The notes under the pieces were generated by a model. The model was not told the origin of the DNA and did no database searches. It was given only the letters and a program-made list of their open reading frames with translations. The position numbers were made by a program, and so were the translations under genes. Below are positions 1 to 64,000 of a stretch of DNA of 64,000 nt, piece after piece. Numbering within the stretch: the stretch's first letter is position 1; every line of letters begins with the position of its first letter. Source of the stretch: Pelagicoccus enzymogenes. GTDB lineage: Bacteria > Verrucomicrobiota > Verrucomicrobiia > Opitutales > Opitutaceae. The stretch is taken from NCBI RefSeq assembly GCF_014803405.1, contig NZ_JACYFG010000022.1, forward strand, positions 1-64,000, read 5' to 3'.

Positions 1-993
1 CCCATCGACATAAGCTTCGCCAGAACGGGCGGAAGCATTTCACCGCTGCTGAACGTATTCGCCCCCGACGGCACTTTCGTCACGGGGGACTCGGACAGCG
101 ACAACGCCAAGGTCTTCCTCTACGCCGAGCAAGCAGGAACCTACGTGGTGGCCGTCGAGAACGGAGACAACGTGTTCCCGGAGCTCTCGGGAACCTACGA
201 CCTCTACTACTCCAACATGCTCGAGGAGTTCACCATTTCCGAAGGCGACGAGGGAGGCCCCTTGCAGAACGGGGCGAGAACCTCCGGCGCCATCGACACC
301 GGCGACGTAGACCTGTGGACCTTCGAGGCGCAGGTCGGAGATCCCATCAACATAAGCTTCGCTGAAATCGGCGGAAACTTCTCGCCCTACGTCATCGTCT
401 TCAATCCAGACGGAACCACCGCTGGATGGGATTCGGATAGCAGCAATGCAAGGGTGTTCCTCGAAGCCGAGCAAGCCGGCAAATACGTCGTCTCCGTCGA
501 AAATGGCAACGCCAACGCTCCTGAACTCACCGGCACCTACAAGCTCAACTACTTCAACAATCGTTCAAACGTTGGGTATGTAGGATTTATTTTGAGCGAA
601 GGCTACCCACTACGAGATTCCGGCTTTCAAGATGACCTCAACAGAGACGGGCTCTCAAACGGCTTAGCTTACGCACTTGGGATGTCGCTAGTTGAGACCT
701 TGAACGATTATAGCCCAATCATAAAGTTCTCTGAGACTTACTCAGTCCCAGTATTGGAGCTCCAACTACCGGAGCAACGCCCCCTCGACATCACCTACAA
801 GGTGGAATTCAGCACAGACCTGACTAGCTCATGGGCTCCGCTAGCGACATTGGACCCCGCTGTGGCATCCTGGCACCTAAATCACGAAAGTGCATTGATT
901 GAGGCAGATGGCGACATCGTTCGAATCGGATTAAGGAACGACCAACAGATTGAAGGCGACCTCTTCCTGAGGCTTGTCGTCAGTCTTGAATGA
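1..993 (+). CDS. Secreted protein with tandem PPC-like repeats (5' end outside window)
   Basis: The reading frame is open from the first base, so the N-terminus lies outside the window. Two homologous beta-rich units about 114 residues apart each contain a PI[DN]ISFA start, a P[DN]GT turn and an EQAG.YVV.VENG core. This pattern resembles bacterial pre-peptidase C-terminal (PPC) domains, which are extracellular and often stabilise or target secreted enzymes. After the repeats comes a Verrucomicrobia/Planctomycetes-type stretch (DLNRDGLSNGLAYALGM) and a C-terminal beta domain that probably serves secretion or surface attachment. No catalytic motif is visible in this part; any enzyme domain would be upstream. 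The domain assignment is by pattern only. Confidence 0.7.
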   Translation, partial: PIDISFARTGGSISPLLNVFAPDGTFVTGDSDSDNAKVFLYAEQAGTYVVAVENGDNVFPELSGTYDLYYSNMLEEFTISEGDEGGPLQNGARTSGAIDTGDVDLWTFEAQVGDPINISFAEIGGNFSPYVIVFNPDGTTAGWDSDSSNARVFLEAEQAGKYVVSVENGNANAPELTGTYKLNYFNNRSNVGYVGFILSEGYPLRDSGFQDDLNRDGLSNGLAYALGMSLVETLNDYSPIIKFSETYSVPVLELQLPEQRPLDITYKVEFSTDLTSSWAPLATLDPAVASWHLNHESALIEADGDIVRIGLRNDQQIEGDLFLRLVVSLE

Positions 994-1125
994 CAGCGAA
1001 AAAGCCGCAACCCGCCCCCGTTTCCATATTTCAAATACTAATTGCACTTCTTGCGAAGTAGTCTTCCCGATTGGAACGCTTACTCTTGGCAGAGAAAATT
1101 ACCAGGCTGACCAGAATCTAGAACC

Positions 1126-1878
1126 CTACGCGACCAGCTTCAGCGCGATTTGAACGGATGCGTTCGCTTGCCCCAGCATCGCCGAGCCTGCTTGCACGAG
1201 GATGTTCGCTCTCGCTAACTGCGTTGACTCCTCGGCTACATCAACATCCACGATTCGGCTATTCGCTTCCTTCAGGTTCGTTTCATTCGTCGTAAGCTGT
1301 TTGGAGGCGAATTCGAAGCGGCTCCGCTTCGCTCCATTGTCTGCTCGGAAGTTTGCTACCTCTTCCAGAGCGCCTCCTACAGTATCCAATGCAACGGAAT
1401 CGAGGTCGGTTGCATCAGCCAGATTTCCGAAATTCGTCTTCGTACTCTCAGTTACCGTAACCGTTTCTGAACCGGGAGTAGTGGTCGTATTTATGATTGT
1501 AGTTGAGGCGGGTGAAACCGAAGTTGGAGTGTAAATACCGGTGTATTGAGTCCCGTAAAAGCTATCGATGGTAAGTTCGTAATCCTCGTCGCCAAAGGTC
1601 GTCAGGGTTATCGGACCATCCAAATCAGGTAGCCCATTCGAACCGTATCCAATGCGTTCTCTATGAGGCCCGCCGTTCGCTGAGTCCAAACGAAAAAGAG
1701 CAACATTGTAATCGCTGTTAAAACTAATCTCCAGCTTGTGCCGATTGGTGTCGCCAGGCACGACCGAAAAAGCTTCCCGGTCACCAATTTTGATCAAGAG
1801 ACCGCCGGTCGGGCTATCGCTCGTGAAATGGAAGCCGACATTACCCCCCAGCCTCAGAAATCCTCTGCCACACCCCAT
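1126..1878 (-). pseudogene. C-terminal fragment of flagellin
   Basis: The last ~90 residues are a clear flagellin C-terminal (D1/D0) domain: GGALEEVANFRADNGAKRSR, then RIVDVDVAEES and a LVQAGSAMLGQAN end. Before it is a variable, Thr/Ser-rich central domain. The conserved N-terminal D0/D1 helices (about 140-180 residues), needed for filament assembly, are absent. An in-frame stop lies two codons upstream of the ATG. Reading the other frame across a run of six G at about 1854-1859 would extend the protein by about 14 residues before another stop, which suggests a frameshift plus loss of the 5' part. The break lies next to the restriction island starting near 1.9 kb, so island insertion or an associated deletion may have removed the front half. 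No other flagellar gene is in the window. Confidence 0.75.
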
Positions 1879-1888
1879 TTGCTAGATT

Positions 1889-1921
1889 CGATTTTCTTCA
1901 CATCGAAGAAATCGCTCCTAC
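1889..1921 (-). repeat. REP-like palindrome next to a GTAGGAG head
   Basis: The two arms (1889-1899 and 1904-1914) form an imperfect hairpin, and on the minus strand the hairpin is preceded by GTAGGAG. This head-plus-hairpin form is typical of bacterial REP sequences. It sits in the gap between the flagellin fragment and hsdR. It has no T-tract, so it does not look like an intrinsic terminator. Confidence 0.35.
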
Positions 1922-1986
1922 GTAAAAACCCTTAGCTCGCCAAAGCGTTCTATCTCCGCCACTTGTACAGTCCCTGACCTCCACCC

Positions 1987-4335
1987 ATGGATCCGAAAGA
2001 GAAAAAGGAACTCAGCGAAATAGACATCTGCGACCTCTTCATCACACCCGCAATCCTCAAGGCGGGGTGGGATCAGCCGAAACAAGTGCGCCGAGAAGTT
2101 ACCCTCACTCCCGGTCCCGTTATCGTCAGGGGCAACCTCTCTTCACGGAACAAGAAGAAAAAGAAATTCGCCGATTACGTCCTGCAATGGGAAACAGGCG
2201 TCCCTATCGCCATCGTCGAAGCCAAGGACAACAACCACAGCGTTAGCCACGGCATGCAGCAGGCACTCGGCTACACTGAGATCCTAGATCTTCCGAGTGC
2301 GTTTAGCTCAAATGGAGACGCCTTTGCCTCGCACAACAAAGTCCCTGAAGACGGCGAAGACATCGAGTGCGAATTCCCGCTCGATTCCTTCCCTCCACCA
2401 CAGGAGCTCTGGAAACGCTATAAAAAACACCGCAACATCGAAGACGACGAGGAAGCGCTCGTTCTCGAACCGTACTACGAGGACGGCAGCGGCAAATCTC
2501 CTCGTTACTACCAAGCGGAAGCGATCAATCGTACCATCGAAGCCGTTGCCAAAGGCCAGAGACGACTCTTGCTCGTCATGGCCACCGGCACCGGAAAGAC
2601 CTACACCACCTTCCAAATCATCTGGCGACTCTGGAAGTCGAAACAAGCCAAACGCATCCTCTTCCTCGTCGACCGAAATATCCTCGCCGACCAAACGCTG
2701 GTAAACGACTTCAAGCCATTCGGCTCGGTCATGACGAAGATCAAAAACCGCAAGATCGACCCGGCCTACGAAGTCTACCTCGGCCTCTACCAAGCCCTCA
2801 CCGGTCCCGACGAAGAAGATAAGATCTTCAAATCCGTATCCCGCGACTTCTTCGATCTCATCGTCATCGACGAGTGTCACCGCGGCTCCGCCTCCGAAGA
2901 CTCCGCCTGGCGCGAGATTCTCGACTACTTTTCCTCGGCCATCCAGCTCGGCCTTACAGCCACCCCTAAGGAGACTAAGTACACCTCCAACATCACTTAC
3001 TTCGGCGACCCCATCTACACCTACACCCTCAAGCAAGGAATAGAAGACGGCTTCCTCGCTCCGTACAAGGTCGTCCGGTACGACCTCGACAAAGACCTCA
3101 TCGGTTGGACCCCGCCCCCCGGCATGACCGATGACCTCGGCAAAGAGATCGAGCGTCGCGAATACAACCAGAAGGACATGGACCGAATCCTAGTCCTCAA
3201 CCAACGCACCAAGCTCGTCGCCACGTGCGTCATGAAGCTCCTCCGAGCCACCGACCCCTTCTCCAAAACCATCATCTTCTGCGACGACATCGATCACGCC
3301 GAACGTATGCGCGTCGCCATTACAAACGCCGCTGGCAAGCTCGCCATCGACAATCCCAAGTACGTCATGCGCATCACCGGCGACAGCGTCGAGGGCAAGG
3401 CCGAGCTCGACAATTTCATAGACCCGGAGTCCAAGTTCCCCGTCATTGCCACCACCTCCGAACTCCTCACCACCGGAGTCGACGCCAAGACCTGCAAGCT
3501 TATCGTCCTCGATAAGAACATCACCTCTATGACGACCTTTAAGCAGATCGTCGGTCGTGGAACGCGCATCGAAGAGGAACAAGGCAAGTTCTTCTTCACG
3601 GTCATGGATTTCAAACGGGCCACCAATCTCTTTGAAGACCCCGAATTCGACGGAGCTCCCGTCGTTATCTACGAGCCAGGAAACGACGACGATCCCGTTC
3701 CCCCAGATCCCAAACCCGAACCCGGCGAAATCGTCGACGAGGAGCCGGGCGACTACGGAGCCAAGAAAATCCGCGTCAGCGGAGTCGACGTGAAGATCCT
3801 CTCCAAGCGGGTTTCCTACCTTGGAGAAGACGGCAAGCTCATCACCGAGTCCTACCGTGACTACAGCCGCAAGCACATCCGCGAAGAGTACGCGTCCCTC
3901 GACGAATTCATAACCACCTGGAACACCGCCAAGAAAAAGGCGGCCATCGTCAAAGAGCTCGAAGAATATGGCATCGAGCTCCCCAAGCTTGCCGAAGAAG
4001 TCGGCAAAGACTACGGCGACTTCGACCTCATCTGCCACATAGCCTACGACCAGCCGCCTCTCACCCGCAAAGAACGGGCAAATAAGGTCAAAAAACGAAA
4101 CTACTTCGCCAAGTACGGCGAGCAAGTCCGAGCCGTCCTCGAAGCCCTCCTGGACAAGTACGCCGATGAAGGCGTACTCACCATCGAAAGTCCCAAGGTT
4201 TTTAAGCTGACACCCTTCGACAAGATAGGCACCCCAGTCGAAATCATAAACGACGTGTTCGGCGGCAAAGCCAAGTACGAGACCGCCCTCCAAGAACTCG
4301 AGCGCGAACTCTTCGATCAAGAAACTTCAGCTTAA
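1987..4335 (+). CDS. hsdR: Type I restriction enzyme, R (motor/nuclease) subunit
   Basis: This is the ATP-driven translocase and endonuclease subunit of a type I restriction system. It cuts unmethylated foreign DNA after translocation, in complex with HsdM and HsdS. Visible parts are an N-terminal PD-(D/E)XK-type nuclease region (VEAKDN around residue 79), Walker A ATGTGKT at 199-205, Walker B DECH at about 295, motif III GLTATPK, and motif VI QIVGRGTRIEEEQGK. The 782-residue length fits the shorter EcoEI-like (type IB) HsdR family better than the EcoKI type (>1000). The C-terminal ~200 residues resemble the EcoEI R C-terminal domain. It is the first gene of hsdR-hsdM-hsdS, with 27 bp to hsdM. 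It looks intact. Confidence 0.93.
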   Translation: MDPKEKKELSEIDICDLFITPAILKAGWDQPKQVRREVTLTPGPVIVRGNLSSRNKKKKKFADYVLQWETGVPIAIVEAKDNNHSVSHGMQQALGYTEILDLPSAFSSNGDAFASHNKVPEDGEDIECEFPLDSFPPPQELWKRYKKHRNIEDDEEALVLEPYYEDGSGKSPRYYQAEAINRTIEAVAKGQRRLLLVMATGTGKTYTTFQIIWRLWKSKQAKRILFLVDRNILADQTLVNDFKPFGSVMTKIKNRKIDPAYEVYLGLYQALTGPDEEDKIFKSVSRDFFDLIVIDECHRGSASEDSAWREILDYFSSAIQLGLTATPKETKYTSNITYFGDPIYTYTLKQGIEDGFLAPYKVVRYDLDKDLIGWTPPPGMTDDLGKEIERREYNQKDMDRILVLNQRTKLVATCVMKLLRATDPFSKTIIFCDDIDHAERMRVAITNAAGKLAIDNPKYVMRITGDSVEGKAELDNFIDPESKFPVIATTSELLTTGVDAKTCKLIVLDKNITSMTTFKQIVGRGTRIEEEQGKFFFTVMDFKRATNLFEDPEFDGAPVVIYEPGNDDDPVPPDPKPEPGEIVDEEPGDYGAKKIRVSGVDVKILSKRVSYLGEDGKLITESYRDYSRKHIREEYASLDEFITTWNTAKKKAAIVKELEEYGIELPKLAEEVGKDYGDFDLICHIAYDQPPLTRKERANKVKKRNYFAKYGEQVRAVLEALLDKYADEGVLTIESPKVFKLTPFDKIGTPVEIINDVFGGKAKYETALQELERELFDQETSA

Positions 4336-4362
4336 ACACCTCCAAATTTCCACTTTTCCCGA

Positions 4363-5865
4363 ATGAGCAACATCTCCGGCATCATCAAATCCATCCAAGA
4401 CATCATGCGAAAAGACGTCGGCGTCGACGGCGACGCCCAACGCATCTCACAGCTCGTATGGATGTTCTTCCTCAAGATCTACGACGATCGCGAACTGGAA
4501 ATCGAAACTCTCGCGGACGATGGAGACGACTATAAATCCCCGCTCCCCGAACACCTCCGCTGGCGTAACTGGGCTGCCAACCCCGAAGGCGACACCGGCG
4601 AAGAGCTAGCCAAGTTCATCAACGATCAGCTCTTCCCCACCCTCAAGGACAAACTCGTCCTCGAGGGCCCCACCGGCAAACGCGCTCAAGTCGTCCGCAA
4701 TGTATTCGAAGATGCCTACAACTACATGAAGTCAGGCACCCTCATCCGCCAAGTCATCAACAAGATTTGCGAGATCGACTTCAACAACACCGCCGACCGC
4801 CACACCTTCGGCTCCATCTACGAGCAAATCCTCAAAGACCTCCAGTCCGCCGGAAACGCCGGCGAGTTCTACACCCCACGCGCCGTCACCCAGTTCATCG
4901 TCGACCGAGTCGACCCGCAGCTCAAAGAGACCGTGCTCGACCCCGCCTGCGGCACCGGCGGCTTCCTCACTTGCGCCATCGACCACAAACGCAGCTGCTA
5001 CGTCAAAAACGCCAAGCACGAGGAAACCCTCGTCGCCAGCATCTACGGCGTCGAAAAGAAAGCCCTGCCCCACATGCTCTGCACCACCAACATGATCCTG
5101 CACGGCATCGACACCCCCACTCAGATCGAGCACGGCAACATGCTCAGCCGCCGCGCCTACGTCGACTACGGCGAAAAAGACCGCAAGCACGTCATCATCA
5201 CCAATCCCCCCTTCGGAGGCACCGAAGAAGACGGCGTCGAAAACCAATTCCCCGCCACCTACCGCACCCGCGAGACCGCCGACCTCTTCATGGCCCTCGT
5301 CATCAAGCTCCTCAAAAACGACGGCCGCGCTGCCGTCGTCCTCCCCGACGGCTTCCTCTTCGGCGAAGGCATGAAAACCCGCCTCAAGCAGGACCTCCTG
5401 GAGAAGTGCCACCTCCACACCATCGTCCGCCTGCCCAACAACGTCTTCGCCCCCTACACCGGCATCAAGACCAACATCCTCTTCTTCACCAAAAAGCCCG
5501 AGAGCCAGCAACCCGCCACCCAGGAAATCTGGTACTACGAGCACCCCTACCCCGAAGGCGTCACCAGCTACAATAAAACCAAGCCCATGCGCTTCGAAGA
5601 GTTCCAGACCGAGCGCGACTGGTGGGGCACCGAAGCCGATGGCTTCAAAACCCGCGTCGAAACCGAACAAGCCTGGAAAGTCGATATCGACGAAATTGTC
5701 GCCCGTAATTACAATTTGGATATATCAAATCCCCACGTCGGCGAGCAAATCACCCACGACCCCGAAGAATTGCTTTCTGAATACAAACAACAGCAAGACG
5801 AAATCCAATCCCTCCGCGACCAACTCAAGGCCATCCTCACCGACGCTCTAGCCGGAAACAAATAA
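4363..5865 (+). CDS. hsdM: Type I restriction-modification N6-adenine methyltransferase (M subunit)
   Basis: HsdM transfers a methyl group from S-adenosylmethionine to adenine N6 within the sequence chosen by HsdS. An N-terminal HsdM helical domain (residues ~5-130) precedes the Rossmann methyltransferase. SAM-binding motif I is DPACGTGGFL at about 193, and catalytic motif IV is NPPF at 281-284. The GEFYTPR signature lies just before motif I. A C-terminal coiled coil (EYKQQQDEIQSLRDQLKA) should contact HsdS. The length of 500 residues is normal. The stop codon overlaps the hsdS start by one base (TAATG), so translation is probably coupled. The gene looks intact. Confidence 0.94.
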   Translation: MSNISGIIKSIQDIMRKDVGVDGDAQRISQLVWMFFLKIYDDRELEIETLADDGDDYKSPLPEHLRWRNWAANPEGDTGEELAKFINDQLFPTLKDKLVLEGPTGKRAQVVRNVFEDAYNYMKSGTLIRQVINKICEIDFNNTADRHTFGSIYEQILKDLQSAGNAGEFYTPRAVTQFIVDRVDPQLKETVLDPACGTGGFLTCAIDHKRSCYVKNAKHEETLVASIYGVEKKALPHMLCTTNMILHGIDTPTQIEHGNMLSRRAYVDYGEKDRKHVIITNPPFGGTEEDGVENQFPATYRTRETADLFMALVIKLLKNDGRAAVVLPDGFLFGEGMKTRLKQDLLEKCHLHTIVRLPNNVFAPYTGIKTNILFFTKKPESQQPATQEIWYYEHPYPEGVTSYNKTKPMRFEEFQTERDWWGTEADGFKTRVETEQAWKVDIDEIVARNYNLDISNPHVGEQITHDPEELLSEYKQQQDEIQSLRDQLKAILTDALAGNK

Positions 5866-7112
5866 TGCCCGTCGCCGAGCAACTCATCACCGACCACCTC
5901 GACACTTGGTCGTCCACCGTCAAACCCAAGTCCTCAGCCGGCCGCGGCAAAAGCAACGGCAAGCAAGAGCTCTACGGCATCAAAAAACTGCGCGAGCTGA
6001 TTCTGGAGCTCGCCGTTCGAGGACTGCTAGTTCCGCAGGATCCGAACGATGAACCAGCGTCGGAGCTTTTGAAGCGAATAATTGATGAGAAAGCCAAGCT
6101 AGTTAGGGATGGAAAAATCAAGAAGCAAAAGAAGCTTCCGCCGATCGAAACCGATGTAGAAACACAAACACCCATTGGTTGGACTCGTTCACGGTTGGGA
6201 AATTTAGTTAACCTAATCTCCGGTCAACATCTCAAAGGAAATGAGTACTTTGATTCTGAAGTTGAAAGTTCAATACCTTACCTAACCGGACCTGCTGAGT
6301 TTGGAGAGAAGTACCCCACTCCAACCAGGTACACGAGGGAAAGGCGATCCGTAGCAAGTACGGATGATATACTCATAACCTGCAAAGGATCCGGAGTCGG
6401 AAAACTCAACTACGCTGATCGTGAGATTTTCATAAGCCGCCAACTCATGGCGATTCAGCCTGTAGTAATCAGTTCTGATTTTCTGATGCTACTAGCAAAA
6501 AGCCTAAACTCACATTTCAGAGCAAACATCGTGGGAATAGCGATACCGGGTATTTCCAGAGAGGATGTGCTTGAAGCAGTGATTTCACTCCCTCCCCTCG
6601 CGGAGCAACACCGCATCGTCGCCAAAGTCGATGAGCTCATGGTGCTTTGCGACCAACTCGAAGGGCAACAAGCCAATCACCTCGAAGCGCATCAAACGCT
6701 CGTTCAAACCCTCCTCAGCGCCTTAACTGCGTCCAGCGACGCCACGGCATTCACCGCCGCTTGGACCCGCATTCAAGCCAACTTCGACACCCTCTTCACC
6801 ACCGAAAGCAGCATCGACCAACTCAAACAAACCATCCTCCAGCTCTCCGTCATGGGCAAACTCGTCCCCCAAGACCCCAACGACGAACCCGCCAGTGAAC
6901 TCCTCAAAAAAATCGCCACTGAAAAAGCCGCCCTTATCAAATCCTGCAAAATAAAAAAGCAAAGAAAACTCCCCGCACTGGCTTCCGAGGAAAAAAGGCA
7001 CGACATTCCGCATGAATGGATATGGTGCCGACTTACCGATGCTTATGACGTCAGAGACTGTCCAATAAGTCGCAAAACGGGTATTTTTTTCGGTTCTCAC
7101 GCACTTTGTTAG
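5865..7112 (+). CDS. hsdS: Type I specificity subunit truncated by an IS element
   Basis: HsdS has two target-recognition domains (TRDs) separated by conserved helical spacers. Here the first half is complete: an N-terminal helical repeat (LVPQDPNDEPASELLK), TRD1, then the central conserved region PPLAEQHRIVAKVDELM and a coiled coil. The helical repeat recurs with the same LVPQDPNDEPASELLK string at the start of the second half, but TRD2 breaks off after about 25 residues, where the IS begins at about 7053. The last ~20 residues and the stop come from IS sequence. No HsdS sequence resumes after the IS, so the second TRD and final conserved region were deleted, not just interrupted. Single-TRD HsdS proteins can dimerise in other systems, so function is not excluded. 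Confidence 0.88.
   Translation: MPVAEQLITDHLDTWSSTVKPKSSAGRGKSNGKQELYGIKKLRELILELAVRGLLVPQDPNDEPASELLKRIIDEKAKLVRDGKIKKQKKLPPIETDVETQTPIGWTRSRLGNLVNLISGQHLKGNEYFDSEVESSIPYLTGPAEFGEKYPTPTRYTRERRSVASTDDILITCKGSGVGKLNYADREIFISRQLMAIQPVVISSDFLMLLAKSLNSHFRANIVGIAIPGISREDVLEAVISLPPLAEQHRIVAKVDELMVLCDQLEGQQANHLEAHQTLVQTLLSALTASSDATAFTAAWTRIQANFDTLFTTESSIDQLKQTILQLSVMGKLVPQDPNDEPASELLKKIATEKAALIKSCKIKKQRKLPALASEEKRHDIPHEWIWCRLTDAYDVRDCPISRKTGIFFGSHALC
7053..7076 (+). repeat. Left terminal inverted repeat of the IS
   Basis: These 24 bases match the reverse complement of 7935-7958 at all but two positions (GC versus CT near the inner end). They lie inside the interrupted hsdS reading frame. Confidence 0.9.
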
Positions 7113-7148
7113 CGCTTTTTCCAAAATCCTTCCTACTATAGGGAGTCG

Positions 7149-7939
7149 ATGGAAAAAGATTCATATCCAAGCGACCTGTCTGACAACGAATGGAGCGTAG
7201 TTGAACCCCTGATACCGGGGCCTTCCAAGCTCGGCCGTCCCCCGCGTTACGACAAGAGGCACGTGCTCGACGGGATCTTCTACGTGGTCCGAAGCGGTAT
7301 CGCATGGCGGATGATGCCCAAGGATCTGCCGCCTTGGCGGATTTGCTACCACTACTTCTCGAAATGGAAGGACGAGGGGATCTGGCTGAAGCTCCACGAG
7401 GAGCTTCGCGGGTTCGTTCGCTACCGCAGCGGTAAAAAAAAGCTCCAACTGCCGCGATCATCGACGCGCAAAGCGTGCGAGCTGCTGGCCACCCCGGCCT
7501 TCGCGGATATGATGCAGGAAAGAAGGTTAAGGGAATCAAGCGACATCTACTCGTGGACACGCTTGGACTCGTGCTTGTCTGCGTGGTCCACTCGGCGTCG
7601 ATCCAGGACCGGGACGGAGCTCGACTGGTCCTAGCGAAACTGGAGACGGCCTTCGGGTGGATACGCAAGGTTTGGGCCGACGGCGGGTACGCCGGAAAGC
7701 TGGTCCAATGGGTATCCGAAATCTCCAGACACCGGAAAGTCGAGCTGGAAATTATCCGTCGCAGCGACAAGGCTGAGGGCTTCAAGCTGCTGCCACGTCG
7801 CTGGGTAGTCGAGCGGACCTTCGCTTGGCTCTCGCAGCAGGGCAGACTGGTTGTGGATCGCGAGACCAAAATCTGCTCTTCGGAAGCTATGATACACTTG
7901 GCAATGATAAGGCTCATGGTCAGAAGACTCGCAATTTAG
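7149..7939 (+). CDS. IS5-family transposase, made by -1 frameshifting (orfA/orfB)
   Basis: The first frame (from 7149) encodes the N-terminal DUF4096-type region (DLSDNEWSVVEPLIPG, then GIFYVVRSGIAWRMMP). The second frame (to 7939) encodes the DDE catalytic region. The switch maps to eight consecutive A at 7434-7441: a -1 slip joins SGKKK to APTAAIIDAQSV. The joined protein of about 263 residues has all three catalytic residues: Asp in AIIDAQS, Asp in WADGGYAG and Glu in VVERTFAWL. Read without slippage, orfA ends at 7634 with an unrelated tail. Both frames are otherwise open, so the element may still be active. Confidence 0.88.
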
Positions 7940-7958
7940 GACTTATTGGACAGTCTCT
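7935..7958 (-). repeat. Right terminal inverted repeat of the IS
   Basis: This is the partner of the repeat at 7053-7076. It directly abuts the open frame of the broken gene that follows. Confidence 0.9.
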
Positions 7959-7962
7959 TGGC

Positions 7963-8484
7963 GTGAATTCTAGAGAAGACCAGAGAATCCTGAATGAGCT
8001 GAACAAAGTTCAAATAGGACTATCACATTCGCTTAGCATTTTGACTCTATTTAAAGGCTTCTCTTCGGGCCCGAAGGGCGCAGTCCGGGCCATTAGAGTT
8101 GCCAGGGAGTCAATTTCGGAAATTTCGCAAAAATGCGATGGAGAGCAAACCCTCCAAGATTGTCCAAGAACTCAACCGGACACCGACATCGAACCGGCCG
8201 AGGAATCGAATGACAAGCAACTTAAGAAACGGTTTTCCATGAAGCTGAAAACCCTTGATTCTATGCTTTGCGAATTGGAGTCAGGGTTCTTGAATCCATG
8301 TACAGAGGGATTGAATCGAGGGCTATCCGGAGCAATCAGGCTTCTTGAGGAGCTGAGAGTGGAAGCTCGATTACTAGCCGAACTAAACGTTCTCACTCCT
8401 GCGAAAGATACCATTTCGGACTCTATACCCCAGAAGGAGCATGGACAGGATCAATCCAGCAATGGGCCCAGCTTCGAACTATAA
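7963..8484 (+). pseudogene. Hypothetical protein missing its 5' end at the IS junction
   Basis: The reading frame runs out of the IS right end without a native start. The first ATG well inside is at MKLKTL, and a GTG at 7963 has no visible ribosome site. The sequence is helical and charged (SREDQRILNELNKVQIGLSH, later CELESGF, RLLEELRVEARLLAEL), with no recognisable domain. It does not look like the missing half of hsdS. It is probably the 3' remainder of another island gene whose front was lost in the deletion that removed the end of hsdS. Function is unknown. Confidence 0.5.
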
Positions 8485-8530
8485 ACCCTCTAGATTTGGA
8501 GATTTAGTAATTCACGTCATATAACCTGTT

Positions 8531-8767
8531 ATGACCAATGACCTAAAAACCCTTAAGGAGCGAGAGAAGGATTTAGAAGAGCAGCGATCGCAGCTTAAGG
8601 CCAAAACCGACCAGTCTGCCTACATTGCATCACGGCGACTAATGCGGAAGCGGATCAAGTTCCTCCACGAAATTATGAGGCAACCCGAATCGACTACTTA
8701 CCACTGCATCAACCAAATCTTTTGGTACTACGAAAACGTAGCACGACAATACAACACAAAGAAATAA
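8531..8767 (+). CDS. Small coiled-coil hypothetical protein
   Basis: This is a 78-residue, highly charged protein. Its first 30 residues form a strong heptad-like coil (LKTLKEREKDLEEQRSQL), followed by a basic stretch (SRRLMRKRIKFLHE) and an aromatic tail (FWYYENVARQY). No family is recognised. Its stop codon is one base from the start of the next small gene, so the two are almost certainly co-transcribed and translationally coupled, ending at the terminator at 9011. It is island cargo with lower GC than the core genes. Confidence 0.6.
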   Translation: MTNDLKTLKEREKDLEEQRSQLKAKTDQSAYIASRRLMRKRIKFLHEIMRQPESTTYHCINQIFWYYENVARQYNTKK

Positions 8768-8768
8768 C

Positions 8769-8984
8769 ATGAAAAAAGACCCAGATAAAAAGCTGAAGGA
8801 ACTGAATAGTCAGATTCGAAAGGTCAAAAAGCAGATCGCCTACGAGAAGCTCGAGAGCCTCGCTGGATTTGCTCAAGCACTCATCGATGGCAAGCTGGAC
8901 CAGATCCGAAATCACGATACAGAGCAATTGAGAGAGATACACAAAACCCTCTCTATACTCTTTGGACCAGGCCAAGATGCATAG
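8769..8984 (+). CDS. Small coiled-coil hypothetical protein, coupled to the previous gene
   Basis: This 71-residue protein is almost entirely helical and charged (KKLKELNSQIRKVKKQIAYE, then LAGFAQALIDGKLDQIRNHD). It has no signal peptide, membrane segment or known motif. It starts one base after the preceding stop and is followed within 30 bp by a strong intrinsic terminator. The pair arrangement resembles small regulatory or toxin-antitoxin gene pairs, but neither sequence matches a toxin family I know, so no function is assigned. Confidence 0.6.
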   Translation: MKKDPDKKLKELNSQIRKVKKQIAYEKLESLAGFAQALIDGKLDQIRNHDTEQLREIHKTLSILFGPGQDA

Positions 8985-9010
8985 CGACGGTAACTATTCG
9001 TCCGTTCTAA

Positions 9011-9048
9011 AAACCCTGACGACTCGTCGTCGGGGTTTCTCTGTTTTT
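9011..9048 (+). terminator. Intrinsic terminator after the small-gene pair
   Basis: A 13-bp stem with one G-T wobble (arms 9011-9023 and 9026-9038) is followed by a T-rich tail. It lies 27 bp after the stop of the second small gene. Confidence 0.85.
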
Positions 9049-9086
9049 GTGGGGATTTCGATGCGATCGGTGCCACTCAGGGAGTC

Positions 9087-9103
9087 TTTATACTGCATAT
9101 AAA
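9087..9103. promoter_or_regulatory. Short perfect inverted repeat, possible operator
   Basis: TTTATA and TATAAA flank a 5-base spacer in the AT-rich leader about 70 bp upstream of the helix-turn-helix gene. The position and symmetry suggest a binding site for the adjacent regulator or overlap with its promoter. This is based on sequence symmetry only. Confidence 0.35.
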
Positions 9104-9173
9104 ACCTCCTAATTATTAAAATAAACAGCCTAAACCGCTACCGCAAAACCCTAAAAGCTCCAGCAGGATATTC

Positions 9174-9575
9174 ATGGCTAACAAGCATGAATATAACAAA
9201 AACCCTGAACACGACCAAATGTCGTCTAACGCCAATGAGGATCGTTTCGATGCGAATGAAGAGCATCCCTCTCCTGAGGACTCTCGACCGCTTCCACCAC
9301 TAGGCTTAGACGATTTACAGAGGCAGATTCTAGAGCTCCATGAAAAGATGGATGAGGCGATTAGGATAATGAGTACGATAGCACTGAATTCAAATTCCGA
9401 TGGAGACCTGATCGACCTCAAGCAAGCCATCAAAGTGCTGGGAATAAGCCGAAGCACTGTTACACGACGTGCGAAGAAAGGCGACCTTCCGGCTCGAAGG
9501 GTTAAACGCAATAAATACTACAAGTGGTACTTCTCGAAAAAGGAAATTGAAGAGTATCTGGAAGATTGCTACTAG
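9174..9575 (+). CDS. Helix-turn-helix DNA-binding protein (excisionase-like)
   Basis: The C-terminal ~60 residues form a winged helix-turn-helix of the HTH_17/excisionase type: DLIDLKQAIKVLGISRSTVT, then RRAKKGDLPARRV and a basic wing ending FSKKEIEEYL. The N-terminal half is acidic, Asn/Asp/Glu-rich and probably disordered, with a short helix (LDDLQRQILELHEKMDEA). It converges on the integrase gene with 3 bp between the stops. In integrative elements such a protein usually directs excision (Xis) or controls integrase expression; that role is inferred from context. Confidence 0.75.
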   Translation: MANKHEYNKNPEHDQMSSNANEDRFDANEEHPSPEDSRPLPPLGLDDLQRQILELHEKMDEAIRIMSTIALNSNSDGDLIDLKQAIKVLGISRSTVTRRAKKGDLPARRVKRNKYYKWYFSKKEIEEYLEDCY

Positions 9576-9578
9576 AAG

Positions 9579-10907
9579 CTAATTTGAGATCCCAAGCACG
9601 GCACTCGGGGTGAGTGAAAAGAACCCAACTGAATCCTCAGTATCGTGTATATCGCCTAAATAGTTATCCTTTGCGACTTTCATCGAATGGCCAAGCTGGG
9701 AGGTGTACTCAGACTCCGTGATCCCCTCTAAGTTCCAGAGAAAAGTCGCAAAGGTATGACGAAAAACATCATTCCACTTCTTATCTTTCTGCCTCTCTTC
9801 GTCCATTACGGCGATCCTGTAATATTTGGCGTCCCTAGCATATCGCCGGTCCGAAACGCAAAGCGGAAGGTTTTTCTCTTTTATATACTTTAACCATTCC
9901 AGCACATTAGGACGGATCGTTACATTGCGCCTCTCGGCTGTTTTTGTTCCAACTTGACCGTCGCAAACGATGATCCCTTTGCTGAGCTGTATGTGCTTAA
10001 CCCATACAGCCTCGTCTCCTAGGCTCTTGTATTCTTGAGGTAGCTCCTTGCTTTCCTTCGGTCCCGGTTGCCCTCGCTGCATGCGCCCGAGGGCTTGAAT
10101 TTCATGAGGTCGAAGCCCGCAGTATGTACCCAATATGAATATCCCTAACCATTCTCCAGCGGTTCCTTCTCTGACCCTGAAATCCACAAGCCGCCTCAAC
10201 GCCATTCCAACCTCGTCGACATGCAGAATTGTTGGCGCTGCTGTCCTTGCCTGCTTGAAGATCATCCCCTTCTTCGACTCAAACTCGAATTCGTCTAAGA
10301 TTTTGCGGCGCAAGATCGGACTCTTTCGCCCAGGGTTGCTTTCATAATCAAGTAGTTCTCGGAGCAGCACATAGATTTTGTACCGCATCCCCTCAGGCTG
10401 ATCCCTCACGTAGCGCAGCAAGTCGCCGGATCCCAAATTTCGAACTCTTCGGTTCCCTAAGGACTCTTTCAGCTTTTCGAGCCGCGGGGTGATCGCAGCC
10501 ATTGAGCTTTTCTTGAGCCCAGATCCTTCTTTGTACTTTTTGAAATCTTCAATCGCCGCTGAAAACAAAAGAGAACCTGCAGGATTGTAGGTAGAGCGGA
10601 AATGCTTCATGATCTCCCTAACCGTGACCCCTTCCCAGTCTAGGTTATCGATTTCGTGGAAAAGCCAGACGGCGATTTCATGCTGCGCGGCCGTCAAAGT
10701 CCCCTTGCCCTTCCTTGCAGCCCTCTTGCGTTTGGCCTCCTGCTTTTTTTGTTCTTCCTCCGCTTTGGCTCTCGTCTTAAATTTCAAGCGGCGTTGCTTG
10801 ATCACGCCATCGACCAAAACGTGGAAATCGCATATGAACCTACCTGACTGCTTGTCCGGATAGACAGACGGTTTCTTCATTCGCTTGGGTGGAGTACGCC
10901 TCGACAT
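9579..10907 (-). CDS. Tyrosine recombinase/phage-type integrase
   Basis: This site-specific recombinase probably inserted the island. The N-terminus has an arm-binding-like beta region (PDKQSGRFICDFHVLVDGVI), then a core-binding helical domain (~115-205) and a catalytic domain (~225-430). Candidate catalytic residues are R266 (TYCGLRPHEI), K322, R383 (VFRHTFAT), H407 (LGHS) and the nucleophile Y416 (AKDNYLG). The usual His of the HxxR motif is replaced by Asp or Asn (NDVFR), a tolerated change in some members. The length of 442 residues fits. The gene lies 158 bp from the 3' end of tRNA-Gln, the classic arrangement for tRNA-targeted elements. Confidence 0.9.
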   Translation of the reverse strand: MSRRTPPKRMKKPSVYPDKQSGRFICDFHVLVDGVIKQRRLKFKTRAKAEEEQKKQEAKRKRAARKGKGTLTAAQHEIAVWLFHEIDNLDWEGVTVREIMKHFRSTYNPAGSLLFSAAIEDFKKYKEGSGLKKSSMAAITPRLEKLKESLGNRRVRNLGSGDLLRYVRDQPEGMRYKIYVLLRELLDYESNPGRKSPILRRKILDEFEFESKKGMIFKQARTAAPTILHVDEVGMALRRLVDFRVREGTAGEWLGIFILGTYCGLRPHEIQALGRMQRGQPGPKESKELPQEYKSLGDEAVWVKHIQLSKGIIVCDGQVGTKTAERRNVTIRPNVLEWLKYIKEKNLPLCVSDRRYARDAKYYRIAVMDEERQKDKKWNDVFRHTFATFLWNLEGITESEYTSQLGHSMKVAKDNYLGDIHDTEDSVGFFSLTPSAVLGISN

Positions 10908-10997
10908 TACCCATAGCAGTGTGTAAGAATGTGTAGATTACGACATAAAACGACCCAATTTGACCGTATTTTTGAGCGCTGCGAAACCTATTAAGGC

Positions 10998-11024
10998 ACA
11001 AAAAAGACGCCCAGAGGCGTCTTT
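10998..11024 (-). terminator. Intrinsic terminator downstream of tRNA-Gln
   Basis: On the minus strand a 9-bp perfect stem (arms 11016-11024 and 11003-11011) with a 4-base loop is followed by a run of T. It lies 41 bp beyond the tRNA 3' end and would end the tRNA transcript before the integrase gene. Confidence 0.85.
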
Positions 11025-11065
11025 CTTTCATTCTTAAATCACCTTTCCTCAATAACTTAGAAAAG

Positions 11066-11139
11066 TGGCAGCCTCGCAGGGACTCGAACCCCGACAGAAG
11101 GAACCAGAAACCTTAGTGCTACCATTACACCACGAGGCT
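11066..11139 (-). tRNA. tRNA-Gln (anticodon CTG)
   Basis: A complete cloverleaf can be drawn on the minus strand: a 7-bp acceptor stem AGCCTCG/CGAGGCT, a Gln-type D-arm GTGTAATGGTAGCAC, an anticodon stem-loop with loop TTCTGGT, and a T-arm with TTCGAGT. The 3' CCA is encoded (11066-11068). The anticodon stem has a T-T mismatch at the base pair next to the loop. The 3' end faces the integrase, as expected for an integration target. Confidence 0.93.
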
Positions 11140-11269
11140 GTCAGATGAAGAGACGCACGTTACGGGGGTCGTTTCCGAAATCAATGAAAATGCGCGAAAT
11201 TTCTTCCGCGACCGCAAAGAGCAGACTGAAGGCTTGCGGTCGTCGCCGCCCTTGCTTCCCCTCGGGCCC

Positions 11270-11800
11270 GTGAGCAACAAACCCGTCCTAGACCATTTCC
11301 AGTTTTGCCCTTCCTGTGGCTCCCAGGCAATCTCCCTGATCGAGGGAAAACGGGTGGAATGTCCGGATTGCTCCTTCATGCTCTACTACAATCCGACCTG
11401 CTCCGCCGGAGCACTCATCTTCGACCGAGATGGAAAGCTGCTCGTAGTGGAGCGGGCGAATGAGCCGAGCAAGGGAAAATACGGCATTCCCGGCGGCTTC
11501 ACGGACCTCGGGGAACGCCTGGAGGAAGTTGCCGTACGGGAGACCAAGGAGGAAACGAACCTAGACATTCACTCGGTGCGCTTCTTCGCCTCCTTTCCAA
11601 ATACCTACACTTACCGCGGCGTGAGCTATGCGGTGACCGACACCTACTTTCTAGCTCAAGTTGACACTTTCGACGGTATCGAAGCCCAAGCAGGCGAAGT
11701 GACGGGCTTGCACCTAGTGATTCCCGAAAAGGTGCCGCAGGAGCAATGGGCCTTCGACTCCTTGCGCAAAGTGATCGCCAAGTATCTCGCAGAGCGGTGA
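11270..11800 (+). CDS. NUDIX hydrolase with N-terminal zinc ribbon
   Basis: The N-terminus carries two CxxC pairs (FCPSCGS and ECPDCSF) forming a zinc ribbon, followed by a Nudix fold. The Nudix box is GGFTDLGERLEEVAVRETKE with EET following; the Gly near the box end is Asn. Zinc-ribbon Nudix proteins of the NudC-like/ADP-ribose class hydrolyse nucleoside diphosphate derivatives; the substrate cannot be read here. The frame also has an upstream TTG (11234), but the GTG at 11270 gives a start directly before the zinc ribbon and is preferred. It is transcribed away from the tRNA. Confidence 0.88.
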   Translation: MSNKPVLDHFQFCPSCGSQAISLIEGKRVECPDCSFMLYYNPTCSAGALIFDRDGKLLVVERANEPSKGKYGIPGGFTDLGERLEEVAVRETKEETNLDIHSVRFFASFPNTYTYRGVSYAVTDTYFLAQVDTFDGIEAQAGEVTGLHLVIPEKVPQEQWAFDSLRKVIAKYLAER

Positions 11801-11872
11801 CACGATTCAGGCGGGGGCGACTGCGATTTTGATCAGTCCTCCACGGACAACGTGGAAGTCGTCCCTCCTGGT

Positions 11873-12781
11873 TTACTTGGACTTCAAATCAGTCCAGACG
11901 AGGCGGTGGTCGCTGCCCTCGTAGTAGTCTTCCAGGTCCACAATCCCGCTTTGCGTTTCAAAAGCGCTTCTCAGGCCCGGCGATGCGAGCATGTAGTCGA
12001 GAAGCGAATACTCGCCTCCCTTCTTGTAGTAATGGGTCCAAATCAAGCCGCTATTGTCTCGGGCGTCCAGAATCTCCGCGATCTGCAGATCGCCGCGAAC
12101 GAGAAAGCGACGCACGGGGCTGGAGTTGCGGTGGTCGTTCAAGTCGCCAACAATCAGGAGGGGCGTCGCGCTCGGGTCCGGAAACAGGTGCAGGATTCGT
12201 TCGCGCGCCGCGTGGGCTTCCTTGGTCCGTCGCAGAGTCGACTGCGGGTCTCTCCGGTCAGTCGTGTATTTGCTTTTCAAATGCAGTACGAAGAGCTGGA
12301 TCGATCCGGCACCGCCCAGCTGTACGTCCAGCTGAAGCATCCCTCGCTTCACTCGCATCGACTCTCCGAACAGCTCGAAATCGAGGTCGTCATGTTCAAC
12401 GACGTTTGCCGATACGCGTTCATTCCAGAGCGCTCCCACTCGCCTGACCTCGTCGCCGGCTTCCAGTATGTGGGATGATTTGTAATACAGTCCGGCCTGC
12501 TCCAAATCGTCTCGCAACTCCTCCAATTCCGCCGCGGAGCCAATCTCCTGCAGCGCCAATAGATCCGGCGAGGCAGCGAGGATCGCCTCCCGCACAACCG
12601 TCTTTTCAGACTCCGGTTTGGGGTAATCCAATCGAAATTGACCGTCCACGAGACGATCCATGGAGAGGTAGTTACGAATATTGTAGGTGGCGATTCGATA
12701 CGTTTCCGGTTTCGCCTGGCAATAAAGGGCGACCGCTAGGGCCAGCAGGCAGAAAACGAAGCTAAATCGCCACTGCCCCAT
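11873..12781 (-). CDS. Secreted endonuclease/exonuclease/phosphatase-family protein
   Basis: A signal peptide (FSFVFCLLALAVALYCQA) is followed by a complete EEP-fold domain. The family signature residues are visible in order: Asn in ATYNIRNYL, Glu in ALQEIGS, His in VLHLKSK, Asp/Asn in VGDLNDH, Asp in LLDYML and the final His in GSDHRLV. These proteins are Mg-dependent phosphodiesterases; in bacteria the secreted ones often degrade extracellular DNA or phosphoesters. The 302-residue length matches a single domain. The neighbouring M48 protease gene ends upstream on the same strand with 1 bp between genes, so the two probably form an operon. Confidence 0.85.
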   Translation of the reverse strand: MGQWRFSFVFCLLALAVALYCQAKPETYRIATYNIRNYLSMDRLVDGQFRLDYPKPESEKTVVREAILAASPDLLALQEIGSAAELEELRDDLEQAGLYYKSSHILEAGDEVRRVGALWNERVSANVVEHDDLDFELFGESMRVKRGMLQLDVQLGGAGSIQLFVLHLKSKYTTDRRDPQSTLRRTKEAHAARERILHLFPDPSATPLLIVGDLNDHRNSSPVRRFLVRGDLQIAEILDARDNSGLIWTHYYKKGGEYSLLDYMLASPGLRSAFETQSGIVDLEDYYEGSDHRLVWTDLKSK

Positions 12782-12782
12782 T

Positions 12783-14036
12783 TTAGGACCGAGCGCCCTC
12801 GCCTGCCATGGCTGCCTCGCGTTCCAGCAAGGTGGGGTGCGAATAGTGAAAGCCGCTGTAGGCCGGATGCGGCTGGAGGTTGCTCAGGTTCTTTTCGCTC
12901 AGGCTCCGCAGCGCGTTGCTCAACGGTTTCCAATCGCCAACCACGTCCCGTGCAAAGGCGTCCGCTTCGTATTCATGCTTCCGCGACAGGATGTTGAAAA
13001 GCGGGGTCATCCAGAAAGTGAAAAGTCCGCCCACGAGTCCGAACAGCAGGAAGGCTATCCCGATACTGGTCTGCTCGAAACCAAATCCATGGAAAAATGC
13101 TTCGTTGTTGGCCAGATAGCCGATAATCCAAAATCCGGCGAACATCATGGCCGCGGAACTGGCGATCATCTTGGGAATGTGGCCCTTCTTGTAATGCCCG
13201 ATCTCGTGGGCCAGCACCGCTTCAATTTCCTCTTCGCCGAGCTGCTCGATCAACGTATCATAAAGTACGATACGGCGAAATTTTCCGAAGCCGGTGAAGT
13301 AGGCGTTGGAGTGGGCCGAACGCTTGCTGCCGTCAATCACCTGGATGGCGTTGCACTTGAACCCCGCCTTGTCGGACATGGCCATCAGCCGGGAACGCAG
13401 CGGCCCATCTTCCAGCGGAGTCAGCTTGTTGAAGAGCGGAATGATCAACATTGGATAGAGCACCATCATGACCAGCTGGAAACCGAACATGATGCCGAAA
13501 CCCCAAATCCACCAGGAATCGCCCAGCCAGCCCACCAGGCTGATTAAAAGCCAAAGCAGCGGAAATCCGATAACCAAGCCCACCAAGGTCCCCTTGATCT
13601 TGTCGCCGATCCAAAGCCCCTTGGTGCTGCGATTGAAGCCGAAGCGCTCCTCGATCTTGAACTGTTCCCAGTACTCCAAGGGCAATCCAGGCAAGCTCAG
13701 GGCCATCATCACCACCACGAGAAACAAGGCCGAGCTCCAGGAGGCATCTCCAAAGGTCGAGCTCCAAGCCTCAAAAGCCTGCGGCAAGACTCCGCTGAGG
13801 ATCACCACCGCCAGGATCGCAGCGTCAAGCAGCAGGCCGATAGTGCCGAACTTGCTTTTCACCAGAGTGTACTCGTTAGCCTTCTGGAACTTTTCCTCGC
13901 TCATGATTCCCTCCAAGGCGGGGGGCATGGATTTCGCGTTTTTGGCGACTTGAGCCCGATTGAGGGCGTCAAGGACGAGTTCGGCCAGCAGCTTGGCCGC
14001 CAGTGCGATCACAAAAACCGTTTCGAGCAGGGTCAT
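12783..14036 (-). CDS. M48-family membrane metalloprotease (CAAX protease/Ste24-like)
   Basis: This is a multi-pass membrane zinc protease. The active-site motif HEIGH is at residues 277-281 (VLAHEIGHYKKGH), and the third ligand is likely Glu in the KHEYEADAFA segment. At least six hydrophobic stretches are visible, including ALFLVVVMMALSLPGLPL and GFGIMFGFQLVMMVLY. The N-terminal CAAX_protease_1-type domain (residues 1-190) precedes the peptidase. Bacterial homologues act in envelope protein quality control; farnesyl substrates are not expected. The ATG at 14036 is chosen over an upstream in-frame start because the hydrophobic N-terminal helix begins there. Confidence 0.9.
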   Translation of the reverse strand: MTLLETVFVIALAAKLLAELVLDALNRAQVAKNAKSMPPALEGIMSEEKFQKANEYTLVKSKFGTIGLLLDAAILAVVILSGVLPQAFEAWSSTFGDASWSSALFLVVVMMALSLPGLPLEYWEQFKIEERFGFNRSTKGLWIGDKIKGTLVGLVIGFPLLWLLISLVGWLGDSWWIWGFGIMFGFQLVMMVLYPMLIIPLFNKLTPLEDGPLRSRLMAMSDKAGFKCNAIQVIDGSKRSAHSNAYFTGFGKFRRIVLYDTLIEQLGEEEIEAVLAHEIGHYKKGHIPKMIASSAAMMFAGFWIIGYLANNEAFFHGFGFEQTSIGIAFLLFGLVGGLFTFWMTPLFNILSRKHEYEADAFARDVVGDWKPLSNALRSLSEKNLSNLQPHPAYSGFHYSHPTLLEREAAMAGEGARS

Positions 14037-14166
14037 ATCCACCAACCTTCCCAACAGCCGCCAGCCTGTCGAGCGCTGATTTCGCCTAATGCCGACAGCT
14101 GCCAATTCGCGGAATTGCTGCTTTCATTTCCTTGAATCACAAGAGCTTCCTTCCATAGTCCCCTGC

Positions 14167-14412
14167 GTGAGCGCCAAGAAACAGGACATGATCAAGACCT
14201 TCGAGGAGGGTCTCGAAAAACTGGAGACCATCGTTAGCGAGATGGAGGACTCCAAACTACCACTTGAAACCTTGATCACCCACTACGAAAAAGGAAACAA
14301 GCTGCTGGCCCAGTGCGACCTAAAGCTCAAGGAGGCCGAGAAGAAGATCGAAATTCTCAAGGCCAAAGCCGAGTCCGGAGCTCATTTCGAGGAACTCGAA
14401 GCCGAGCAATAG
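14167..14412 (+). CDS. xseB: Exodeoxyribonuclease VII small subunit
   Basis: This small helical subunit of exonuclease VII, with the XseA large subunit, degrades single-stranded DNA to oligonucleotides. The family core is clear: FEEGLEKLETIVSEME, then LPLETLITHYEKGNKLL and KLKEAEKKIEIL. The GTG start gives 81 residues, the usual size; the longer frame to 14089 would overlap the divergent protease gene and adds no conserved sequence. dxs follows after 73 bp in the same direction. In many bacteria ispA sits between xseB and dxs; it is absent here, and xseA is not in the window. Confidence 0.92.
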   Translation: MSAKKQDMIKTFEEGLEKLETIVSEMEDSKLPLETLITHYEKGNKLLAQCDLKLKEAEKKIEILKAKAESGAHFEELEAEQ

Positions 14413-14485
14413 CCAGACGGCCGATCAAAGTGTTGGACAAGCGAAGCGTATTCCCTTCAGTTTCGCCCCCTTTCCCTCTTCCATT

Positions 14486-16414
14486 TTGAACGACGACACA
14501 CAGAACACCGCTCCCGGCGATGCCTACCCGCTCCTCAGCAAGATCCAGGGCGCCGCGGAACTGCGAGAATTGAACGCTGCGCAGCTTGAGCAGCTAGCCC
14601 AAGAAATCCGCGACCGGCTGATCCAGGTAACCTCCGTCAACGGCGGCCACCTCGGACCGAACCTGGGCGTCGTGGAGCTGAGCATCGCCCTTCACCTCGT
14701 CTTCAACACGCCGCAGGACCAGTTCGTTTTCGACACCTCGCACCAAGGCTACGTGCACAAGCTGCTCACTGGCCGCAACGGCCCGGAATTCGAGGGGATC
14801 CGCAGCTCTTCGGGCTTGAGCGGGTTCCTTTCCCGCGACGAGAGCGAACACGACGCTTTCGGAGCCGGACATGCCGGCACGGCCCTGTCCGCAGCCCTCG
14901 GCATGGCAACTGCCCGCGACGCCCTGAACTCCAAGGACCACGTAGTCGCCGTTTGCGGCGACGCCGCCTTCACTTGCGGCATCACCATGGAAGCCTTGAA
15001 CAACGTAGCGGAGTCGACCAAGCGCCTCATCATCGTTCTCAACGACAACGAGTGGTCCATCGCCAAGAACGTAGGAGCCATTTCGCGCTACCTCAACGAG
15101 CTCATCACCAACCCCATCTATAACCGCCTACACCACGACTTCGGCTCCTTCCTGAAAAACGTGCCCGGCGGCGACCAGTTGATAAAGCTCGGCAAGACCG
15201 CCGAGAAGGGCTGGAAGAGCATGATGGTGCCCTCCTCCCTCTTCGAGAAGTACGGCGTGCGCTACCTTGGCCCCATCGACGGCCACGATCTGCCCCTGCT
15301 CAAACGCTACCTGGAATTCGCCCGCGATTCCGACGAGCCGGTCATCGTGCACGTCGTCACCAAAAAGGGCAAAGGTTACAAGCCGGCCATCGACTTCCCC
15401 GAGCGCTTCCACGGCACGAGCCCTTTCGCGATCGATTCCGGCAAGTCCAACGGCGGCGGCAAGCCGACACCGCCCAACTACCAGGACGTTTTCGGCAAAG
15501 CCATGGTCAAGTTCGCCCAGGCGGACAAGAAGATCGTCGGAATTACCGGAGCCATGCCCTCCGGCACTGGACTGATTCACCTCAGCAACGAAGTTCCGGA
15601 CCAATTCTACGACGTCGGCATCGCGGAAGAGCACGCCGTGCTCTTCGCCGCCGGCATGGCAACGCGTGGACTGCGCCCGGTCTGCGGCATCTACAGCACC
15701 TTCCTGCAACGCGCCTTCGACCAGATCATCCACGACGTCTGCCTGCAAAAACTTCCGGTCGTCTTCTGCATGGACCGAGCGGGACTTTCGCCCAACGACG
15801 GAGCAACCCACCACGGCCTCTTCGACATCGCCTACCTCCGCATGGTACCCAACCTGATCGCCATGCAGCCGAAGGACGAGGACGAGCTAGTCGACATGAT
15901 GCAGACCGCCCTCTCCCAAGACTTGCCAGCTTTCATCCGCTACCCTCGAGGGGCCGGAGAAGGGGTCGCCATCAAGGACGAAGCTCGCACGCTCCCCATC
16001 GGCAAAGCAGAAATCCTTGCCGACGGACGCGATGTGGTAATCTGGGCCCTCGGCCCCATGATCAAAGACGCCCGCAGAATCAAGGAGACCTTGGAAGCCG
16101 AAGACGGCCTCAGCGTCGCCATCGTCAATGCTCGTTTCGTCAAGCCACTCGACACCGAGCTGCTCCTCTCGCAGGCGAAGCAATGCAAGCTGCTCGTAAC
16201 CATGGAAGACGGCATCAAGTCCGGAGGCTTCGGCAGCGCCGTGGCGGAAACCCTATCGGACGAAGGCGTTTCCACCCCGCTAGCGCGCATCGCCTGGCCT
16301 GACGAGTTCGTAGGTCATGGCGACAGCGTATCCGATTTGCGGGCACGCCATGGACTGTCTCCGGAGCAAATGCTCAAGGACGTTCGCTCAAAGTTGAAAA
16401 CCGTTTCCGCCTAA
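14486..16414 (+). CDS. dxs: 1-deoxy-D-xylulose-5-phosphate synthase
   Basis: This thiamine-diphosphate enzyme condenses pyruvate and glyceraldehyde-3-phosphate in the first step of the MEP isoprenoid pathway. The 642-residue length is normal. Recognisable parts are the substrate/cofactor His in DTSHQGYVHKLLTGR, the GD motif at 158-160 followed by NDNEWSIAKNVGAIS, the catalytic Glu region DVGIAEEHAVLFAAGMA, and the C-terminal transketolase domain (MEDGIKSGGFGSAVAE). The start is a TTG at 14486 with no strong ribosome site. The usual GDG of the thiamine-binding motif reads GDA here. It follows xseB in the same direction. Confidence 0.92.
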   Translation: MNDDTQNTAPGDAYPLLSKIQGAAELRELNAAQLEQLAQEIRDRLIQVTSVNGGHLGPNLGVVELSIALHLVFNTPQDQFVFDTSHQGYVHKLLTGRNGPEFEGIRSSSGLSGFLSRDESEHDAFGAGHAGTALSAALGMATARDALNSKDHVVAVCGDAAFTCGITMEALNNVAESTKRLIIVLNDNEWSIAKNVGAISRYLNELITNPIYNRLHHDFGSFLKNVPGGDQLIKLGKTAEKGWKSMMVPSSLFEKYGVRYLGPIDGHDLPLLKRYLEFARDSDEPVIVHVVTKKGKGYKPAIDFPERFHGTSPFAIDSGKSNGGGKPTPPNYQDVFGKAMVKFAQADKKIVGITGAMPSGTGLIHLSNEVPDQFYDVGIAEEHAVLFAAGMATRGLRPVCGIYSTFLQRAFDQIIHDVCLQKLPVVFCMDRAGLSPNDGATHHGLFDIAYLRMVPNLIAMQPKDEDELVDMMQTALSQDLPAFIRYPRGAGEGVAIKDEARTLPIGKAEILADGRDVVIWALGPMIKDARRIKETLEAEDGLSVAIVNARFVKPLDTELLLSQAKQCKLLVTMEDGIKSGGFGSAVAETLSDEGVSTPLARIAWPDEFVGHGDSVSDLRARHGLSPEQMLKDVRSKLKTVSA

Positions 16415-16787
16415 GAGGTGGTGCGGCTTCTCCGAAGACGCATATAGCCAGTCCATTTCCACGAGTCGTTTTCGAAGAAACCGACCCACCTTCAAAATGA
16501 GACTCTCTGCCGAGCGTCTCGTTCGCGGGAGCGTCTCGCCTCGAGCAACATCTGGTCCGCCTTGGCGATCAAGGCAAAATCCGGTGGGTTGAAGTTATTC
16601 CACTTCGAGTCGCATGGTGTCCTTTTGTTTCTCGGATGGATTGGAGTGGGCAGAAAAGGACAGTGAACCTTGCATAGCAGTCGCGGCGCCAATTGCCTGA
16701 AGGACCAGTCGACGCATCGGGCGAGCCCCTGTGGCCGCCTTCAAACACGAATCTGGCTCGTCCCCACTGAAGACTGCACCTACTCCC
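16415..16787. other. Intergenic stretch without a convincing gene
   Basis: No intact gene is supported between dxs and the DUF1295 gene. On the minus strand a 40-residue frame (16595-16717) begins with a signal-like MRRLVLQAIGAATAM and stops. A second minus frame (16492-16692) would continue it after a frameshift with a helical, charged tail (LIAKADQMLLEARRSRERD). This could be a decayed small secreted protein, but the evidence is weak. Confidence 0.35.
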
Positions 16788-17663
16788 ATGAACAAAGAGG
16801 AAAAATCGTCCCTACTTGGAATACCGCTGATCTTGCTGGTCGGACTCGCATTCGCTTTGGCCGGCTCCAACGGGAACTTGCAGACGTCAAGCGGCGAGTT
16901 CCATCCCTTCGCCATCGCGGTTGGCATCGCTTTCGCCTTGCAGTGGCTCGCCTTCGTGCCGGCTTTTATTTGGCAGACGGAGCGCTACTTCGACCTTGTC
17001 GGCAGCTTGAGCTACATCAGCGTAACCCTTTTAGCCTACCTCACGGCTGCGAGCCAAGGGCCACGCTCCACCTTGCTGCTGGCTTTGATTCTCATTTGGG
17101 CGGGGCGCCTTGGCTGGTTCCTTTTTTCCCGTATCCACAAAAGCGGGAAGGACGGTCGCTTCGACGCGATGAAACCTTCCTTCATTCGCTTCGGGGCAGC
17201 TTGGACCTTGCAAGGGCTCTGGATCACTTTCACGGCGGCCGCTGGGCTGGCCTCCATCGCATCGCCTCGGGCCCCTGAGCTCGACGGATTCGCGATCGCC
17301 GGAGGACTGGTTTGGCTAGCCGGATTTTCCGTGGAGGCGATCGCCGACTGGCAAAAGAAGCAATTCAAGAGCGACCCGAAAAACGAAGGGCAATTCATCC
17401 AAGAGGGACTCTGGTCGCGATCTCGGCATCCGAACTACTTCGGAGAAATCGTGCTCTGGAGCGGGATCGCCTTGATCGCCTTCCCCTCGCTTGAGGGCTG
17501 GGAACACGGCACCCTCCTATCCCCTGTCTTCGTAGCCATCCTGCTCTGCAAGGTGAGTGGAATACCGCTTCTGGAGGAACGCTCCGACAAGAAGTGGGGC
17601 GGCCAAGAGGATTACGAAAACTACAAGCGCAACACCCCCGTGCTGGTGCCCAAGCTCTGGTAG
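16788..17663 (+). CDS. DUF1295 membrane protein (steroid 5-alpha-reductase-like)
   Basis: This protein has about seven hydrophobic segments and the DUF1295/isoprenylcysteine-methyltransferase-like C-terminal signature: GLWSRSRHPNYFGEIVLWSG, then a terminal EDYENYKRNTPVLVPK. The family shares its fold with 3-oxo-5-alpha-steroid 4-dehydrogenase, but bacterial substrates are unknown and lipid reduction is only a guess. The ATG at 16788 is preferred over the GTG at 16731 because conservation begins near MNKEEKSS. It stands alone between dxs and the GH20 gene. Confidence 0.85.
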   Translation: MNKEEKSSLLGIPLILLVGLAFALAGSNGNLQTSSGEFHPFAIAVGIAFALQWLAFVPAFIWQTERYFDLVGSLSYISVTLLAYLTAASQGPRSTLLLALILIWAGRLGWFLFSRIHKSGKDGRFDAMKPSFIRFGAAWTLQGLWITFTAAAGLASIASPRAPELDGFAIAGGLVWLAGFSVEAIADWQKKQFKSDPKNEGQFIQEGLWSRSRHPNYFGEIVLWSGIALIAFPSLEGWEHGTLLSPVFVAILLCKVSGIPLLEERSDKKWGGQEDYENYKRNTPVLVPKLW

Positions 17664-17770
17664 AGCGAGCCCCTCTGACCGATAATCGGTTTGGTCAAAA
17701 TCAGGATCAAGTTTGGCAAATCGGGCAATTTCTGTTTCTGCTACCATAGCGAACCCTACCCCACTACGCT

Positions 17771-18868
17771 ATGACGACGCCCCGATTGCTTTTGGCGCTA
17801 TTCGCCCTTGTCCATTTCACCGCTTCGCTCCTTTCCCAAGCTGCGGAGCTTCCCGTGCGCGGACTCAGTATTCGGGCGCCCGATACGAATCAAGCCGAAC
17901 GTTTCGTCGCCTTCATCGAGGATGAACTCGCGCCCCGGAAAATAAACCTGCTGGTCCTCCGGGTAGACTACCGCTTCGACTACCAAAGCCACCCAGAGCT
18001 CGCCAGCGAAACGCCGCTTACCTTGCCACAGGTGAAAAAGATCGTGGCCGTGGCCCGCGAGAATGGCATTCGTCTCGTTCCGCAAATCAATCTGCTCGGG
18101 CACCAATCTTGGCACAGCACCCTCGGACGCTTGCTCACGGTATATCCAGAATTCGATGAAACGCCCCAGATAAAACTGCCAGAGCCCGGTACCTACAAGT
18201 GGCCCAACGAAGACGGACTCTACTGCAAAAGCTACTGCCCGCAGCATCCAGACTTGCATGAAATCGTCTTCGCCTTGATCGACGAGATTACGGAAGCCTT
18301 TGAAGCCGATGCCTTTCACGCGGGGCTCGACGAGGTTTTCTACATCGGGCACGAGCAGTGTCCGCGCTGCGCGGGCCAGGACAAGGCAGAGCTCTTCGCC
18401 GGAGAGGTTCGCAAGCTGCGCGACCACCTCGCGAAAACGGGCAAAGAGCTCTGGATGTGGGGCGACCGTCTACTCGACGCAGAAACCACTGGGCTAGGGA
18501 TGTGGGAAGCCAGCGACAACGACACCCATCGCGCCGTCGACTTGATTCCCAAAGACGTTGTCATCTGCGACTGGCACTACGAGCGAGCGGAACAGACTCC
18601 CGCCTACTTCGCCCTGAAGGGCTTCGACGTGCTCGCCTGCCCTTGGAACAAGCCGGAGGTCGCCCGCGCCCAACTGCGGCAAGCGATCGACTTTCGCCGC
18701 CACTCCAATCCTCGCTTGGCCGACCGGCATCGCGGCATTCTTCATACCTACTGGTCGAGCGCGGAGAGATTCATGGACCTCTACGAATCCCCAGGAGACG
18801 CTGACGAGCGGACGCTAGGCCCCATCAAGGTTTTGAGGGAGATATTCCCCAAGGCTGTCGCAGAGTAA
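17771..18868 (+). CDS. Secreted glycoside hydrolase family 20-like hexosaminidase
   Basis: A signal peptide (LLLALFALVHFTASLLSQA) leads into a TIM-barrel similar to GH20 beta-N-acetylhexosaminidases. The catalytic Asp-Glu pair is in HAGLDEV (D187, E188), where Asp positions the substrate N-acetyl group and Glu is the acid. Other supports are VPQINLLGHQSWH and a late LACPWNK/HTYWSS stretch. The N-terminal GH20b domain is reduced, so the protein (365 residues) is shorter than classic hexosaminidases. Six bases separate it from the downstream HGSNAT-like gene, so both probably act on amino-sugar polymers. The exact substrate is not determined by the sequence. Confidence 0.82.
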   Translation: MTTPRLLLALFALVHFTASLLSQAAELPVRGLSIRAPDTNQAERFVAFIEDELAPRKINLLVLRVDYRFDYQSHPELASETPLTLPQVKKIVAVARENGIRLVPQINLLGHQSWHSTLGRLLTVYPEFDETPQIKLPEPGTYKWPNEDGLYCKSYCPQHPDLHEIVFALIDEITEAFEADAFHAGLDEVFYIGHEQCPRCAGQDKAELFAGEVRKLRDHLAKTGKELWMWGDRLLDAETTGLGMWEASDNDTHRAVDLIPKDVVICDWHYERAEQTPAYFALKGFDVLACPWNKPEVARAQLRQAIDFRRHSNPRLADRHRGILHTYWSSAERFMDLYESPGDADERTLGPIKVLREIFPKAVAE

Positions 18869-18874
18869 AGCCGT

Positions 18875-20059
18875 ATGGAAAACCGGATACGATCCATCGA
18901 CGCGTTCCGAGCGCTCACCATGCTGCTCATGGTGTGGGTCAACGACTTTTGGAGCCTGTCGAACGTGCCAAGCTGGCTGCTCCACGTTTCAGCCGATACC
19001 GATGGCATGGGGTTCTCCGACATCATTTTTCCGGTGTTCCTGTTCATCGTCGGATTGTCCATTCCCTTCGCGCTGCAAGCCCGTGCCCAGCGGGGCGAAA
19101 ACCTCCTGCAGGTCTGCAAACACATAGCAGCCCGTTCTGCCGCCCTGATCCTCATGGGCGTCTTGATGGTCAATCTGGAGAATTACGACACCGAGGCTGC
19201 CCTCCTGCCCAAAATGGCATGGCAGCTCACAATGGTCGCCGCCTTTATTCTCATCTGGAATTCGTATCCAAAATCCGATAGCTGGAAAACGAAAGCGCGC
19301 GCCCTTCGGGCGTTCGGCTGGGCCCTCATCGTCGTCCTCCTCTACACGTTCCGCAGCGCCCCCGCGAATGGATACAATTGGATCGAGCCTCATTGGTGGG
19401 GAATTTTAGGCCTTATCGGCTGGTCCTACCTGATCTGCTCGCTATACACGCTTTTCGCCTCTCAAAACATTGCCTCGGTTCTCGTCGGTTGGCTGGCCTT
19501 GTCCCTGTTCAATATCGCATGGTTAGCGGGCTGGCTCGACGCGCTGGCTCCCCTCAAGGACTACGTTTGGATCGTAGGCGACGGCTCGCTTCCCGCGCTC
19601 ACCCTGTGCGGCTGCTTGCTATCCCTTATCTACCTGCACTACCGAGGCAGGGCTTCCTTGGCTCGCTTCTACGCCTGCGCCGTTTCAATCGGCTGCGCAT
19701 GCATCCTGGTCGGCTTCCTGCTGCGCCCATTGGGAGGCATATCGAAAATCCACGCCACCCCATCCTGGACCCAGATCTGCGCCGGCATCGCTATCCTGAG
19801 CTTCACTGCGATCTACTGGATCGTCGACCAGCAGCGCCTTAAGGCTTGGTACACAATCATTGCTCCAGCTGGATCCGCGACCCTCACGTGCTACTTGCTG
19901 CCCTATTTAGCTTATCCGCTGCTCGAGCTTGCCGGGCTAAGCCTACCAGAGGTCGCCACCTCAGGCCTCCTCGGCCTTATGAAGTCGCTCGCGTTCGCCT
20001 TCGCAATCGTCTGGGCAACGGGCGGACTCAATCGTTGCGGCGTAAAGCTCGGCGTCTAG
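18875..20059 (+). CDS. HGSNAT-like membrane acetyltransferase (DUF5009)
   Basis: This polytopic protein (about ten membrane helices) has the family opening IDAFRALTMLLMVWVNDFW and the segment SDIIFPVFLFIVGLSIPF. H37 (WLLHVS) aligns with the position of the active-site His of human heparan-alpha-glucosaminide N-acetyltransferase. Family members move an acetyl group across the membrane to terminal amino-sugars. Bacterial versions are usually encoded beside glycosidases, as here, directly after a GH20 enzyme. The length of 394 residues is typical. A role in acetylating hexosamines for sequential degradation is inferred from context. Confidence 0.82.
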   Translation: MENRIRSIDAFRALTMLLMVWVNDFWSLSNVPSWLLHVSADTDGMGFSDIIFPVFLFIVGLSIPFALQARAQRGENLLQVCKHIAARSAALILMGVLMVNLENYDTEAALLPKMAWQLTMVAAFILIWNSYPKSDSWKTKARALRAFGWALIVVLLYTFRSAPANGYNWIEPHWWGILGLIGWSYLICSLYTLFASQNIASVLVGWLALSLFNIAWLAGWLDALAPLKDYVWIVGDGSLPALTLCGCLLSLIYLHYRGRASLARFYACAVSIGCACILVGFLLRPLGGISKIHATPSWTQICAGIAILSFTAIYWIVDQQRLKAWYTIIAPAGSATLTCYLLPYLAYPLLELAGLSLPEVATSGLLGLMKSLAFAFAIVWATGGLNRCGVKLGV

Positions 20060-20176
20060 GACGGGCCGCGCCTGAAGTCCAGGCCATGGCATTCCAGCAG
20101 TCTTAGGCAAGACTGACTCACGACTTTACCAATCGAGAATTAGGCCTAGGGTGACCGCTCGCTAACTTCTCAAGAC

Positions 20177-22264
20177 ATGATACCAGAAAACCCATCCTTT
20201 CACGCCCATCACTCTCCCGTGGGGGCTCTCGCATCCTTCACCTGCGGAGCCCATGGAGCCAAAGGAGGCATGGGCCTCGAGCTATCTGGCCCCTACCAGG
20301 GAGATATTTCGGTCGGCTACCAAGATGCGGCTGGAACCCTGAACTTGCTTCCCCTCTTCGCCGACAACGACTCCTCCGAGTCGGAAAGGTACGTGGAAGG
20401 CTCCCTTCAAGCCGCTAGGCCTCAACGCGTGCTTAAGGACGTCACGCGCGAATACCTGTGGGCCACGGACCGTATTTCCGCGCCGGGCGTCACCTTTGAA
20501 ATCGTCACTCCATTCTTCGCCATTCCCGACCCGAAGTATGCGACTCCCACCGAACTCGCCTTCGCAAGCTGCCCTGTCGTGCAGGTTTCCGTGACCTTCA
20601 AGAACGATGGAACCGAAGGGATCCGAGGCATCTTCGCCCTCGGCATCGACCACCGCTGGAGCAGCCTAGGCGAGCGAACCAACGGAACGCTGACCGGCGC
20701 CATGAGTCGGGAAGAGATCGGCTTCGCTACCCAAAACGAGGAAGCGAGCTGCTGGATGGACTTCGACCCGCTCTCGGCCCTCAACCGTAAACACTCGACT
20801 GCGGAGTTCCTGCTCGGCCCCACGGCAGGCCTGGAGATCTACGTTCCGCCCGGCGAGGAACGAACCCTGGAGATAACGCTCGGCTTCTTCAAGGCGGGAA
20901 CCGCGACCTACAACCGGGCGATGTCGTACTACTACACGCAACACTTCACAAACCTGTCTCAAGTTCTTGAATACGGGATAGCCTGCCGCGAAGAGTACCT
21001 CGAGCTCGCTCGCGAGCGGGACGAGGAACTCGCCAGCTCGAAGCTCAACGACGAGCAAAAGTTCCTTATCGCCCATGCCACCCGCAGCTACTACGGATCG
21101 ACGCAGTGGCTTTGGGACGGCAGCCAATCGGTTTGGGTCGTCAACGAAGGAGAGTACCTCATGATGAACACCTTCGACCTCACCGTCGACATGCTGTTCT
21201 TCGAAATGCGCTTCAACCCTTGGACGGTGCGCAACGAACTCGAGCAATTCGTGAACCGCTACTCCTTCTACGACGAGGTTTTCGACCCAGCGGATCCCGA
21301 AACCCTCTACCCTGGCGGCATTTCCTTCACCCACGACATGGGCGTCATGAACCATTGGAGCCCGGCGACCCGTAGCTCCTACGAGGTCGGAGGGCTCGAC
21401 CGAGCCTGCTTCTCGCACATGACCTGCGAGCAATTGACCAACTGGGTGCTCTGCGCAGGCGCTTACCTATCCAAAACGCACGACGAGGAATTCCTTCGCC
21501 GCTACCGGCACATTCTCGTCGAATGCTTCACCTCCCTGCAAAACCGCGACCATCACGACCCCGCCCAACGCGACGGGATCATGAGCCTGGAATCATCGCG
21601 CACCCAGGGCGGCGGCGAGATCACCACTTACGATTCGCTCGACCACTCGCTCGGGCAATCACGACGCAACATCTACCTTGGCGGCAAGATGTGGGCCTCC
21701 TACGTGGCGCTCGAAAAGCTCTTCGAGCTCTCGGAGCTCGACGAGCTATCCAAGGAAGCCCGAGAGGCAGCGTCCCTCGCAGCCAAGACCTTGACCGAAG
21801 GTTACGATCCAAATCTTGGATACATTCCGGCTGTACTGGAAGAAGGCAATACCAGCGCCATCATTCCAGCCATCGAAGCCCTCGTCTATCCCTACTTTAT
21901 GGGCCTGAGCGAGGTGACCAGCGAGCAGGGCCCCTACGGCGATTACATCAAGACGCTCAAGAAGCACTTGAAGCATGTTATCGACACGGGCATCTGCCTC
22001 TACGAGGACGGAGGCTGGAAGCTCTCCTCCTCCGCCGACAACTCTTGGATGTCGAAGATCAACCTCTGCCAATTCGTCGCTCGCGAGATTCTCGGCTTCG
22101 ACTTCGGAAAGGGACAGTTCGAGGCTGACCGAGCACACGCCCGCTGGGAGCGCGAAGGGTCCAAGCTTTCCGCTTGCTCGGACCAATTCCGTTCCGGCGT
22201 CGCTCACGGCTCGCTCTACTACCCGCGTATCGTCACCAACATACTCTGGCTGCGGGAGCAGTAG
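20177..22264 (+). CDS. Glycoside hydrolase family 52 beta-xylosidase
   Basis: The N-terminus FHAHHSPVGALASFT and the overall 695-residue length match GH52, a small family of retaining beta-xylosidases best known from Geobacillus. The nucleophile motif is VVNEGEYLMMNTFDLTVD (Glu at 324/326). The acid/base region is GGGEITTYDSLDHSLGQ (Asp at 486/489). There is no signal peptide, so the enzyme is expected to be cytoplasmic and to act on imported xylo-oligosaccharides. It lies between the GH20 cluster and a hybrid kinase, near a dehydratase and dehydrogenase that fit pentose oxidation. Family assignment is strong; substrate follows from the family. Confidence 0.9.
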   Translation: MIPENPSFHAHHSPVGALASFTCGAHGAKGGMGLELSGPYQGDISVGYQDAAGTLNLLPLFADNDSSESERYVEGSLQAARPQRVLKDVTREYLWATDRISAPGVTFEIVTPFFAIPDPKYATPTELAFASCPVVQVSVTFKNDGTEGIRGIFALGIDHRWSSLGERTNGTLTGAMSREEIGFATQNEEASCWMDFDPLSALNRKHSTAEFLLGPTAGLEIYVPPGEERTLEITLGFFKAGTATYNRAMSYYYTQHFTNLSQVLEYGIACREEYLELARERDEELASSKLNDEQKFLIAHATRSYYGSTQWLWDGSQSVWVVNEGEYLMMNTFDLTVDMLFFEMRFNPWTVRNELEQFVNRYSFYDEVFDPADPETLYPGGISFTHDMGVMNHWSPATRSSYEVGGLDRACFSHMTCEQLTNWVLCAGAYLSKTHDEEFLRRYRHILVECFTSLQNRDHHDPAQRDGIMSLESSRTQGGGEITTYDSLDHSLGQSRRNIYLGGKMWASYVALEKLFELSELDELSKEAREAASLAAKTLTEGYDPNLGYIPAVLEEGNTSAIIPAIEALVYPYFMGLSEVTSEQGPYGDYIKTLKKHLKHVIDTGICLYEDGGWKLSSSADNSWMSKINLCQFVAREILGFDFGKGQFEADRAHARWEREGSKLSACSDQFRSGVAHGSLYYPRIVTNILWLREQ

Positions 22265-22416
22265 AGCTGCTGCCAAACCAGTCGACGCAGCGCTTTAACA
22301 CGGTCCTATTGGTAAAATAACAATCTAAAACCAGCGGCGGCGGCGTTTCGAGGCGGCGAATATTGAAAAGGGCCAAGGAAATTCAGTAGTTTGTACCCAG
22401 TAACTACCCCGCAGTT

Positions 22417-25400
22417 TTGGCTACCCATCCCTACACGCCGCAATTTTTGACGATAGCGTCGAGACTCGTCTTGAACGCGGCGTTGGCCGTGGCCTGCTTG
22501 CAGCTTTGCGCCCCTGCTGAAGCCTTCCAAAAGGAGCTCACCTTCAAGCACATTTCAAGGGATAGCGGCCTGCCCGGAAATACGATCAAAAGCATTGTGC
22601 AGGATGCCGACGGAGTCATGTGGATCGGCTTCGAGGCTGGTGGGTTCGCTAGCTACGACGGATCCGAGTTCACGGTGTTCAGCAAAGGGGAAAACGCCTA
22701 CGACGAGCTATACAGCGACTACATCAACGACCTGTACTTCGACGATAGCGGGCTTCTCTGGATTTCGACGGAAGAAGGTTTGAACACCTACGACCGGAGG
22801 CGAAACGCCATCCACCGCGTCGCATTGGAAAGCGATCCTTCCGACCCGCGTAGACGTTCCGTGCTCAAGGTCCTGCAGGACGCTCGCGGGAGGATTTGGG
22901 TCGCGACGAACAGGGGCATTTTCCTTCGCGAAAGCGACAGCGCCGCCTTCGAGTCCGTGAGCGTTTCGCACAACGCCAGCGGTAGCGAGAATTCCGTCTT
23001 GAATTGCCAAAAGGTCTACCAAGATCACTACGGCCTCATTTGGATCGCGACACGCAACGGAGCCTATGTCTACAACGACTTGGACGGCATTTTCGAACCC
23101 CCAGCCTTCATCGACTTCGGCGAACGAAACCCGCGCTCCAACGACTTCTTCGATATCATCGAAGACAACCGTGGCAATCTGTGGTTTGGCCACCAGACCG
23201 GCATCGGCCGTTACAACCGGACCGAACGCAGGTACACCGAAATCAAGCTTCACGAGGCTGGCTCCGACGAAGAAGAGACCAACGTCCAATGCCTGCTCAG
23301 CGACCGCCGCGGCTACATTTGGGTCGGCACGTTCTCGGACGGGCTGCGCATCATCGACCCAGTCCAAAACTCGATTCGCAGCATCCGCGTTTCTCCCTCC
23401 AACAGCGAGGGCCTGCTCAGCAACAGCATTCGCTCCCTGCATGAAGACAGAAACGGCCTGGTCTGGATCGGTTCGAAGTTCGAAGGCATATTCATTTACG
23501 ATCAAATCATCGAAACCTTCCCCCTGCAACGGGGCAGCATCGAACGGGACGGAGGGCTCTTCGGAACTCACGTCATGTCCTTGCTCGTCGACCGCGAGGG
23601 ACTGCTGTGGGTAGGAACCAAGCGAGGCGGCTTGAATCTCTACGATCCGAACTCGGACCAGTACCTGGCCAACTACTACAGCGGCGAAAGCGAAGGCGAC
23701 ATCTTCGACAATCGCATCGAGGACATCTTGGAAAGCAGCAGCGGAACAGTTTGGCTGGGAACTGAAAAAGGGGTTTCGCGCTTCATCAGAGAGGAACAAC
23801 GCTTCCAAAACTATAGCACCTACGTGGTGCGCGAACTTGCCGAAGCGCCAGACAACAAGCTTTACGTAGGCACCAACTACGGCTTGCAGATATTCGACCC
23901 CGCCGACGGAAGTTTCACCGCGTTTCCGGAGGTCGACGGGATAGACCTCTCCCCGCAGTCCGGAAAGGAAATCAAAGCCCTCTATCGGAACAAGACAGGC
24001 CTGCTCTTCATTGGAACCCATCACGACGGTCTCTACCTCTACGATCCCGAGATGAATACCTTGGAGGCCTATATGCCTTCCCAGGAAGACGAGACCTCGA
24101 TTAGCGGAGACAAGATACGCTCTGTCTACGAGGACGCGCGCGGACGCATCTGGATCGGCACCCGACTCGACGGGCTCAACTTGTTCGACTTGGAGCGTCG
24201 CAGTTTCGAGCGCTTCTCTCGCCAGATGGAAACGGTCGGCCATTCCATCTTCGGCATTGCTGAAGACATCAGGGGAAACCTTTGGCTCACGACCAATCGG
24301 GGCATCAGCAAGTTCAACCCCAGCGAGGACACGCTCGAGACTTTTGACAGCAACTACGGGCTGCAAAGCGACGTGTTCGAGCCGAACGCGATCGCCATGG
24401 GGGCGGACGGGATGATTTACGCGGGCGGCGACGGCGGCTTCAACTCCTTCGATCCGCTGACCATCAGAAAGCAGGAAACCCAAAGAAACGTCGTATTGTC
24501 ATCCGCCAAGGTATTCGACAAGCGGATACACCAGACCGATCAAAGCGTCGCCCTGAAATTCCCTCACGACCAGAATTACCTGACCCTTTCCTTTTCGCTA
24601 ACCGACTACAGCGCCCCGGGGCAAAACGAATTCCGATATCGCCTGCAAGGCTTGGACAAAGACTGGATCTACGGTGGAAAGCGAAACTACATGACCTACA
24701 CAGCCCTCGCTCCGGGCAAGTACAGCTTTATCGTCGAAGGCCGGACTCCATCCAGCAAATGGATCAACAGCGGCCCCCTGCTGACATTCGAAATATTGAA
24801 GCCGTTTTGGCAGGAACCCGTTTTTATCGCGTCCTCGAGCATCGTCCTCCTCGCTTTGCTGTGCTTGCTCTATGTCTACCTCACGCGGCGGCAGCGCCAC
24901 CACCAGGCCCAGCTCGAACTTCTAGTCAAGCACAGGACCTCCGACCTTCAGGAGGCGAACGAGTTGCTGGCCAGCAAGACCGAAGAGCTCGCCTCCCACC
25001 AAGCGAACCTAGAACAGATAGTCGCCCACCGTACGAGCGAACTGGAGAGAGCCAAGCTGAAGGCAGAAGAATCGGATCGGCTGAAATCTTCCTTCCTGGC
25101 CAACATGTCGCATGAGATACGCACGCCGATGAACGCCATCGTCGGGTTCTCGGAACTCATCGGCCTTCCCGGCTTTTCCGAAGAGGAAAAGCTCGAATAC
25201 ATCTCCCTGATACAAGGCAACTGTGCCTCGCTGAACAACATCATCGACGACATACTAGACATCTCGCTGCTCGAGGCCGGCCAACTGCGAATCCACAAGA
25301 CGAAGTTCGACCTGAAGCAATTGCTCCGGGATATCGAGAACGCCTTCGTCGCCCACCCGGGCGGATTGAAGCGAGATGGAGTCAGCCTGAATTTCGAGGG

Positions 25401-26229
25401 CGACCTCAGCGGCGAAGCCTACGAGATAGTGAGCGACAAACAACGCCTCACCCAAGTGATCACCAACCTGGTCAGCAACGCCCTGAAATTTACGACTCAG
25501 GGACACGTCACCGTATCCTACGAAATTGACGAGCGGAACGATCAGATCCGCTTTCGAGTGGAGGACAGCGGAATCGGAATCACCGAGGAGAACCTTTCCA
25601 CCATTTGGAACCGATTCCAAAAAATCGAGGACAACCCGCACGAAGTGTTCCGGGGAACCGGACTTGGCCTTTCCATTTCGAAGAGTTTGGTCGACCAACT
25701 CGGAGGGCAGATATCCGTGGCTTCAACTTACGGAGAGGGATCAGTCTTCACCTTCACCTTGCCTCTCGTCAGAAGCTTAGCCTCCACGGACAACTCCTCA
25801 GATCAAGCGCCCGAGCTCCCCTCCCCCGGCGCCTTAGCGAAGGAGGAAGACCAGCCGACCTTGCTCGTCGCGGAAGACGAAGATTCGAACTATCAACTGA
25901 TCGACAGGATCCTAAAGGAAACCAGGCTCCGTTTGATACGGGCGGAAAACGGAGCAAAGGCTGTCGAAATTTGCGAAGACCGGCAGCGCCGCATCGATCT
26001 GGTCCTGATGGACATCAAGATGCCTGTCCTCGACGGAAAAGAAGCGACTCAAATCCTCAAGCGCAAGCGCCCCAACCTCCCGATCATCGCCTACACGGCT
26101 TACGCGAGCCAATCGGAGGAAGAGGAAATCATGGCCTACGGATTCGATGAGTATATCAGAAAGCCGACTAGCCGCGCCGCGGTGCTCAAGATCGTCGAGA
26201 AGTATTTGCCCGGGGCACCCCCCTCCTGA
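22417..26229 (+). CDS. Hybrid histidine kinase with reg_prop beta-propeller sensor
   Basis: This 1270-residue one-protein signalling relay has, in order: a signal peptide (to ~35); about fourteen reg_prop propeller repeats (each with a WIG/WVG core, ~55-680); a Y_Y_Y domain (ending GKYSFIVEG); a membrane helix near 795 (ASSSIVLLALLCLLYVYL); a coiled coil; HisKA with phospho-acceptor H899 in NMSHEIRTPMNAIVGF; HATPase_c with GTGLGLSISKS; and a receiver with D1199 (LMDIKMP). The propeller is periplasmic and in relatives senses oligosaccharides. Unlike Bacteroides HTCS proteins there is no C-terminal AraC domain, so a separate output regulator is needed. Start is TTG at 22417. Confidence 0.9.
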   Translation: MATHPYTPQFLTIASRLVLNAALAVACLQLCAPAEAFQKELTFKHISRDSGLPGNTIKSIVQDADGVMWIGFEAGGFASYDGSEFTVFSKGENAYDELYSDYINDLYFDDSGLLWISTEEGLNTYDRRRNAIHRVALESDPSDPRRRSVLKVLQDARGRIWVATNRGIFLRESDSAAFESVSVSHNASGSENSVLNCQKVYQDHYGLIWIATRNGAYVYNDLDGIFEPPAFIDFGERNPRSNDFFDIIEDNRGNLWFGHQTGIGRYNRTERRYTEIKLHEAGSDEEETNVQCLLSDRRGYIWVGTFSDGLRIIDPVQNSIRSIRVSPSNSEGLLSNSIRSLHEDRNGLVWIGSKFEGIFIYDQIIETFPLQRGSIERDGGLFGTHVMSLLVDREGLLWVGTKRGGLNLYDPNSDQYLANYYSGESEGDIFDNRIEDILESSSGTVWLGTEKGVSRFIREEQRFQNYSTYVVRELAEAPDNKLYVGTNYGLQIFDPADGSFTAFPEVDGIDLSPQSGKEIKALYRNKTGLLFIGTHHDGLYLYDPEMNTLEAYMPSQEDETSISGDKIRSVYEDARGRIWIGTRLDGLNLFDLERRSFERFSRQMETVGHSIFGIAEDIRGNLWLTTNRGISKFNPSEDTLETFDSNYGLQSDVFEPNAIAMGADGMIYAGGDGGFNSFDPLTIRKQETQRNVVLSSAKVFDKRIHQTDQSVALKFPHDQNYLTLSFSLTDYSAPGQNEFRYRLQGLDKDWIYGGKRNYMTYTALAPGKYSFIVEGRTPSSKWINSGPLLTFEILKPFWQEPVFIASSSIVLLALLCLLYVYLTRRQRHHQAQLELLVKHRTSDLQEANELLASKTEELASHQANLEQIVAHRTSELERAKLKAEESDRLKSSFLANMSHEIRTPMNAIVGFSELIGLPGFSEEEKLEYISLIQGNCASLNNIIDDILDISLLEAGQLRIHKTKFDLKQLLRDIENAFVAHPGGLKRDGVSLNFEGDLSGEAYEIVSDKQRLTQVITNLVSNALKFTTQGHVTVSYEIDERNDQIRFRVEDSGIGITEENLSTIWNRFQKIEDNPHEVFRGTGLGLSISKSLVDQLGGQISVASTYGEGSVFTFTLPLVRSLASTDNSSDQAPELPSPGALAKEEDQPTLLVAEDEDSNYQLIDRILKETRLRLIRAENGAKAVEICEDRQRRIDLVLMDIKMPVLDGKEATQILKRKRPNLPIIAYTAYASQSEEEEIMAYGFDEYIRKPTSRAAVLKIVEKYLPGAPPS

Positions 26230-26239
26230 CCAGGACCGA

Positions 26240-27421
26240 TCAGCTCTCGCTCAAGCGCTTCACCTCCGCGTCGTCGAACATCTGGTGCGCCTCCTCCAGA
26301 AGGCCGAGAACCTGGTCGGCAAACGGACTTTCGGACAGCTTCTCGCGCATTTCCCCCTCGTCGTAATCCTTAGCCTTGTGGCCCGGGAACCAGTGTCCCG
26401 CGTTTCCAAGCAAGTTGTAGCGCATCTTGCCCCATTCCACGATATCCAGAGCCTTCGCATAGGTGTAAAGTCGCATGATTTCCTTGACGTTGACGCCGCC
26501 GGGCAACTCCTCCCATTCGGGAATCCCTTTCCACCACCCAGCGCACCAATCCGCTCCTAAGGTTTTGACCATCTCGGCCCGCAGCTTTTCCTCGACCGGC
26601 TTCATCGTTTCCTCGGCCTTGTCGTAATAGTCGAGCATTTCCAGGTGCGTATCGAAATCCTGGGGACAGCTCACGCCCATGCTCAAGGTGTGGACTTCCG
26701 GCCTGGATAGGCAGAACAAGGCATTCCACTGCATCGGATGAAGGTCGCCGCAAAGCTCCACCAGCTTTTGCGGAGGAGAGTAGAGCTTGCCGCCCTTGTC
26801 GTTCGGACTGATGATGAAGACGCCCATGTCCTGCTGCTTGGCGACTTGAATCGCCTCCCAGTTGAGCTCGTTCACGAAGTACCAGTGCACGTTGCAGTAG
26901 TCGAACAGTCCGCTGGCGTTCGCCTCGCAAATCACCTGGTTGCTCGCATGCGTGGAGTAGCCGATGTGCCGGATGCGCCCCTGCTCCCTCAACTTGCGAG
27001 CCACCTCCATGCAGCCCCCGTCGCGTAACACCCAATCGAGAATCTCCGCATTGTTTATCCCGTGAAAGGAGAACAGGTCGACGTAGTCCGTTTTCAGGTA
27101 CGCCATCGACTTCTCGAAATTCTCCAGGAAAACCTTGGGATCCTCCTCCGGAGCCACCTTCGTTTGCAGGATCAGTTCTTCCCGATTGAACTTGGGAAGA
27201 ATCATGCCCAATTGCATTTCGGAAGAGCCATAGCCGCGGGCCGTTTCGATATGGTTGGAACCAACCTCCAAGGAGAACCGCACCGCCGCTTCCAGGTTTG
27301 CCTGCCCGCCTCGCTTGACCTCATCCCACGGAATATCCGACCAGCTCTGCTGAAAACGCATCCCGCCGCAGGTGATTACCGGCATCTTAATCTCAGTGCG
27401 ACCATATCTGCGATACTTCAT
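26240..27421 (-). CDS. Aldo/keto reductase (COG1453-like, without Fe-S cysteines)
   Basis: The N-terminal ~270 residues form an aldo/keto reductase barrel: MKYRRYGRTEIKMP, then IETARGYGSSE (the usual catalytic Asp is Glu, Tyr retained), LQTKVAPEEDP (Lys) and FSFHGIN (His). The C-terminal extension is typical of the group that normally ends in a 4Fe-4S-type cysteine motif, but here the cysteines are mostly gone (WCAGWWKGIPEWEELP). The ATG at 27421 is chosen because conservation starts there. It is convergent with the hybrid kinase gene and divergent from the pentose dehydrogenase operon. Substrate is unknown; sugar or aldehyde reduction is plausible. Confidence 0.85.
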   Translation of the reverse strand: MKYRRYGRTEIKMPVITCGGMRFQQSWSDIPWDEVKRGGQANLEAAVRFSLEVGSNHIETARGYGSSEMQLGMILPKFNREELILQTKVAPEEDPKVFLENFEKSMAYLKTDYVDLFSFHGINNAEILDWVLRDGGCMEVARKLREQGRIRHIGYSTHASNQVICEANASGLFDYCNVHWYFVNELNWEAIQVAKQQDMGVFIISPNDKGGKLYSPPQKLVELCGDLHPMQWNALFCLSRPEVHTLSMGVSCPQDFDTHLEMLDYYDKAEETMKPVEEKLRAEMVKTLGADWCAGWWKGIPEWEELPGGVNVKEIMRLYTYAKALDIVEWGKMRYNLLGNAGHWFPGHKAKDYDEGEMREKLSESPFADQVLGLLEEAHQMFDDAEVKRLSES

Positions 27422-27649
27422 AAGCCCTAAAGTGCTGCCCAAAATTCGAGGCAAGGCCATTAAAAAAAGCTGACGCGGAGGCGTCTAGAATCCGCTCTCA
27501 CTATTTAACCCGCCTCGGAAGTCGTTGCCTACTCAACGTTTCAGTCGTTTAACTCGGTGAATCCTCGTTTTTCCTTTAGACAGGGAGGTCGCTCAATCTA
27601 GCCTCGACCTCAAACACGCCTATTAACCCAACTTCCCCCCAAAATCATC

Positions 27650-29230
27650 ATGCAGAAGATCCTCTTCAACGGAGCCTGGACAGATTCCAGCTCGCCGCGT
27701 TCACAGTTTCACGCTTTCAATCCTAGCACTAAGGCCGAGCTGAAGGAGCGAGCCTTTCCAGAGTCGAACTGGCAAGAAATCGAGTCCATCGTAGACGCCG
27801 CTTACGAGGCCGCCCAAGCGCTGCTCGAAACCGAGCCCAGCACGCTCGCAGCCTTCCTGGAAACCTATGCGGCTAAGATCGAAGTCGCCACCGATCGTCT
27901 CGCAGCCATAGCCCACGAAGAGACAGGGCTACCCGTTTCGCCCCGCCTGGCAGGCGTGGAAATCCCTCGAACCATCAACCAGATCCGTCAAGCCGCCGCC
28001 GCTGCGCGCTCCGGAGATTGGGCCCGTCCCACCTTGGACACCGAAAATAACATCCACTCCATGCACGGTCCCCTCGGCGGCCCAGTCGTGGTGTTCGGTC
28101 CGAACAACTTTCCCTTCGCCTACAATGGCATCGCCGGAGGAGACTTTGCCTCGGCAATCGCCGCCGGAAACCCCGTCATCGCCAAGGCCCATCCAGCCCA
28201 CCCGTACACGACCCAACTTCTCGCGGAACTGGCGCAAGAGGCGGCCAACGAGATGGGATTGCCCAGCGGCACCGTGCAGTTGTTCTATGGCACGGCACCC
28301 GAAAATGGCCTGAAGCTGGTGGCCCATCCCAAGGTAGCGGCCGTCGGATTCACCGGCAGCCGGCCCGGCGGGCTCGCCCTGAAGGAGGCAGCCGACAAGG
28401 CGGGCACGCCCATCTACCTGGAAATGTCCTCCGTAAACCCAGTCTTCGTATTGCCCGGAGCCCTTGAGGAACGCGGCCCGGAGATCGGCAAGGAGCTCCA
28501 CGCTTCCTGCACTCTCGGGGCAGGCCAGTTCTGCACGAAGCCTGGCCTGGTCGTCCTTCAGGAGAGCAAGGAGGCTTCAGCATTGATCGAGCAGATGGCG
28601 GAAAGCTTCTCCCAAACCCCTCCAGGCATCCTGCTGACGGGCGGCGGGGTAAAAGCCGTCTCCAACGCAGTCGAACAACTTAAGGCTGCCGGAGCAAAAG
28701 TCGCAGCTGGCGGAAACGTAGCCAATACAGCACATTTTGGATACGAGCCTACTTTGCTGACCGTTGACGGGGACACCTTCCTCGCCAACCCCTCCGAGCT
28801 GCAGAGCGAAGCCTTCGGATCCGTATGTCTCGTCGTCACAGCCACGGACATCGAGCAGCTAAAGGCCGTCGCCGCAGCCCTAGAAGGCAACCTGACCGGA
28901 AGCATCTACAGCGAATCACAAGGCCGCGATGACGACAGCTACGCAGGCCTCGCCAAGACGCTACGCACTAAAGTGGGTCGCCTCCTCAACGACAAGGTAC
29001 CCACCGGCGTCGCCGTTTGCCCCTCGATGAACCATGGCGGACCGTATCCAGCAACTGGACACCCGGGCTTCACCGCAGTTGGCTTCCCCGCGAGCGTCAT
29101 TCGCTTCAGCGCCTTGCATAGCTACGACAACGTTCGCGAGCACCGCTTGCCCGTGGCTCTGCGAAAGAAGAACCCCACTGGCACGCTCAATCGCCTCGTC
29201 AACGGCAAGTGGACGACGGCAGACGCCTGA
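27650..29230 (+). CDS. NADP-dependent 2,5-dioxopentanoate (alpha-ketoglutarate semialdehyde) dehydrogenase
   Basis: This aldehyde dehydrogenase of 526 residues is in the KGSADH-III size class. Catalytic Cys295 is in GAGQFCTKPG and the general base Glu258 in YLEMSSVNP. The cofactor-contact segment GPNNFPFAYN and the FTGSRPGG loop are present. These enzymes oxidise 2,5-dioxopentanoate to 2-oxoglutarate, the last step of oxidative pentose and hexarate routes. The downstream dehydratase starts 15 bp after the stop, so the two are an operon, supporting a Weimberg-like pathway. Other semialdehydes cannot be excluded. Confidence 0.88.
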   Translation: MQKILFNGAWTDSSSPRSQFHAFNPSTKAELKERAFPESNWQEIESIVDAAYEAAQALLETEPSTLAAFLETYAAKIEVATDRLAAIAHEETGLPVSPRLAGVEIPRTINQIRQAAAAARSGDWARPTLDTENNIHSMHGPLGGPVVVFGPNNFPFAYNGIAGGDFASAIAAGNPVIAKAHPAHPYTTQLLAELAQEAANEMGLPSGTVQLFYGTAPENGLKLVAHPKVAAVGFTGSRPGGLALKEAADKAGTPIYLEMSSVNPVFVLPGALEERGPEIGKELHASCTLGAGQFCTKPGLVVLQESKEASALIEQMAESFSQTPPGILLTGGGVKAVSNAVEQLKAAGAKVAAGGNVANTAHFGYEPTLLTVDGDTFLANPSELQSEAFGSVCLVVTATDIEQLKAVAAALEGNLTGSIYSESQGRDDDSYAGLAKTLRTKVGRLLNDKVPTGVAVCPSMNHGGPYPATGHPGFTAVGFPASVIRFSALHSYDNVREHRLPVALRKKNPTGTLNRLVNGKWTTADA

Positions 29231-29245
29231 CGCCGTCCTTCATTT

Positions 29246-31246
29246 ATGCCCCGAAAAATAGATCTCTCGGACATTTTCCCCAGCTCCGAGCCCATTGAGA
29301 GGACACGCACTTCCGGCCAGGCGCCGGAAGGTCGCTTGCCTGTATCCGCGGAACAACTTCGCGACTCGCCTAGCGGAGACCTGTTTGGCCTGACGCAAAA
29401 CGCCGGGATGGGTTGGCGAGCCTCGGAAATCGGAAGGGACCCCTTCCTTATCGTCAGTACCTCGGGCGGGCTGCGCGACGCGGACGGATCCCCTGTCGCC
29501 CTCGGCTACCACACTGGGCATTGGGAGATCGACAAGCTCGCCCGAGCCGCTGCTGAGACCTTCACCGCAAACAAGGCTCTACCCTTCTCCGCTACCTGCA
29601 GCGATCCTTGCGACGGACGCTCGCAAGGGACGCATGGCATGTTCGACAGCCTGCCCTACCGCAACGACGCGGCCATCACCATGCGGCGGCTCATCCGCTC
29701 CTTGCCCAGGCGCAAAGGCGTGCTTGGGATCGCCACCTGCGACAAGGGCCTGCCTGCCACCATGCTAGCTCTCGCGGGCTGTAGCGAACTGCCGGGAGTG
29801 ATCGTACCCGGCGGCGTCACCTTGCCAGCTGAGGGGGCGGAAGACGCCGGAAAAGTGCAAACCATCGGAGCCCGATTCGTGCACGGCACCATATCCTACG
29901 ACTATGCGGTGGAAATGGGTTGCAAAGCCTGCGGTTCGCCGGGCGGCGGCTGCCAGTTCCTCGGCACTGCAGCCACCTCGCAAGTGGTTGCCGAAGCGCT
30001 CGGAATCAGTCTTCCCCATAGTGCCCTCTGTCCATCGGGAGAACCCGTTTGGATCGATCTCGCCAAGCGCTCGGCCCTCGCCCTCCTTCAGCTCGCCGAA
30101 TCGGCAACGCCCCTCGCGGAGATCCTCACAGACAAATCCGTCGAAAACGCTATGGTAACGCACGCGGCATTCGGCGGATCCACCAACCTGTTGCTCCACA
30201 TCCCCGCCATCGCCCACGCTGCGGGGCTACGTCAGCCTGCAGTTGAAGATTGGACACGGGTCAACCGGTCGACGCCCCGACTCGTGGACGCCCTCCCAAA
30301 TGGACCTCGCAACCATCCCACCGTGCAGGTCTTCATGGCGGGTGGAGTCCCGGAAGTCATGCTTCACCTGAGAGAGATGGGGCTCCTGCATCTTGACGTC
30401 TTGACCGTATCCGGCCGTACGCTGGGCGAAAATCTCAACTGGTGGGAGAAAAGCGAAACTCGAGCCGCTGCCAAGGAGCGGCTGCGACAGCTCGACGGGA
30501 TCAAGGCTTCCGACGTCATTTTCGGCCCGAAAACAGCTCGGGCAAATGGATATAGCTCCGCTCTCGTCTTTCCTACCGGCAACATTGCCCCTGACGGTTC
30601 TGTCATCAAAGCGACAGCCATCGACCCTAGCTTGATCGACGACAACAACGTTTACCAGCACACCGGAAAGGCCCGCGTCTTCGCTCGCGAATCAGACGCG
30701 ATTCGAGCCATCAAGGGGGGAGAGTCCGGAGGCATCGAGCAGGGCGACGTCATCGTACTGGCTGGTTGCGGGCCAGCCGGCACCGGCATGGAAGAAACCT
30801 ACCAGCTTACTTCCGCGCTCAAGCACCTGCCATGGGGCAAGCATATCCCGATCCTCACCGATGCCCGTTTCTCGGGCGTATCCACCGGGGCCTGTATTGG
30901 TCACGTCGGTCCGGAAGCGCTCGCAGGCGGTCCAGTCGGAAAGCTGCTCGACGGCGACATCGTTCAAATCCGAGTCGATCGCGACCAGCTCACAGGCAGT
31001 ATCCACTTTATCGGTACTGATCCGCATTCGTTGCTCACACCCGAGGAAGGCGCAGCCGTATTGGCGAACCGCGAGACAAACCCCATCTTTGCTCCGCACC
31101 CCCATCTGCCGGCCGACACCAAGCTATGGGCCGCGCTGCAGTCGGCCAGCGGGGGCACTTGGTCTGGCAGCGTCTACGATGTCGACAAGATCATCGAAAC
31201 CCTTGAATCGGGAAAAAAGGCGCTGCAGCGGAAAAGCGACGCTTGA
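29246..31246 (+). CDS. IlvD/Edd-family dehydratase, YjhG/YagF (xylonate dehydratase) type
   Basis: At 666 residues this is longer than IlvD or Edd and matches the YjhG/YagF branch, whose E. coli members dehydrate D-xylonate to 2-keto-3-deoxyxylonate. The iron-sulfur cysteines are visible: C122 (SDPCDGRSQGT), C165 (ATCDKGLPA) and C236 (GGGCQFLGTA). Late signatures include ARVFARESDAI and TDARFSGVSTGACIGH. Being in one operon with the ketoglutarate-semialdehyde dehydrogenase supports pentonate catabolism. A 2-keto-3-deoxypentonate dehydratase and a sugar dehydrogenase would be needed elsewhere in the genome. Confidence 0.88.
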   Translation: MPRKIDLSDIFPSSEPIERTRTSGQAPEGRLPVSAEQLRDSPSGDLFGLTQNAGMGWRASEIGRDPFLIVSTSGGLRDADGSPVALGYHTGHWEIDKLARAAAETFTANKALPFSATCSDPCDGRSQGTHGMFDSLPYRNDAAITMRRLIRSLPRRKGVLGIATCDKGLPATMLALAGCSELPGVIVPGGVTLPAEGAEDAGKVQTIGARFVHGTISYDYAVEMGCKACGSPGGGCQFLGTAATSQVVAEALGISLPHSALCPSGEPVWIDLAKRSALALLQLAESATPLAEILTDKSVENAMVTHAAFGGSTNLLLHIPAIAHAAGLRQPAVEDWTRVNRSTPRLVDALPNGPRNHPTVQVFMAGGVPEVMLHLREMGLLHLDVLTVSGRTLGENLNWWEKSETRAAAKERLRQLDGIKASDVIFGPKTARANGYSSALVFPTGNIAPDGSVIKATAIDPSLIDDNNVYQHTGKARVFARESDAIRAIKGGESGGIEQGDVIVLAGCGPAGTGMEETYQLTSALKHLPWGKHIPILTDARFSGVSTGACIGHVGPEALAGGPVGKLLDGDIVQIRVDRDQLTGSIHFIGTDPHSLLTPEEGAAVLANRETNPIFAPHPHLPADTKLWAALQSASGGTWSGSVYDVDKIIETLESGKKALQRKSDA

Positions 31247-31264
31247 GCCTCACGCGCCGTCTCC

Positions 31265-32095
31265 TTACTTGCCGAAGTAGCGGTCGAGGGCCGGGAGGGC
31301 AGCCTTGTCGGCTCGCACCACGAAAGTGTTTCCGTCGCCCAGCCACACGGTCAGGTACTTCGAACCTTCGCCAAAGTTTACCCGACTCACCGCGTTAAAT
31401 GGGTAGCGTCGGGCATCGCCTTTCCCCCTAGGCTCGATAAGCAAGCCGGATTGCGAGATTTTCACGCGACGGGGAAAGCGCTTGCGGCTCAACCAGGTCC
31501 CAACCAGGAAGCCGCCTCCCGCTTGGCAAGCGACGACGGCGACCGTTGACCCGCCCATCATCCACGCGGGAAATTCGAAAAAGAGAGAAAAGGCCAGCCC
31601 CACCAAGCCAGTCAAGACCGCCATGAAGATGCCAGTGCCCAGGGTATCGCCCAGACCGTTTCTCAAAACCAATTCAGGCGGGCGGGAATCCAATTGTTTC
31701 GGCTTCGGCCAAGAGGCTGGTCCGGACTTGCTCCCCACGCCTGCAGCGACGGGCCCTTTAGATTTGTCCTCATTTAAATCTCCAACGCCTTCCTCCGCCA
31801 AGGAAGCGAGAAAACGCCGCGAAGCGTCTGGGATCTTCCTGTCGAAGGCGTCTGGCGAGAGCGTTCCGTCCTGCAGCTGGTCAAAGGCGAAACTAAGTTC
31901 GTAAAGCTCGTCGTAGAGGGCTTCCGAAATGGATGTGCCGCTGCCGCACTCGTTGCAACCGATCGAGCAAAGCTTACGTTGGTTCGCATCCGTTTCGAAA
32001 TAGATGCTATGGCATGTTTCCGAGCGGCAGCGCCCGCAGGTCCGTCTGGCCACGGCGACTCCTAGGTTGCGATAAACGTGTAGGTTTCGGTTCAT
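31265..32095 (-). CDS. Membrane protein with N-terminal zinc-finger-like cysteines
   Basis: This 276-residue protein is of no recognised family. The N-terminus has Cys pairs that could bind zinc (TCGRCRSETC, then CSIGCNECGSG). A helical, acidic middle follows, then two membrane segments (GIFMAVLTGLVGLAFSLFF and VAVVACQAGGGFLVGTWL) and a C-terminal beta domain resembling a PH-like fold (FPRRVKISQSGLLIEP). It converges on the dehydratase operon with 18 bp between stops. Function is unknown. Confidence 0.65.
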   Translation of the reverse strand: MNRNLHVYRNLGVAVARRTCGRCRSETCHSIYFETDANQRKLCSIGCNECGSGTSISEALYDELYELSFAFDQLQDGTLSPDAFDRKIPDASRRFLASLAEEGVGDLNEDKSKGPVAAGVGSKSGPASWPKPKQLDSRPPELVLRNGLGDTLGTGIFMAVLTGLVGLAFSLFFEFPAWMMGGSTVAVVACQAGGGFLVGTWLSRKRFPRRVKISQSGLLIEPRGKGDARRYPFNAVSRVNFGEGSKYLTVWLGDGNTFVVRADKAALPALDRYFGK

Positions 32096-32230
32096 GAAGA
32101 GCTGGTATGGGTGAGGACCTCGGGCATTCGGCGCAATCGAGAATTTGCGGCAATCACTGGCCCAAACCTTGCGTTAGCATTCCGTAACGGCGACCCTGCC
32201 TCTGACTAACTTCCTTTAACGCACCAAATT

Positions 32231-32620
32231 ATGAAAAAAGTTGCACTCACACTCATCAGTCTCGCTTGCCTTGCTTTCGGAGCAATCACCCTCAACGCCG
32301 CCCATCACGAAAAGCACGACGCCATCACCCCCGGCACCGTGATCCACGTGGTAACGGTTTCCTGGAAGGCTGACGCTACCGACGAGGGAATCCAAGCGGC
32401 TCTCGATGGCGTTGTCACCCTCGCCAAGGAATACGACGGGATCGAGCGCGTCTGGATCAAGACCATCAAAGCTCAAGGCAACCGCAGCCACGCCTTCGTG
32501 ATGGAGTTCAAGAATCCGCAAGCCCTCAAGGACTACGCGGGCAGCGCCGCCCAGAAAAAGTGGTACGAAGTCTACTATCCAGTGCGCGAAGGCAGCACCA
32601 CCTTCGACATCACCAACTAA
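32231..32620 (+). CDS. Secreted Dabb (stress-responsive A/B barrel) protein
   Basis: A signal peptide (VALTLISLACLAFGAITLNA) precedes one Dabb-type alpha/beta barrel domain with the characteristic start VIHVVTVSWKADATDEGIQA and a later HAFVMEFKNPQALKDY. Dabb domains dimerise; most have no proven enzyme activity. The length of 129 residues equals a single domain plus signal. It is monocistronic and followed by a strong intrinsic terminator. Confidence 0.82.
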   Translation: MKKVALTLISLACLAFGAITLNAAHHEKHDAITPGTVIHVVTVSWKADATDEGIQAALDGVVTLAKEYDGIERVWIKTIKAQGNRSHAFVMEFKNPQALKDYAGSAAQKKWYEVYYPVREGSTTFDITN

Positions 32621-32645
32621 AACCACTGCCCCCTTTCAACAAATT

Positions 32646-32678
32646 GCCGCCCGCTGCCTCGCAGCCGGCGGCTTTTTT
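32646..32678 (+). terminator. Intrinsic terminator of the Dabb gene
   Basis: The arms GCCGCC-C-GCTGC and GCAGC-C-GGCGGC enclose a CTC loop, with one C-C mismatch in the stem, followed by six T. It starts 25 bp after the stop codon. Confidence 0.93.
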
Positions 32679-32824
32679 GCGGACTCGCCTAGCCGGTTCC
32701 TGGGCGGTAACTACCTCGCGGTCCGCGCCGCGCGATCGTCGCGTTCGTTCCAAGCTGTTTTCCATTCGGGAATTACATCGAGTCGGCTCGCAAAATAGCG
32801 AATCGCGGTCTAGCTTGTATCAAG

Positions 32825-34234
32825 ATGAATGCGACACAGTCCACCCTTCGTTTCCTCGGCGCCGCTGGAACAGTCACCGGATCTCGACACCTCCTGGAAA
32901 CGCGAGAAAAGCGGATTCTCGTGGACTGCGGCCTGTTTCAAGGCCCCAAGCAAAACCGCTTGAAGAACTGGGATCCGTTCCCCGTAGATCCGCGTTCCAT
33001 AGACTGCGTGCTGCTGACCCATGCCCACGTAGACCACATCGGCTACTTGCCTCGCCTCGTGAAAGACGGATACCGAGGTCCCATCTACGCTACGCATCCC
33101 ACTGTGGAGCTCGCTCGTATCCTTTTAGCCGATACGGCCCATCTCCAGGAAGAAGAGGCCAAATTCGCCAACAAGAAAGGCTACTCCAAACACAATCCAG
33201 CGCTTCCCCTCTTCAACCAGCGAGACGCGGAAAGAGCCGCAGACCTGCTCTACGGCGTTTCGTTCGGCGACGAGTTTTCCCCAATCGAGGGCATTGCCGG
33301 CAAATACCGGGACGTCGGGCACATCCTTGGGTCCGGATTCCTGAGCCTTAAGGCCATGGACCGCGAGGACGGGACCAAGAAGCTGCTTTTCTCCGGCGAC
33401 ATCGGTCGGCCCGCTGACACGATCCTCAGGCCGCCCTCCCAGCCCTACAACGTCGACTACCTAGTCATGGAGTCCACCTACGGAAACCGCCTGCACTCGC
33501 ATCAAGACATCAAGTCGGAACTTGCCGAGGCACTGGAAAAGGCCTTCAGCCGCAACGCGCCTGTCATGATTCCCTCCTTCGCGGTCGGCCGCTCCCAAAG
33601 CCTGCTGTTTCTCATCCGCGAACTGGAATCTGAAGGAGCAATCCCTTCCGTTCCCATCTACCTCGATTCCCCGATGGCCCTGAAAGCTCTCGAAACCCAC
33701 CAGAACCATTTGCGCGACTTAAACCTCAGCTGCCGGGCCAAGGCCTTGTCCGGGATCGATATCTTTCGCCCCCAAAAGCTTCATCTCATCGCCAACCAAC
33801 GTGACTCGAAAGCCCTCTGCAAAACCACGGATCGCTGCATCATTATCGCCGGAAGCGGAATGGTCGCCGGCGGACGCATCTTGCACCACCTCCGCCAAAA
33901 CCTTCCCAATCCGCTCGCGACCGTCCTCTTCGTTGGCTACCAGGCGGAGGGCACTCGCGGCAGAGCCCTGCGAGACGGGAAGAAAAGCATCCGCATGTTC
34001 GGCCAAGATGTCCAGGTGAGGGCCCATATCGACGCGATCGACGGCTTCTCCGGACACGCCGACTACTTGGAAATGCTGGCTTGGCTCATGGCCTTCAACA
34101 AGCCGGTCAAGCGAGTCTACTTAACCCACGGCGAACCCGAGGCAGCAAACGCCCTGCAAGCTCGCATCCGGGAGGAGTTCAACTGGCCCGTAACCGTGGC
34201 TGAAGAGAACACACCCTACACCATCGACTTTTGA
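32825..34234 (+). CDS. Metallo-beta-lactamase-fold RNase (beta-CASP, CPSF-like)
   Basis: This protein resembles bacterial Ysh1/CPSF-type nucleases. The metal motif is THAHVDHIGYLPRL, followed by a beta-CASP domain with an AGSGMVAGGRILHHL segment, IDGFSGHADYLEML, and the C-terminal RMMBL signature THGEPEAANALQARI. The 469-residue length fits. Family members process or degrade RNA 3' ends or act as exonucleases; they differ from RNase J, which is longer. It has its own promoter region and converges closely on the rhomboid gene. Substrate specificity is not readable. Confidence 0.9.
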   Translation: MNATQSTLRFLGAAGTVTGSRHLLETREKRILVDCGLFQGPKQNRLKNWDPFPVDPRSIDCVLLTHAHVDHIGYLPRLVKDGYRGPIYATHPTVELARILLADTAHLQEEEAKFANKKGYSKHNPALPLFNQRDAERAADLLYGVSFGDEFSPIEGIAGKYRDVGHILGSGFLSLKAMDREDGTKKLLFSGDIGRPADTILRPPSQPYNVDYLVMESTYGNRLHSHQDIKSELAEALEKAFSRNAPVMIPSFAVGRSQSLLFLIRELESEGAIPSVPIYLDSPMALKALETHQNHLRDLNLSCRAKALSGIDIFRPQKLHLIANQRDSKALCKTTDRCIIIAGSGMVAGGRILHHLRQNLPNPLATVLFVGYQAEGTRGRALRDGKKSIRMFGQDVQVRAHIDAIDGFSGHADYLEMLAWLMAFNKPVKRVYLTHGEPEAANALQARIREEFNWPVTVAEENTPYTIDF

Positions 34235-34240
34235 TCGAGG

Positions 34241-35140
34241 CTAAATCGTCCCCAAAGCGAGCAGCCAGCTAAGCAGCAGGCCAAGGCCGACAAGCGCCAG
34301 CAAGCCTCCTTGGGCAACTTTGCCCAGTCGCTTGGACAATCCGCTCCACGCCGCCGCCGCTCCAAATAGGGAGCCGTATCCAAAGGACCAAACATGCCCC
34401 GCGACATCGGTAGGGAACTCCCCTCCGCCCATCCAAGCGAAGGCCACGCACCCGCCAAAGAACGGAACCAACCAATCGCGAGTCTGAATCTCCACGCGAG
34501 CTCTCAGGTAGCTGCCCACCGGGTAGCCAGCGAGCAAGCCTAAGGCCGCGAACACAGCGGTGGAGGCGCCAAGGGAGGAGAAGGATTCGCTCGCTCTCAA
34601 CAAAGCGTTGCTGAGATTCGCAAGGCCAGCGCTGAGCAAGACCAGAGTCCAAGCCAAGCCACTTCCCATGTATCGACAGGAAAGATACGCGAAGAGCGAA
34701 AGCCCCATCAAGTTGCCGGCGAGATGCCCTACGTCCGCGTGCAAGCTTACAGCCGTCAAGACCCTCCACCACTCGCCAGCGATCAAGCCCTCGCGACTGT
34801 TCAGCCCGGCATCCGCCAATGCGGGAAATTCGTTCTGCAAAGCGAACATAACAACCAGCAATCCCACCAAGCCCGCCGTAGGCCATTTCGCCGTAGACGG
34901 CGCCGAAAGGTCGAGCCCGCGCGGGGGCCAAAACCGGTTTTTCGCCTCCGTTTCGTCCACCTCCCGCTTGAGCCGCCGGGCGTCCTCCCCCAAAACCACC
35001 AGCAAGTAGCGGCCTTCCACGATCCTCACCCAATACGGCTGTCCGCAAGCCAAAACGGAAAGCCCCGCCTCGTGGGCCATTCTCGCCGAAGCGTAGCTGC
35101 CGATTATCGCCAGTTTCTCGTCTTCTGTCTCCTCTTCCAT
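34241..35140 (-). CDS. Rhomboid-family intramembrane serine protease
   Basis: An N-terminal cytosolic domain (residues 1-85, possibly a DUF2007-like signal-transducing fold: IGSYASARMAHEAGL) precedes six or more membrane helices. The catalytic dyad is Ser193 in GASTAVFAALG and His249 in DVAGHVWSFGYG. The HADVGHLAGNLMGL motif of helix 2 is conserved. Rhomboids cleave membrane proteins within the bilayer. The ATG at 35140 excludes an unsupported 13-residue extension. It is divergent from the cvfB-like gene. Confidence 0.9.
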   Translation of the reverse strand: MEEETEDEKLAIIGSYASARMAHEAGLSVLACGQPYWVRIVEGRYLLVVLGEDARRLKREVDETEAKNRFWPPRGLDLSAPSTAKWPTAGLVGLLVVMFALQNEFPALADAGLNSREGLIAGEWWRVLTAVSLHADVGHLAGNLMGLSLFAYLSCRYMGSGLAWTLVLLSAGLANLSNALLRASESFSSLGASTAVFAALGLLAGYPVGSYLRARVEIQTRDWLVPFFGGCVAFAWMGGGEFPTDVAGHVWSFGYGSLFGAAAAWSGLSKRLGKVAQGGLLALVGLGLLLSWLLALGTI

Positions 35141-35269
35141 CCCGATCCGAAATCTGCCGCTCGCCAGCCGGAAGGCCAAGGGAAAATCCGAAGTCCGGTC
35201 TGCGCCCGAAAAGCCGGCGCTGAGGAAGCTTGCAGACGAGGCCCCGACTCCTCACCGTCCCAACCCTCT

Positions 35270-36109
35270 ATGGCAGAACTCGGCAAACGGAATACATTGT
35301 CCATCCTCAACGAATCCCCTCACGGCCTCTATCTCGACGGCGAGGAGCTCGGCGATATCCTCCTGCCCAACGCCTTCGTTCCAAAGCGCCTTACGCCCAG
35401 CCAGAAGCTTTCCGTTTTCGTCTACCTCGACTCGGAAGACCGCATCGTGGCGACGACTGAAGAACCGCTGGCTGAAGTAGACGAATTTGCAGCCCTCAAA
35501 GTCGTCGAAGTCCACGAAAAGGTAGGCGCCTTTTTGGATTGGGGGCTGAGCAAGGACCTGCTCCTGCCCTACCGCGAACAAAAGGGCCGGGTGCAAGTCG
35601 GCGATACGCGAGTGGTTCGCATCTATGTCGACGACGCGAGCGGCCGCATCGTCGCCAGCGAAAAGCACGCCCGCTTCCTCAGCAAGTACCGGGCAACCTA
35701 CAAGCCCCAGGAGCAAGTGGACTTGATCGTGGTCGGCGAGACGCCGCTCGGCTACAAGGCCATCATCAACAGCTCCCACATCGGCTTGCTGTACGACAAC
35801 GAACTGTCGGAACCCCTCTCCGTAGGCCAACGCTTCAAGGGCTACGTCAACAAAGTCCGCCCCGATGGAAACATCGACTTGCGCCGCGACCTCTCCGGCT
35901 ACACTCGAGTCGCCCCCCTCGCCGAACAAATTCTCGATACGATAAAAGCCAAGGGCGGCAGCCTGGATCTCGACGATCGCTCCTCCCCGGAAGCCATCCG
36001 AGAGGCTTTCGACGTCAGCAAGAAAGCGTTCAAGCAAGCTCTCGGAAACCTTTATAAGCAACGCCTCATCGAATTCGTTCCCGGCGGCGTAAAGCTCACC
36101 GAAAAGTAA
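35270..36109 (+). CDS. cvfB: CvfB-like S1-domain RNA-binding protein
   Basis: This protein resembles the conserved virulence factor B/YitL family: several tandem S1-like OB domains (FVYLDSEDRIVATTEEP; VGAFLDWGLSKDLLLPYREQ; ETPLGYKAIINSSHIGLLY; GQRFKGYVNKVRPDGNIDL) and a C-terminal winged helix (AFDVSKKAFKQALGNLY). In Staphylococcus CvfB binds RNA and affects gene expression. The ATG at 35270 gives 279 residues, the family length; the longer frame back to 34724 overlaps the divergent rhomboid gene and is rejected. It is monocistronic. Confidence 0.85.
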   Translation: MAELGKRNTLSILNESPHGLYLDGEELGDILLPNAFVPKRLTPSQKLSVFVYLDSEDRIVATTEEPLAEVDEFAALKVVEVHEKVGAFLDWGLSKDLLLPYREQKGRVQVGDTRVVRIYVDDASGRIVASEKHARFLSKYRATYKPQEQVDLIVVGETPLGYKAIINSSHIGLLYDNELSEPLSVGQRFKGYVNKVRPDGNIDLRRDLSGYTRVAPLAEQILDTIKAKGGSLDLDDRSSPEAIREAFDVSKKAFKQALGNLYKQRLIEFVPGGVKLTEK

Positions 36110-36361
36110 GGCGGATTCGACCGCCGCCGCTGCGGTCGCGGCCCTTGAGCTCCTCTCGCCCCCGCGGTCCGAGACGACCCTAGCGCTTGACCGCGATTCA
36201 CCCTCCCGCGTCGCCTTCGGCGTACGTGCTCCTACCCAGCTTCACCGTTCTGAGAAAAAAAAAGTCCGAATTCTACTGAACATTTTGAAGCCTAGGACGT
36301 CTTACAAAGGCAGATGGACATCGCTTAGCGAGTCCACTTATGGGGTAACAAAGAAAACTAT
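36110..36361. other. Gene-free stretch with GC-rich REP-like sequence
   Basis: No gene is visible. On the minus strand near 36205-36235 a GTAGGAGC head precedes a short hairpin (CGCC-GAA-GGCG), like the element at 1889-1921. Further GC-rich imperfect palindromes occupy 36115-36200. The right part (36255-36360) is AT-richer with no feature beyond the terminator that follows. Confidence 0.35.
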
Positions 36362-36396
36362 GGCGGATCGCTTAGGGGTAGGCGATCCGCCTTTTC
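36362..36396. terminator. Bidirectional-looking intrinsic terminator
   Basis: The arms 36362-36371 and 36382-36391 are perfect reverse complements (GGCGGATCGC) around a 10-base loop. A T-run follows on the + strand and an A-rich stretch precedes it, so it could serve both strands. It lies 42 bp past the stop of the minus-strand gene at 36433. Confidence 0.85.
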
Positions 36397-36432
36397 TTTA
36401 TCCCAATCCAACGAGCCCTTAATCCCTGGCGG

Positions 36433-37062
36433 CTAATGCAGCGAAGCCACCATGTCAGGGGGCACTTGCTCAGCCGTCGGTTCCAGATAAAAGTCGCCGA
36501 AGCGGTAGGTGTAGCTCGACGGCACCAAATTTGTTCGGATCTCTTCCATCCCCGTATAGAAGTGGAGCTGCTCCGGCATTTCGTATTGGAGCTTCTTGAA
36601 GAGCGTGATCACCTTCGATTGCCCCGCCTTCATATCCCCGATCGAACGGCAACTGAAGGCAGCTTCACCCAGCTTGTCGTAGCGCATCACAAAATAGGCG
36701 TCCGAGACATCGTCCATAGCGGTCACCCGCGCCGTAAACTGGAACCAGCCTGCGTTCGCCGTGAACCGGGGAACCCCATCGCTCTGCACTACGCCAGAAC
36801 GCGTGTTCTCCAAAATCTCCACCTCCAAGTAACCGTCCGCAAAAGCCTTGCTGGATAGCATGGTCACCCTATCGCTGGAGCTCTTCAAAAGCCCGTCTCC
36901 AATAAAGCAATACGGAAAGTTCCCCCGCACTTCGTACACCGGCAACCACGCTCCGTCCTCAAGACAATGCAAGGTACTTTGAGCGTGAACGGAAAAACAA
37001 AAGGTTAATGCTGAGCCTAGGCAAACTAGGCTGTTTCTTATGTTTTTCGGAGTCACTTTCAT
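36433..37062 (-). CDS. Secreted hypothetical protein
   Basis: A signal peptide (SLVCLGSALTFCFSVHAQ) leads into about 180 residues of predicted beta structure with a few cysteines (LHCLEDGAWLPVYEVRGNFP, later AYFVMRYDKLGEAAFSC). No family is recognised. It is transcribed alone from a long AT-rich leader (37063-37403) and ends at the terminator at 36362. A periplasmic role is likely. Confidence 0.7.
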   Translation of the reverse strand: MKVTPKNIRNSLVCLGSALTFCFSVHAQSTLHCLEDGAWLPVYEVRGNFPYCFIGDGLLKSSSDRVTMLSSKAFADGYLEVEILENTRSGVVQSDGVPRFTANAGWFQFTARVTAMDDVSDAYFVMRYDKLGEAAFSCRSIGDMKAGQSKVITLFKKLQYEMPEQLHFYTGMEEIRTNLVPSSYTYRFGDFYLEPTAEQVPPDMVASLH

Positions 37063-37403
37063 AGAACGTTGAGGTGCTAATACTATCGCCGCAAAATCCT
37101 TATTTTCAACATCCTAGGCCCCTATTGATAGAATAGTTACAAGCGTATAACAGCCCATTTACAGTATCCCGCAATGCCCCCTACTGCCTTCGCCTTAGCC
37201 CACCCTGCTTATACGTAGACAAGCCTTCCAGACTACCTAGGGGAGGTCGATTCCAGATGCGCAAAACACGCCCTGTATCAAGCTCTCAACTACACTTTTT
37301 TATCACAAAAATCGCATTTATTTTTGAACGTTTCTCGAGCTTGCGCGTCTCGCGAGCGAGGGCTTTACGTTTTCGGAAAATCAATTAGGGTTCCAATCGA
37401 AAC
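37063..37403. other. AT-rich divergent intergenic region
   Basis: This 341-bp spacer separates the minus-strand secreted protein from the SDR gene and must hold both promoters. AT-rich tracts at about 37300-37330 suit a promoter for the SDR operon. No riboswitch, RNA gene or repeat of known type is recognised. Confidence 0.4.
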
Positions 37404-38282
37404 TTGAGTTCCGCTCCCTCCATCGTCCTCGTCACCGGTTGCAGCTCCGGCATCGGCTATGAATTGATCAAGCTCTTCGAGCAGGGTCATTACCGCATCG
37501 TCGCGACTGCTTTGCCGTCGTCCGTGCAAGAGCTCCTCTCGCGTCCAGTCGCCCAGAGCGAAAAGGTATCGGTGGAGCCTCTGGACGTCGCGGACTACGC
37601 CGGCAGCACAGCTCTGGTTCGGAAGGTAGAAAGAGAGATCGGCCCGGTCGACATCCTCGTCAACAATGCCGGCATCTCGTATCGCTCCACCGTCGAGGAC
37701 ATGACGATCGAGGACGAGCAGAAGCAACTGCAAGTAAACTATCTCGGAGCCATGCACCTCGTACGCGAGTGCCTGCCCAGCATGCGGCGGCGGCGCAGCG
37801 GACGGATTGTGAATATCTCTTCGGTAGGCGGCATGATGGCCATGCCCACCATGGCGTCGTATTCAGCTTCCAAGTTCGCCTTGGAGGGAGCCAGCGAATC
37901 GCTCTGGTACGAGCTCAAGCCCTGGGGCATCCATGTCAGCCTAGTGCGCCCGGGCTTCATAAATTCGCTGGCCTTCACCAAGGTTCTCTTCTCGAAAAAG
38001 AAAGCGTCCGGAGAATCGTCGCAGGAATACGACCGCCACTACGAAAACATGAAGGCCTTCGTGGAAAAGATAATGACCCGTACCCCATGCACCTCCACGG
38101 ACGTGGCCAGACGCATTTACAAGGTTTGCCAAATGAAGCGCCCTCCCCTTCGAGCTGCCGGCACTCCCGACGCCATCCTGTTCTACTTCTTGAGGCGCAT
38201 CCTGCCCCGCTTCCTGTACCACAAGCTGCTTTACCGAACGCTGCCCGGCGTCAAGGAGTGGGGTCCCAACAGCAAGGCCTAA
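37404..38282 (+). CDS. Short-chain dehydrogenase/reductase
   Basis: This classical NAD(P)-dependent SDR has cofactor motif TGCSSGIG, NNAG in VDILVNNAGIS, the active-site Ser in IVNISSVGG and the YSASK motif. Its C-terminal extension (FYFLRRILPRFLYHKLLYR) is hydrophobic and basic, suggesting membrane association and a lipid-like substrate. The start is TTG at 37404. The DoxX gene follows after 4 bp, so they form an operon. Substrate is unknown. Confidence 0.88.
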   Translation: MSSAPSIVLVTGCSSGIGYELIKLFEQGHYRIVATALPSSVQELLSRPVAQSEKVSVEPLDVADYAGSTALVRKVEREIGPVDILVNNAGISYRSTVEDMTIEDEQKQLQVNYLGAMHLVRECLPSMRRRRSGRIVNISSVGGMMAMPTMASYSASKFALEGASESLWYELKPWGIHVSLVRPGFINSLAFTKVLFSKKKASGESSQEYDRHYENMKAFVEKIMTRTPCTSTDVARRIYKVCQMKRPPLRAAGTPDAILFYFLRRILPRFLYHKLLYRTLPGVKEWGPNSKA

Positions 38283-38286
38283 AAAC

Positions 38287-38727
38287 ATGAGCAAAGACTT
38301 TTCCGACCTGGTATTCCGCATCCTTTTTAGCCTGATCTTCATCGGATTGGGCGGCGAACACCTTGTAAGCGACGATTTGATACAAAAACTGATGCCCGAG
38401 TGGGTCCCCAGTCCGCGGCTCGTATCCATTTTCTGCGGACTCGTTCTTTTCGTCGGAGGAGGCATGATCGCTATCGGCTACCGCTTGAAGGCGGCCGCGC
38501 TCATCCTAGGGACCTTCCTCGTGGCGGTGACAGCCCTGGTTCACGCTCCAGCCTTGCAAGGCCACTTTTCGCCCGTCGCCTGCCCGGAGGACCAATGGAT
38601 GTGGGATACCCTCCAGCGGAGCAATTTCGTCAAGAACCTCTGCCTTCTGGGAGTCTGCGCGATGCTTCCGTTCTACAGTGCTGGAAAGTGGTCATTAGAG
38701 GCCTTTCTAGAGGCGAGAAAACACTAA
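38287..38727 (+). CDS. DoxX-family membrane protein
   Basis: This 146-residue protein has four membrane helices and a DoxX-like pattern (LVFRILFSLIFIGLGGEHLV, LVLFVGGGMIAIGYRLKAA, LILGTFLVAVTALVHAP). The family includes quinol-oxidase accessory and redox-stress proteins of unclear mechanism. It is translated in the same operon as the SDR, 4 bp downstream. Confidence 0.75.
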   Translation: MSKDFSDLVFRILFSLIFIGLGGEHLVSDDLIQKLMPEWVPSPRLVSIFCGLVLFVGGGMIAIGYRLKAAALILGTFLVAVTALVHAPALQGHFSPVACPEDQWMWDTLQRSNFVKNLCLLGVCAMLPFYSAGKWSLEAFLEARKH

Positions 38728-38745
38728 CTCCAGCGAGAGGTGGAT

Positions 38746-38761
38746 CCCCTATCCATAGGGG
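38746..38761. other. Perfect short palindrome in the porin leader
   Basis: CCCCTAT and ATAGGGG surround a 2-base centre, 18 bp after the DoxX stop and about 180 bp before the porin start. There is no T-tract, so it is not a typical terminator. It could be an operator or an RNA hairpin in the porin leader. Confidence 0.35.
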
Positions 38762-38942
38762 CTAGTACGGAAGATAAGTAAAATATGAATACGTTCATTT
38801 TTTACTTTCAAACTGACCTCGAACGCCCATGGTTCGTCGACTTTCAGAAAATCTGGGAACTTTCGTGGAAATTCTGAAACTAAGTCCCGGGCCGCCTTAT
38901 CATCGGCCCGAGTCAAACAAACTACAAAATACAAATCAGAAA

Positions 38943-39626
38943 ATGAATACTAGAATCCTCGCTACTCTAGCGGCGGCTTCAGGCCTCGTGTCTGCTGCCA
39001 GCATGAATGCGCAAGAACTCGCTTACTCTGTAAGCTACGGCATCGAGTCCGAATACGTCTTCCGTGGCGTAGAAATCGCAAGCGAAAGCCTCCAAGGCAG
39101 CATCGAAGCCACTTATGGCGATGGCTACATCGGCGTATGGGCTAACGAAGCTCTCGACGACTTCGGAAGCAACGCCAGCGAATTCGACTTCTACGCAGGT
39201 TGGGGCTACGCCCTCAACGACGCGGTGACGCTCGACTTCGGAGGCACGCTCTACCACTACCCAGACTTCAAAGGTGACGACACTTTCGAAGCCTACGTGG
39301 GCGCCGCTTTCGATACGGCCCTCGCTCCTAGCCTCTACGTCTATCACGACTTCGACCTCGACGCTTTCACTTTCGAAGGCTCCATCGGTCACAGCGTAGA
39401 CGTAACGGAAGTATCCCGCGTGGACTTGGGCCTCACAGCTGGCTACGTGGACTTCGACAACGCCGGCCACTACGCTTACTACGGTGCGACTGCTGACTAC
39501 GTTTACACGCTCAGCGACAACACCGACGTAGCCGTAGGCGTACGCTACAGCACAAACGACAAGGATCTCGGCTTCTCTCCAGACGGCAACCTCTGGGGCG
39601 GCCTCTCCTTCTCGCACAGCTTCTAG
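38943..39626 (+). CDS. TorF-type outer-membrane beta-barrel protein
   Basis: A signal peptide (LATLAAASGLVSAASMNAQ) precedes alternating amphipathic beta strands typical of TorF/Gcw_chp putative porins (VSYGIESEYVFRGVEIASES, then EFDFYAGWGYALNDAVTLDF), ending in a strand with a C-terminal Phe (LSFSHSF), the outer-membrane insertion signal. The 227-residue mature protein would make a 10- to 12-strand barrel. Codon use is biased and the gene has a long AT-rich leader and a strong terminator, as for a highly expressed porin. The ATG at 38943 begins the signal peptide. Confidence 0.87.
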   Translation: MNTRILATLAAASGLVSAASMNAQELAYSVSYGIESEYVFRGVEIASESLQGSIEATYGDGYIGVWANEALDDFGSNASEFDFYAGWGYALNDAVTLDFGGTLYHYPDFKGDDTFEAYVGAAFDTALAPSLYVYHDFDLDAFTFEGSIGHSVDVTEVSRVDLGLTAGYVDFDNAGHYAYYGATADYVYTLSDNTDVAVGVRYSTNDKDLGFSPDGNLWGGLSFSHSF

Positions 39627-39662
39627 TCGGTCTCCTTCGCTAAGAAGGACCTTTAGTACTTT

Positions 39663-39696
39663 GGCCTGCTTCGACTCGCTCGGAGCAGGCCTTTTT
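39663..39696 (+). terminator. Intrinsic terminator of the porin gene
   Basis: The arms GGCCTGCT and AGCAGGCC form an 8-bp stem with a GC-rich loop, followed by TTTTTATT. It begins 37 bp after the porin stop. Confidence 0.9.
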
Positions 39697-39699
39697 ATT

Positions 39700-40016
39700 G
39701 GTTCATAACCAAATTCCGTGGGTCGCTCCTGCAACACGGACGACACGGAGGTCGCCGCTCCATTTTAATCGCTCTGGAGGGACCGGTAATTGTGTCGCTA
39801 CGCTCGGCACCACCCGGTCCGCAATGCAAAAGCCTATCTTGAGGTTCATCGCAGAAAGCAGCGGTATTGCCGTTTGCCAGTAGGCCCGGGCCGTCGCTTG
39901 CCATGGATCTTGAGCGAAGCCGAATGGCGACGTGCTGCAGATCCTATCTCGAATATCCTGATAGAGAGAGCCAGCCCTGTGCTCGAGAGCCTCTCCCCGC
40001 AAAGTGGTGATGTACC
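39700..40016. repeat. Gene-free region with clustered palindromes
   Basis: No real gene is supported: the short frames on both strands have no family match. The stretch contains a GGACCG/CGGTCC inverted repeat with an inner imperfect palindrome (39779-39813). On the minus strand two GGAGCG-type heads lie about 31 bp apart (39716-39760). This looks like a small REP-like repeat cluster; comparison with the rest of the genome would be needed. Confidence 0.4.
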
Positions 40017-40055
40017 AAAAAAAGTGCTGGCTCGGAGGCCCCCCTCCAAGCCAGC
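40017..40055 (-). terminator. Minus-strand intrinsic terminator downstream of the chemotaxis receptor
   Basis: On the minus strand the arms GCTGGCT and AGCCAGC plus an inner 5-bp GGAGG/CCTCC stem form a strong hairpin, followed by seven T (plus-strand A-run 40017-40023). It lies about 220 bp past the receptor stop codon. Confidence 0.8.
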
Positions 40056-40272
40056 TATCCCTTTATTGTTGCCTTGATCCTGAACCTTAGCGCGTTTCCG
40101 CGCAGTCCAAATTAGAGAAAAACTGCTGCTATGCTAATGGTTTACTCTGGGTTTATACCCCGATCATCCGTTTGCATATTTACCACTATCGTTGCCGACG
40201 CCACATAGTTAAGCCAGTTTCGCGGAAATTCCAGTCGCCTCCTCAGTTTTTGCGATTTATTTGCAAAGGTAC
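40056..40272. other. 3' untranslated stretch of the chemotaxis receptor
   Basis: This 217-bp segment lies between the receptor stop and the minus-strand terminator. No open frame, RNA gene or repeat is recognised; it may be a long 3' UTR. Confidence 0.4.
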
Positions 40273-41856
40273 TTAGTTCCAAAGCGTCAGTTCGGAGTCC
40301 TCCTCCACGCGTGGCCGATCGAAAGCGTTCCCATTGCTGGGTGCGGAGCGGCGCGCTGGCGCGGAGCGGGTGGCTGGCGCCTTGCGAGCGGGGGCGGAGA
40401 CGTTTCCGCAGAGATCCGCGAGGTCGCTGACCGCCTGGTTCAAGGACAGAGCTTGCTGGCTCAACTCCTGGGCTGAGGCAGCGCTTTCCTCCGTGATCGC
40501 CGCGTTGGACTGGTAAGTGTTTTCGATTTCCCGAATGGCAGCGTTGACCTGCCCTACGCCGTCGCGGTTTTGCGAAACCGACTGGGCAATGTTCGCCACG
40601 AGCTCATCCAGCTCCGCCGCCTTGGCTAAAATATCCTCGAGACTGTGGGAGACACGAGAGCTGAGCTCCACTCCATGCTGGCTTTTCGCGATCGAGTCTT
40701 CGATCCGCACCGACGTTTCTTGGGCGGCTTTGGCGCTGCGTTGGGCCAAGTTGCGAACTTCGTCTGCGACCACCGCGAAGCCGGACCCGGCATCGCCAGC
40801 GCGGGCCGCCTCAACGGCCGCGTTGAGGGCGAGGATGTTCGTCTGGAATGCGATCTCGTCGATCGACTTCAGAATTTGCGAGATTCCGTCGCTGGAGTCG
40901 CGAATCGCAGTCATTGCCGCTTCCATCTGATCCATTTGCTGCTTGCCGGCGTTCACAGCCTCGCGGGTTTGGTTGGCGATATTCGTCGCAGCGTTCGCCG
41001 AGTCTGCATTGCGACCGGTGTTTTCAGCCAAGACTTCCAGCGAGGCGCTCGCTTCCTGGATGGACGCAGCCTCCCGGTTAGTGGAGTCAGCCAAGGACTG
41101 GCCATAGCTGGAGACTTCGCGGGCGGCGGTGTCGACCACTTCGGCTCCTTCACGCAGCGAGAGCGTGATGCGTCGGATTTGACCGGATATAGATCCCCCG
41201 AGCCAGATTCCCAAAGCCGCCGCCAAAGCCGATCCTAGCAGCATGGTTCCCGTAGTGAACCATGCTAGCTGAGAGGCATCCGCTTCGAACTGCCGAATGC
41301 GTCCCGTAGCCGCTTCCGCTTCGAAAGCGCGAACCATGTCCACGATAGCGTCGATCTCTTGCGTCGGGGCCCGGTCGATGCCCTTCACGAGCTTGTCGAC
41401 CACCTGATGGGCGAGGACGTTTTCGGAATCATAGCTCTTGATCGCTTCGCGATAGGACTTGCCGAGACCGAGATGGGTCTTTCCTGCCGCCACAACCGTC
41501 GCATGAGGAACTCCATTGGCCTCCAGCAACGAGCGAAGCTCTTTCAAGTTTTCCTGCACAACCTTCTCTCGCTCCTGAAAGCGCGTCCAATACTTGTCGA
41601 ACTGGGACCGGTCGTTGCCGCGAAGCAGGGTATTCTTCCACTCCTGCACCTGTATCTTGAAGTTTACCTGAGCTGAACGAGCGAGATCGGTAGCGTCCAC
41701 CAGAAACACCCCTCGCTCGTAAATTTCTGAGCTGATTTCCGTCATGGCTCTGCGCGACTCCTTCAATCCGTAGAGTCCCACGAGTCCAATTACGAAGCCC
41801 GTCGAGGCCACGATTAAAAAACCGCCAATCAGTTTCTGTTTTAGAGTCAGTTGCAT
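40273..41856 (-). CDS. Methyl-accepting chemotaxis protein
   Basis: This transmembrane chemoreceptor of 527 residues has an N-terminal helix ([20 protein letters not shown]), a periplasmic helical-bundle sensor (~30-200), a second helix near 205 ([21 protein letters not shown]), and a long cytoplasmic coiled coil with the invariant hairpin [19 protein letters not shown]. The segment linking the second helix to the coil resembles a short HAMP. The tail is Ala/Pro/Arg-rich and does not end in the usual NWETF-type pentapeptide. It signals to CheW/CheA, which are not in the window. The ligand is unknown. Confidence 0.92.
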
Positions 41857-42042
41857 TTGATCTTATCAATGGATTACACCCTTCCGAGCCCCTAGCTCCG
41901 AGGTAGTGGTAAACTCCCATTCGACCAAGACTGCCCTTAACTGAGGCTACTTTGTTGGTTTGGGTCAGATTATCTTTCAGTTCACAAGAAGCTCCCTAGC
42001 TAGGCTAGGGACAAGTCCCCAAAAAATCAGAAAAACGGACTC

Positions 42043-42648
42043 TTAAGCCAGTTCGCCTTCCAACCAGCCGATCAATTTCGCCATGGCCTTGCCCCGATGG
42101 CTAAGCCCCGCTTTCTGGGCTCGCGTCAACTGCGCGAAACTCTCGCTGAAGCCGTCCGGCACGAAAACGGGATCGTAGCCGAAACCGCCCGCCCCCATTT
42201 TGCGCTCGATGATCCTGCCGCGGCATTCGCCTTCGAACACTTGCTCGTCGCCGCCCTTGGATACGAGGGCGAGGTGACATTGAAATCCCGCGGAACGATC
42301 GACATCGCCCAAGGCAGACAAAATATGCAGCAGCTTGTTGGTATTGTCATCGTCGGTGGCGTCCTCTCCCGCGTATCGCGCCGAGTAGACTCCCGGAGCC
42401 CCGTCCAAGGCATCGACGCACAAGCCGCTGTCGTCCGCCAAGGCGTAGGCGCCGGTAGGCAAGAGAGCAGCGAGAGCCCGAGCCTTCTTCAACGCGTTCC
42501 CCGCAAAGCTATCCTGATCCTCCACGACCTCAGGCATGCCTCCGACTTCCGAAGGGCCAAACACTTCTACCGCGAGGCCTGCCGCGGCCAACATCGCCCG
42601 CAGCTCCTCGATCTTGTGGGCGTTACCCGTTGCTAAATACAGTTTCAT
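42043..42648 (-). CDS. rdgB: XTP/dITP pyrophosphatase (RdgB/HAM1)
   Basis: This enzyme hydrolyses non-canonical purine triphosphates (ITP, dITP, XTP) to monophosphates, keeping them out of DNA and RNA. All signature blocks are present: LATGNAHKIEEL, DSFAGNALKKARA, ADDSGLCVDALDGAPG, GGFGYDPVF and the terminal LSHRGKA. The length of 201 residues is standard. Its start overlaps the end of ribD by 26 bp, so it is translated from the ribD transcript. Confidence 0.95.
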   Translation of the reverse strand: MKLYLATGNAHKIEELRAMLAAAGLAVEVFGPSEVGGMPEVVEDQDSFAGNALKKARALAALLPTGAYALADDSGLCVDALDGAPGVYSARYAGEDATDDDNTNKLLHILSALGDVDRSAGFQCHLALVSKGGDEQVFEGECRGRIIERKMGAGGFGYDPVFVPDGFSESFAQLTRAQKAGLSHRGKAMAKLIGWLEGELA

Positions 42649-43783
42649 CGACGTCGAGACGAGCAGGATAGTTTACGAAGCCACGCATGAGTTGGTCGTC
42701 GCCAAAAACCTCGTGCCGCACTTTCTCGAGCCGGATCGCCTGAGCAAGACGTTCGGTGCGCAAGCCGCGATAGACGGATTTGGCCTTATCGTCGCCCATG
42801 AGAATAGGGGCGCGATAGTTGAAGTGGTAGTTGAGCTCGCGCATGTGCAGCAACTCGCTGACAAGACGGCTGCCGCCTTCGAAATAGACGCCGGTGATTC
42901 CCACGTCCGCGCAGCGTTTTCTGAATACGGAGAACGGAACCTTCATGTTCTCGGCTGGCAATACCCAGACATTCACGCCCTCGGTTTCCAGACGGCGGAT
43001 GTAGCCGGTTCCCGCCGCGTCCGTGGTCACCACGATCGTATTGTCGCGAAAGTCGTCCGTGTATATCGTGGGCAGGTAACGTTCCATCGCCGTTCGCAAC
43101 AAGCCGTCGAAAACGAAACGCATGCCGCACCACTCGGGCTGCCCTTCGATACGGCTGGTCAAGCACGGATCGTCCTCGACCAAGGTTCCCGCGCCCACCG
43201 CGATGGAGGGGAACAGGCGCCGCCACTTCATCACGTTTTGCCGGGCCTGCTCTCCGGTAATCCACTTGGACTCGCCGGTGCGGCAAGCGATTTTTCCGTC
43301 CAAGGTCGTGGCCGACTTAGCCGCGAAAATGGGAATTCGGTTCTGTACCCAGAAGTTGGATATCAAATTGAGATCTTCGCAATCGTCGATCAGGATGCGG
43401 CGCTCTACCTTGATCCCTTGCTCCTTCAGGGCGTCAGCGCCCTTGTTGGCATGCTCAGAGACCGGATCGCTTGCCCCTATCACCACGTACTCGACCCCTG
43501 CCTCCTTCACGGCGCGAACGCCGGAATCCAGGCGATTCGAGCTCGGCCCGGGCTCCATGGTCAGGAAAAGGCACGCGCCCGGCTTGGGCTTGCGCCCGAG
43601 CGACTCGAAAAGCCGAATTTCCGGCGCGCTAGAGCTCGGTTGCTCGACGTAGGACGTTGCCACGACCTCGCCTTGCTCGACCAAGGCGGCCCCGATCATC
43701 AATTGCGGATGCGTACTGCCCCAGCCCTTGCGGGCTTCGTCGAGGGCAACTCTCATGAAAGTCTCTTTTTCGGACTGGGTCAT
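42623..43783 (-). CDS. ribD: RibD-like riboflavin biosynthesis protein with degenerate deaminase domain
   Basis: The C-terminal ~240 residues are a clear RibD reductase (pyrimidine reductase): FAAKSATTLDGKIACRTGES, KWITGEQAR and VGAGTLVEDDPCLTSR. The N-terminal ~140 residues keep the CMP/dCMP deaminase fold (ALDEARKGWGSTHPQLMIGA), but the zinc-binding catalytic residues are missing. The usual HAE is APE at 53-55, and the PC...C motif after LTMEP reads EPGPSSNRLDSG with no Cys. The deaminase half should therefore be inactive, leaving a reductase only; a separate deaminase would be required. The nearby rdgB overlaps its 3' end. Plants have analogous split RibD proteins. Confidence 0.85.
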   Translation of the reverse strand: MTQSEKETFMRVALDEARKGWGSTHPQLMIGAALVEQGEVVATSYVEQPSSSAPEIRLFESLGRKPKPGACLFLTMEPGPSSNRLDSGVRAVKEAGVEYVVIGASDPVSEHANKGADALKEQGIKVERRILIDDCEDLNLISNFWVQNRIPIFAAKSATTLDGKIACRTGESKWITGEQARQNVMKWRRLFPSIAVGAGTLVEDDPCLTSRIEGQPEWCGMRFVFDGLLRTAMERYLPTIYTDDFRDNTIVVTTDAAGTGYIRRLETEGVNVWVLPAENMKVPFSVFRKRCADVGITGVYFEGGSRLVSELLHMRELNYHFNYRAPILMGDDKAKSVYRGLRTERLAQAIRLEKVRHEVFGDDQLMRGFVNYPARLDVDETVFSNG

Positions 43784-43845
43784 AACTCTTGAGGAATCGG
43801 CTAACGTCTTCTCTTAGAACGAATTTTGCTGAGGCGCGCAATGCC

Positions 43846-44490
43846 CTATTCGCCCGATACGAAGGGATTGTAGGAGATTTCTTCTCCTACCGTAGTGTTG
43901 GGCCCATGCCCCGGCAGCACAGTCGTATCCTTGGGCAAGGTATAGATTCTCTGTCGAATCGAACGTTCCAACTGCCTGAAGTCGCCTCCCGGCAAATCGG
44001 TTCGCCCGATCCCTCCCGCGAAGAGGGCATCGCCGACGAAAGCTGCCTTCACCTTAGGGAAATAGAACAAGACATTCCCCGCGCAGTGGCCCGGCACGTG
44101 CCTAACTTCGCATTCTAGGCCGAGGAACGATAGCCGCGTCCCCTCTTCCACCCAATGGTCGATCTTGAAGCCCCTTAGCTCCAGGTCCGGAGGATAGGCG
44201 TAGGATCGCATGATCTCCGGGGTTTCGAACATTTCCTGGTCGGCCTTGTGTCCATAGAGCGGTATCCCGCGATCCGCAAAGGTAGCCACGCCCCCGATGT
44301 GGTCGTAGTGCCCGTGGGTGATCAGCACCGCCTTCAGTTCGCAAGCGTCCTCGGCCAAGGCAGGATCCACCCATTCGCTGACGTCGTTGGGAGCATCCAC
44401 GAGGATCGCCTCCCCGAGATCAGTATCCGTTATAAGAAAAGCGTTGGTTTGGATCGAACCCGCGGGAAAGATTCTAACGTTCAATGGCAT
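43846..44490 (-). CDS. MBL-fold hydrolase, glyoxalase-II-like
   Basis: A single metallo-beta-lactamase domain carries the metal-ligand motif THGHYDHIGG, then VPGHCAGNVLFYFP, VGDALFAGGIGRTDLPGG and the final LPGHGPNTTVGEE. These are the hallmarks of hydroxyacylglutathione hydrolase-like (glyoxalase II) enzymes, but the C-terminal glutathione-binding domain is absent. It may hydrolyse another thioester. The ATG at 44490 (MPLNVRIFPAG) is chosen over an upstream extension. It is divergent from the second hybrid kinase. Confidence 0.9.
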   Translation of the reverse strand: MPLNVRIFPAGSIQTNAFLITDTDLGEAILVDAPNDVSEWVDPALAEDACELKAVLITHGHYDHIGGVATFADRGIPLYGHKADQEMFETPEIMRSYAYPPDLELRGFKIDHWVEEGTRLSFLGLECEVRHVPGHCAGNVLFYFPKVKAAFVGDALFAGGIGRTDLPGGDFRQLERSIRQRIYTLPKDTTVLPGHGPNTTVGEEISYNPFVSGE

Positions 44491-44643
44491 GAAGGCACGG
44501 CATAGGCGCTCGCCGACTAAATTCAACCACCAACAAATCCTTTACCCCAAAGCAAGAGGCTGCGCTTGCGCTCTACGGATTCTCCCCCATCGTCGTTACA
44601 CGACTCTCAGACTCACGTTTTCTCCGCAGTTTTCCGCCCTCAA

Positions 44644-47600
44644 GTGCTTTCCCGAACGACTCCCAAGATTACGACCGCTTTCCGCCCTCTGATCGCGTCC
44701 CTGGCCCTATGCCTCGCATTCGCCTGCTCCTGCGGCGGGAGAAACCTGGACTTCGCCAAACTCGACGACAGCTGGAAGCTCACCGACCTGCGCCTGGAAA
44801 CGGTCAACTTGTTCGGCAACCGCTCCGCGGGACGTATCCAGACAATCACCCAAACCAACAACGGACTCATCTGGGTAGGCAGCCACCAAGGCCTCTTTCG
44901 TTTTGACGGGCGTCGTATTCGCACCTTTTTCCACGATCCGCGCGACCCATCCAGCCTCCCTAACGAAAGCGTCACGACCCTGCACGTCGACGCGCAAGGG
45001 CGCTTGTGGATCGGCACAGAGCAAGGCGCTGCGCTTTTTAAACCCGACACCGAGGAGTTTATTCATTATCTGCAACCTGCGGACACGGGTGACATCCCGA
45101 TCGCGACCCAGGTGAACGGAATCGTCCACGACAGCCAAGGGACCATCTACGCAGCCAACGAAGCAGGCCGTATTTTCCGGTTCGACGAGGATCTCGGCGA
45201 CTTCGCGGAGATCGGCGAGCACCGACTCGGAGCCATAAAGTCCCTCTCCATAGATTCCTTAGACCGCCTTTGGATCGGCTCCAGCGACTGCGTCTACGTC
45301 TTCAATCCCCAAACATACGAACTCCAAGCGTTCAAGGACGCCGTTGCGTCGAAAGACCGGGTAACGATCGACTACGTAACCTCGATTTGCGCGGTGGATG
45401 ACAACGAGGTTTGGTTGGCGACCACCGTGAAAGGAGTGGTCGTGCTCAATCCCTCTGACGGCAGCTACGAAGAAATCCCCTACGACTCGCAGCCCGAGGC
45501 TTACGCCAACGAGGTCCGAGTCGGTCCCAAAGGTCGCGTCTGGGTCGCCAACAACGCCGGACTGACCCTAATCGACCAAGCCAGCCGCAAGCGAATAAGC
45601 AGCCCCCAAGATAACAAGAGCGAAATCAACTCGCCACCGAGCGGAATCAACACCCTTTTCGTCGACCACCAAGGGACTATCTGGGCGGGAAGCAACTACG
45701 ACGGCGTCAGCAAGGCGACCAGCTACAAGCGCTTCGAAACCTTGGCCCTCCACGAGCGCAACACCGACGTACGCCCTTTCGCCCCTGCTCTCGCTTTCTT
45801 GGAGGACAAAGAAGGAAACCTCTGGGTCGGTCATCCCAAATCAGGACTCGCCATGTATCCTAAAAACGGTGACGACGTACTGAAGGTTACGCACGACCCC
45901 GAGAACCCAGACTCCCTCACCGACCAACCCATCCTTAGCCTTTTCGAGGATTCGCGCGGCCAGATCTGGATCGGAACCTATCGCGGAGGACTTTACCGGT
46001 ACGATCCAACAACCGGCGAACTTGCCGGATTCCACCACGATCCGGACGATCCTTACTCGATCGGTGGCCACGACGTGAGAGCGATCGTGGAGGACCATGA
46101 GGGCACTCTGTGGTTCGCCACCCACGGCAGCGGCGTCGTCAGTTTCGACCCGAGCACCGAACGCTTCACCAACTACACGCAATCCAATCGCGAGCGCACC
46201 GGCTTCTACGTGCAAAACGACTGGATCAACACGCTCCTGATCGACCGTGAAGGAGCCATCTGGCTCAGCGCCCGCAACGGAGTGGTGAGAATCGCCTCCG
46301 ACCGCTCAAGCTACACCCACTTCCTGGCAGATGTCACCGACGAAGGCTCTCTCTCAAACTCACGCACAACCGATCTCTTCGAGGATTCGAAAGGACGCAT
46401 CTGGATAGGCACCAAAGACGGGCTCAACCGCTTCCTACCCGAAACCCAAAGCTTCAAGAGCTACTCCTTGGCCGAGGGATTGCCCGACCGCTCCATCTCG
46501 TCCATCATCGAAGACGAGCAAGGATACCTTTGGATCGGGACCTTGGGCGGACTTGCCCGCTTCGACCCCGTCGCCGAGCGAGCCAAGGCCTTTGACACGA
46601 CGGATGGACTCGTCAGCGACGACTTTTTCGAGACGGGCGCATACAAGGCACAAGGTGGCATTCTCTATTTCGGACAAAACCAAGGGCTCACTCGATTCGA
46701 CCCCAGCGAAATCGTCGACGACACCGATATCCCAAACGTATTCATCACAGGAATACGCGTTTCCGGCGAACCGCTGCGGGTCGACGAAGAGGGCCCATTG
46801 AGCAAAAGCCTGCTCAACACCTCTCGCGTAAAGCTAAACCACGACCAAAACGCCCTCGTCTTCGAATTCGTTGCCATCGACTTCAAGAATCCCGCCAAGA
46901 ACGAGTACAGGTACAAGCTCGAAAGATTTGACCGCGACTGGACCCAAGCCAGCACGCGGGCGGAAGCCGTGTACACCAACATTCCCCCCGGCAACTACGT
47001 CTTCCGCGTACAGGCAGCCAATATCGATGGCTACTGGAACGAGCAGGGCGATTCGCTGGCCATCCAGATCACCCCTCCGTTTTGGGGCACCGTCTGGTTT
47101 CGATTGCTGATCGTCTTCCTAGTCATCGCCATTCCGGTCGCCATTTTCTTCTGGCGCATCAAAGCGATCCGCAACGAAGCCAAGCGGCTGGAAATCGCCG
47201 TGGCAGAGCGAACCAAAGACCTCAAGCAAGCCAACATCTGGTTGGCAGAGGCGAACGCCAAAACCCAATCCCACGGCGAGCTGCTGGAAAAGACCGTACG
47301 CGAAAGGACCAAGGAACTGAAGATCGCCAAAGAAAAAGCCGAGCACTCCGACCGCCTCAAATCAGCCTTCCTCGCCAACATGTCCCACGAGATTCGAACC
47401 CCGATGAACGCCATCATCGGTTTCCTGCACATGCTCGAGAGCTCGGACCTCACCCCCGAGGAACGCCAACACTTCCACGACATCATCAACCAAAGCAGCA
47501 AGTCGCTCATGTCCCTCATCGACGACATCCTCGACCTGTCGGCGATCGAGGCCGGAGAGGCCGAAATCGCCCTGCAAACCTGCGACTTGGACGAAATCTG

Positions 47601-48519
47601 CGAAGAGCTCGGCGCCCTCTTCCGCGAATCCGTACTGGCCCAAAAGAAGGGGAAAGTCAGTTTCAAGCTAGAGAGAAGACTGCCGGATTCCTTCGATAGC
47701 AACGCCCCGCTCACCGTCGTAACCGACCCTCTTCGCCTCAAGCAGATCCTCTGGAACCTCCTCTCTAACGCTCTCAAATTTACGGAGGAAGGAGAGATTC
47801 GGCTCGGCATCACCATCCGCGAAAGCGAACCGGGCGGTCGCCTGGAGATCGAGTACGCCGTCAAGGACACCGGAATCGGCATCCCCCAGGAAGAGCACCA
47901 ACGCATCTTCAATCGGTTCCACAAGCTCGACGAAGCAGGAAAGAAGCTCTACCGCGGCACTGGATTGGGACTGACCATCACCCACACCCTAATCTCCTTG
48001 ATGGACGGAAAGATCACCCTGCAGTCAGAGCCGAACGTCGGCACCGAGTTTTTCGTGACCTTCCCCTTCTTCAGCAAGCTGGAAGACTCCCAGGGCGGCT
48101 CCACCCCATCCGGTCGCGAGGCGTCCTTCCTGCATGCCGACTTCTCCCATTTCAATCTCCTCGTCGTCGAAGACGAGACTCCGAACTTCGAGTACATCAA
48201 GCGCGTACTCAAAAAAACCGGCATCAACATTCGCTGGGTCAACCGCGGCGGCGAAGCCATCGAAGTTTTCAAGAACGGATCCTTCGACCTTGTGCTCCTG
48301 GACCTGAAGCTCCCTGAAGTCGACGGCTACCAAGTCGCCAGACAGATACGCGAGGTCTCCCCCGCGGTCCCCATCATCGTCCAGTCCGCCTACGCGATGC
48401 GCGAGGACATCGCGCGCTCCCAAAAAGCCGGAGCCAACGAGCATCTCTCCAAGCCCTTCAGCCCCAAGGACCTCATCTCCGTCCTGACCAAGTATCTCCT
48501 CACCGCAGATTCCAAGTAA
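44644..48519 (+). CDS. Hybrid histidine kinase with reg_prop beta-propeller sensor (second copy type)
   Basis: This kinase has the same architecture as the one at 22417-26229 but is clearly a different paralogue. A short signal/lipoprotein-like N-terminus (ASLALCLAFACSC) is followed by about fourteen propeller repeats (WIG/WVG cores), a Y_Y_Y domain (NIPPGNYVFRVQAANIDGYW), and a membrane helix (WFRLLIVFLVIAIPVAIFFW). A coiled coil leads to HisKA (NMSHEIRTPMNAIIGF, H915), HATPase_c (GTGLGLTITHT) and a receiver (LLDLKLPEVDGYQ, D1220). No DNA-binding output domain follows. The GTG at 44644 places the signal peptide at the start. It may sense a periplasmic ligand; leuB follows 96 bp later in the same direction. 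Confidence 0.9.
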   Translation: MLSRTTPKITTAFRPLIASLALCLAFACSCGGRNLDFAKLDDSWKLTDLRLETVNLFGNRSAGRIQTITQTNNGLIWVGSHQGLFRFDGRRIRTFFHDPRDPSSLPNESVTTLHVDAQGRLWIGTEQGAALFKPDTEEFIHYLQPADTGDIPIATQVNGIVHDSQGTIYAANEAGRIFRFDEDLGDFAEIGEHRLGAIKSLSIDSLDRLWIGSSDCVYVFNPQTYELQAFKDAVASKDRVTIDYVTSICAVDDNEVWLATTVKGVVVLNPSDGSYEEIPYDSQPEAYANEVRVGPKGRVWVANNAGLTLIDQASRKRISSPQDNKSEINSPPSGINTLFVDHQGTIWAGSNYDGVSKATSYKRFETLALHERNTDVRPFAPALAFLEDKEGNLWVGHPKSGLAMYPKNGDDVLKVTHDPENPDSLTDQPILSLFEDSRGQIWIGTYRGGLYRYDPTTGELAGFHHDPDDPYSIGGHDVRAIVEDHEGTLWFATHGSGVVSFDPSTERFTNYTQSNRERTGFYVQNDWINTLLIDREGAIWLSARNGVVRIASDRSSYTHFLADVTDEGSLSNSRTTDLFEDSKGRIWIGTKDGLNRFLPETQSFKSYSLAEGLPDRSISSIIEDEQGYLWIGTLGGLARFDPVAERAKAFDTTDGLVSDDFFETGAYKAQGGILYFGQNQGLTRFDPSEIVDDTDIPNVFITGIRVSGEPLRVDEEGPLSKSLLNTSRVKLNHDQNALVFEFVAIDFKNPAKNEYRYKLERFDRDWTQASTRAEAVYTNIPPGNYVFRVQAANIDGYWNEQGDSLAIQITPPFWGTVWFRLLIVFLVIAIPVAIFFWRIKAIRNEAKRLEIAVAERTKDLKQANIWLAEANAKTQSHGELLEKTVRERTKELKIAKEKAEHSDRLKSAFLANMSHEIRTPMNAIIGFLHMLESSDLTPEERQHFHDIINQSSKSLMSLIDDILDLSAIEAGEAEIALQTCDLDEICEELGALFRESVLAQKKGKVSFKLERRLPDSFDSNAPLTVVTDPLRLKQILWNLLSNALKFTEEGEIRLGITIRESEPGGRLEIEYAVKDTGIGIPQEEHQRIFNRFHKLDEAGKKLYRGTGLGLTITHTLISLMDGKITLQSEPNVGTEFFVTFPFFSKLEDSQGGSTPSGREASFLHADFSHFNLLVVEDETPNFEYIKRVLKKTGINIRWVNRGGEAIEVFKNGSFDLVLLDLKLPEVDGYQVARQIREVSPAVPIIVQSAYAMREDIARSQKAGANEHLSKPFSPKDLISVLTKYLLTADSK

Positions 48520-48615
48520 GCCGCCCCCCATTCGGCCGGCTCAACTTGGGGCCGAGAAATCGCCTTTTCCAAAGCCACTAAAAATACGCTTTAAAAAGCC
48601 GCGTTTTCCCCCTCA

Positions 48616-49725
48616 ATGGGCCGCTTCATGAAAACGCTCAAATTCGCAGTTCTCCCCGGTGACTACATCGGCCCGGAAGTAATGTCCGTCGCGCTCGACG
48701 TCCTCAAGGCCGCCACCGAGCCCGCAGGCATCACCCTCGACTATACCGAAGCCCACGTCGGCGGAGCCGGTATCGACAACGAAGGCAAGGCCCTCCCCGA
48801 GTCGACCATCAAGATATGCGAAGAAGCCGACGCCATCCTCTTCGGCTCCATCGGCGGCCCCAAGTGGGAAAACCTCCCACCTGCAGAACAGCCCGAACGC
48901 GCGGCCCTGCTCCCCATCCGCAAGCACTTCAACCTCTTCGCCAACCTTCGTCCCGGACTCCTCTACAAGGAACTCACCGACGCCTCCCCGCTCAAGACCG
49001 AGCGCATCCCCGAAGGCATCGACATGGTCTGCGTACGCGAACTCACCGGCGGCATCTACTTCGGACCCAAGCGCACCGAAACCCTGCCCGACGGCGACAT
49101 TCAAGCCACCGACGAGATGGTCTACAAAAAGAGCGAGATCGAGCGCATCCTCGACGTCGCCATCGCCTCCGCCAAGGCCCGCTCCGGCAAGATCTGCTCC
49201 GTCGACAAGGCCAACGTGCTCACCACCTCCGTGCTCTGGCGCAAGACCGCTACGGAATACGTCGCCAAGCACGCTCCCGAAATCGAGCTCAGCCACATGT
49301 ACGTGGACAACGCCGCCATGCAGATGGCCCGCGATCCGAACCAGTTCGACGTTATCGTAACCGAAAACATGTTCGGCGACATCATCTCCGACGAAATGGG
49401 CATCGTCTGCGGCAGCCTCGGCATGCTCTCCTCCGCCTCCCTCGGCACCGGCAAGAACAAGTACGACCTTCCCTTCGGCCTCTACGAGCCATCCGGCGGC
49501 ACCGCTCCGGATATCGCAGGCAAAGGCATCGCCAACCCCTGCGCTCAGATCCTCTCCGCCGCCCTCATGCTTCGCTACAGCTTCGGCGAAAACGAGATCG
49601 CGGAAAAGATCGAGAAAGCCGTCAAGCAAGCCGTCATGGACGGCTTCCGCACCGGCGACATCTCCTTCGGCAAGCCCAGCATCGGCACCAAGGAAATGGC
49701 CGCCGCCATCATCGAAAGGCTGTAG
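48616..49725 (+). CDS. leuB: 3-isopropylmalate dehydrogenase
   Basis: LeuB oxidatively decarboxylates 3-isopropylmalate with NAD+ in leucine biosynthesis. The family signatures are complete: LPGDYIGPEVM, FGSIGGPKWE, RPGLLYKEL, VRELTGGIYFG, the catalytic Lys-Ala-Asn in SVDKANVL, DIISDEMGIVCGSLGML, and YEPSGGTAPDIAGKGIANP. The length of about 369 residues is normal. Another in-frame ATG at 48628 could be the start. No other leu gene is adjacent. Confidence 0.95.
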   Translation: MGRFMKTLKFAVLPGDYIGPEVMSVALDVLKAATEPAGITLDYTEAHVGGAGIDNEGKALPESTIKICEEADAILFGSIGGPKWENLPPAEQPERAALLPIRKHFNLFANLRPGLLYKELTDASPLKTERIPEGIDMVCVRELTGGIYFGPKRTETLPDGDIQATDEMVYKKSEIERILDVAIASAKARSGKICSVDKANVLTTSVLWRKTATEYVAKHAPEIELSHMYVDNAAMQMARDPNQFDVIVTENMFGDIISDEMGIVCGSLGMLSSASLGTGKNKYDLPFGLYEPSGGTAPDIAGKGIANPCAQILSAALMLRYSFGENEIAEKIEKAVKQAVMDGFRTGDISFGKPSIGTKEMAAAIIERL

Positions 49726-49752
49726 TTTTTTTCGCCCACGAAGGGCACGAAG
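49726..49752 (+). repeat. Left inverted repeat of the GxxExxY cassette
   Basis: A run of seven T is followed by CGCCCACGAAGGGCACGAAG. It pairs with the reverse complement of 50228-50254, apart from one extra base and one mismatch. Confidence 0.8.
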
Positions 49753-49825
49753 CTTCACCAAGTTGAAATCTGTTACTTCGACTCTGCTTCTGCCCTTCTC
49801 GGCAATCACAACCCCAAGGAATCCA

Positions 49826-50203
49826 ATGACCCCAATATACTACAAAGAAGAAACCTACAAAATCATCGGTGCCGCGATCGAGGTCCACAAAGAGCTCGGA
49901 CACGGATTTCTCGAAGCCGTTTTTCAGGAAGCCCTAGAGCTGGAGTTTGCAGACCAATCCATTCCCTTCGAGGCGCAAAAGCCACTGCAGATCCACTACA
50001 AAGGGTACGTCCTCAAAAAAGAATACATCGCCGACTTCCTCGTCCATGACGACATCCTCGTCGAAATCAAAGCAATAGAAAAGCTTACCAGCAACGAAGA
50101 GTCCCAAGTCATCAACTACTTAAACGCCACCAAAAGAAAACTAGGCCTCCTTATCAACTTTGGCTCCGAAGGAAAACTAGAGTGGAAAAGGCTAGTTAAC
50201 TAG
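49826..50203 (+). CDS. GxxExxY-family protein with PD-(D/E)XK-like motif
   Basis: This is a 125-residue member of the GxxExxY family (motif GHGFLEAVFQ, with Phe for the final Tyr). A PD-(D/E)XK nuclease-like active site is visible: Asp in YIADFLV, then VEIKAI (Glu-x-Lys). No DNA target is known for the family, and no partner gene is present. The ATG at 49826 is chosen because conservation starts at YYKEETYKIIG; the longer frame is not supported. It lies inside inverted repeats between leuB and alaS. Confidence 0.82.
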   Translation: MTPIYYKEETYKIIGAAIEVHKELGHGFLEAVFQEALELEFADQSIPFEAQKPLQIHYKGYVLKKEYIADFLVHDDILVEIKAIEKLTSNEESQVINYLNATKRKLGLLINFGSEGKLEWKRLVN

Positions 50204-50217
50204 CCGTACTTTCCAAT

Positions 50218-50254
50218 CCTTCGTGCCCCTTAGTGCCCTTCGTGGGCAAAAAAC
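50218..50254 (-). repeat. Right inverted repeat of the GxxExxY cassette
   Basis: On the minus strand this reads a T-run, then GCCCACGAAGGGCACTAAG and GGGCACGAAGG. The inner GGGCACGAAGG is a second partial copy of the repeat core. The alaS start codon lies 7 bp beyond it. Confidence 0.8.
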
Positions 50255-50261
50255 TTCCAGC

Positions 50262-52913
<2,652 letters not shown>

Positions 52914-52924
52914 AACAGGGAAAA

Positions 52925-53038
52925 GGTAGGGCGGACTGGCCCAGTCCGCCGCGCCAACCCGATCAAATCCTCCCACCACTCCAACTCCAACTCCAACTCA
53001 CCCACCCAACACGGCGGCCTGGGCCAGACCGCCCTACC
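52925..53038. repeat. BIME-type REP pair (left copy)
   Basis: The two ends are inverted copies of a GGTAGGGCGG REP unit; each unit is itself palindromic (GGCGGACTGG/CCAGTCCGCC on the left, a one-base variant on the right). The centre has a short tandem of TCCAAC in three copies. A near-identical element follows at 53471. It begins 11 bp after the alaS stop. Confidence 0.85.
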
Positions 53039-53043
53039 TTGCC

Positions 53044-53475
53044 ATGTTACCCCAACGCAAGACGCTGCCGCATACACCACCCCCGTGGGTGTCCGACGAC
53101 GCAATCTACTTCATCACAATCAACTGCGCCCAACGCTACATCAATACCCTTGCTAATCCCAAGGTAGCAGACGCCTTATTCGAAACCGTTGCCTACCGCG
53201 AGAAGCTGCTCCAGTGGAACGTCCACTTGATGCTTCTCATGCCCGACCACCTACACGCGTTCGTAGTCTTCTCGTCCTTTCAAGCGATAAAGAAAACGAT
53301 CAAAGATTGGAAGCGATTCACAGCACGTAGCTTGCATATACGCTGGCAGGACGACTACTTCGAGCACCGCATCCGCAACCAAGCCGAACGCGACGAAAAA
53401 TGGAGCTACGTATTGAACAACCCCGTACGCGCCGGACTTTGCCAGAGCCCCAGCGAATGGCAATTCCGAAGGTAG
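53044..53475 (+). CDS. REP-associated tyrosine transposase (RAYT)
   Basis: This single-domain HUH/Y1 transposase of 143 residues has the metal-binding HLH of the HUH motif in LMPDHLHAFV. The RAYT signature follows: FKxx-like KRFTARSLH, DYFEHRIRNQAERDEKW and YVLNNPVRAGL, where the Tyr is the likely nucleophile. RAYTs bind and process REP sequences. The start is ATG at 53044, six bases after the left REP pair. The stop codon TAG lies within the GGTAGGG of the right REP pair, so gene and repeat form one unit. Confidence 0.9.
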   Translation: MLPQRKTLPHTPPPWVSDDAIYFITINCAQRYINTLANPKVADALFETVAYREKLLQWNVHLMLLMPDHLHAFVVFSSFQAIKKTIKDWKRFTARSLHIRWQDDYFEHRIRNQAERDEKWSYVLNNPVRAGLCQSPSEWQFRR

Positions 53476-53578
53476 GGCGGACTGGCCCAGTCCGCCGCGC
53501 CAACCCGATCAAATCCTCCCACCACTCCAACTCCAACTCACCCACCCAACACGGCGGTCTGGGCCAGACCGCCCTACC
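53471..53578. repeat. BIME-type REP pair (right copy)
   Basis: This is nearly identical to 52925-53038 but lacks one TCCAAC unit and differs at one base in the right-hand REP. Its first bases supply the stop codon of the RAYT gene. Confidence 0.85.
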
Positions 53579-53696
53579 TCGCCACCGTGGGTATAAGAAG
53601 GATAGATCTAGTTGTTGCCCGCAGTGAAGGCGAAGGAAGCGAAAACGACAGCCCAACCTTGTCGAATCGGCTATTTATCGCTAGGTTTCCTGTCAA

Positions 53697-54539
53697 ATGC
53701 TCCAATCGCCCCTCACCCACCCCCCACTGCAGCGAGCTCTCGTTTGGCTAGGCCTAGCTTGCCTCGCGGCGAACCCCCTCTCCGCGGCGAAACAGGACGG
53801 GGAAGAGATTCTCCGCCACACCTTAAACCTGTATGGCTCTGCCGGATACATTTCATGCGACGTGCAAATCCAAGAGGAGGTCGAAGTTTACGTCAACAGC
53901 ATAGAATTCGAGCGCGGCTTCGAGACTGAAAGGATAACCCTCGTCCATACTGCCTCCTTACAATACACCCGCCCCGACCTGCTCTTTGCCCGCTGGAACA
54001 TCGTCGACGGAAGTCAGCAAATCGCCCGAACGGGCAGCATCAGCACCGCAGAGGACATCTACATCTTGGCCCATCAATACCCGCAAAAACCAGAGCTGAC
54101 CGAAGAACCCGATCAATACGAAAACCTCAATCAAGCGATCGACTATTCAGAGTTCTCCAGCTTCCGCTTCACTGCCGTCCTTCGAGACTTTTTCGATCCA
54201 TCCTTTCATGGCGACTTGCTGGCAAACGACATAGAACTCGTCGGCACGAGAAAGCTGGGAAAGCTACGTTGCCATGTATTGAAGATCGAGGGCTACAAAT
54301 CGATGACCTTGTGGATCGACCGCAAGAACTACGCCCTTTGCAGAATCGACTACGCCACCGACTACGGAACCTTACAAGGCGAGGCCGCGTGGCTCGACTG
54401 GAAGCTGAACCAAGCTCAACTCTCCCTCGACCCCCAGGAAGCTCGTATCCAACGGCGCATCAACCTCTATCGCGACCCTCCCGAAATCCGTCCCGATAGC
54501 TGCACCATCGTTTTCCAAGGGCAAAACATCCAGCCTTGA
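53697..54539 (+). CDS. Secreted outer-membrane lipoprotein-sorting-like protein
   Basis: A signal peptide (ALVWLGLACLAANPLSAA) is followed by a beta-rich domain that resembles the LolA/DUF2092 fold (YISCDVQIQEEVEVYV, later LRCHVLKIEGYKSMTLWIDR with YALCRIDY). Such proteins bind lipids or lipid-like ligands in the periplasm. There is no Cys-lipobox. The gene is alone; the outer-membrane protein gene that follows is on the other strand. The assignment is tentative. Confidence 0.55.
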   Translation: MLQSPLTHPPLQRALVWLGLACLAANPLSAAKQDGEEILRHTLNLYGSAGYISCDVQIQEEVEVYVNSIEFERGFETERITLVHTASLQYTRPDLLFARWNIVDGSQQIARTGSISTAEDIYILAHQYPQKPELTEEPDQYENLNQAIDYSEFSSFRFTAVLRDFFDPSFHGDLLANDIELVGTRKLGKLRCHVLKIEGYKSMTLWIDRKNYALCRIDYATDYGTLQGEAAWLDWKLNQAQLSLDPQEARIQRRINLYRDPPEIRPDSCTIVFQGQNIQP

Positions 54540-54664
54540 TACTTGAGTTGGAACCTCGTCCGTTTCGCGAATCGATCCGCTTTCCTGATATAGCTTTCGC
54601 GGGACCTGCTCGTCACGCTTCTATCAGCGATTCACCCGATCAAAACTGCCAATTTCCAAGGGAA

Positions 54665-56809
54665 TCAAAACCGATAGGTAGCGCCCACTTTGGCGCTGAG
54701 ATCAAAGCGGAAGTAATCCCAGCGGTCTCCGGAAGCATCGATTCCTTGATTGAAAACGAGATAAACATCGCTCCCCGGGGCGTAAGTCCAACGCAGTCGC
54801 GTATTGAATCCTATCGACTCGCTGATGTTGTCGAACTGCCCGAGGGCAGACCAGATAAGCTCCTTTGAAAACTGCAGCGTGGCGCCTGCTTTCACCAAGC
54901 GAACGGGAAATTGAGCATAAGGAAGCGCTACGTCCGTATATTCGAAGGTTGAGTCGACGTTGAACAGCGGATTTGGGCGCCATGTAAAGCTGCTCGAATA
55001 CTCGGTCTGATACCCTCCGTAGTATGGGATCCGGGCAAAGCCCAGCGTTCCGGAGAATGGACGCGACTTCGAAGTTGTCACCAAGCTTTCGATACGTTGC
55101 CCAGAAAACGCGCCCGGCAAGACCTTAACGCCCGGTCCCACCGAAAAAGCGCTCGGCAATCGCTCCCACTCCTCTCGCACCCGCAGCAATAGCGTCTCGC
55201 CGCGCTGCGTTTCCGCCGTCACCTCAAACCCATAGGTTTCGAGCTCGAGCTCATGGTCTACCAAATTATCACGCTGTACGTAGGTCACCGTTGGGACCAC
55301 GCTTTTGAGGGACTCAGGATTGAACTCGTAATCCAGCCTGCCCGTCAAAGTCGAAACGCCCGTCTGCCGCACGCTACCCAAGGCGGGAAAATAATCGATG
55401 CCAACGCGATCCAAGTAGCTCACGAATCCCCAGGTAGGACTGTCGAACTTGAAGCCCCAGCCGTATGCCTCGCTGTCTTGGTCGCGACCGGTCGAGCTCG
55501 TCGTCTGATAGTACAGCGAACTATCCAGCAAGTTCGCCGGACGTCCAAACAGGTCGCCCGTCGTGTAGTTCAAGTCTAACCCGAACAGCGTGGCGTTTCC
55601 GTTGCTCAACGGATCCCCCGAAGTCGCGATCACCCCCACTCCCGCCTCGTCCGAAAGGTTCAGCAACACGCGAGCCACCGCCAGATCTTTGGCTTCGATC
55701 TCCCCCGCCGCCTCCGTACGCACCCCGAGCACCCCGAAGTTTACCGGCCCCTCTCGGCCAGAAATACGGGCGCCCGCCACGATATCGACGATCTCGCCGC
55801 GACGTCCCAAACCCATGCGACGCGAGTAGTACGGCAAGGGATTGTTGTTGATCAAGCTGTACGAGAAAACGCCGGCGTCTTGCAGGAAGAAAGCTCGCTT
55901 TTCCGGAAACTTCACCGGGAACCGCGTCAAGTTGACGACTCGATCGTCCACCTCAGCATCCGCGAAATCGGTATTCACCGTAACCACCGCGGTGGTCGAT
56001 TCGGTGAGCTTGTAGAACAAGTCGAAACTCGGTTTGAAGTTCGAAAAATCCGTATCGCTTCTAGAGTCTTCGGAATAGGTAATCGAAAGAGACGGGCGTA
56101 GCTCGAAACCGGCCGCTCGCTGCAAACCAGCCAATCCTCGTAGCCGCCCCGCATTCGCGAGGTTGTTCACCTCGAATTGCCGTTGCGTCCCATTCCAACG
56201 CAATCGCTCGCCGGAGCGCGCGATGACGCGTTCCATGTTCAAGCCCCAAGCCTCCACATCCGATTTAAAGGAGAGCGTAGAAAACGGAATGAAGCCCTCG
56301 GCCACCCAACCTCCTGCGGTTCGGTTTGTAACCACATCCCAAATACCATCCCAGTCAGCATTCAATGTCGCCCCACCCCGAATCAAGGCGTCGCGACGCG
56401 CCCCGAGCGCGTTGAACGCGAAATAGTAGCCATTTCGCAGGTCGAGAAACGGGTCGAGTACCAGAGCGAAAAAATCGTCACCGTTAAGATCCGAGTCGCG
56501 TTTGAGCTGGGTTGCGACGATCGATTCCGCTTCAGGATCGCTCGCGACTAAACCGAAGTAGATCTTGTCGTCGTCGAACGCCATATACACTTCAGTTTGC
56601 ATGCTTGGCTCCATCCCAGGTCTCGGTTCAACCTGCCAAAACGACACGATGGGTTCGACACCCTGCCAAGCGACATCGTCCAATATCCCATCGATTCGCG
56701 GCGGTTCCGCCAAACGAGAACCCTGCCAAGTGGAGAGGCCCTGGGCGCAAACTCCACACGCGATAATGGCAGTTGCAATTATGATGCTAAGCAGGCGCAG
56801 ACTCGACAT
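54665..56809 (-). CDS. DUF5916 outer-membrane protein with CBM9-like N-domain
   Basis: The ATG at 56809 begins a signal peptide (LLSIIIATAIIACGVCAQ). Next is a carbohydrate-binding-module-9-like domain (EPPRIDGILDDVAWQGVE, AFDDDKIYFGLVASD, then YYFAFNALGARRDAL). The remaining ~500 residues are a DUF5916 beta-barrel with many amphipathic strands, ending in a strand with a terminal Phe (VGATYRF). It contains the FPEKRAFFLQDAGVF segment typical of the family. Members are outer-membrane proteins in polysaccharide users. It is divergent from the GH28 gene, consistent with a carbohydrate role. Confidence 0.85.
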   Translation of the reverse strand: MSSLRLLSIIIATAIIACGVCAQGLSTWQGSRLAEPPRIDGILDDVAWQGVEPIVSFWQVEPRPGMEPSMQTEVYMAFDDDKIYFGLVASDPEAESIVATQLKRDSDLNGDDFFALVLDPFLDLRNGYYFAFNALGARRDALIRGGATLNADWDGIWDVVTNRTAGGWVAEGFIPFSTLSFKSDVEAWGLNMERVIARSGERLRWNGTQRQFEVNNLANAGRLRGLAGLQRAAGFELRPSLSITYSEDSRSDTDFSNFKPSFDLFYKLTESTTAVVTVNTDFADAEVDDRVVNLTRFPVKFPEKRAFFLQDAGVFSYSLINNNPLPYYSRRMGLGRRGEIVDIVAGARISGREGPVNFGVLGVRTEAAGEIEAKDLAVARVLLNLSDEAGVGVIATSGDPLSNGNATLFGLDLNYTTGDLFGRPANLLDSSLYYQTTSSTGRDQDSEAYGWGFKFDSPTWGFVSYLDRVGIDYFPALGSVRQTGVSTLTGRLDYEFNPESLKSVVPTVTYVQRDNLVDHELELETYGFEVTAETQRGETLLLRVREEWERLPSAFSVGPGVKVLPGAFSGQRIESLVTTSKSRPFSGTLGFARIPYYGGYQTEYSSSFTWRPNPLFNVDSTFEYTDVALPYAQFPVRLVKAGATLQFSKELIWSALGQFDNISESIGFNTRLRWTYAPGSDVYLVFNQGIDASGDRWDYFRFDLSAKVGATYRF

Positions 56810-57102
56810 GCGCGCACCTAGCACCTGATGCGCCACGGGAGGGGAACAAAAGATAGATGGCAATAATTGACCTATTAATGACCCACTGAAGAAAATCGAC
56901 GCCTATCAGGCTTCGCGAGCAGACGGGTCCTGGACGATAATCTCGCTGGCGATACAAGCTCCAAATCGTGCAACCGCGGATGCAGAGACGAGCCTAGGCA
57001 CGACGACCGATCCCACTTCCCTTTCATCCTCACGACGCTTCTTCAGACTGTACGGACTGAAAAGGCTCGAAGCTCCCAACTTCCGCCCGATAAAAAGCTT
57101 CA

Positions 57103-58743
57103 ATGTCCCCAGCCTTTTTCAACGTCCGCACCTTCGGAGCCCTCGGCAACGGTGAAGCCCATGACGGCGCCGCCATTCAAGCTGCCATCGACGCAGCGGC
57201 AGCAGCGGGAGGCGGCACCGTGCTCTTTCCCTCCGGCACTTTCCCAAGCTTCACCCTGCACCTGCGCTCGCGGGTGGCCATCCACTTGGAACCTGGCTCA
57301 AGGCTGCTCGCGGACTATCCCAATCCAGAAAAGCAGGCTGGATACGACCTGCCCGAAGCTAGCGAGACAGGAGAAAAGCAGTATCAGGACTTTGGGCACA
57401 GTCACTTTCGCAATAGCCTTATCTACGGGGAAGATCTGGATTCCATTTCCATCACGGGATTCGGAACGATCGACGGACTTGCCCTCGTCGGCGCTCACCA
57501 CGTAGGCCTGCCTGGAGAGCCGCCCAGTCCGTTCCAGGGAGAAAACCACGGCGCCATCGACGATTTTCACGACTACGACCTCGCCGAAACGCCGTTCCAA
57601 GGAAACAAGGCGATCGCCCTGAAAAACTGCCGCAACGTCACCCTGCGCGACTTCACCCTTTTTCGAGGCGGGCACTTTGCCCTGCTCGCCACCGGAGTAG
57701 ACAATCTCACGATCGATAACTTGAAAGTGGATACGAATCGCGACGCTTTCGATATCGACTCGTGCCGCAATGTACGCATCTCGAACTGTTCGGTAAATTC
57801 CCCTCACGACGACGCGATCGTATTGAAAACCTCGCTCGCGCTCGGAGAAATCCGCCCCTGCGAAAACATAACCATCACCAACTGCGCGGTGAGCGGCTAC
57901 TCGATTGGCTCGCTTATCGATGGAAGCTACGATCGCAGCTTCAAGCGGGCTACCGACAATGACGGCCCGACCGGACGCATCAAGATCGGTACCGAGTCGA
58001 ACGGAGACTTTCGCAATATCGCTATCACGAACTGCACGTTCGACCACTGCCGCGGACTCGCGCTGGAAACCGTGGACGGCGCCACCATAGAGGACATCGT
58101 AGTTTCGAACATCACGATGCGCGACATCGTCACGGCGCCCTTTTTTCTAAGGCTCGGAGCGCGTTGTCGCGGCCCTGAGGGCACTCCGGTCGGAAAACTG
58201 CGACGTGTCTCCATCTCCAACGTAAACGTGTACGACGCCGACTCCCGATACGCCGCTCAAGTGATGGGCGAACCGGACCATCCCATCGAAGACGTTTCAT
58301 TCAACAACATCCGCATCGAGTACAAGGGTGGCACTACCCTCGAACAGGTGGCTGAACAACCCAGCGAGTTGGTGAACCCTTTTTTCCTTCGCCAAGAGGA
58401 GCCGGGAGTGGTTGGCCCTCGAGATCCCTTCGCCGTGCCGGAGAGACCCCGCGCCTATCCCGAACCAAGCATGTTCGGACTCCTTCCCGCCTACGGGATT
58501 TACGCTAGGCACGCGAAAAGAATCAGGTTTTCCGACGTATCACTTCGTTTGATACAAGCAGACGAACGCCCCGCAATCGTGTTGAACGATGCCGCGGATG
58601 TCGAATTCTTCCATTGCCGCCTTCCCGAGGAAAACGGAACTGCTCTGCTGCATCTCGCTTCCGTCAAGGACCTGCGCATCCTCCATTGCGAAAGCTTGAA
58701 AGACTGCGAACTCGCCCAAGCGTCCCATAAGACGCTTCCCTGA
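57103..58743 (+). CDS. Glycoside hydrolase family 28 (polygalacturonase-like)
   Basis: This is a right-handed beta-helix protein. The N-terminal pectate-lyase-like opening (FNVRTFGALGNGEAHDGAAI) is followed by GH28 catalytic blocks: NRD with Asp214, HDD with Asp236/Asp237 (NSPHDDAIVLKT), and RIKIGTESNGD, where the usual His near GHG is changed. The typical three catalytic Asp are kept. GH28 enzymes hydrolyse polygalacturonan or rhamnogalacturonan. There is no signal peptide, so it is probably intracellular and acts on imported oligomers. The 546-residue length fits rhamnogalacturonase-like members. Confidence 0.87.
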   Translation: MSPAFFNVRTFGALGNGEAHDGAAIQAAIDAAAAAGGGTVLFPSGTFPSFTLHLRSRVAIHLEPGSRLLADYPNPEKQAGYDLPEASETGEKQYQDFGHSHFRNSLIYGEDLDSISITGFGTIDGLALVGAHHVGLPGEPPSPFQGENHGAIDDFHDYDLAETPFQGNKAIALKNCRNVTLRDFTLFRGGHFALLATGVDNLTIDNLKVDTNRDAFDIDSCRNVRISNCSVNSPHDDAIVLKTSLALGEIRPCENITITNCAVSGYSIGSLIDGSYDRSFKRATDNDGPTGRIKIGTESNGDFRNIAITNCTFDHCRGLALETVDGATIEDIVVSNITMRDIVTAPFFLRLGARCRGPEGTPVGKLRRVSISNVNVYDADSRYAAQVMGEPDHPIEDVSFNNIRIEYKGGTTLEQVAEQPSELVNPFFLRQEEPGVVGPRDPFAVPERPRAYPEPSMFGLLPAYGIYARHAKRIRFSDVSLRLIQADERPAIVLNDAADVEFFHCRLPEENGTALLHLASVKDLRILHCESLKDCELAQASHKTLP

Positions 58744-58754
58744 AGTATGCTAGA

Positions 58755-59351
58755 TCAAAGGGCGATGTCTTCCTCGCCGGAGATATTGAGGTCATCCTGC
58801 TTGAAGTCGGCTATGCCCTTCGCCTTGTCGTTCGCGTAGGCGAGAGACTGGGCCCTGGTCGCATAGTGCTTGTAAGTGCTGTTGGCCAGTCGGATGCAGT
58901 TTCGAGCAATCCCTAGAGTGCTTGCCTGCAGTCCTTCGAAAGTCGTGACTCGCAGAATCCCTTGCCCGTCGATGAAGACGGAAAAGCCCGATTGCTGGAA
59001 GAAGGCGAAAAGGGCGAGCCAGAACGGATCCTCAATCTCGGAGAGGCGGTAACTGCTGCGCACGATGTTTCCGGGAGATTCGGTCTCCTCTTTTCCCAAG
59101 TCCTCGACAATTCTTACCGGCGATGCTGCAAAAATGGGATTGGCGGACCCATTCGCTTGCAAGCTGACCGTTTGGCCGTCTCGCAAGCTTAGCTCCAGCT
59201 TGCCAAAATGGGTTTGGAAAATCTCTTCTGTGTTCACGTCTTCTTCGATAGTCAGATTCCTAGCATCATGCGTTCCACCTGTTGGGTATCGCTCCCAACG
59301 CTGTGCATTGCACGAAAACGGTTTAAGTTGCAGCGCTTCCGAGATGTCCAC
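58755..59351 (-). CDS. Hypothetical protein
   Basis: This 198-residue soluble protein belongs to no recognised family. It has mixed alpha/beta content and a hydrophobic core stretch (PFWLALFAFFQQSGFSVFID). Its gene is the 3'-most of a minus-strand run that extends to about 61.9 kb and is convergent with the GH28 gene. Function is unknown. Confidence 0.6.
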   Translation of the reverse strand: MDISEALQLKPFSCNAQRWERYPTGGTHDARNLTIEEDVNTEEIFQTHFGKLELSLRDGQTVSLQANGSANPIFAASPVRIVEDLGKEETESPGNIVRSSYRLSEIEDPFWLALFAFFQQSGFSVFIDGQGILRVTTFEGLQASTLGIARNCIRLANSTYKHYATRAQSLAYANDKAKGIADFKQDDLNISGEEDIAL

Positions 59352-59486
59352 AAGCTCCTACTTGATCTTAATCGATACGCTTTTGCGACGAATCTGAGAA
59401 ATACTTGACCTTGAGTCGACAAAGTTAACCAGCATTTGTAAAACTCTAGAGCGTTAACCGAGAACTACACAAAGCTGCGTTCCCTC

Positions 59487-59990
59487 TCACTCTGATGCGC
59501 TCAATTTCTCCCTCTCGGGGCTGGTCGCGCCCACTTCCTGCTTTTGTGAATACGGCTCGAGAAGCGGCTCCTTGAAAAGCAGGACCAACAACAACAGCGC
59601 CACGAAGTTAACTCCCAAGCCCAGCGGTTGCCCGTTGAGGAGAGAAAGAAACCAGACACTCCCGAAGGCAAAGTTGAAATTCAGGGAGAGTCCGGAGATC
59701 CCAAGCGTAACATAGGCTCCCGCTGCCACGAAATAGGAAAACAGCGGCGAATAGAAAACCGGCACCTGAAGCGAGTAGAAAATCTTGAGGTGAAGCGTTT
59801 CGCTGCGGTCCGCGACCAAACGCAGTCCCGCAAATATCCCGTAAACGTAAATCGAGCATGCAATCGCCACGATGATCAGCAAGCCAAGCGAAAAACCTTG
59901 CTGAAACAGGGGAGCCGTACTCGTCACTGCTCCCGTAAACCCACCCCCAATCGAGGCGATCAAATGGACGTTCGCGAGCCAGGGTTTCAT
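59487..59990 (-). CDS. Small integral membrane protein
   Basis: This 167-residue protein has four hydrophobic segments (GFSLGLLIIVAIACSIYVYG, LFSYFVAAGAYVTLGISGL, FGSVWFLSLLNG and LGVNFVALLLLVLLF) and a charged C-terminal tail. No family is recognised. Its start overlaps the end of the PLDc_N-like gene by 4 bp, so the two are an operon. Confidence 0.65.
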   Translation of the reverse strand: MKPWLANVHLIASIGGGFTGAVTSTAPLFQQGFSLGLLIIVAIACSIYVYGIFAGLRLVADRSETLHLKIFYSLQVPVFYSPLFSYFVAAGAYVTLGISGLSLNFNFAFGSVWFLSLLNGQPLGLGVNFVALLLLVLLFKEPLLEPYSQKQEVGATSPEREKLSASE

Positions 59991-60247
59991 GACTTTGGCA
60001 GCTCTCGCGACGCACCGGGCTCGCGGCTTTCAGGTCGGACCAACAGGTAGATAGCGCTGCCCAAAAACGGAAACAGAAAAATTCCGGTCACCCAAAGTAG
60101 CTTGTGCACGCTGCTTAGCTTCGGGTTTCTAAGGCAACTGACCAAGGCGGTCAGCATGAGGGCCAAGAGTCCTCCGAGAATGAGTAGCACGAATATTTCA
60201 GCGATGCCGACATTCGTCAGCAGGAGTAGCGGATCAGCGGAACGCAT
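59987..60247 (-). CDS. PLDc_N-like two-helix membrane protein
   Basis: This 86-residue protein has two membrane helices (VLLILGGLLALMLTALVSCL, LLWVTGIFLFPFLGSAIYLL) and the pattern typical of the phospholipase D N-terminal (PLDc_N) domain, but without a catalytic part. It overlaps the next gene by 4 bp. Function is unknown. Confidence 0.7.
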   Translation of the reverse strand: MRSADPLLLLTNVGIAEIFVLLILGGLLALMLTALVSCLRNPKLSSVHKLLWVTGIFLFPFLGSAIYLLVRPESREPGASRELPKS

Positions 60248-60258
60248 AGGCAGTTGAG

Positions 60259-60417
60259 TTAGCGGTTTTCTTCGGCGGCGGATACGAGCTTTGGCTCCTT
60301 AGCCCCATACGCCTTCCTCTCCAATTCGTGTATTAGATTATTCGATACCGAGTGGCGAAGAGCGAGGTAGGTAATGGGAATTCCGGTCAGCCCACCTCGC
60401 ATGGTGAAATTCATCAT
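60259..60417 (-). CDS. Small hypothetical ORF between coupled genes
   Basis: This 52-residue frame starts one base after the stop of the upstream secreted-protein gene on the same strand and ends 11 bp before the PLDc_N-like gene. The tail is charged (ELERKAYGAKEPKLV). The tight coupling supports translation, but there is no family match and the frame could be accidental. Confidence 0.4.
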   Translation of the reverse strand: MMNFTMRGGLTGIPITYLALRHSVSNNLIHELERKAYGAKEPKLVSAAEENR

Positions 60418-60418
60418 A

Positions 60419-61198
60419 CTATTTCATATTTTTGAGCTTACCCCCTCGCAGCTTCCAGAAAGTTTGATCTTGGGTCACGACATAAAAGTCCATGCGGTGT
60501 AGGTAATTTAAGAATACATGAGTCTCCAAGGGGCGTTCCGAAACTACATGGCTCATGGTCAGGGCAGCTAGCGACGCCCCTTCGGGCATGTTGCCGGGAC
60601 TCTTGTCCAGAACCAAACAGCTGGCGAAGAGCTTCTCCGTACGTTCAATCTCGCCTCCATCTGCCGAAACGCGGAAGCGATAGTGCCCACCCACCAGCAC
60701 AGCGTCAGGATCGCGGGTGGCAGCGAGAGCGTAGACCAGAAAACCGTCGCCGTCGATATCCGGTAGCACGGCGATGTTGTAGCTGTCGGAACAGAACTCG
60801 TCGAAGGCGCCAGAGGCGAGAAGCCGCGCCTTGAAGGCAGCGCTTTGGTAGCGAGTCAGAGCTTGCTTCTCGACCTTTGAAAAGGACGGAGCCTTCTTGC
60901 CTTTTTGCTCGATCTGAAAGATCGCCAAGTGTTCGCCGTCGTAGTCGCCCACGAAAGTGACAAGCGAGTTCTTGCCATTGCGTTCCGTGACCCAGCCTCG
61001 CAGCGGATACCGAGAAAGGTCGAGGCCTTGGGCCAGCATTAAATCGGTAGCCACTGCTGCCATCTGGTCGCGTTCAAAGATCTCCTTCCCCAGCTTCTCC
61101 ACATCCTTCACGGAAAAATCCTCGACGGGATTGGCAATCAGCCTTCCCGCCAGCAAGCAGCCTAGGACGAACAAAAGAGGAAAGAAGCGCCTTGTCAT
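60419..61198 (-). CDS. Secreted hypothetical protein
   Basis: A signal peptide (RRFFPLLFVLGCLLAGRLIA) is followed by about 230 residues of mixed secondary structure (VLPDIDGDGFLVYALAATRD is the most regular stretch). No family is recognised. The ATG at 61198 begins the signal peptide. It lies in the minus-strand gene run and is followed within one base by the small ORF at 60259-60417. Confidence 0.7.
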   Translation of the reverse strand: MTRRFFPLLFVLGCLLAGRLIANPVEDFSVKDVEKLGKEIFERDQMAAVATDLMLAQGLDLSRYPLRGWVTERNGKNSLVTFVGDYDGEHLAIFQIEQKGKKAPSFSKVEKQALTRYQSAAFKARLLASGAFDEFCSDSYNIAVLPDIDGDGFLVYALAATRDPDAVLVGGHYRFRVSADGGEIERTEKLFASCLVLDKSPGNMPEGASLAALTMSHVVSERPLETHVFLNYLHRMDFYVVTQDQTFWKLRGGKLKNMK

Positions 61199-61255
61199 AT
61201 TCTTTCCATCGAGTGACATGTCCGTTTGTATTCTATTTTCAGATACGCACCCAAT

Positions 61256-61891
61256 TTAGGATGCTTGCTCGAGTCGGGACTCCCGCTTAATATCCAGCTC
61301 TTCTGGAGTGGGACGGATCACGACCGTGCCAGCAATGAAGTCATGCAGGGCGCGGCGTTTATCGTTGGTCAACATCGTTACGATTTCAGCCAAGAACCAC
61401 AGTCCCATCACCATGGGCACCCAAGAGATATAGATCGACTCCTCGAAATGAGAAACTCCTGTCTGCGTGAAAGCCACCACGTAAAGCGCCACGCTCAAAA
61501 GCAACGGAACCGCATCGCGCAAGAACGCTTGCGGCATGCCTATCGGACGTTCCGTCTTCGCGTCCACCACACGGATCCCGCATTTCAGCTTGCCGATGGT
61601 CCCGCCGAAATTGCCGTGGAAGTAGATCGAGTATCCGTAAAAGAAGAGCGTGACGAACACGTTGACCGTTATGTAGGCCGCGGGCAGCACGTCGTAAATG
61701 ATTACCGGAAGCAAGCTGGTGACCGGCCACAGGATCGCTCCGTCGATAAAGGGCGATAAAAAACGCGGCCAGAAAGTAGAGTAACGCTCTTCGGGAGCGG
61801 CGACTCGGCTTTTGTAGTGATTGTAAACCAGAGCTGCGATGAGAACAACCACAGCGAGGTTGATGAGCATGGAGATCAGGGATTCGGCCAT
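61256..61891 (-). CDS. RDD-family membrane protein
   Basis: This protein has four to five membrane helices and the RDD pattern: FWPRFLSPFIDGAILWP, then GGTIGKLKCGIRVVDAKTER with the Arg/Asp positions that name the family, and KRRALHDFIAGTVVI. The ATG at 61891 removes a spurious 41-residue extension. RDD proteins are often transporters or membrane-associated partners of proteases; no function is assigned. Confidence 0.82.
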   Translation of the reverse strand: MAESLISMLINLAVVVLIAALVYNHYKSRVAAPEERYSTFWPRFLSPFIDGAILWPVTSLLPVIIYDVLPAAYITVNVFVTLFFYGYSIYFHGNFGGTIGKLKCGIRVVDAKTERPIGMPQAFLRDAVPLLLSVALYVVAFTQTGVSHFEESIYISWVPMVMGLWFLAEIVTMLTNDKRRALHDFIAGTVVIRPTPEELDIKRESRLEQAS

Positions 61892-62209
61892 TTTAAAACA
61901 AGAGGCTGCAGGGGAACGGATTTTGAGTCGCGGACGGAAAAACGGATACGCGATTGAGCTGGGTGGGCGATCGCCGTATCTGCCGTTGCGCGACAAGATG
62001 AGCCAGCTCCGCAAAAGGGGAATTCGCCGAGTCGACTCGTGAGGAAACGCCGAAAGTATTAAGAGTATTTACGGACTGTCAACACAGCTCATTGAGACGA
62101 GCCGCTTTTGCGCTCACAGGAGCGTTAGGGCGTGTTCGTGGTTAACCTCAAAGCTGGCAGGAACCTAGGTTCGCTCGCAACTCAGGCCCCACCCTCACAA
62201 GCCCCCCCC

Positions 62210-62626
62210 TCAAAGGTCGCGGGTCAAACGGGTAAGTCCCTTCGCATACTTCTTGAGCTGCTTGTTCGTGGGATGGTCCGCCAGATTCGAAATCATGTCA
62301 GCGATCTTAACCTTACTCGCCAACGGATTCGCAGCCACGCGCTCCAAGTACGCATCGTAGTCTTCGCCGGGAGTCTTGCTCAGCAATTCCACCGCCGCGA
62401 TACACTGCTCTGGTATGCCCGCTTCTTGTAGTTGTTCCTTGGACACATCGCAGTCTTCCAGCACGTCGTGCAACCAAGCGACAACCTGAGCCTCCACGTC
62501 TTCGCCCACTCGGCTCGCCACCGCCCGCGGGTGCTCGATGTAGGGAACTTGCCCGTTGCGGCGATATTGGCCGTCGTGGGCTTGAGTGGCGATTCTTTGG
62601 GCGGCAACTACGATGTTCGGATCCAT
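62210..62626 (-). CDS. HD-domain phosphohydrolase (SpoT-hydrolase-like)
   Basis: A compact HD domain is visible: His in HDGQYRRNGQVPYIEH, the HD pair in VVAWLHDVLEDCDVSK and a later Asp in KVKIADMISNLADH. This combination is closest to (p)ppGpp hydrolase-type HD domains (MESH1-like) of about 140 residues. The ATG at 62626 is chosen to start just before the first helix. It is transcribed alone, downstream of hemW on the same strand. Substrate is inferred only. Confidence 0.8.
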   Translation of the reverse strand: MDPNIVVAAQRIATQAHDGQYRRNGQVPYIEHPRAVASRVGEDVEAQVVAWLHDVLEDCDVSKEQLQEAGIPEQCIAAVELLSKTPGEDYDAYLERVAANPLASKVKIADMISNLADHPTNKQLKKYAKGLTRLTRDL

Positions 62627-62769
62627 GAAGATCACCTTATGCGAGTTCGGCCGAGATGCAACCCTTGCCCTCACGCAAGGCCCCGCGCCGCGAAACGGTT
62701 TTGCGCTGCGGTCTGCAGCAAGCTGCAAGCCGAGGCAGAAGAGGCGAGTCGGTTTCTATGGACTGTCTC

Positions 62770-63936
62770 TCAACCGAAGCGGCCCAGCAACGCTTCGCCC
62801 ACCGCATCCGCCACCATACGGCCCTCCGGAGTCAGGCGAAGCACATCGCCTTCCCTGAGCGCCTTACCTTCTTCTACCAATTGATCGAAGAAAGCGACCT
62901 GACGCAGCGTCCTGCCGAAACGCCGCTCCAAGGCAGCCAGATCGACCCCTTCGTTCATGCGCAAACCGAAAATCAAGGAATCTTCCAAGAGCAAGCCATC
63001 GCTCAACTCCGTCCGATCGACCAGCCCGCGCTCGCCCCGTTCCAATCCTGCGAGCCAATCCTTCAGGTCCGGCGTGTTGGTGTGGCGACTTCCCGCCCAC
63101 TGGCTCGATCCGGACGGACCGACGCCGATCCACTCCGCCATTCGCCAAGTATACACATTATGGAGGCATTGGTGCCCGGGCCGAGCGTAGTTGGAAATTT
63201 CATACTGCTGAAATCCTCCGTTCTCCGCCTCCTCCCACATGGCCGTGTAGAAACGGGCCTCGCGGTCCGGGTCGATGGAGACCTTGCCTTGCTGCAACTT
63301 GATAAAAAGCGCGGTATCCTCCTCGAAGGTAAGGCAATAGGTGGACAGGTGGTCTGGCTGCAAGGCGAGCGCCCCTCGCACGTCCGCCCGCCATTCTTCC
63401 TCGGTTTGCGTTGGAATGGCGAAGATCAAGTCCACGTTCACGGAACGAAACCCGACCTCCCGAATGAGATTGTAGGCCTTGTGGATTTGCTTGAGCGAAT
63501 GCTGGCGACCCAAGGCCTCGAGCAGACGCTCGTTTAGGCTTTGGATTCCCATGGAAATCCGGGTAACCCCCGCTTCCTTGAGGGCTTCGAGCTTGTCGCG
63601 CTTCACCGAGGAGGGCGCCATCTCCACCGTCCACTCCTGAGTCGGCATCCCCAGGGCATCCGTTATGGACGATCCGACTTTCAGCATGTCGGCCGCCGGC
63701 AGCAGCCCCGGAGTCCCACCGCCCCAGAACATGGTATCGATTTTTCGGCTACCAACGTCTACCAGCTCCAGCTCCCGCTTCACCCCGTCGATGTAGCTGA
63801 GGATTCCCTTGCGATCCGACTGTATCTGATAGAAGCCGCAAAAGTCGCAAGAGGTGGAGCAAAAGGGCACGTGCAGGTAAAGCCCTAACGGCGTTTCCCC
63901 GTGCCGCTGCGGCACCTTGTGTTTGCTTTTGCTCAC
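62770..63936 (-). CDS. hemW: Radical-SAM heme chaperone/coproporphyrinogen oxidase-like
   Basis: This protein belongs to the HemW/HemN-like radical SAM family. The iron-sulfur motif is FCSTSCDFCGF (CxxxCxxC), followed by DTMFWGGGTPGLL, FAIPTQTEEEWRADV and the C-terminal HemN_C-like end (FGLRMNEGVDLAALERRFG). HemW binds heme for transfer rather than making it. The GTG at 63936 is the start: it has a GGAGG ribosome site 7 bases upstream, unlike the alternative start at 63966. The length of 388 residues fits. The gene runs toward the HD-domain gene. Confidence 0.9.
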   Translation of the reverse strand: MSKSKHKVPQRHGETPLGLYLHVPFCSTSCDFCGFYQIQSDRKGILSYIDGVKRELELVDVGSRKIDTMFWGGGTPGLLPAADMLKVGSSITDALGMPTQEWTVEMAPSSVKRDKLEALKEAGVTRISMGIQSLNERLLEALGRQHSLKQIHKAYNLIREVGFRSVNVDLIFAIPTQTEEEWRADVRGALALQPDHLSTYCLTFEEDTALFIKLQQGKVSIDPDREARFYTAMWEEAENGGFQQYEISNYARPGHQCLHNVYTWRMAEWIGVGPSGSSQWAGSRHTNTPDLKDWLAGLERGERGLVDRTELSDGLLLEDSLIFGLRMNEGVDLAALERRFGRTLRQVAFFDQLVEEGKALREGDVLRLTPEGRMVADAVGEALLGRFG

Positions 63937-64000
63937 GCTTTGTCCTCCATTTATCTTAAATCGCAACGGACCCGTGAACTATTTGCTTCACCGCAAGTCC

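Follow-up and report, generated by a model that had tools for sequence, protein, structure and literature searches.

The gene that stands directly behind alaS in the stretch of DNA analyzed here (64,000 nucleotides from Pelagicoccus enzymogenes, called "the window" throughout) is a member of a kind already known, the RAYT / TnpA-REP genes, and its locus is ordinary in kind and well formed. With considerable confidence, we favor the explanation of a RAYT-REP locus, or "REPtron", in which a resident gene for a single-stranded DNA nuclease of the IS200/IS605 type lies between two inverted pairs of REPs and would spread REPs, and in which the flanking REPs have most likely been exchanged. Three related species carry the same gene at the same place, there between REPs of a different type.

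Here, the REP unit is 26 nucleotides long and headed by GTAG, and an inverted pair of such units stands on each side of the RAYT gene (Table 1). The original prediction, made from the letters of the DNA, had described pairs of about 110 bp that differ mainly by one TCCAAC unit. This is what alignment delivers. The left pair (52925-53038) has 114 nucleotides and the right pair (53471-53578) has 108; 107 of the 108 aligned bases are equal, and what remains is a single substitution and a 6-nucleotide gap, which holds one TCCAAC unit. A stretch of 71 nucleotides is common to both pairs with no mismatch. Each whole pair is predicted to fold, as DNA, into one long hairpin (-30.2 and -31.0 kcal/mol, with none of 200 shuffles as good). 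The single REPs are likewise predicted to fold, with -10.9 kcal/mol for three of them (matched by none of 200 shuffles) and -8.7 kcal/mol for the remaining one (matched by one of 200). The stop codon of the RAYT gene, a TAG at 53473-53475, is inside the right REP, as had been claimed; it lies within GGTAGGGCGG and is the TAG of the GTAG head.

Table 1. Features in and around the RAYT-REP locus, in window positions.
Feature	Position	Strand	Basis
alaS, alanine--tRNA ligase	50223..52913	+	TIGR00344 equivalog, 882.9 bits, cut-off 457 (scanned from 50265)
Left pair, first REP (GGTAG head and hairpin)	52925..52950	+	fold; exact consensus match
Left pair, spacer with three TCCAAC units	52951..53012	no strand	sequence reading
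Left pair, second REP, inverted	53013..53038	-	fold; ends 5 nt before RAYT start codon
RAYT / TnpA-REP gene, 143 aa	53044..53475	+	NF047646, PF01797, 4er8 match, catalytic residues
Right pair, first REP, with the RAYT stop codon in its GTAG	53471..53496	+	fold
Right pair, spacer with two TCCAAC units	53497..53552	no strand	sequence reading
Right pair, second REP, inverted	53553..53578	-	fold; consensus match
Gene 3' of RAYT, 280 aa	53697..54539	+	family searches without match; counterpart in relative G001

The upstream gene is alaS by its TIGR00344 match, so the placement "just after alaS" holds; its stop codon occupies 52911-52913, and the gene ends 11 nucleotides before the left REP. Directly upstream of alaS, at 49763-50203, is a gene for a protein of the GxxExxY / PD-(D/E)XK_3 (PDDEXK_3) family.

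The 143-residue product had been described as a HUH transposase, and the open reading frame, the family scores and the catalytic residues agree with this. The protein passes the NCBIfam model for REP-associated tyrosine transposases (NF047646) narrowly, with 82.9 bits against a cut-off of 80, and the Pfam model Y1_Tnp (PF01797) with 25.2 bits against 23. By sequence, its nearest solved structure is 4er8 (TnpArep; E 1.7e-5). The HxH motif is H69-L-H71 (codons 53248-53256). In the alignment with 4er8, Y122 (codon 53407-53409) faces residue 115 of the E. coli chain, and passages of PMC8266576 describe Y115F as a catalytic mutant of the E. coli enzyme. A structure predicted from the single sequence had a mean pLDDT of 41 and was set aside.

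REPs like those at the gene are dispersed in the genome of the window (G000; 6.2 Mb, 95.9% complete). A search with the consensus GTAGGGCNGNCTGGSCCAGNCNGCC, allowing at most two mismatches, gave 75 matches, 61 of them exact and most of them in inverted pairs; the reversed pattern, used as a control, gave none. A genome-wide count had been proposed as a check in the original prediction. The bare 10-mer GGTAGGGCGG proved too short to mark REPs, with 53 occurrences in the genome against 31 for its reversed pattern, and the hairpin consensus was therefore used. Four overlapping matches on the opposite strand were dropped, leaving 71 in 42 clusters, that is, 29 pairs and 13 singles. The pairs read +- in 27 of 29 cases, and the other two read ++ only through the dropped overlapping matches.

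These dispersed pairs differ from the pairs that flank the RAYT gene in their spacing and, mostly, in their second arm. The gap between the two units is 23 nucleotides in 25 of the 29 pairs (24 tabulated, and one that includes a dropped match on contig C6); at the RAYT gene, the gaps are 62 and 56. When 60 of the 61 exact matches were re-read, 28 had the first arm found at the RAYT gene (two of these are at the gene itself), 22 had a second arm (GTAGGGCTGTC...) that is absent there, and 10 were other variants, including the second arm of the right pair (four copies).

The number of matches overstates the number of independent insertions, since 20 of the 42 clusters fall in four stretches (contigs C9, C16 and C38, and the last 16 kb of C35), many of them within longer shared sequence. 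These stretches are contig ends and small contigs. At the end of C35 (L049), the REP units stand in groups, 256-303 nucleotides apart. The first arms are all on the plus strand on C9 (L050), C38 (L051) and the C35 end, and one of the two on C16 (L054) is on the minus strand. An integron cassette array, considered for C35, C9 and C38 with their first arms in one orientation, was dropped from the repeat reading and the mixed directions of the open reading frames. Two copies (L049 7394-7560 and L050 3916-4046) have a small CTTCGACTTTGCTCAGGCTAGA-like sequence inserted in the hairpin of the second REP, a repeat nested in a repeat.

This clustering bears on the view that the locus is a relic, whose gene no longer works and whose repeats are leftovers spread by recombination or with neighboring DNA. 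Longer shared sequence around nearly half of the clusters is what such a view would expect. So is the leader of the gene. The RNA from 52914 to 53100 has a predicted fold of -73.1 kcal/mol (z -5.8) that pairs two bases of the RAYT ATG out of three, the left hairpin ends just ahead of that ATG, no ribosome site before it is visible by eye, and the list of open reading frames holds no in-frame start upstream of it. From this we infer that translation of the gene may be poor or regulated; a longer transcript may, of course, fold otherwise. Nevertheless, we regard a relic as quite unlikely. The frame is open and the catalytic residues are in place. The ratio dN/dS is well below 1, being 0.12-0.16 in four of ten pairs of RAYT genes, where dS is near saturation (it is saturated in the other six); for alaS in the same genomes, the ratio is 0.07-0.25. 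Furthermore, exact REP copies occur on many contigs besides the four stretches, and two relatives, G001 and G003, have the flanks of a dispersed C39 pair without the pair itself, more than the pair being missing there (264 nucleotides in G000 correspond to 71 in G001, and 275 correspond to 15 in G003).

The original prediction had also raised the question whether the transposase is the only RAYT of its type. It is not alone. A protein search with it finds eight RAYT loci in G000, each between its own repeats; a match on C31 (E 0.05, 37 amino acids) is left out of this count, and two matches on C16 are counted as one gene. A Pfam search of the same genome gave nine matches, seven above the cut-off, and one on C4 (20.4 bits) lies outside the eight loci. 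At all eight loci, a repeat of at least 20 nucleotides is common to the upstream and downstream flanks, where shuffled flanks (10 each) gave at most 11. The repeat sets of the eight loci are, by eye, unlike one another. Two of the other sets were also counted in G000. REPs of the type at the C33 RAYT gave 59 matches (11 exact) and those of the type at the C16 RAYT gave 30 (12 exact), each with a control of 0.

A TAG stop within a GTAG recurs in five of the eight RAYTs of G000 and in 12 of 28 matches with a locus in relatives (of the 28, L083 has only 104 nucleotides downstream). A perfect stem of at least six follows directly behind the GTAG stop in four of those five and in seven of those 12; some of these stops (L106, L108) may be chance. 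At the C8 RAYT (134 kb; L044 / L058), the left repeat supplies the TAG that closes an upstream frame of 464 amino acids, as the right repeat does for the RAYT. The C16 RAYT (about 2.5-2.9 kb; L041 / L053) reads in two frames and looks frameshifted in this assembly. At the C35 RAYT (505 kb; L043 / L057), the longest stretch shared by the flanks, 92 nucleotides, is mostly sequence from the 5' end of the gene, and 45 nucleotides of that end occur three times on one strand, upstream and downstream, as if absorbed into the repeat array. Passages of PMC2817692 report a similar uptake for the 3' ends of RAYT genes.

The search was extended to 38 genomes, that of the window included, of which 22 have a RAYT match at E <= 1e-5; eight (G000-G007, again with the window's own) form the genus set. 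Close relatives of the window protein stand directly after alaS in G001, G004 and G006 (76%, 69% and 73% identical to it, respectively), and the four alaS-linked proteins are 69-79% identical to one another. No RAYT was found behind alaS in G002, G003, G005 or G007, and the nearest relative in G005 is located elsewhere. Neither of the two observations named beforehand as speaking against the original prediction, an absence of other REP copies from the genome and a disrupted active site in close relatives, was made. The copies exist, and the HxH motif and the tyrosine are kept in 35 of 36 aligned RAYTs (eight of G000 and 28 of relatives); in the exception, L093, the HLH is there and the frame ends before the tyrosine. 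Among named genomes, a search for RAYT relatives gave one locus, in an Alteromonadaceae MAG (34%), which was set aside.

Since four species of the genus have the gene behind alaS, it looks resident and inherited. Were it instead part of an ordinary IS200/IS605 insertion sequence that moves in one piece, bounded by the REP pairs, the catalytic family would be the same and the layout transposon-like, as they are here. This alternative is very improbable. The model for the IS200/IS605 family (NF033573) gives 20.8 bits, below its cut-off of 55; the nearly complete genome holds one copy of the window protein, the next RAYTs being 42 and 46% identical to it; and the position after alaS is common to the four species. 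The claim that the intact pairs make this a good model of an active unit is supported in part. A RAYT gene with flanking REPs, and with REP copies elsewhere, is indeed present. Active movement does not follow from an intact pair. The gene has the same place in four species, and the dispersed pairs have a different gap and, mostly, a different second arm. According to passages of PMC6006769, joint transposition of the gene and its REPs does not seem to occur at RAYT-REP loci.

A shared position might also have been reached by separate insertions at one preferred site, each gene arriving with its own REPs. One origin requires several losses, because four genomes of the genus have no RAYT after alaS, and one of these, G003, has an AlaS 90% identical to that of G000. 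The junctions differ as well. In G006 (L117), the stop codon of alaS is the REP's own TAG, from the left REP, where in G001 and G004 it stands ahead of the REP; the last AlaS residues are KAFPW in G006 and KAFSL in the other two. No empty site was recognized, in that the window's downstream gene has no match within about 1.5 kb behind alaS in the four genomes that lack the RAYT. Against separate insertions, the four alaS-linked RAYTs form one clade (support 87/73), traced to a single origin by 84% of 200 bootstrap trees, and G000 groups with G001 (95/62, the second value being weak). AlaS identities also place G000 nearest to G001 (94%), and G001, alone among the loci tested, has a counterpart of the gene 3' of the RAYT in the corresponding position (63% over 290 amino acids); both neighbors of the RAYT are thus shown to be shared with G001 only. 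Separate insertions are accordingly an unlikely account, if one to be kept in mind.

If the gene is one by descent, its flanks are not of one type. The core of the REP at the alaS-linked RAYT is CTGGCCCAG in G000 and GACCGCCGGGC in G001, G004 and G006, where the flanking REP is as in GTAGGGCGNGACCGCCGGGCNCGCC (the first arm of the left pair in G001 is a variant outside the GACC pattern). Within a genome, the left and right pairs are clearly alike in G000 (94% over the longer copy) and in G001 (87%), and not so in G006 (65%), whose left pair is closer to the left pair of G004 (80%). The pairs of G000 are 56-72% identical to those of the relatives, and the relatives' pairs reach 79-81% between species (G001 with G004; the left pair of G006 with that of G004). 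Here, the right pair of G001 is the second of two right-hand units, and the right side in G004 runs into a contig end.

The dispersed REPs follow the type at the gene in most cases. Raw matches with at most two mismatches to the window's type (CTGG) and to the relatives' type (GACC), respectively, number 75 and 1 in G000, 7 and 51 in G001, 40 and 51 in G004, and 6 and 27 in G006; reversed controls gave 0 for both types, the relatives' counts are raw throughout, and the two patterns differ in their number of open positions. The remaining genomes of the genus gave 0 and 0 (G002), 0 and 0 (G003), 0 and 8 (G005), and 0 and 1 (G007). Thus, the type that flanks the gene clearly outnumbers the other in G000, G001 and G006, and the two are about equal in G004 (26 and 27 exact). 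The single GACC match in G000 lies within an open frame of 324 amino acids.

This pattern suggests, as far as sequence comparison can, that the gene stayed put while its flanking REPs were swapped for another type. Most likely, the exchange took place in the lineage of G000 or in that of the relatives, in either direction. By contrast, RAYTs of the C33 type in G001 (followed, by eye, by a similar gene) and in G003, which may be orthologous, have retained the C33 type of REP.

How flanks might be exchanged is a further matter. An existing, separate REP family may have captured the alaS-linked RAYT, its repeats overwriting the flanks, the specificity of the enzyme following, and the former family vanishing; we offer this as a speculation, and doubt it more than we believe it. 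The branch leading to the RAYT of G000 has 0.27 changes per column, against 0.11 for its sister in G001. If capture were true, G004 would represent a stage at which the invading family had not yet captured the gene, or else its enzyme would serve two families at once. That genome has 40 matches to the window's type, yet the three RAYTs found there at E <= 1e-5 are flanked by other repeats; its assembly is in 170 contigs, from which a RAYT may be missing. The link between a REP type and a neighboring RAYT is therefore not strict, as REPs of the window's type in G004 have no RAYT found beside them. This, together with the exchange of REP type, is worth the attention of specialists.

In the favored explanation, that of a resident gene with exchanged flanks, the enzyme would act as its published counterparts from E. 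coli, Stenotrophomonas and Marinomonas do. It would bind GTAG-headed hairpins as single strands and cleave beside the hairpin, using Tyr122 as the catalytic residue and H69 and H71 as metal ligands. By the same analogy, REP pairs would be mobilized elsewhere in the genome, and the gene itself would remain behind alaS and pass on by inheritance. After an exchange of flanks, the type now at the gene would be the type that multiplied. What matters here is how the fit between enzyme and hairpin survives a change of the hairpin, and with two unlike REP types in four species the locus lends itself to comparison. Cross-talk would be measurable too, as a single genome holds eight RAYT loci, each with its own repeat set.

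Several known systems invite comparison. With the REPtron, related to IS200/IS605 and made of a RAYT / TnpA-REP gene and its flanking REPs, the locus has in common HUH and a single tyrosine, inverted GTAG-headed REPs on both sides, a single gene copy, and dispersed REPs. RAYT genes are always found between two inverted REPs according to passages of PMC2817692. The numbers differ from those given in parts of PMC3686654: G000 has eight RAYT loci (one in two frames), whereas no strain of the published Pseudomonas and Stenotrophomonas set has more than four, and 75 matches are few compared with the hundreds of REPs per class in fluorescent pseudomonads and the tens to few hundred in stenotrophomonads. 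Like a REPIN or BIME, each pair at the gene has two REPs in inverted order and close together, and makes one hairpin; the dispersed pairs mostly have the 23-nucleotide gap and unequal arms, and in this the two kinds of pair part. Passages of PMC3733652 note that GTAG REPs often supply TAG stops to neighboring open reading frames. The same is seen here, with the difference that the frame so ended is the RAYT itself and, in G006, also alaS.

The closest precedent for the exchange is the "orthoswitch", a change of REP class at an orthologous RAYT described in 2013 for Pseudomonas and Stenotrophomonas (PMC3686654, in the parts consulted). In the literature searched, itself available in part, no report of one in Verrucomicrobia was found; PMC3733652 came up for RAYT genes there. 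The mechanism of the orthoswitch can, according to the same parts of PMC3686654, only be guessed at. The alaS case resembles it. The RAYT is orthologous by position (after alaS, in four genomes), its flanks carry different classes of REP, and in three of these genomes the class that flanks the gene clearly outnumbers the other class counted, the two being about equal in G004. Matches to the class that is not at the gene are the single one within an open frame in G000 and the 7, 40 and 6 CTGG matches in G001, G004 and G006, respectively, and either class may be the earlier one. In degree, the case differs from many of the published orthogroups, which list near variants (Tables 1 and 2 of that paper, by eye), while SM6 and SM7 there differ about as much as the two classes do here.
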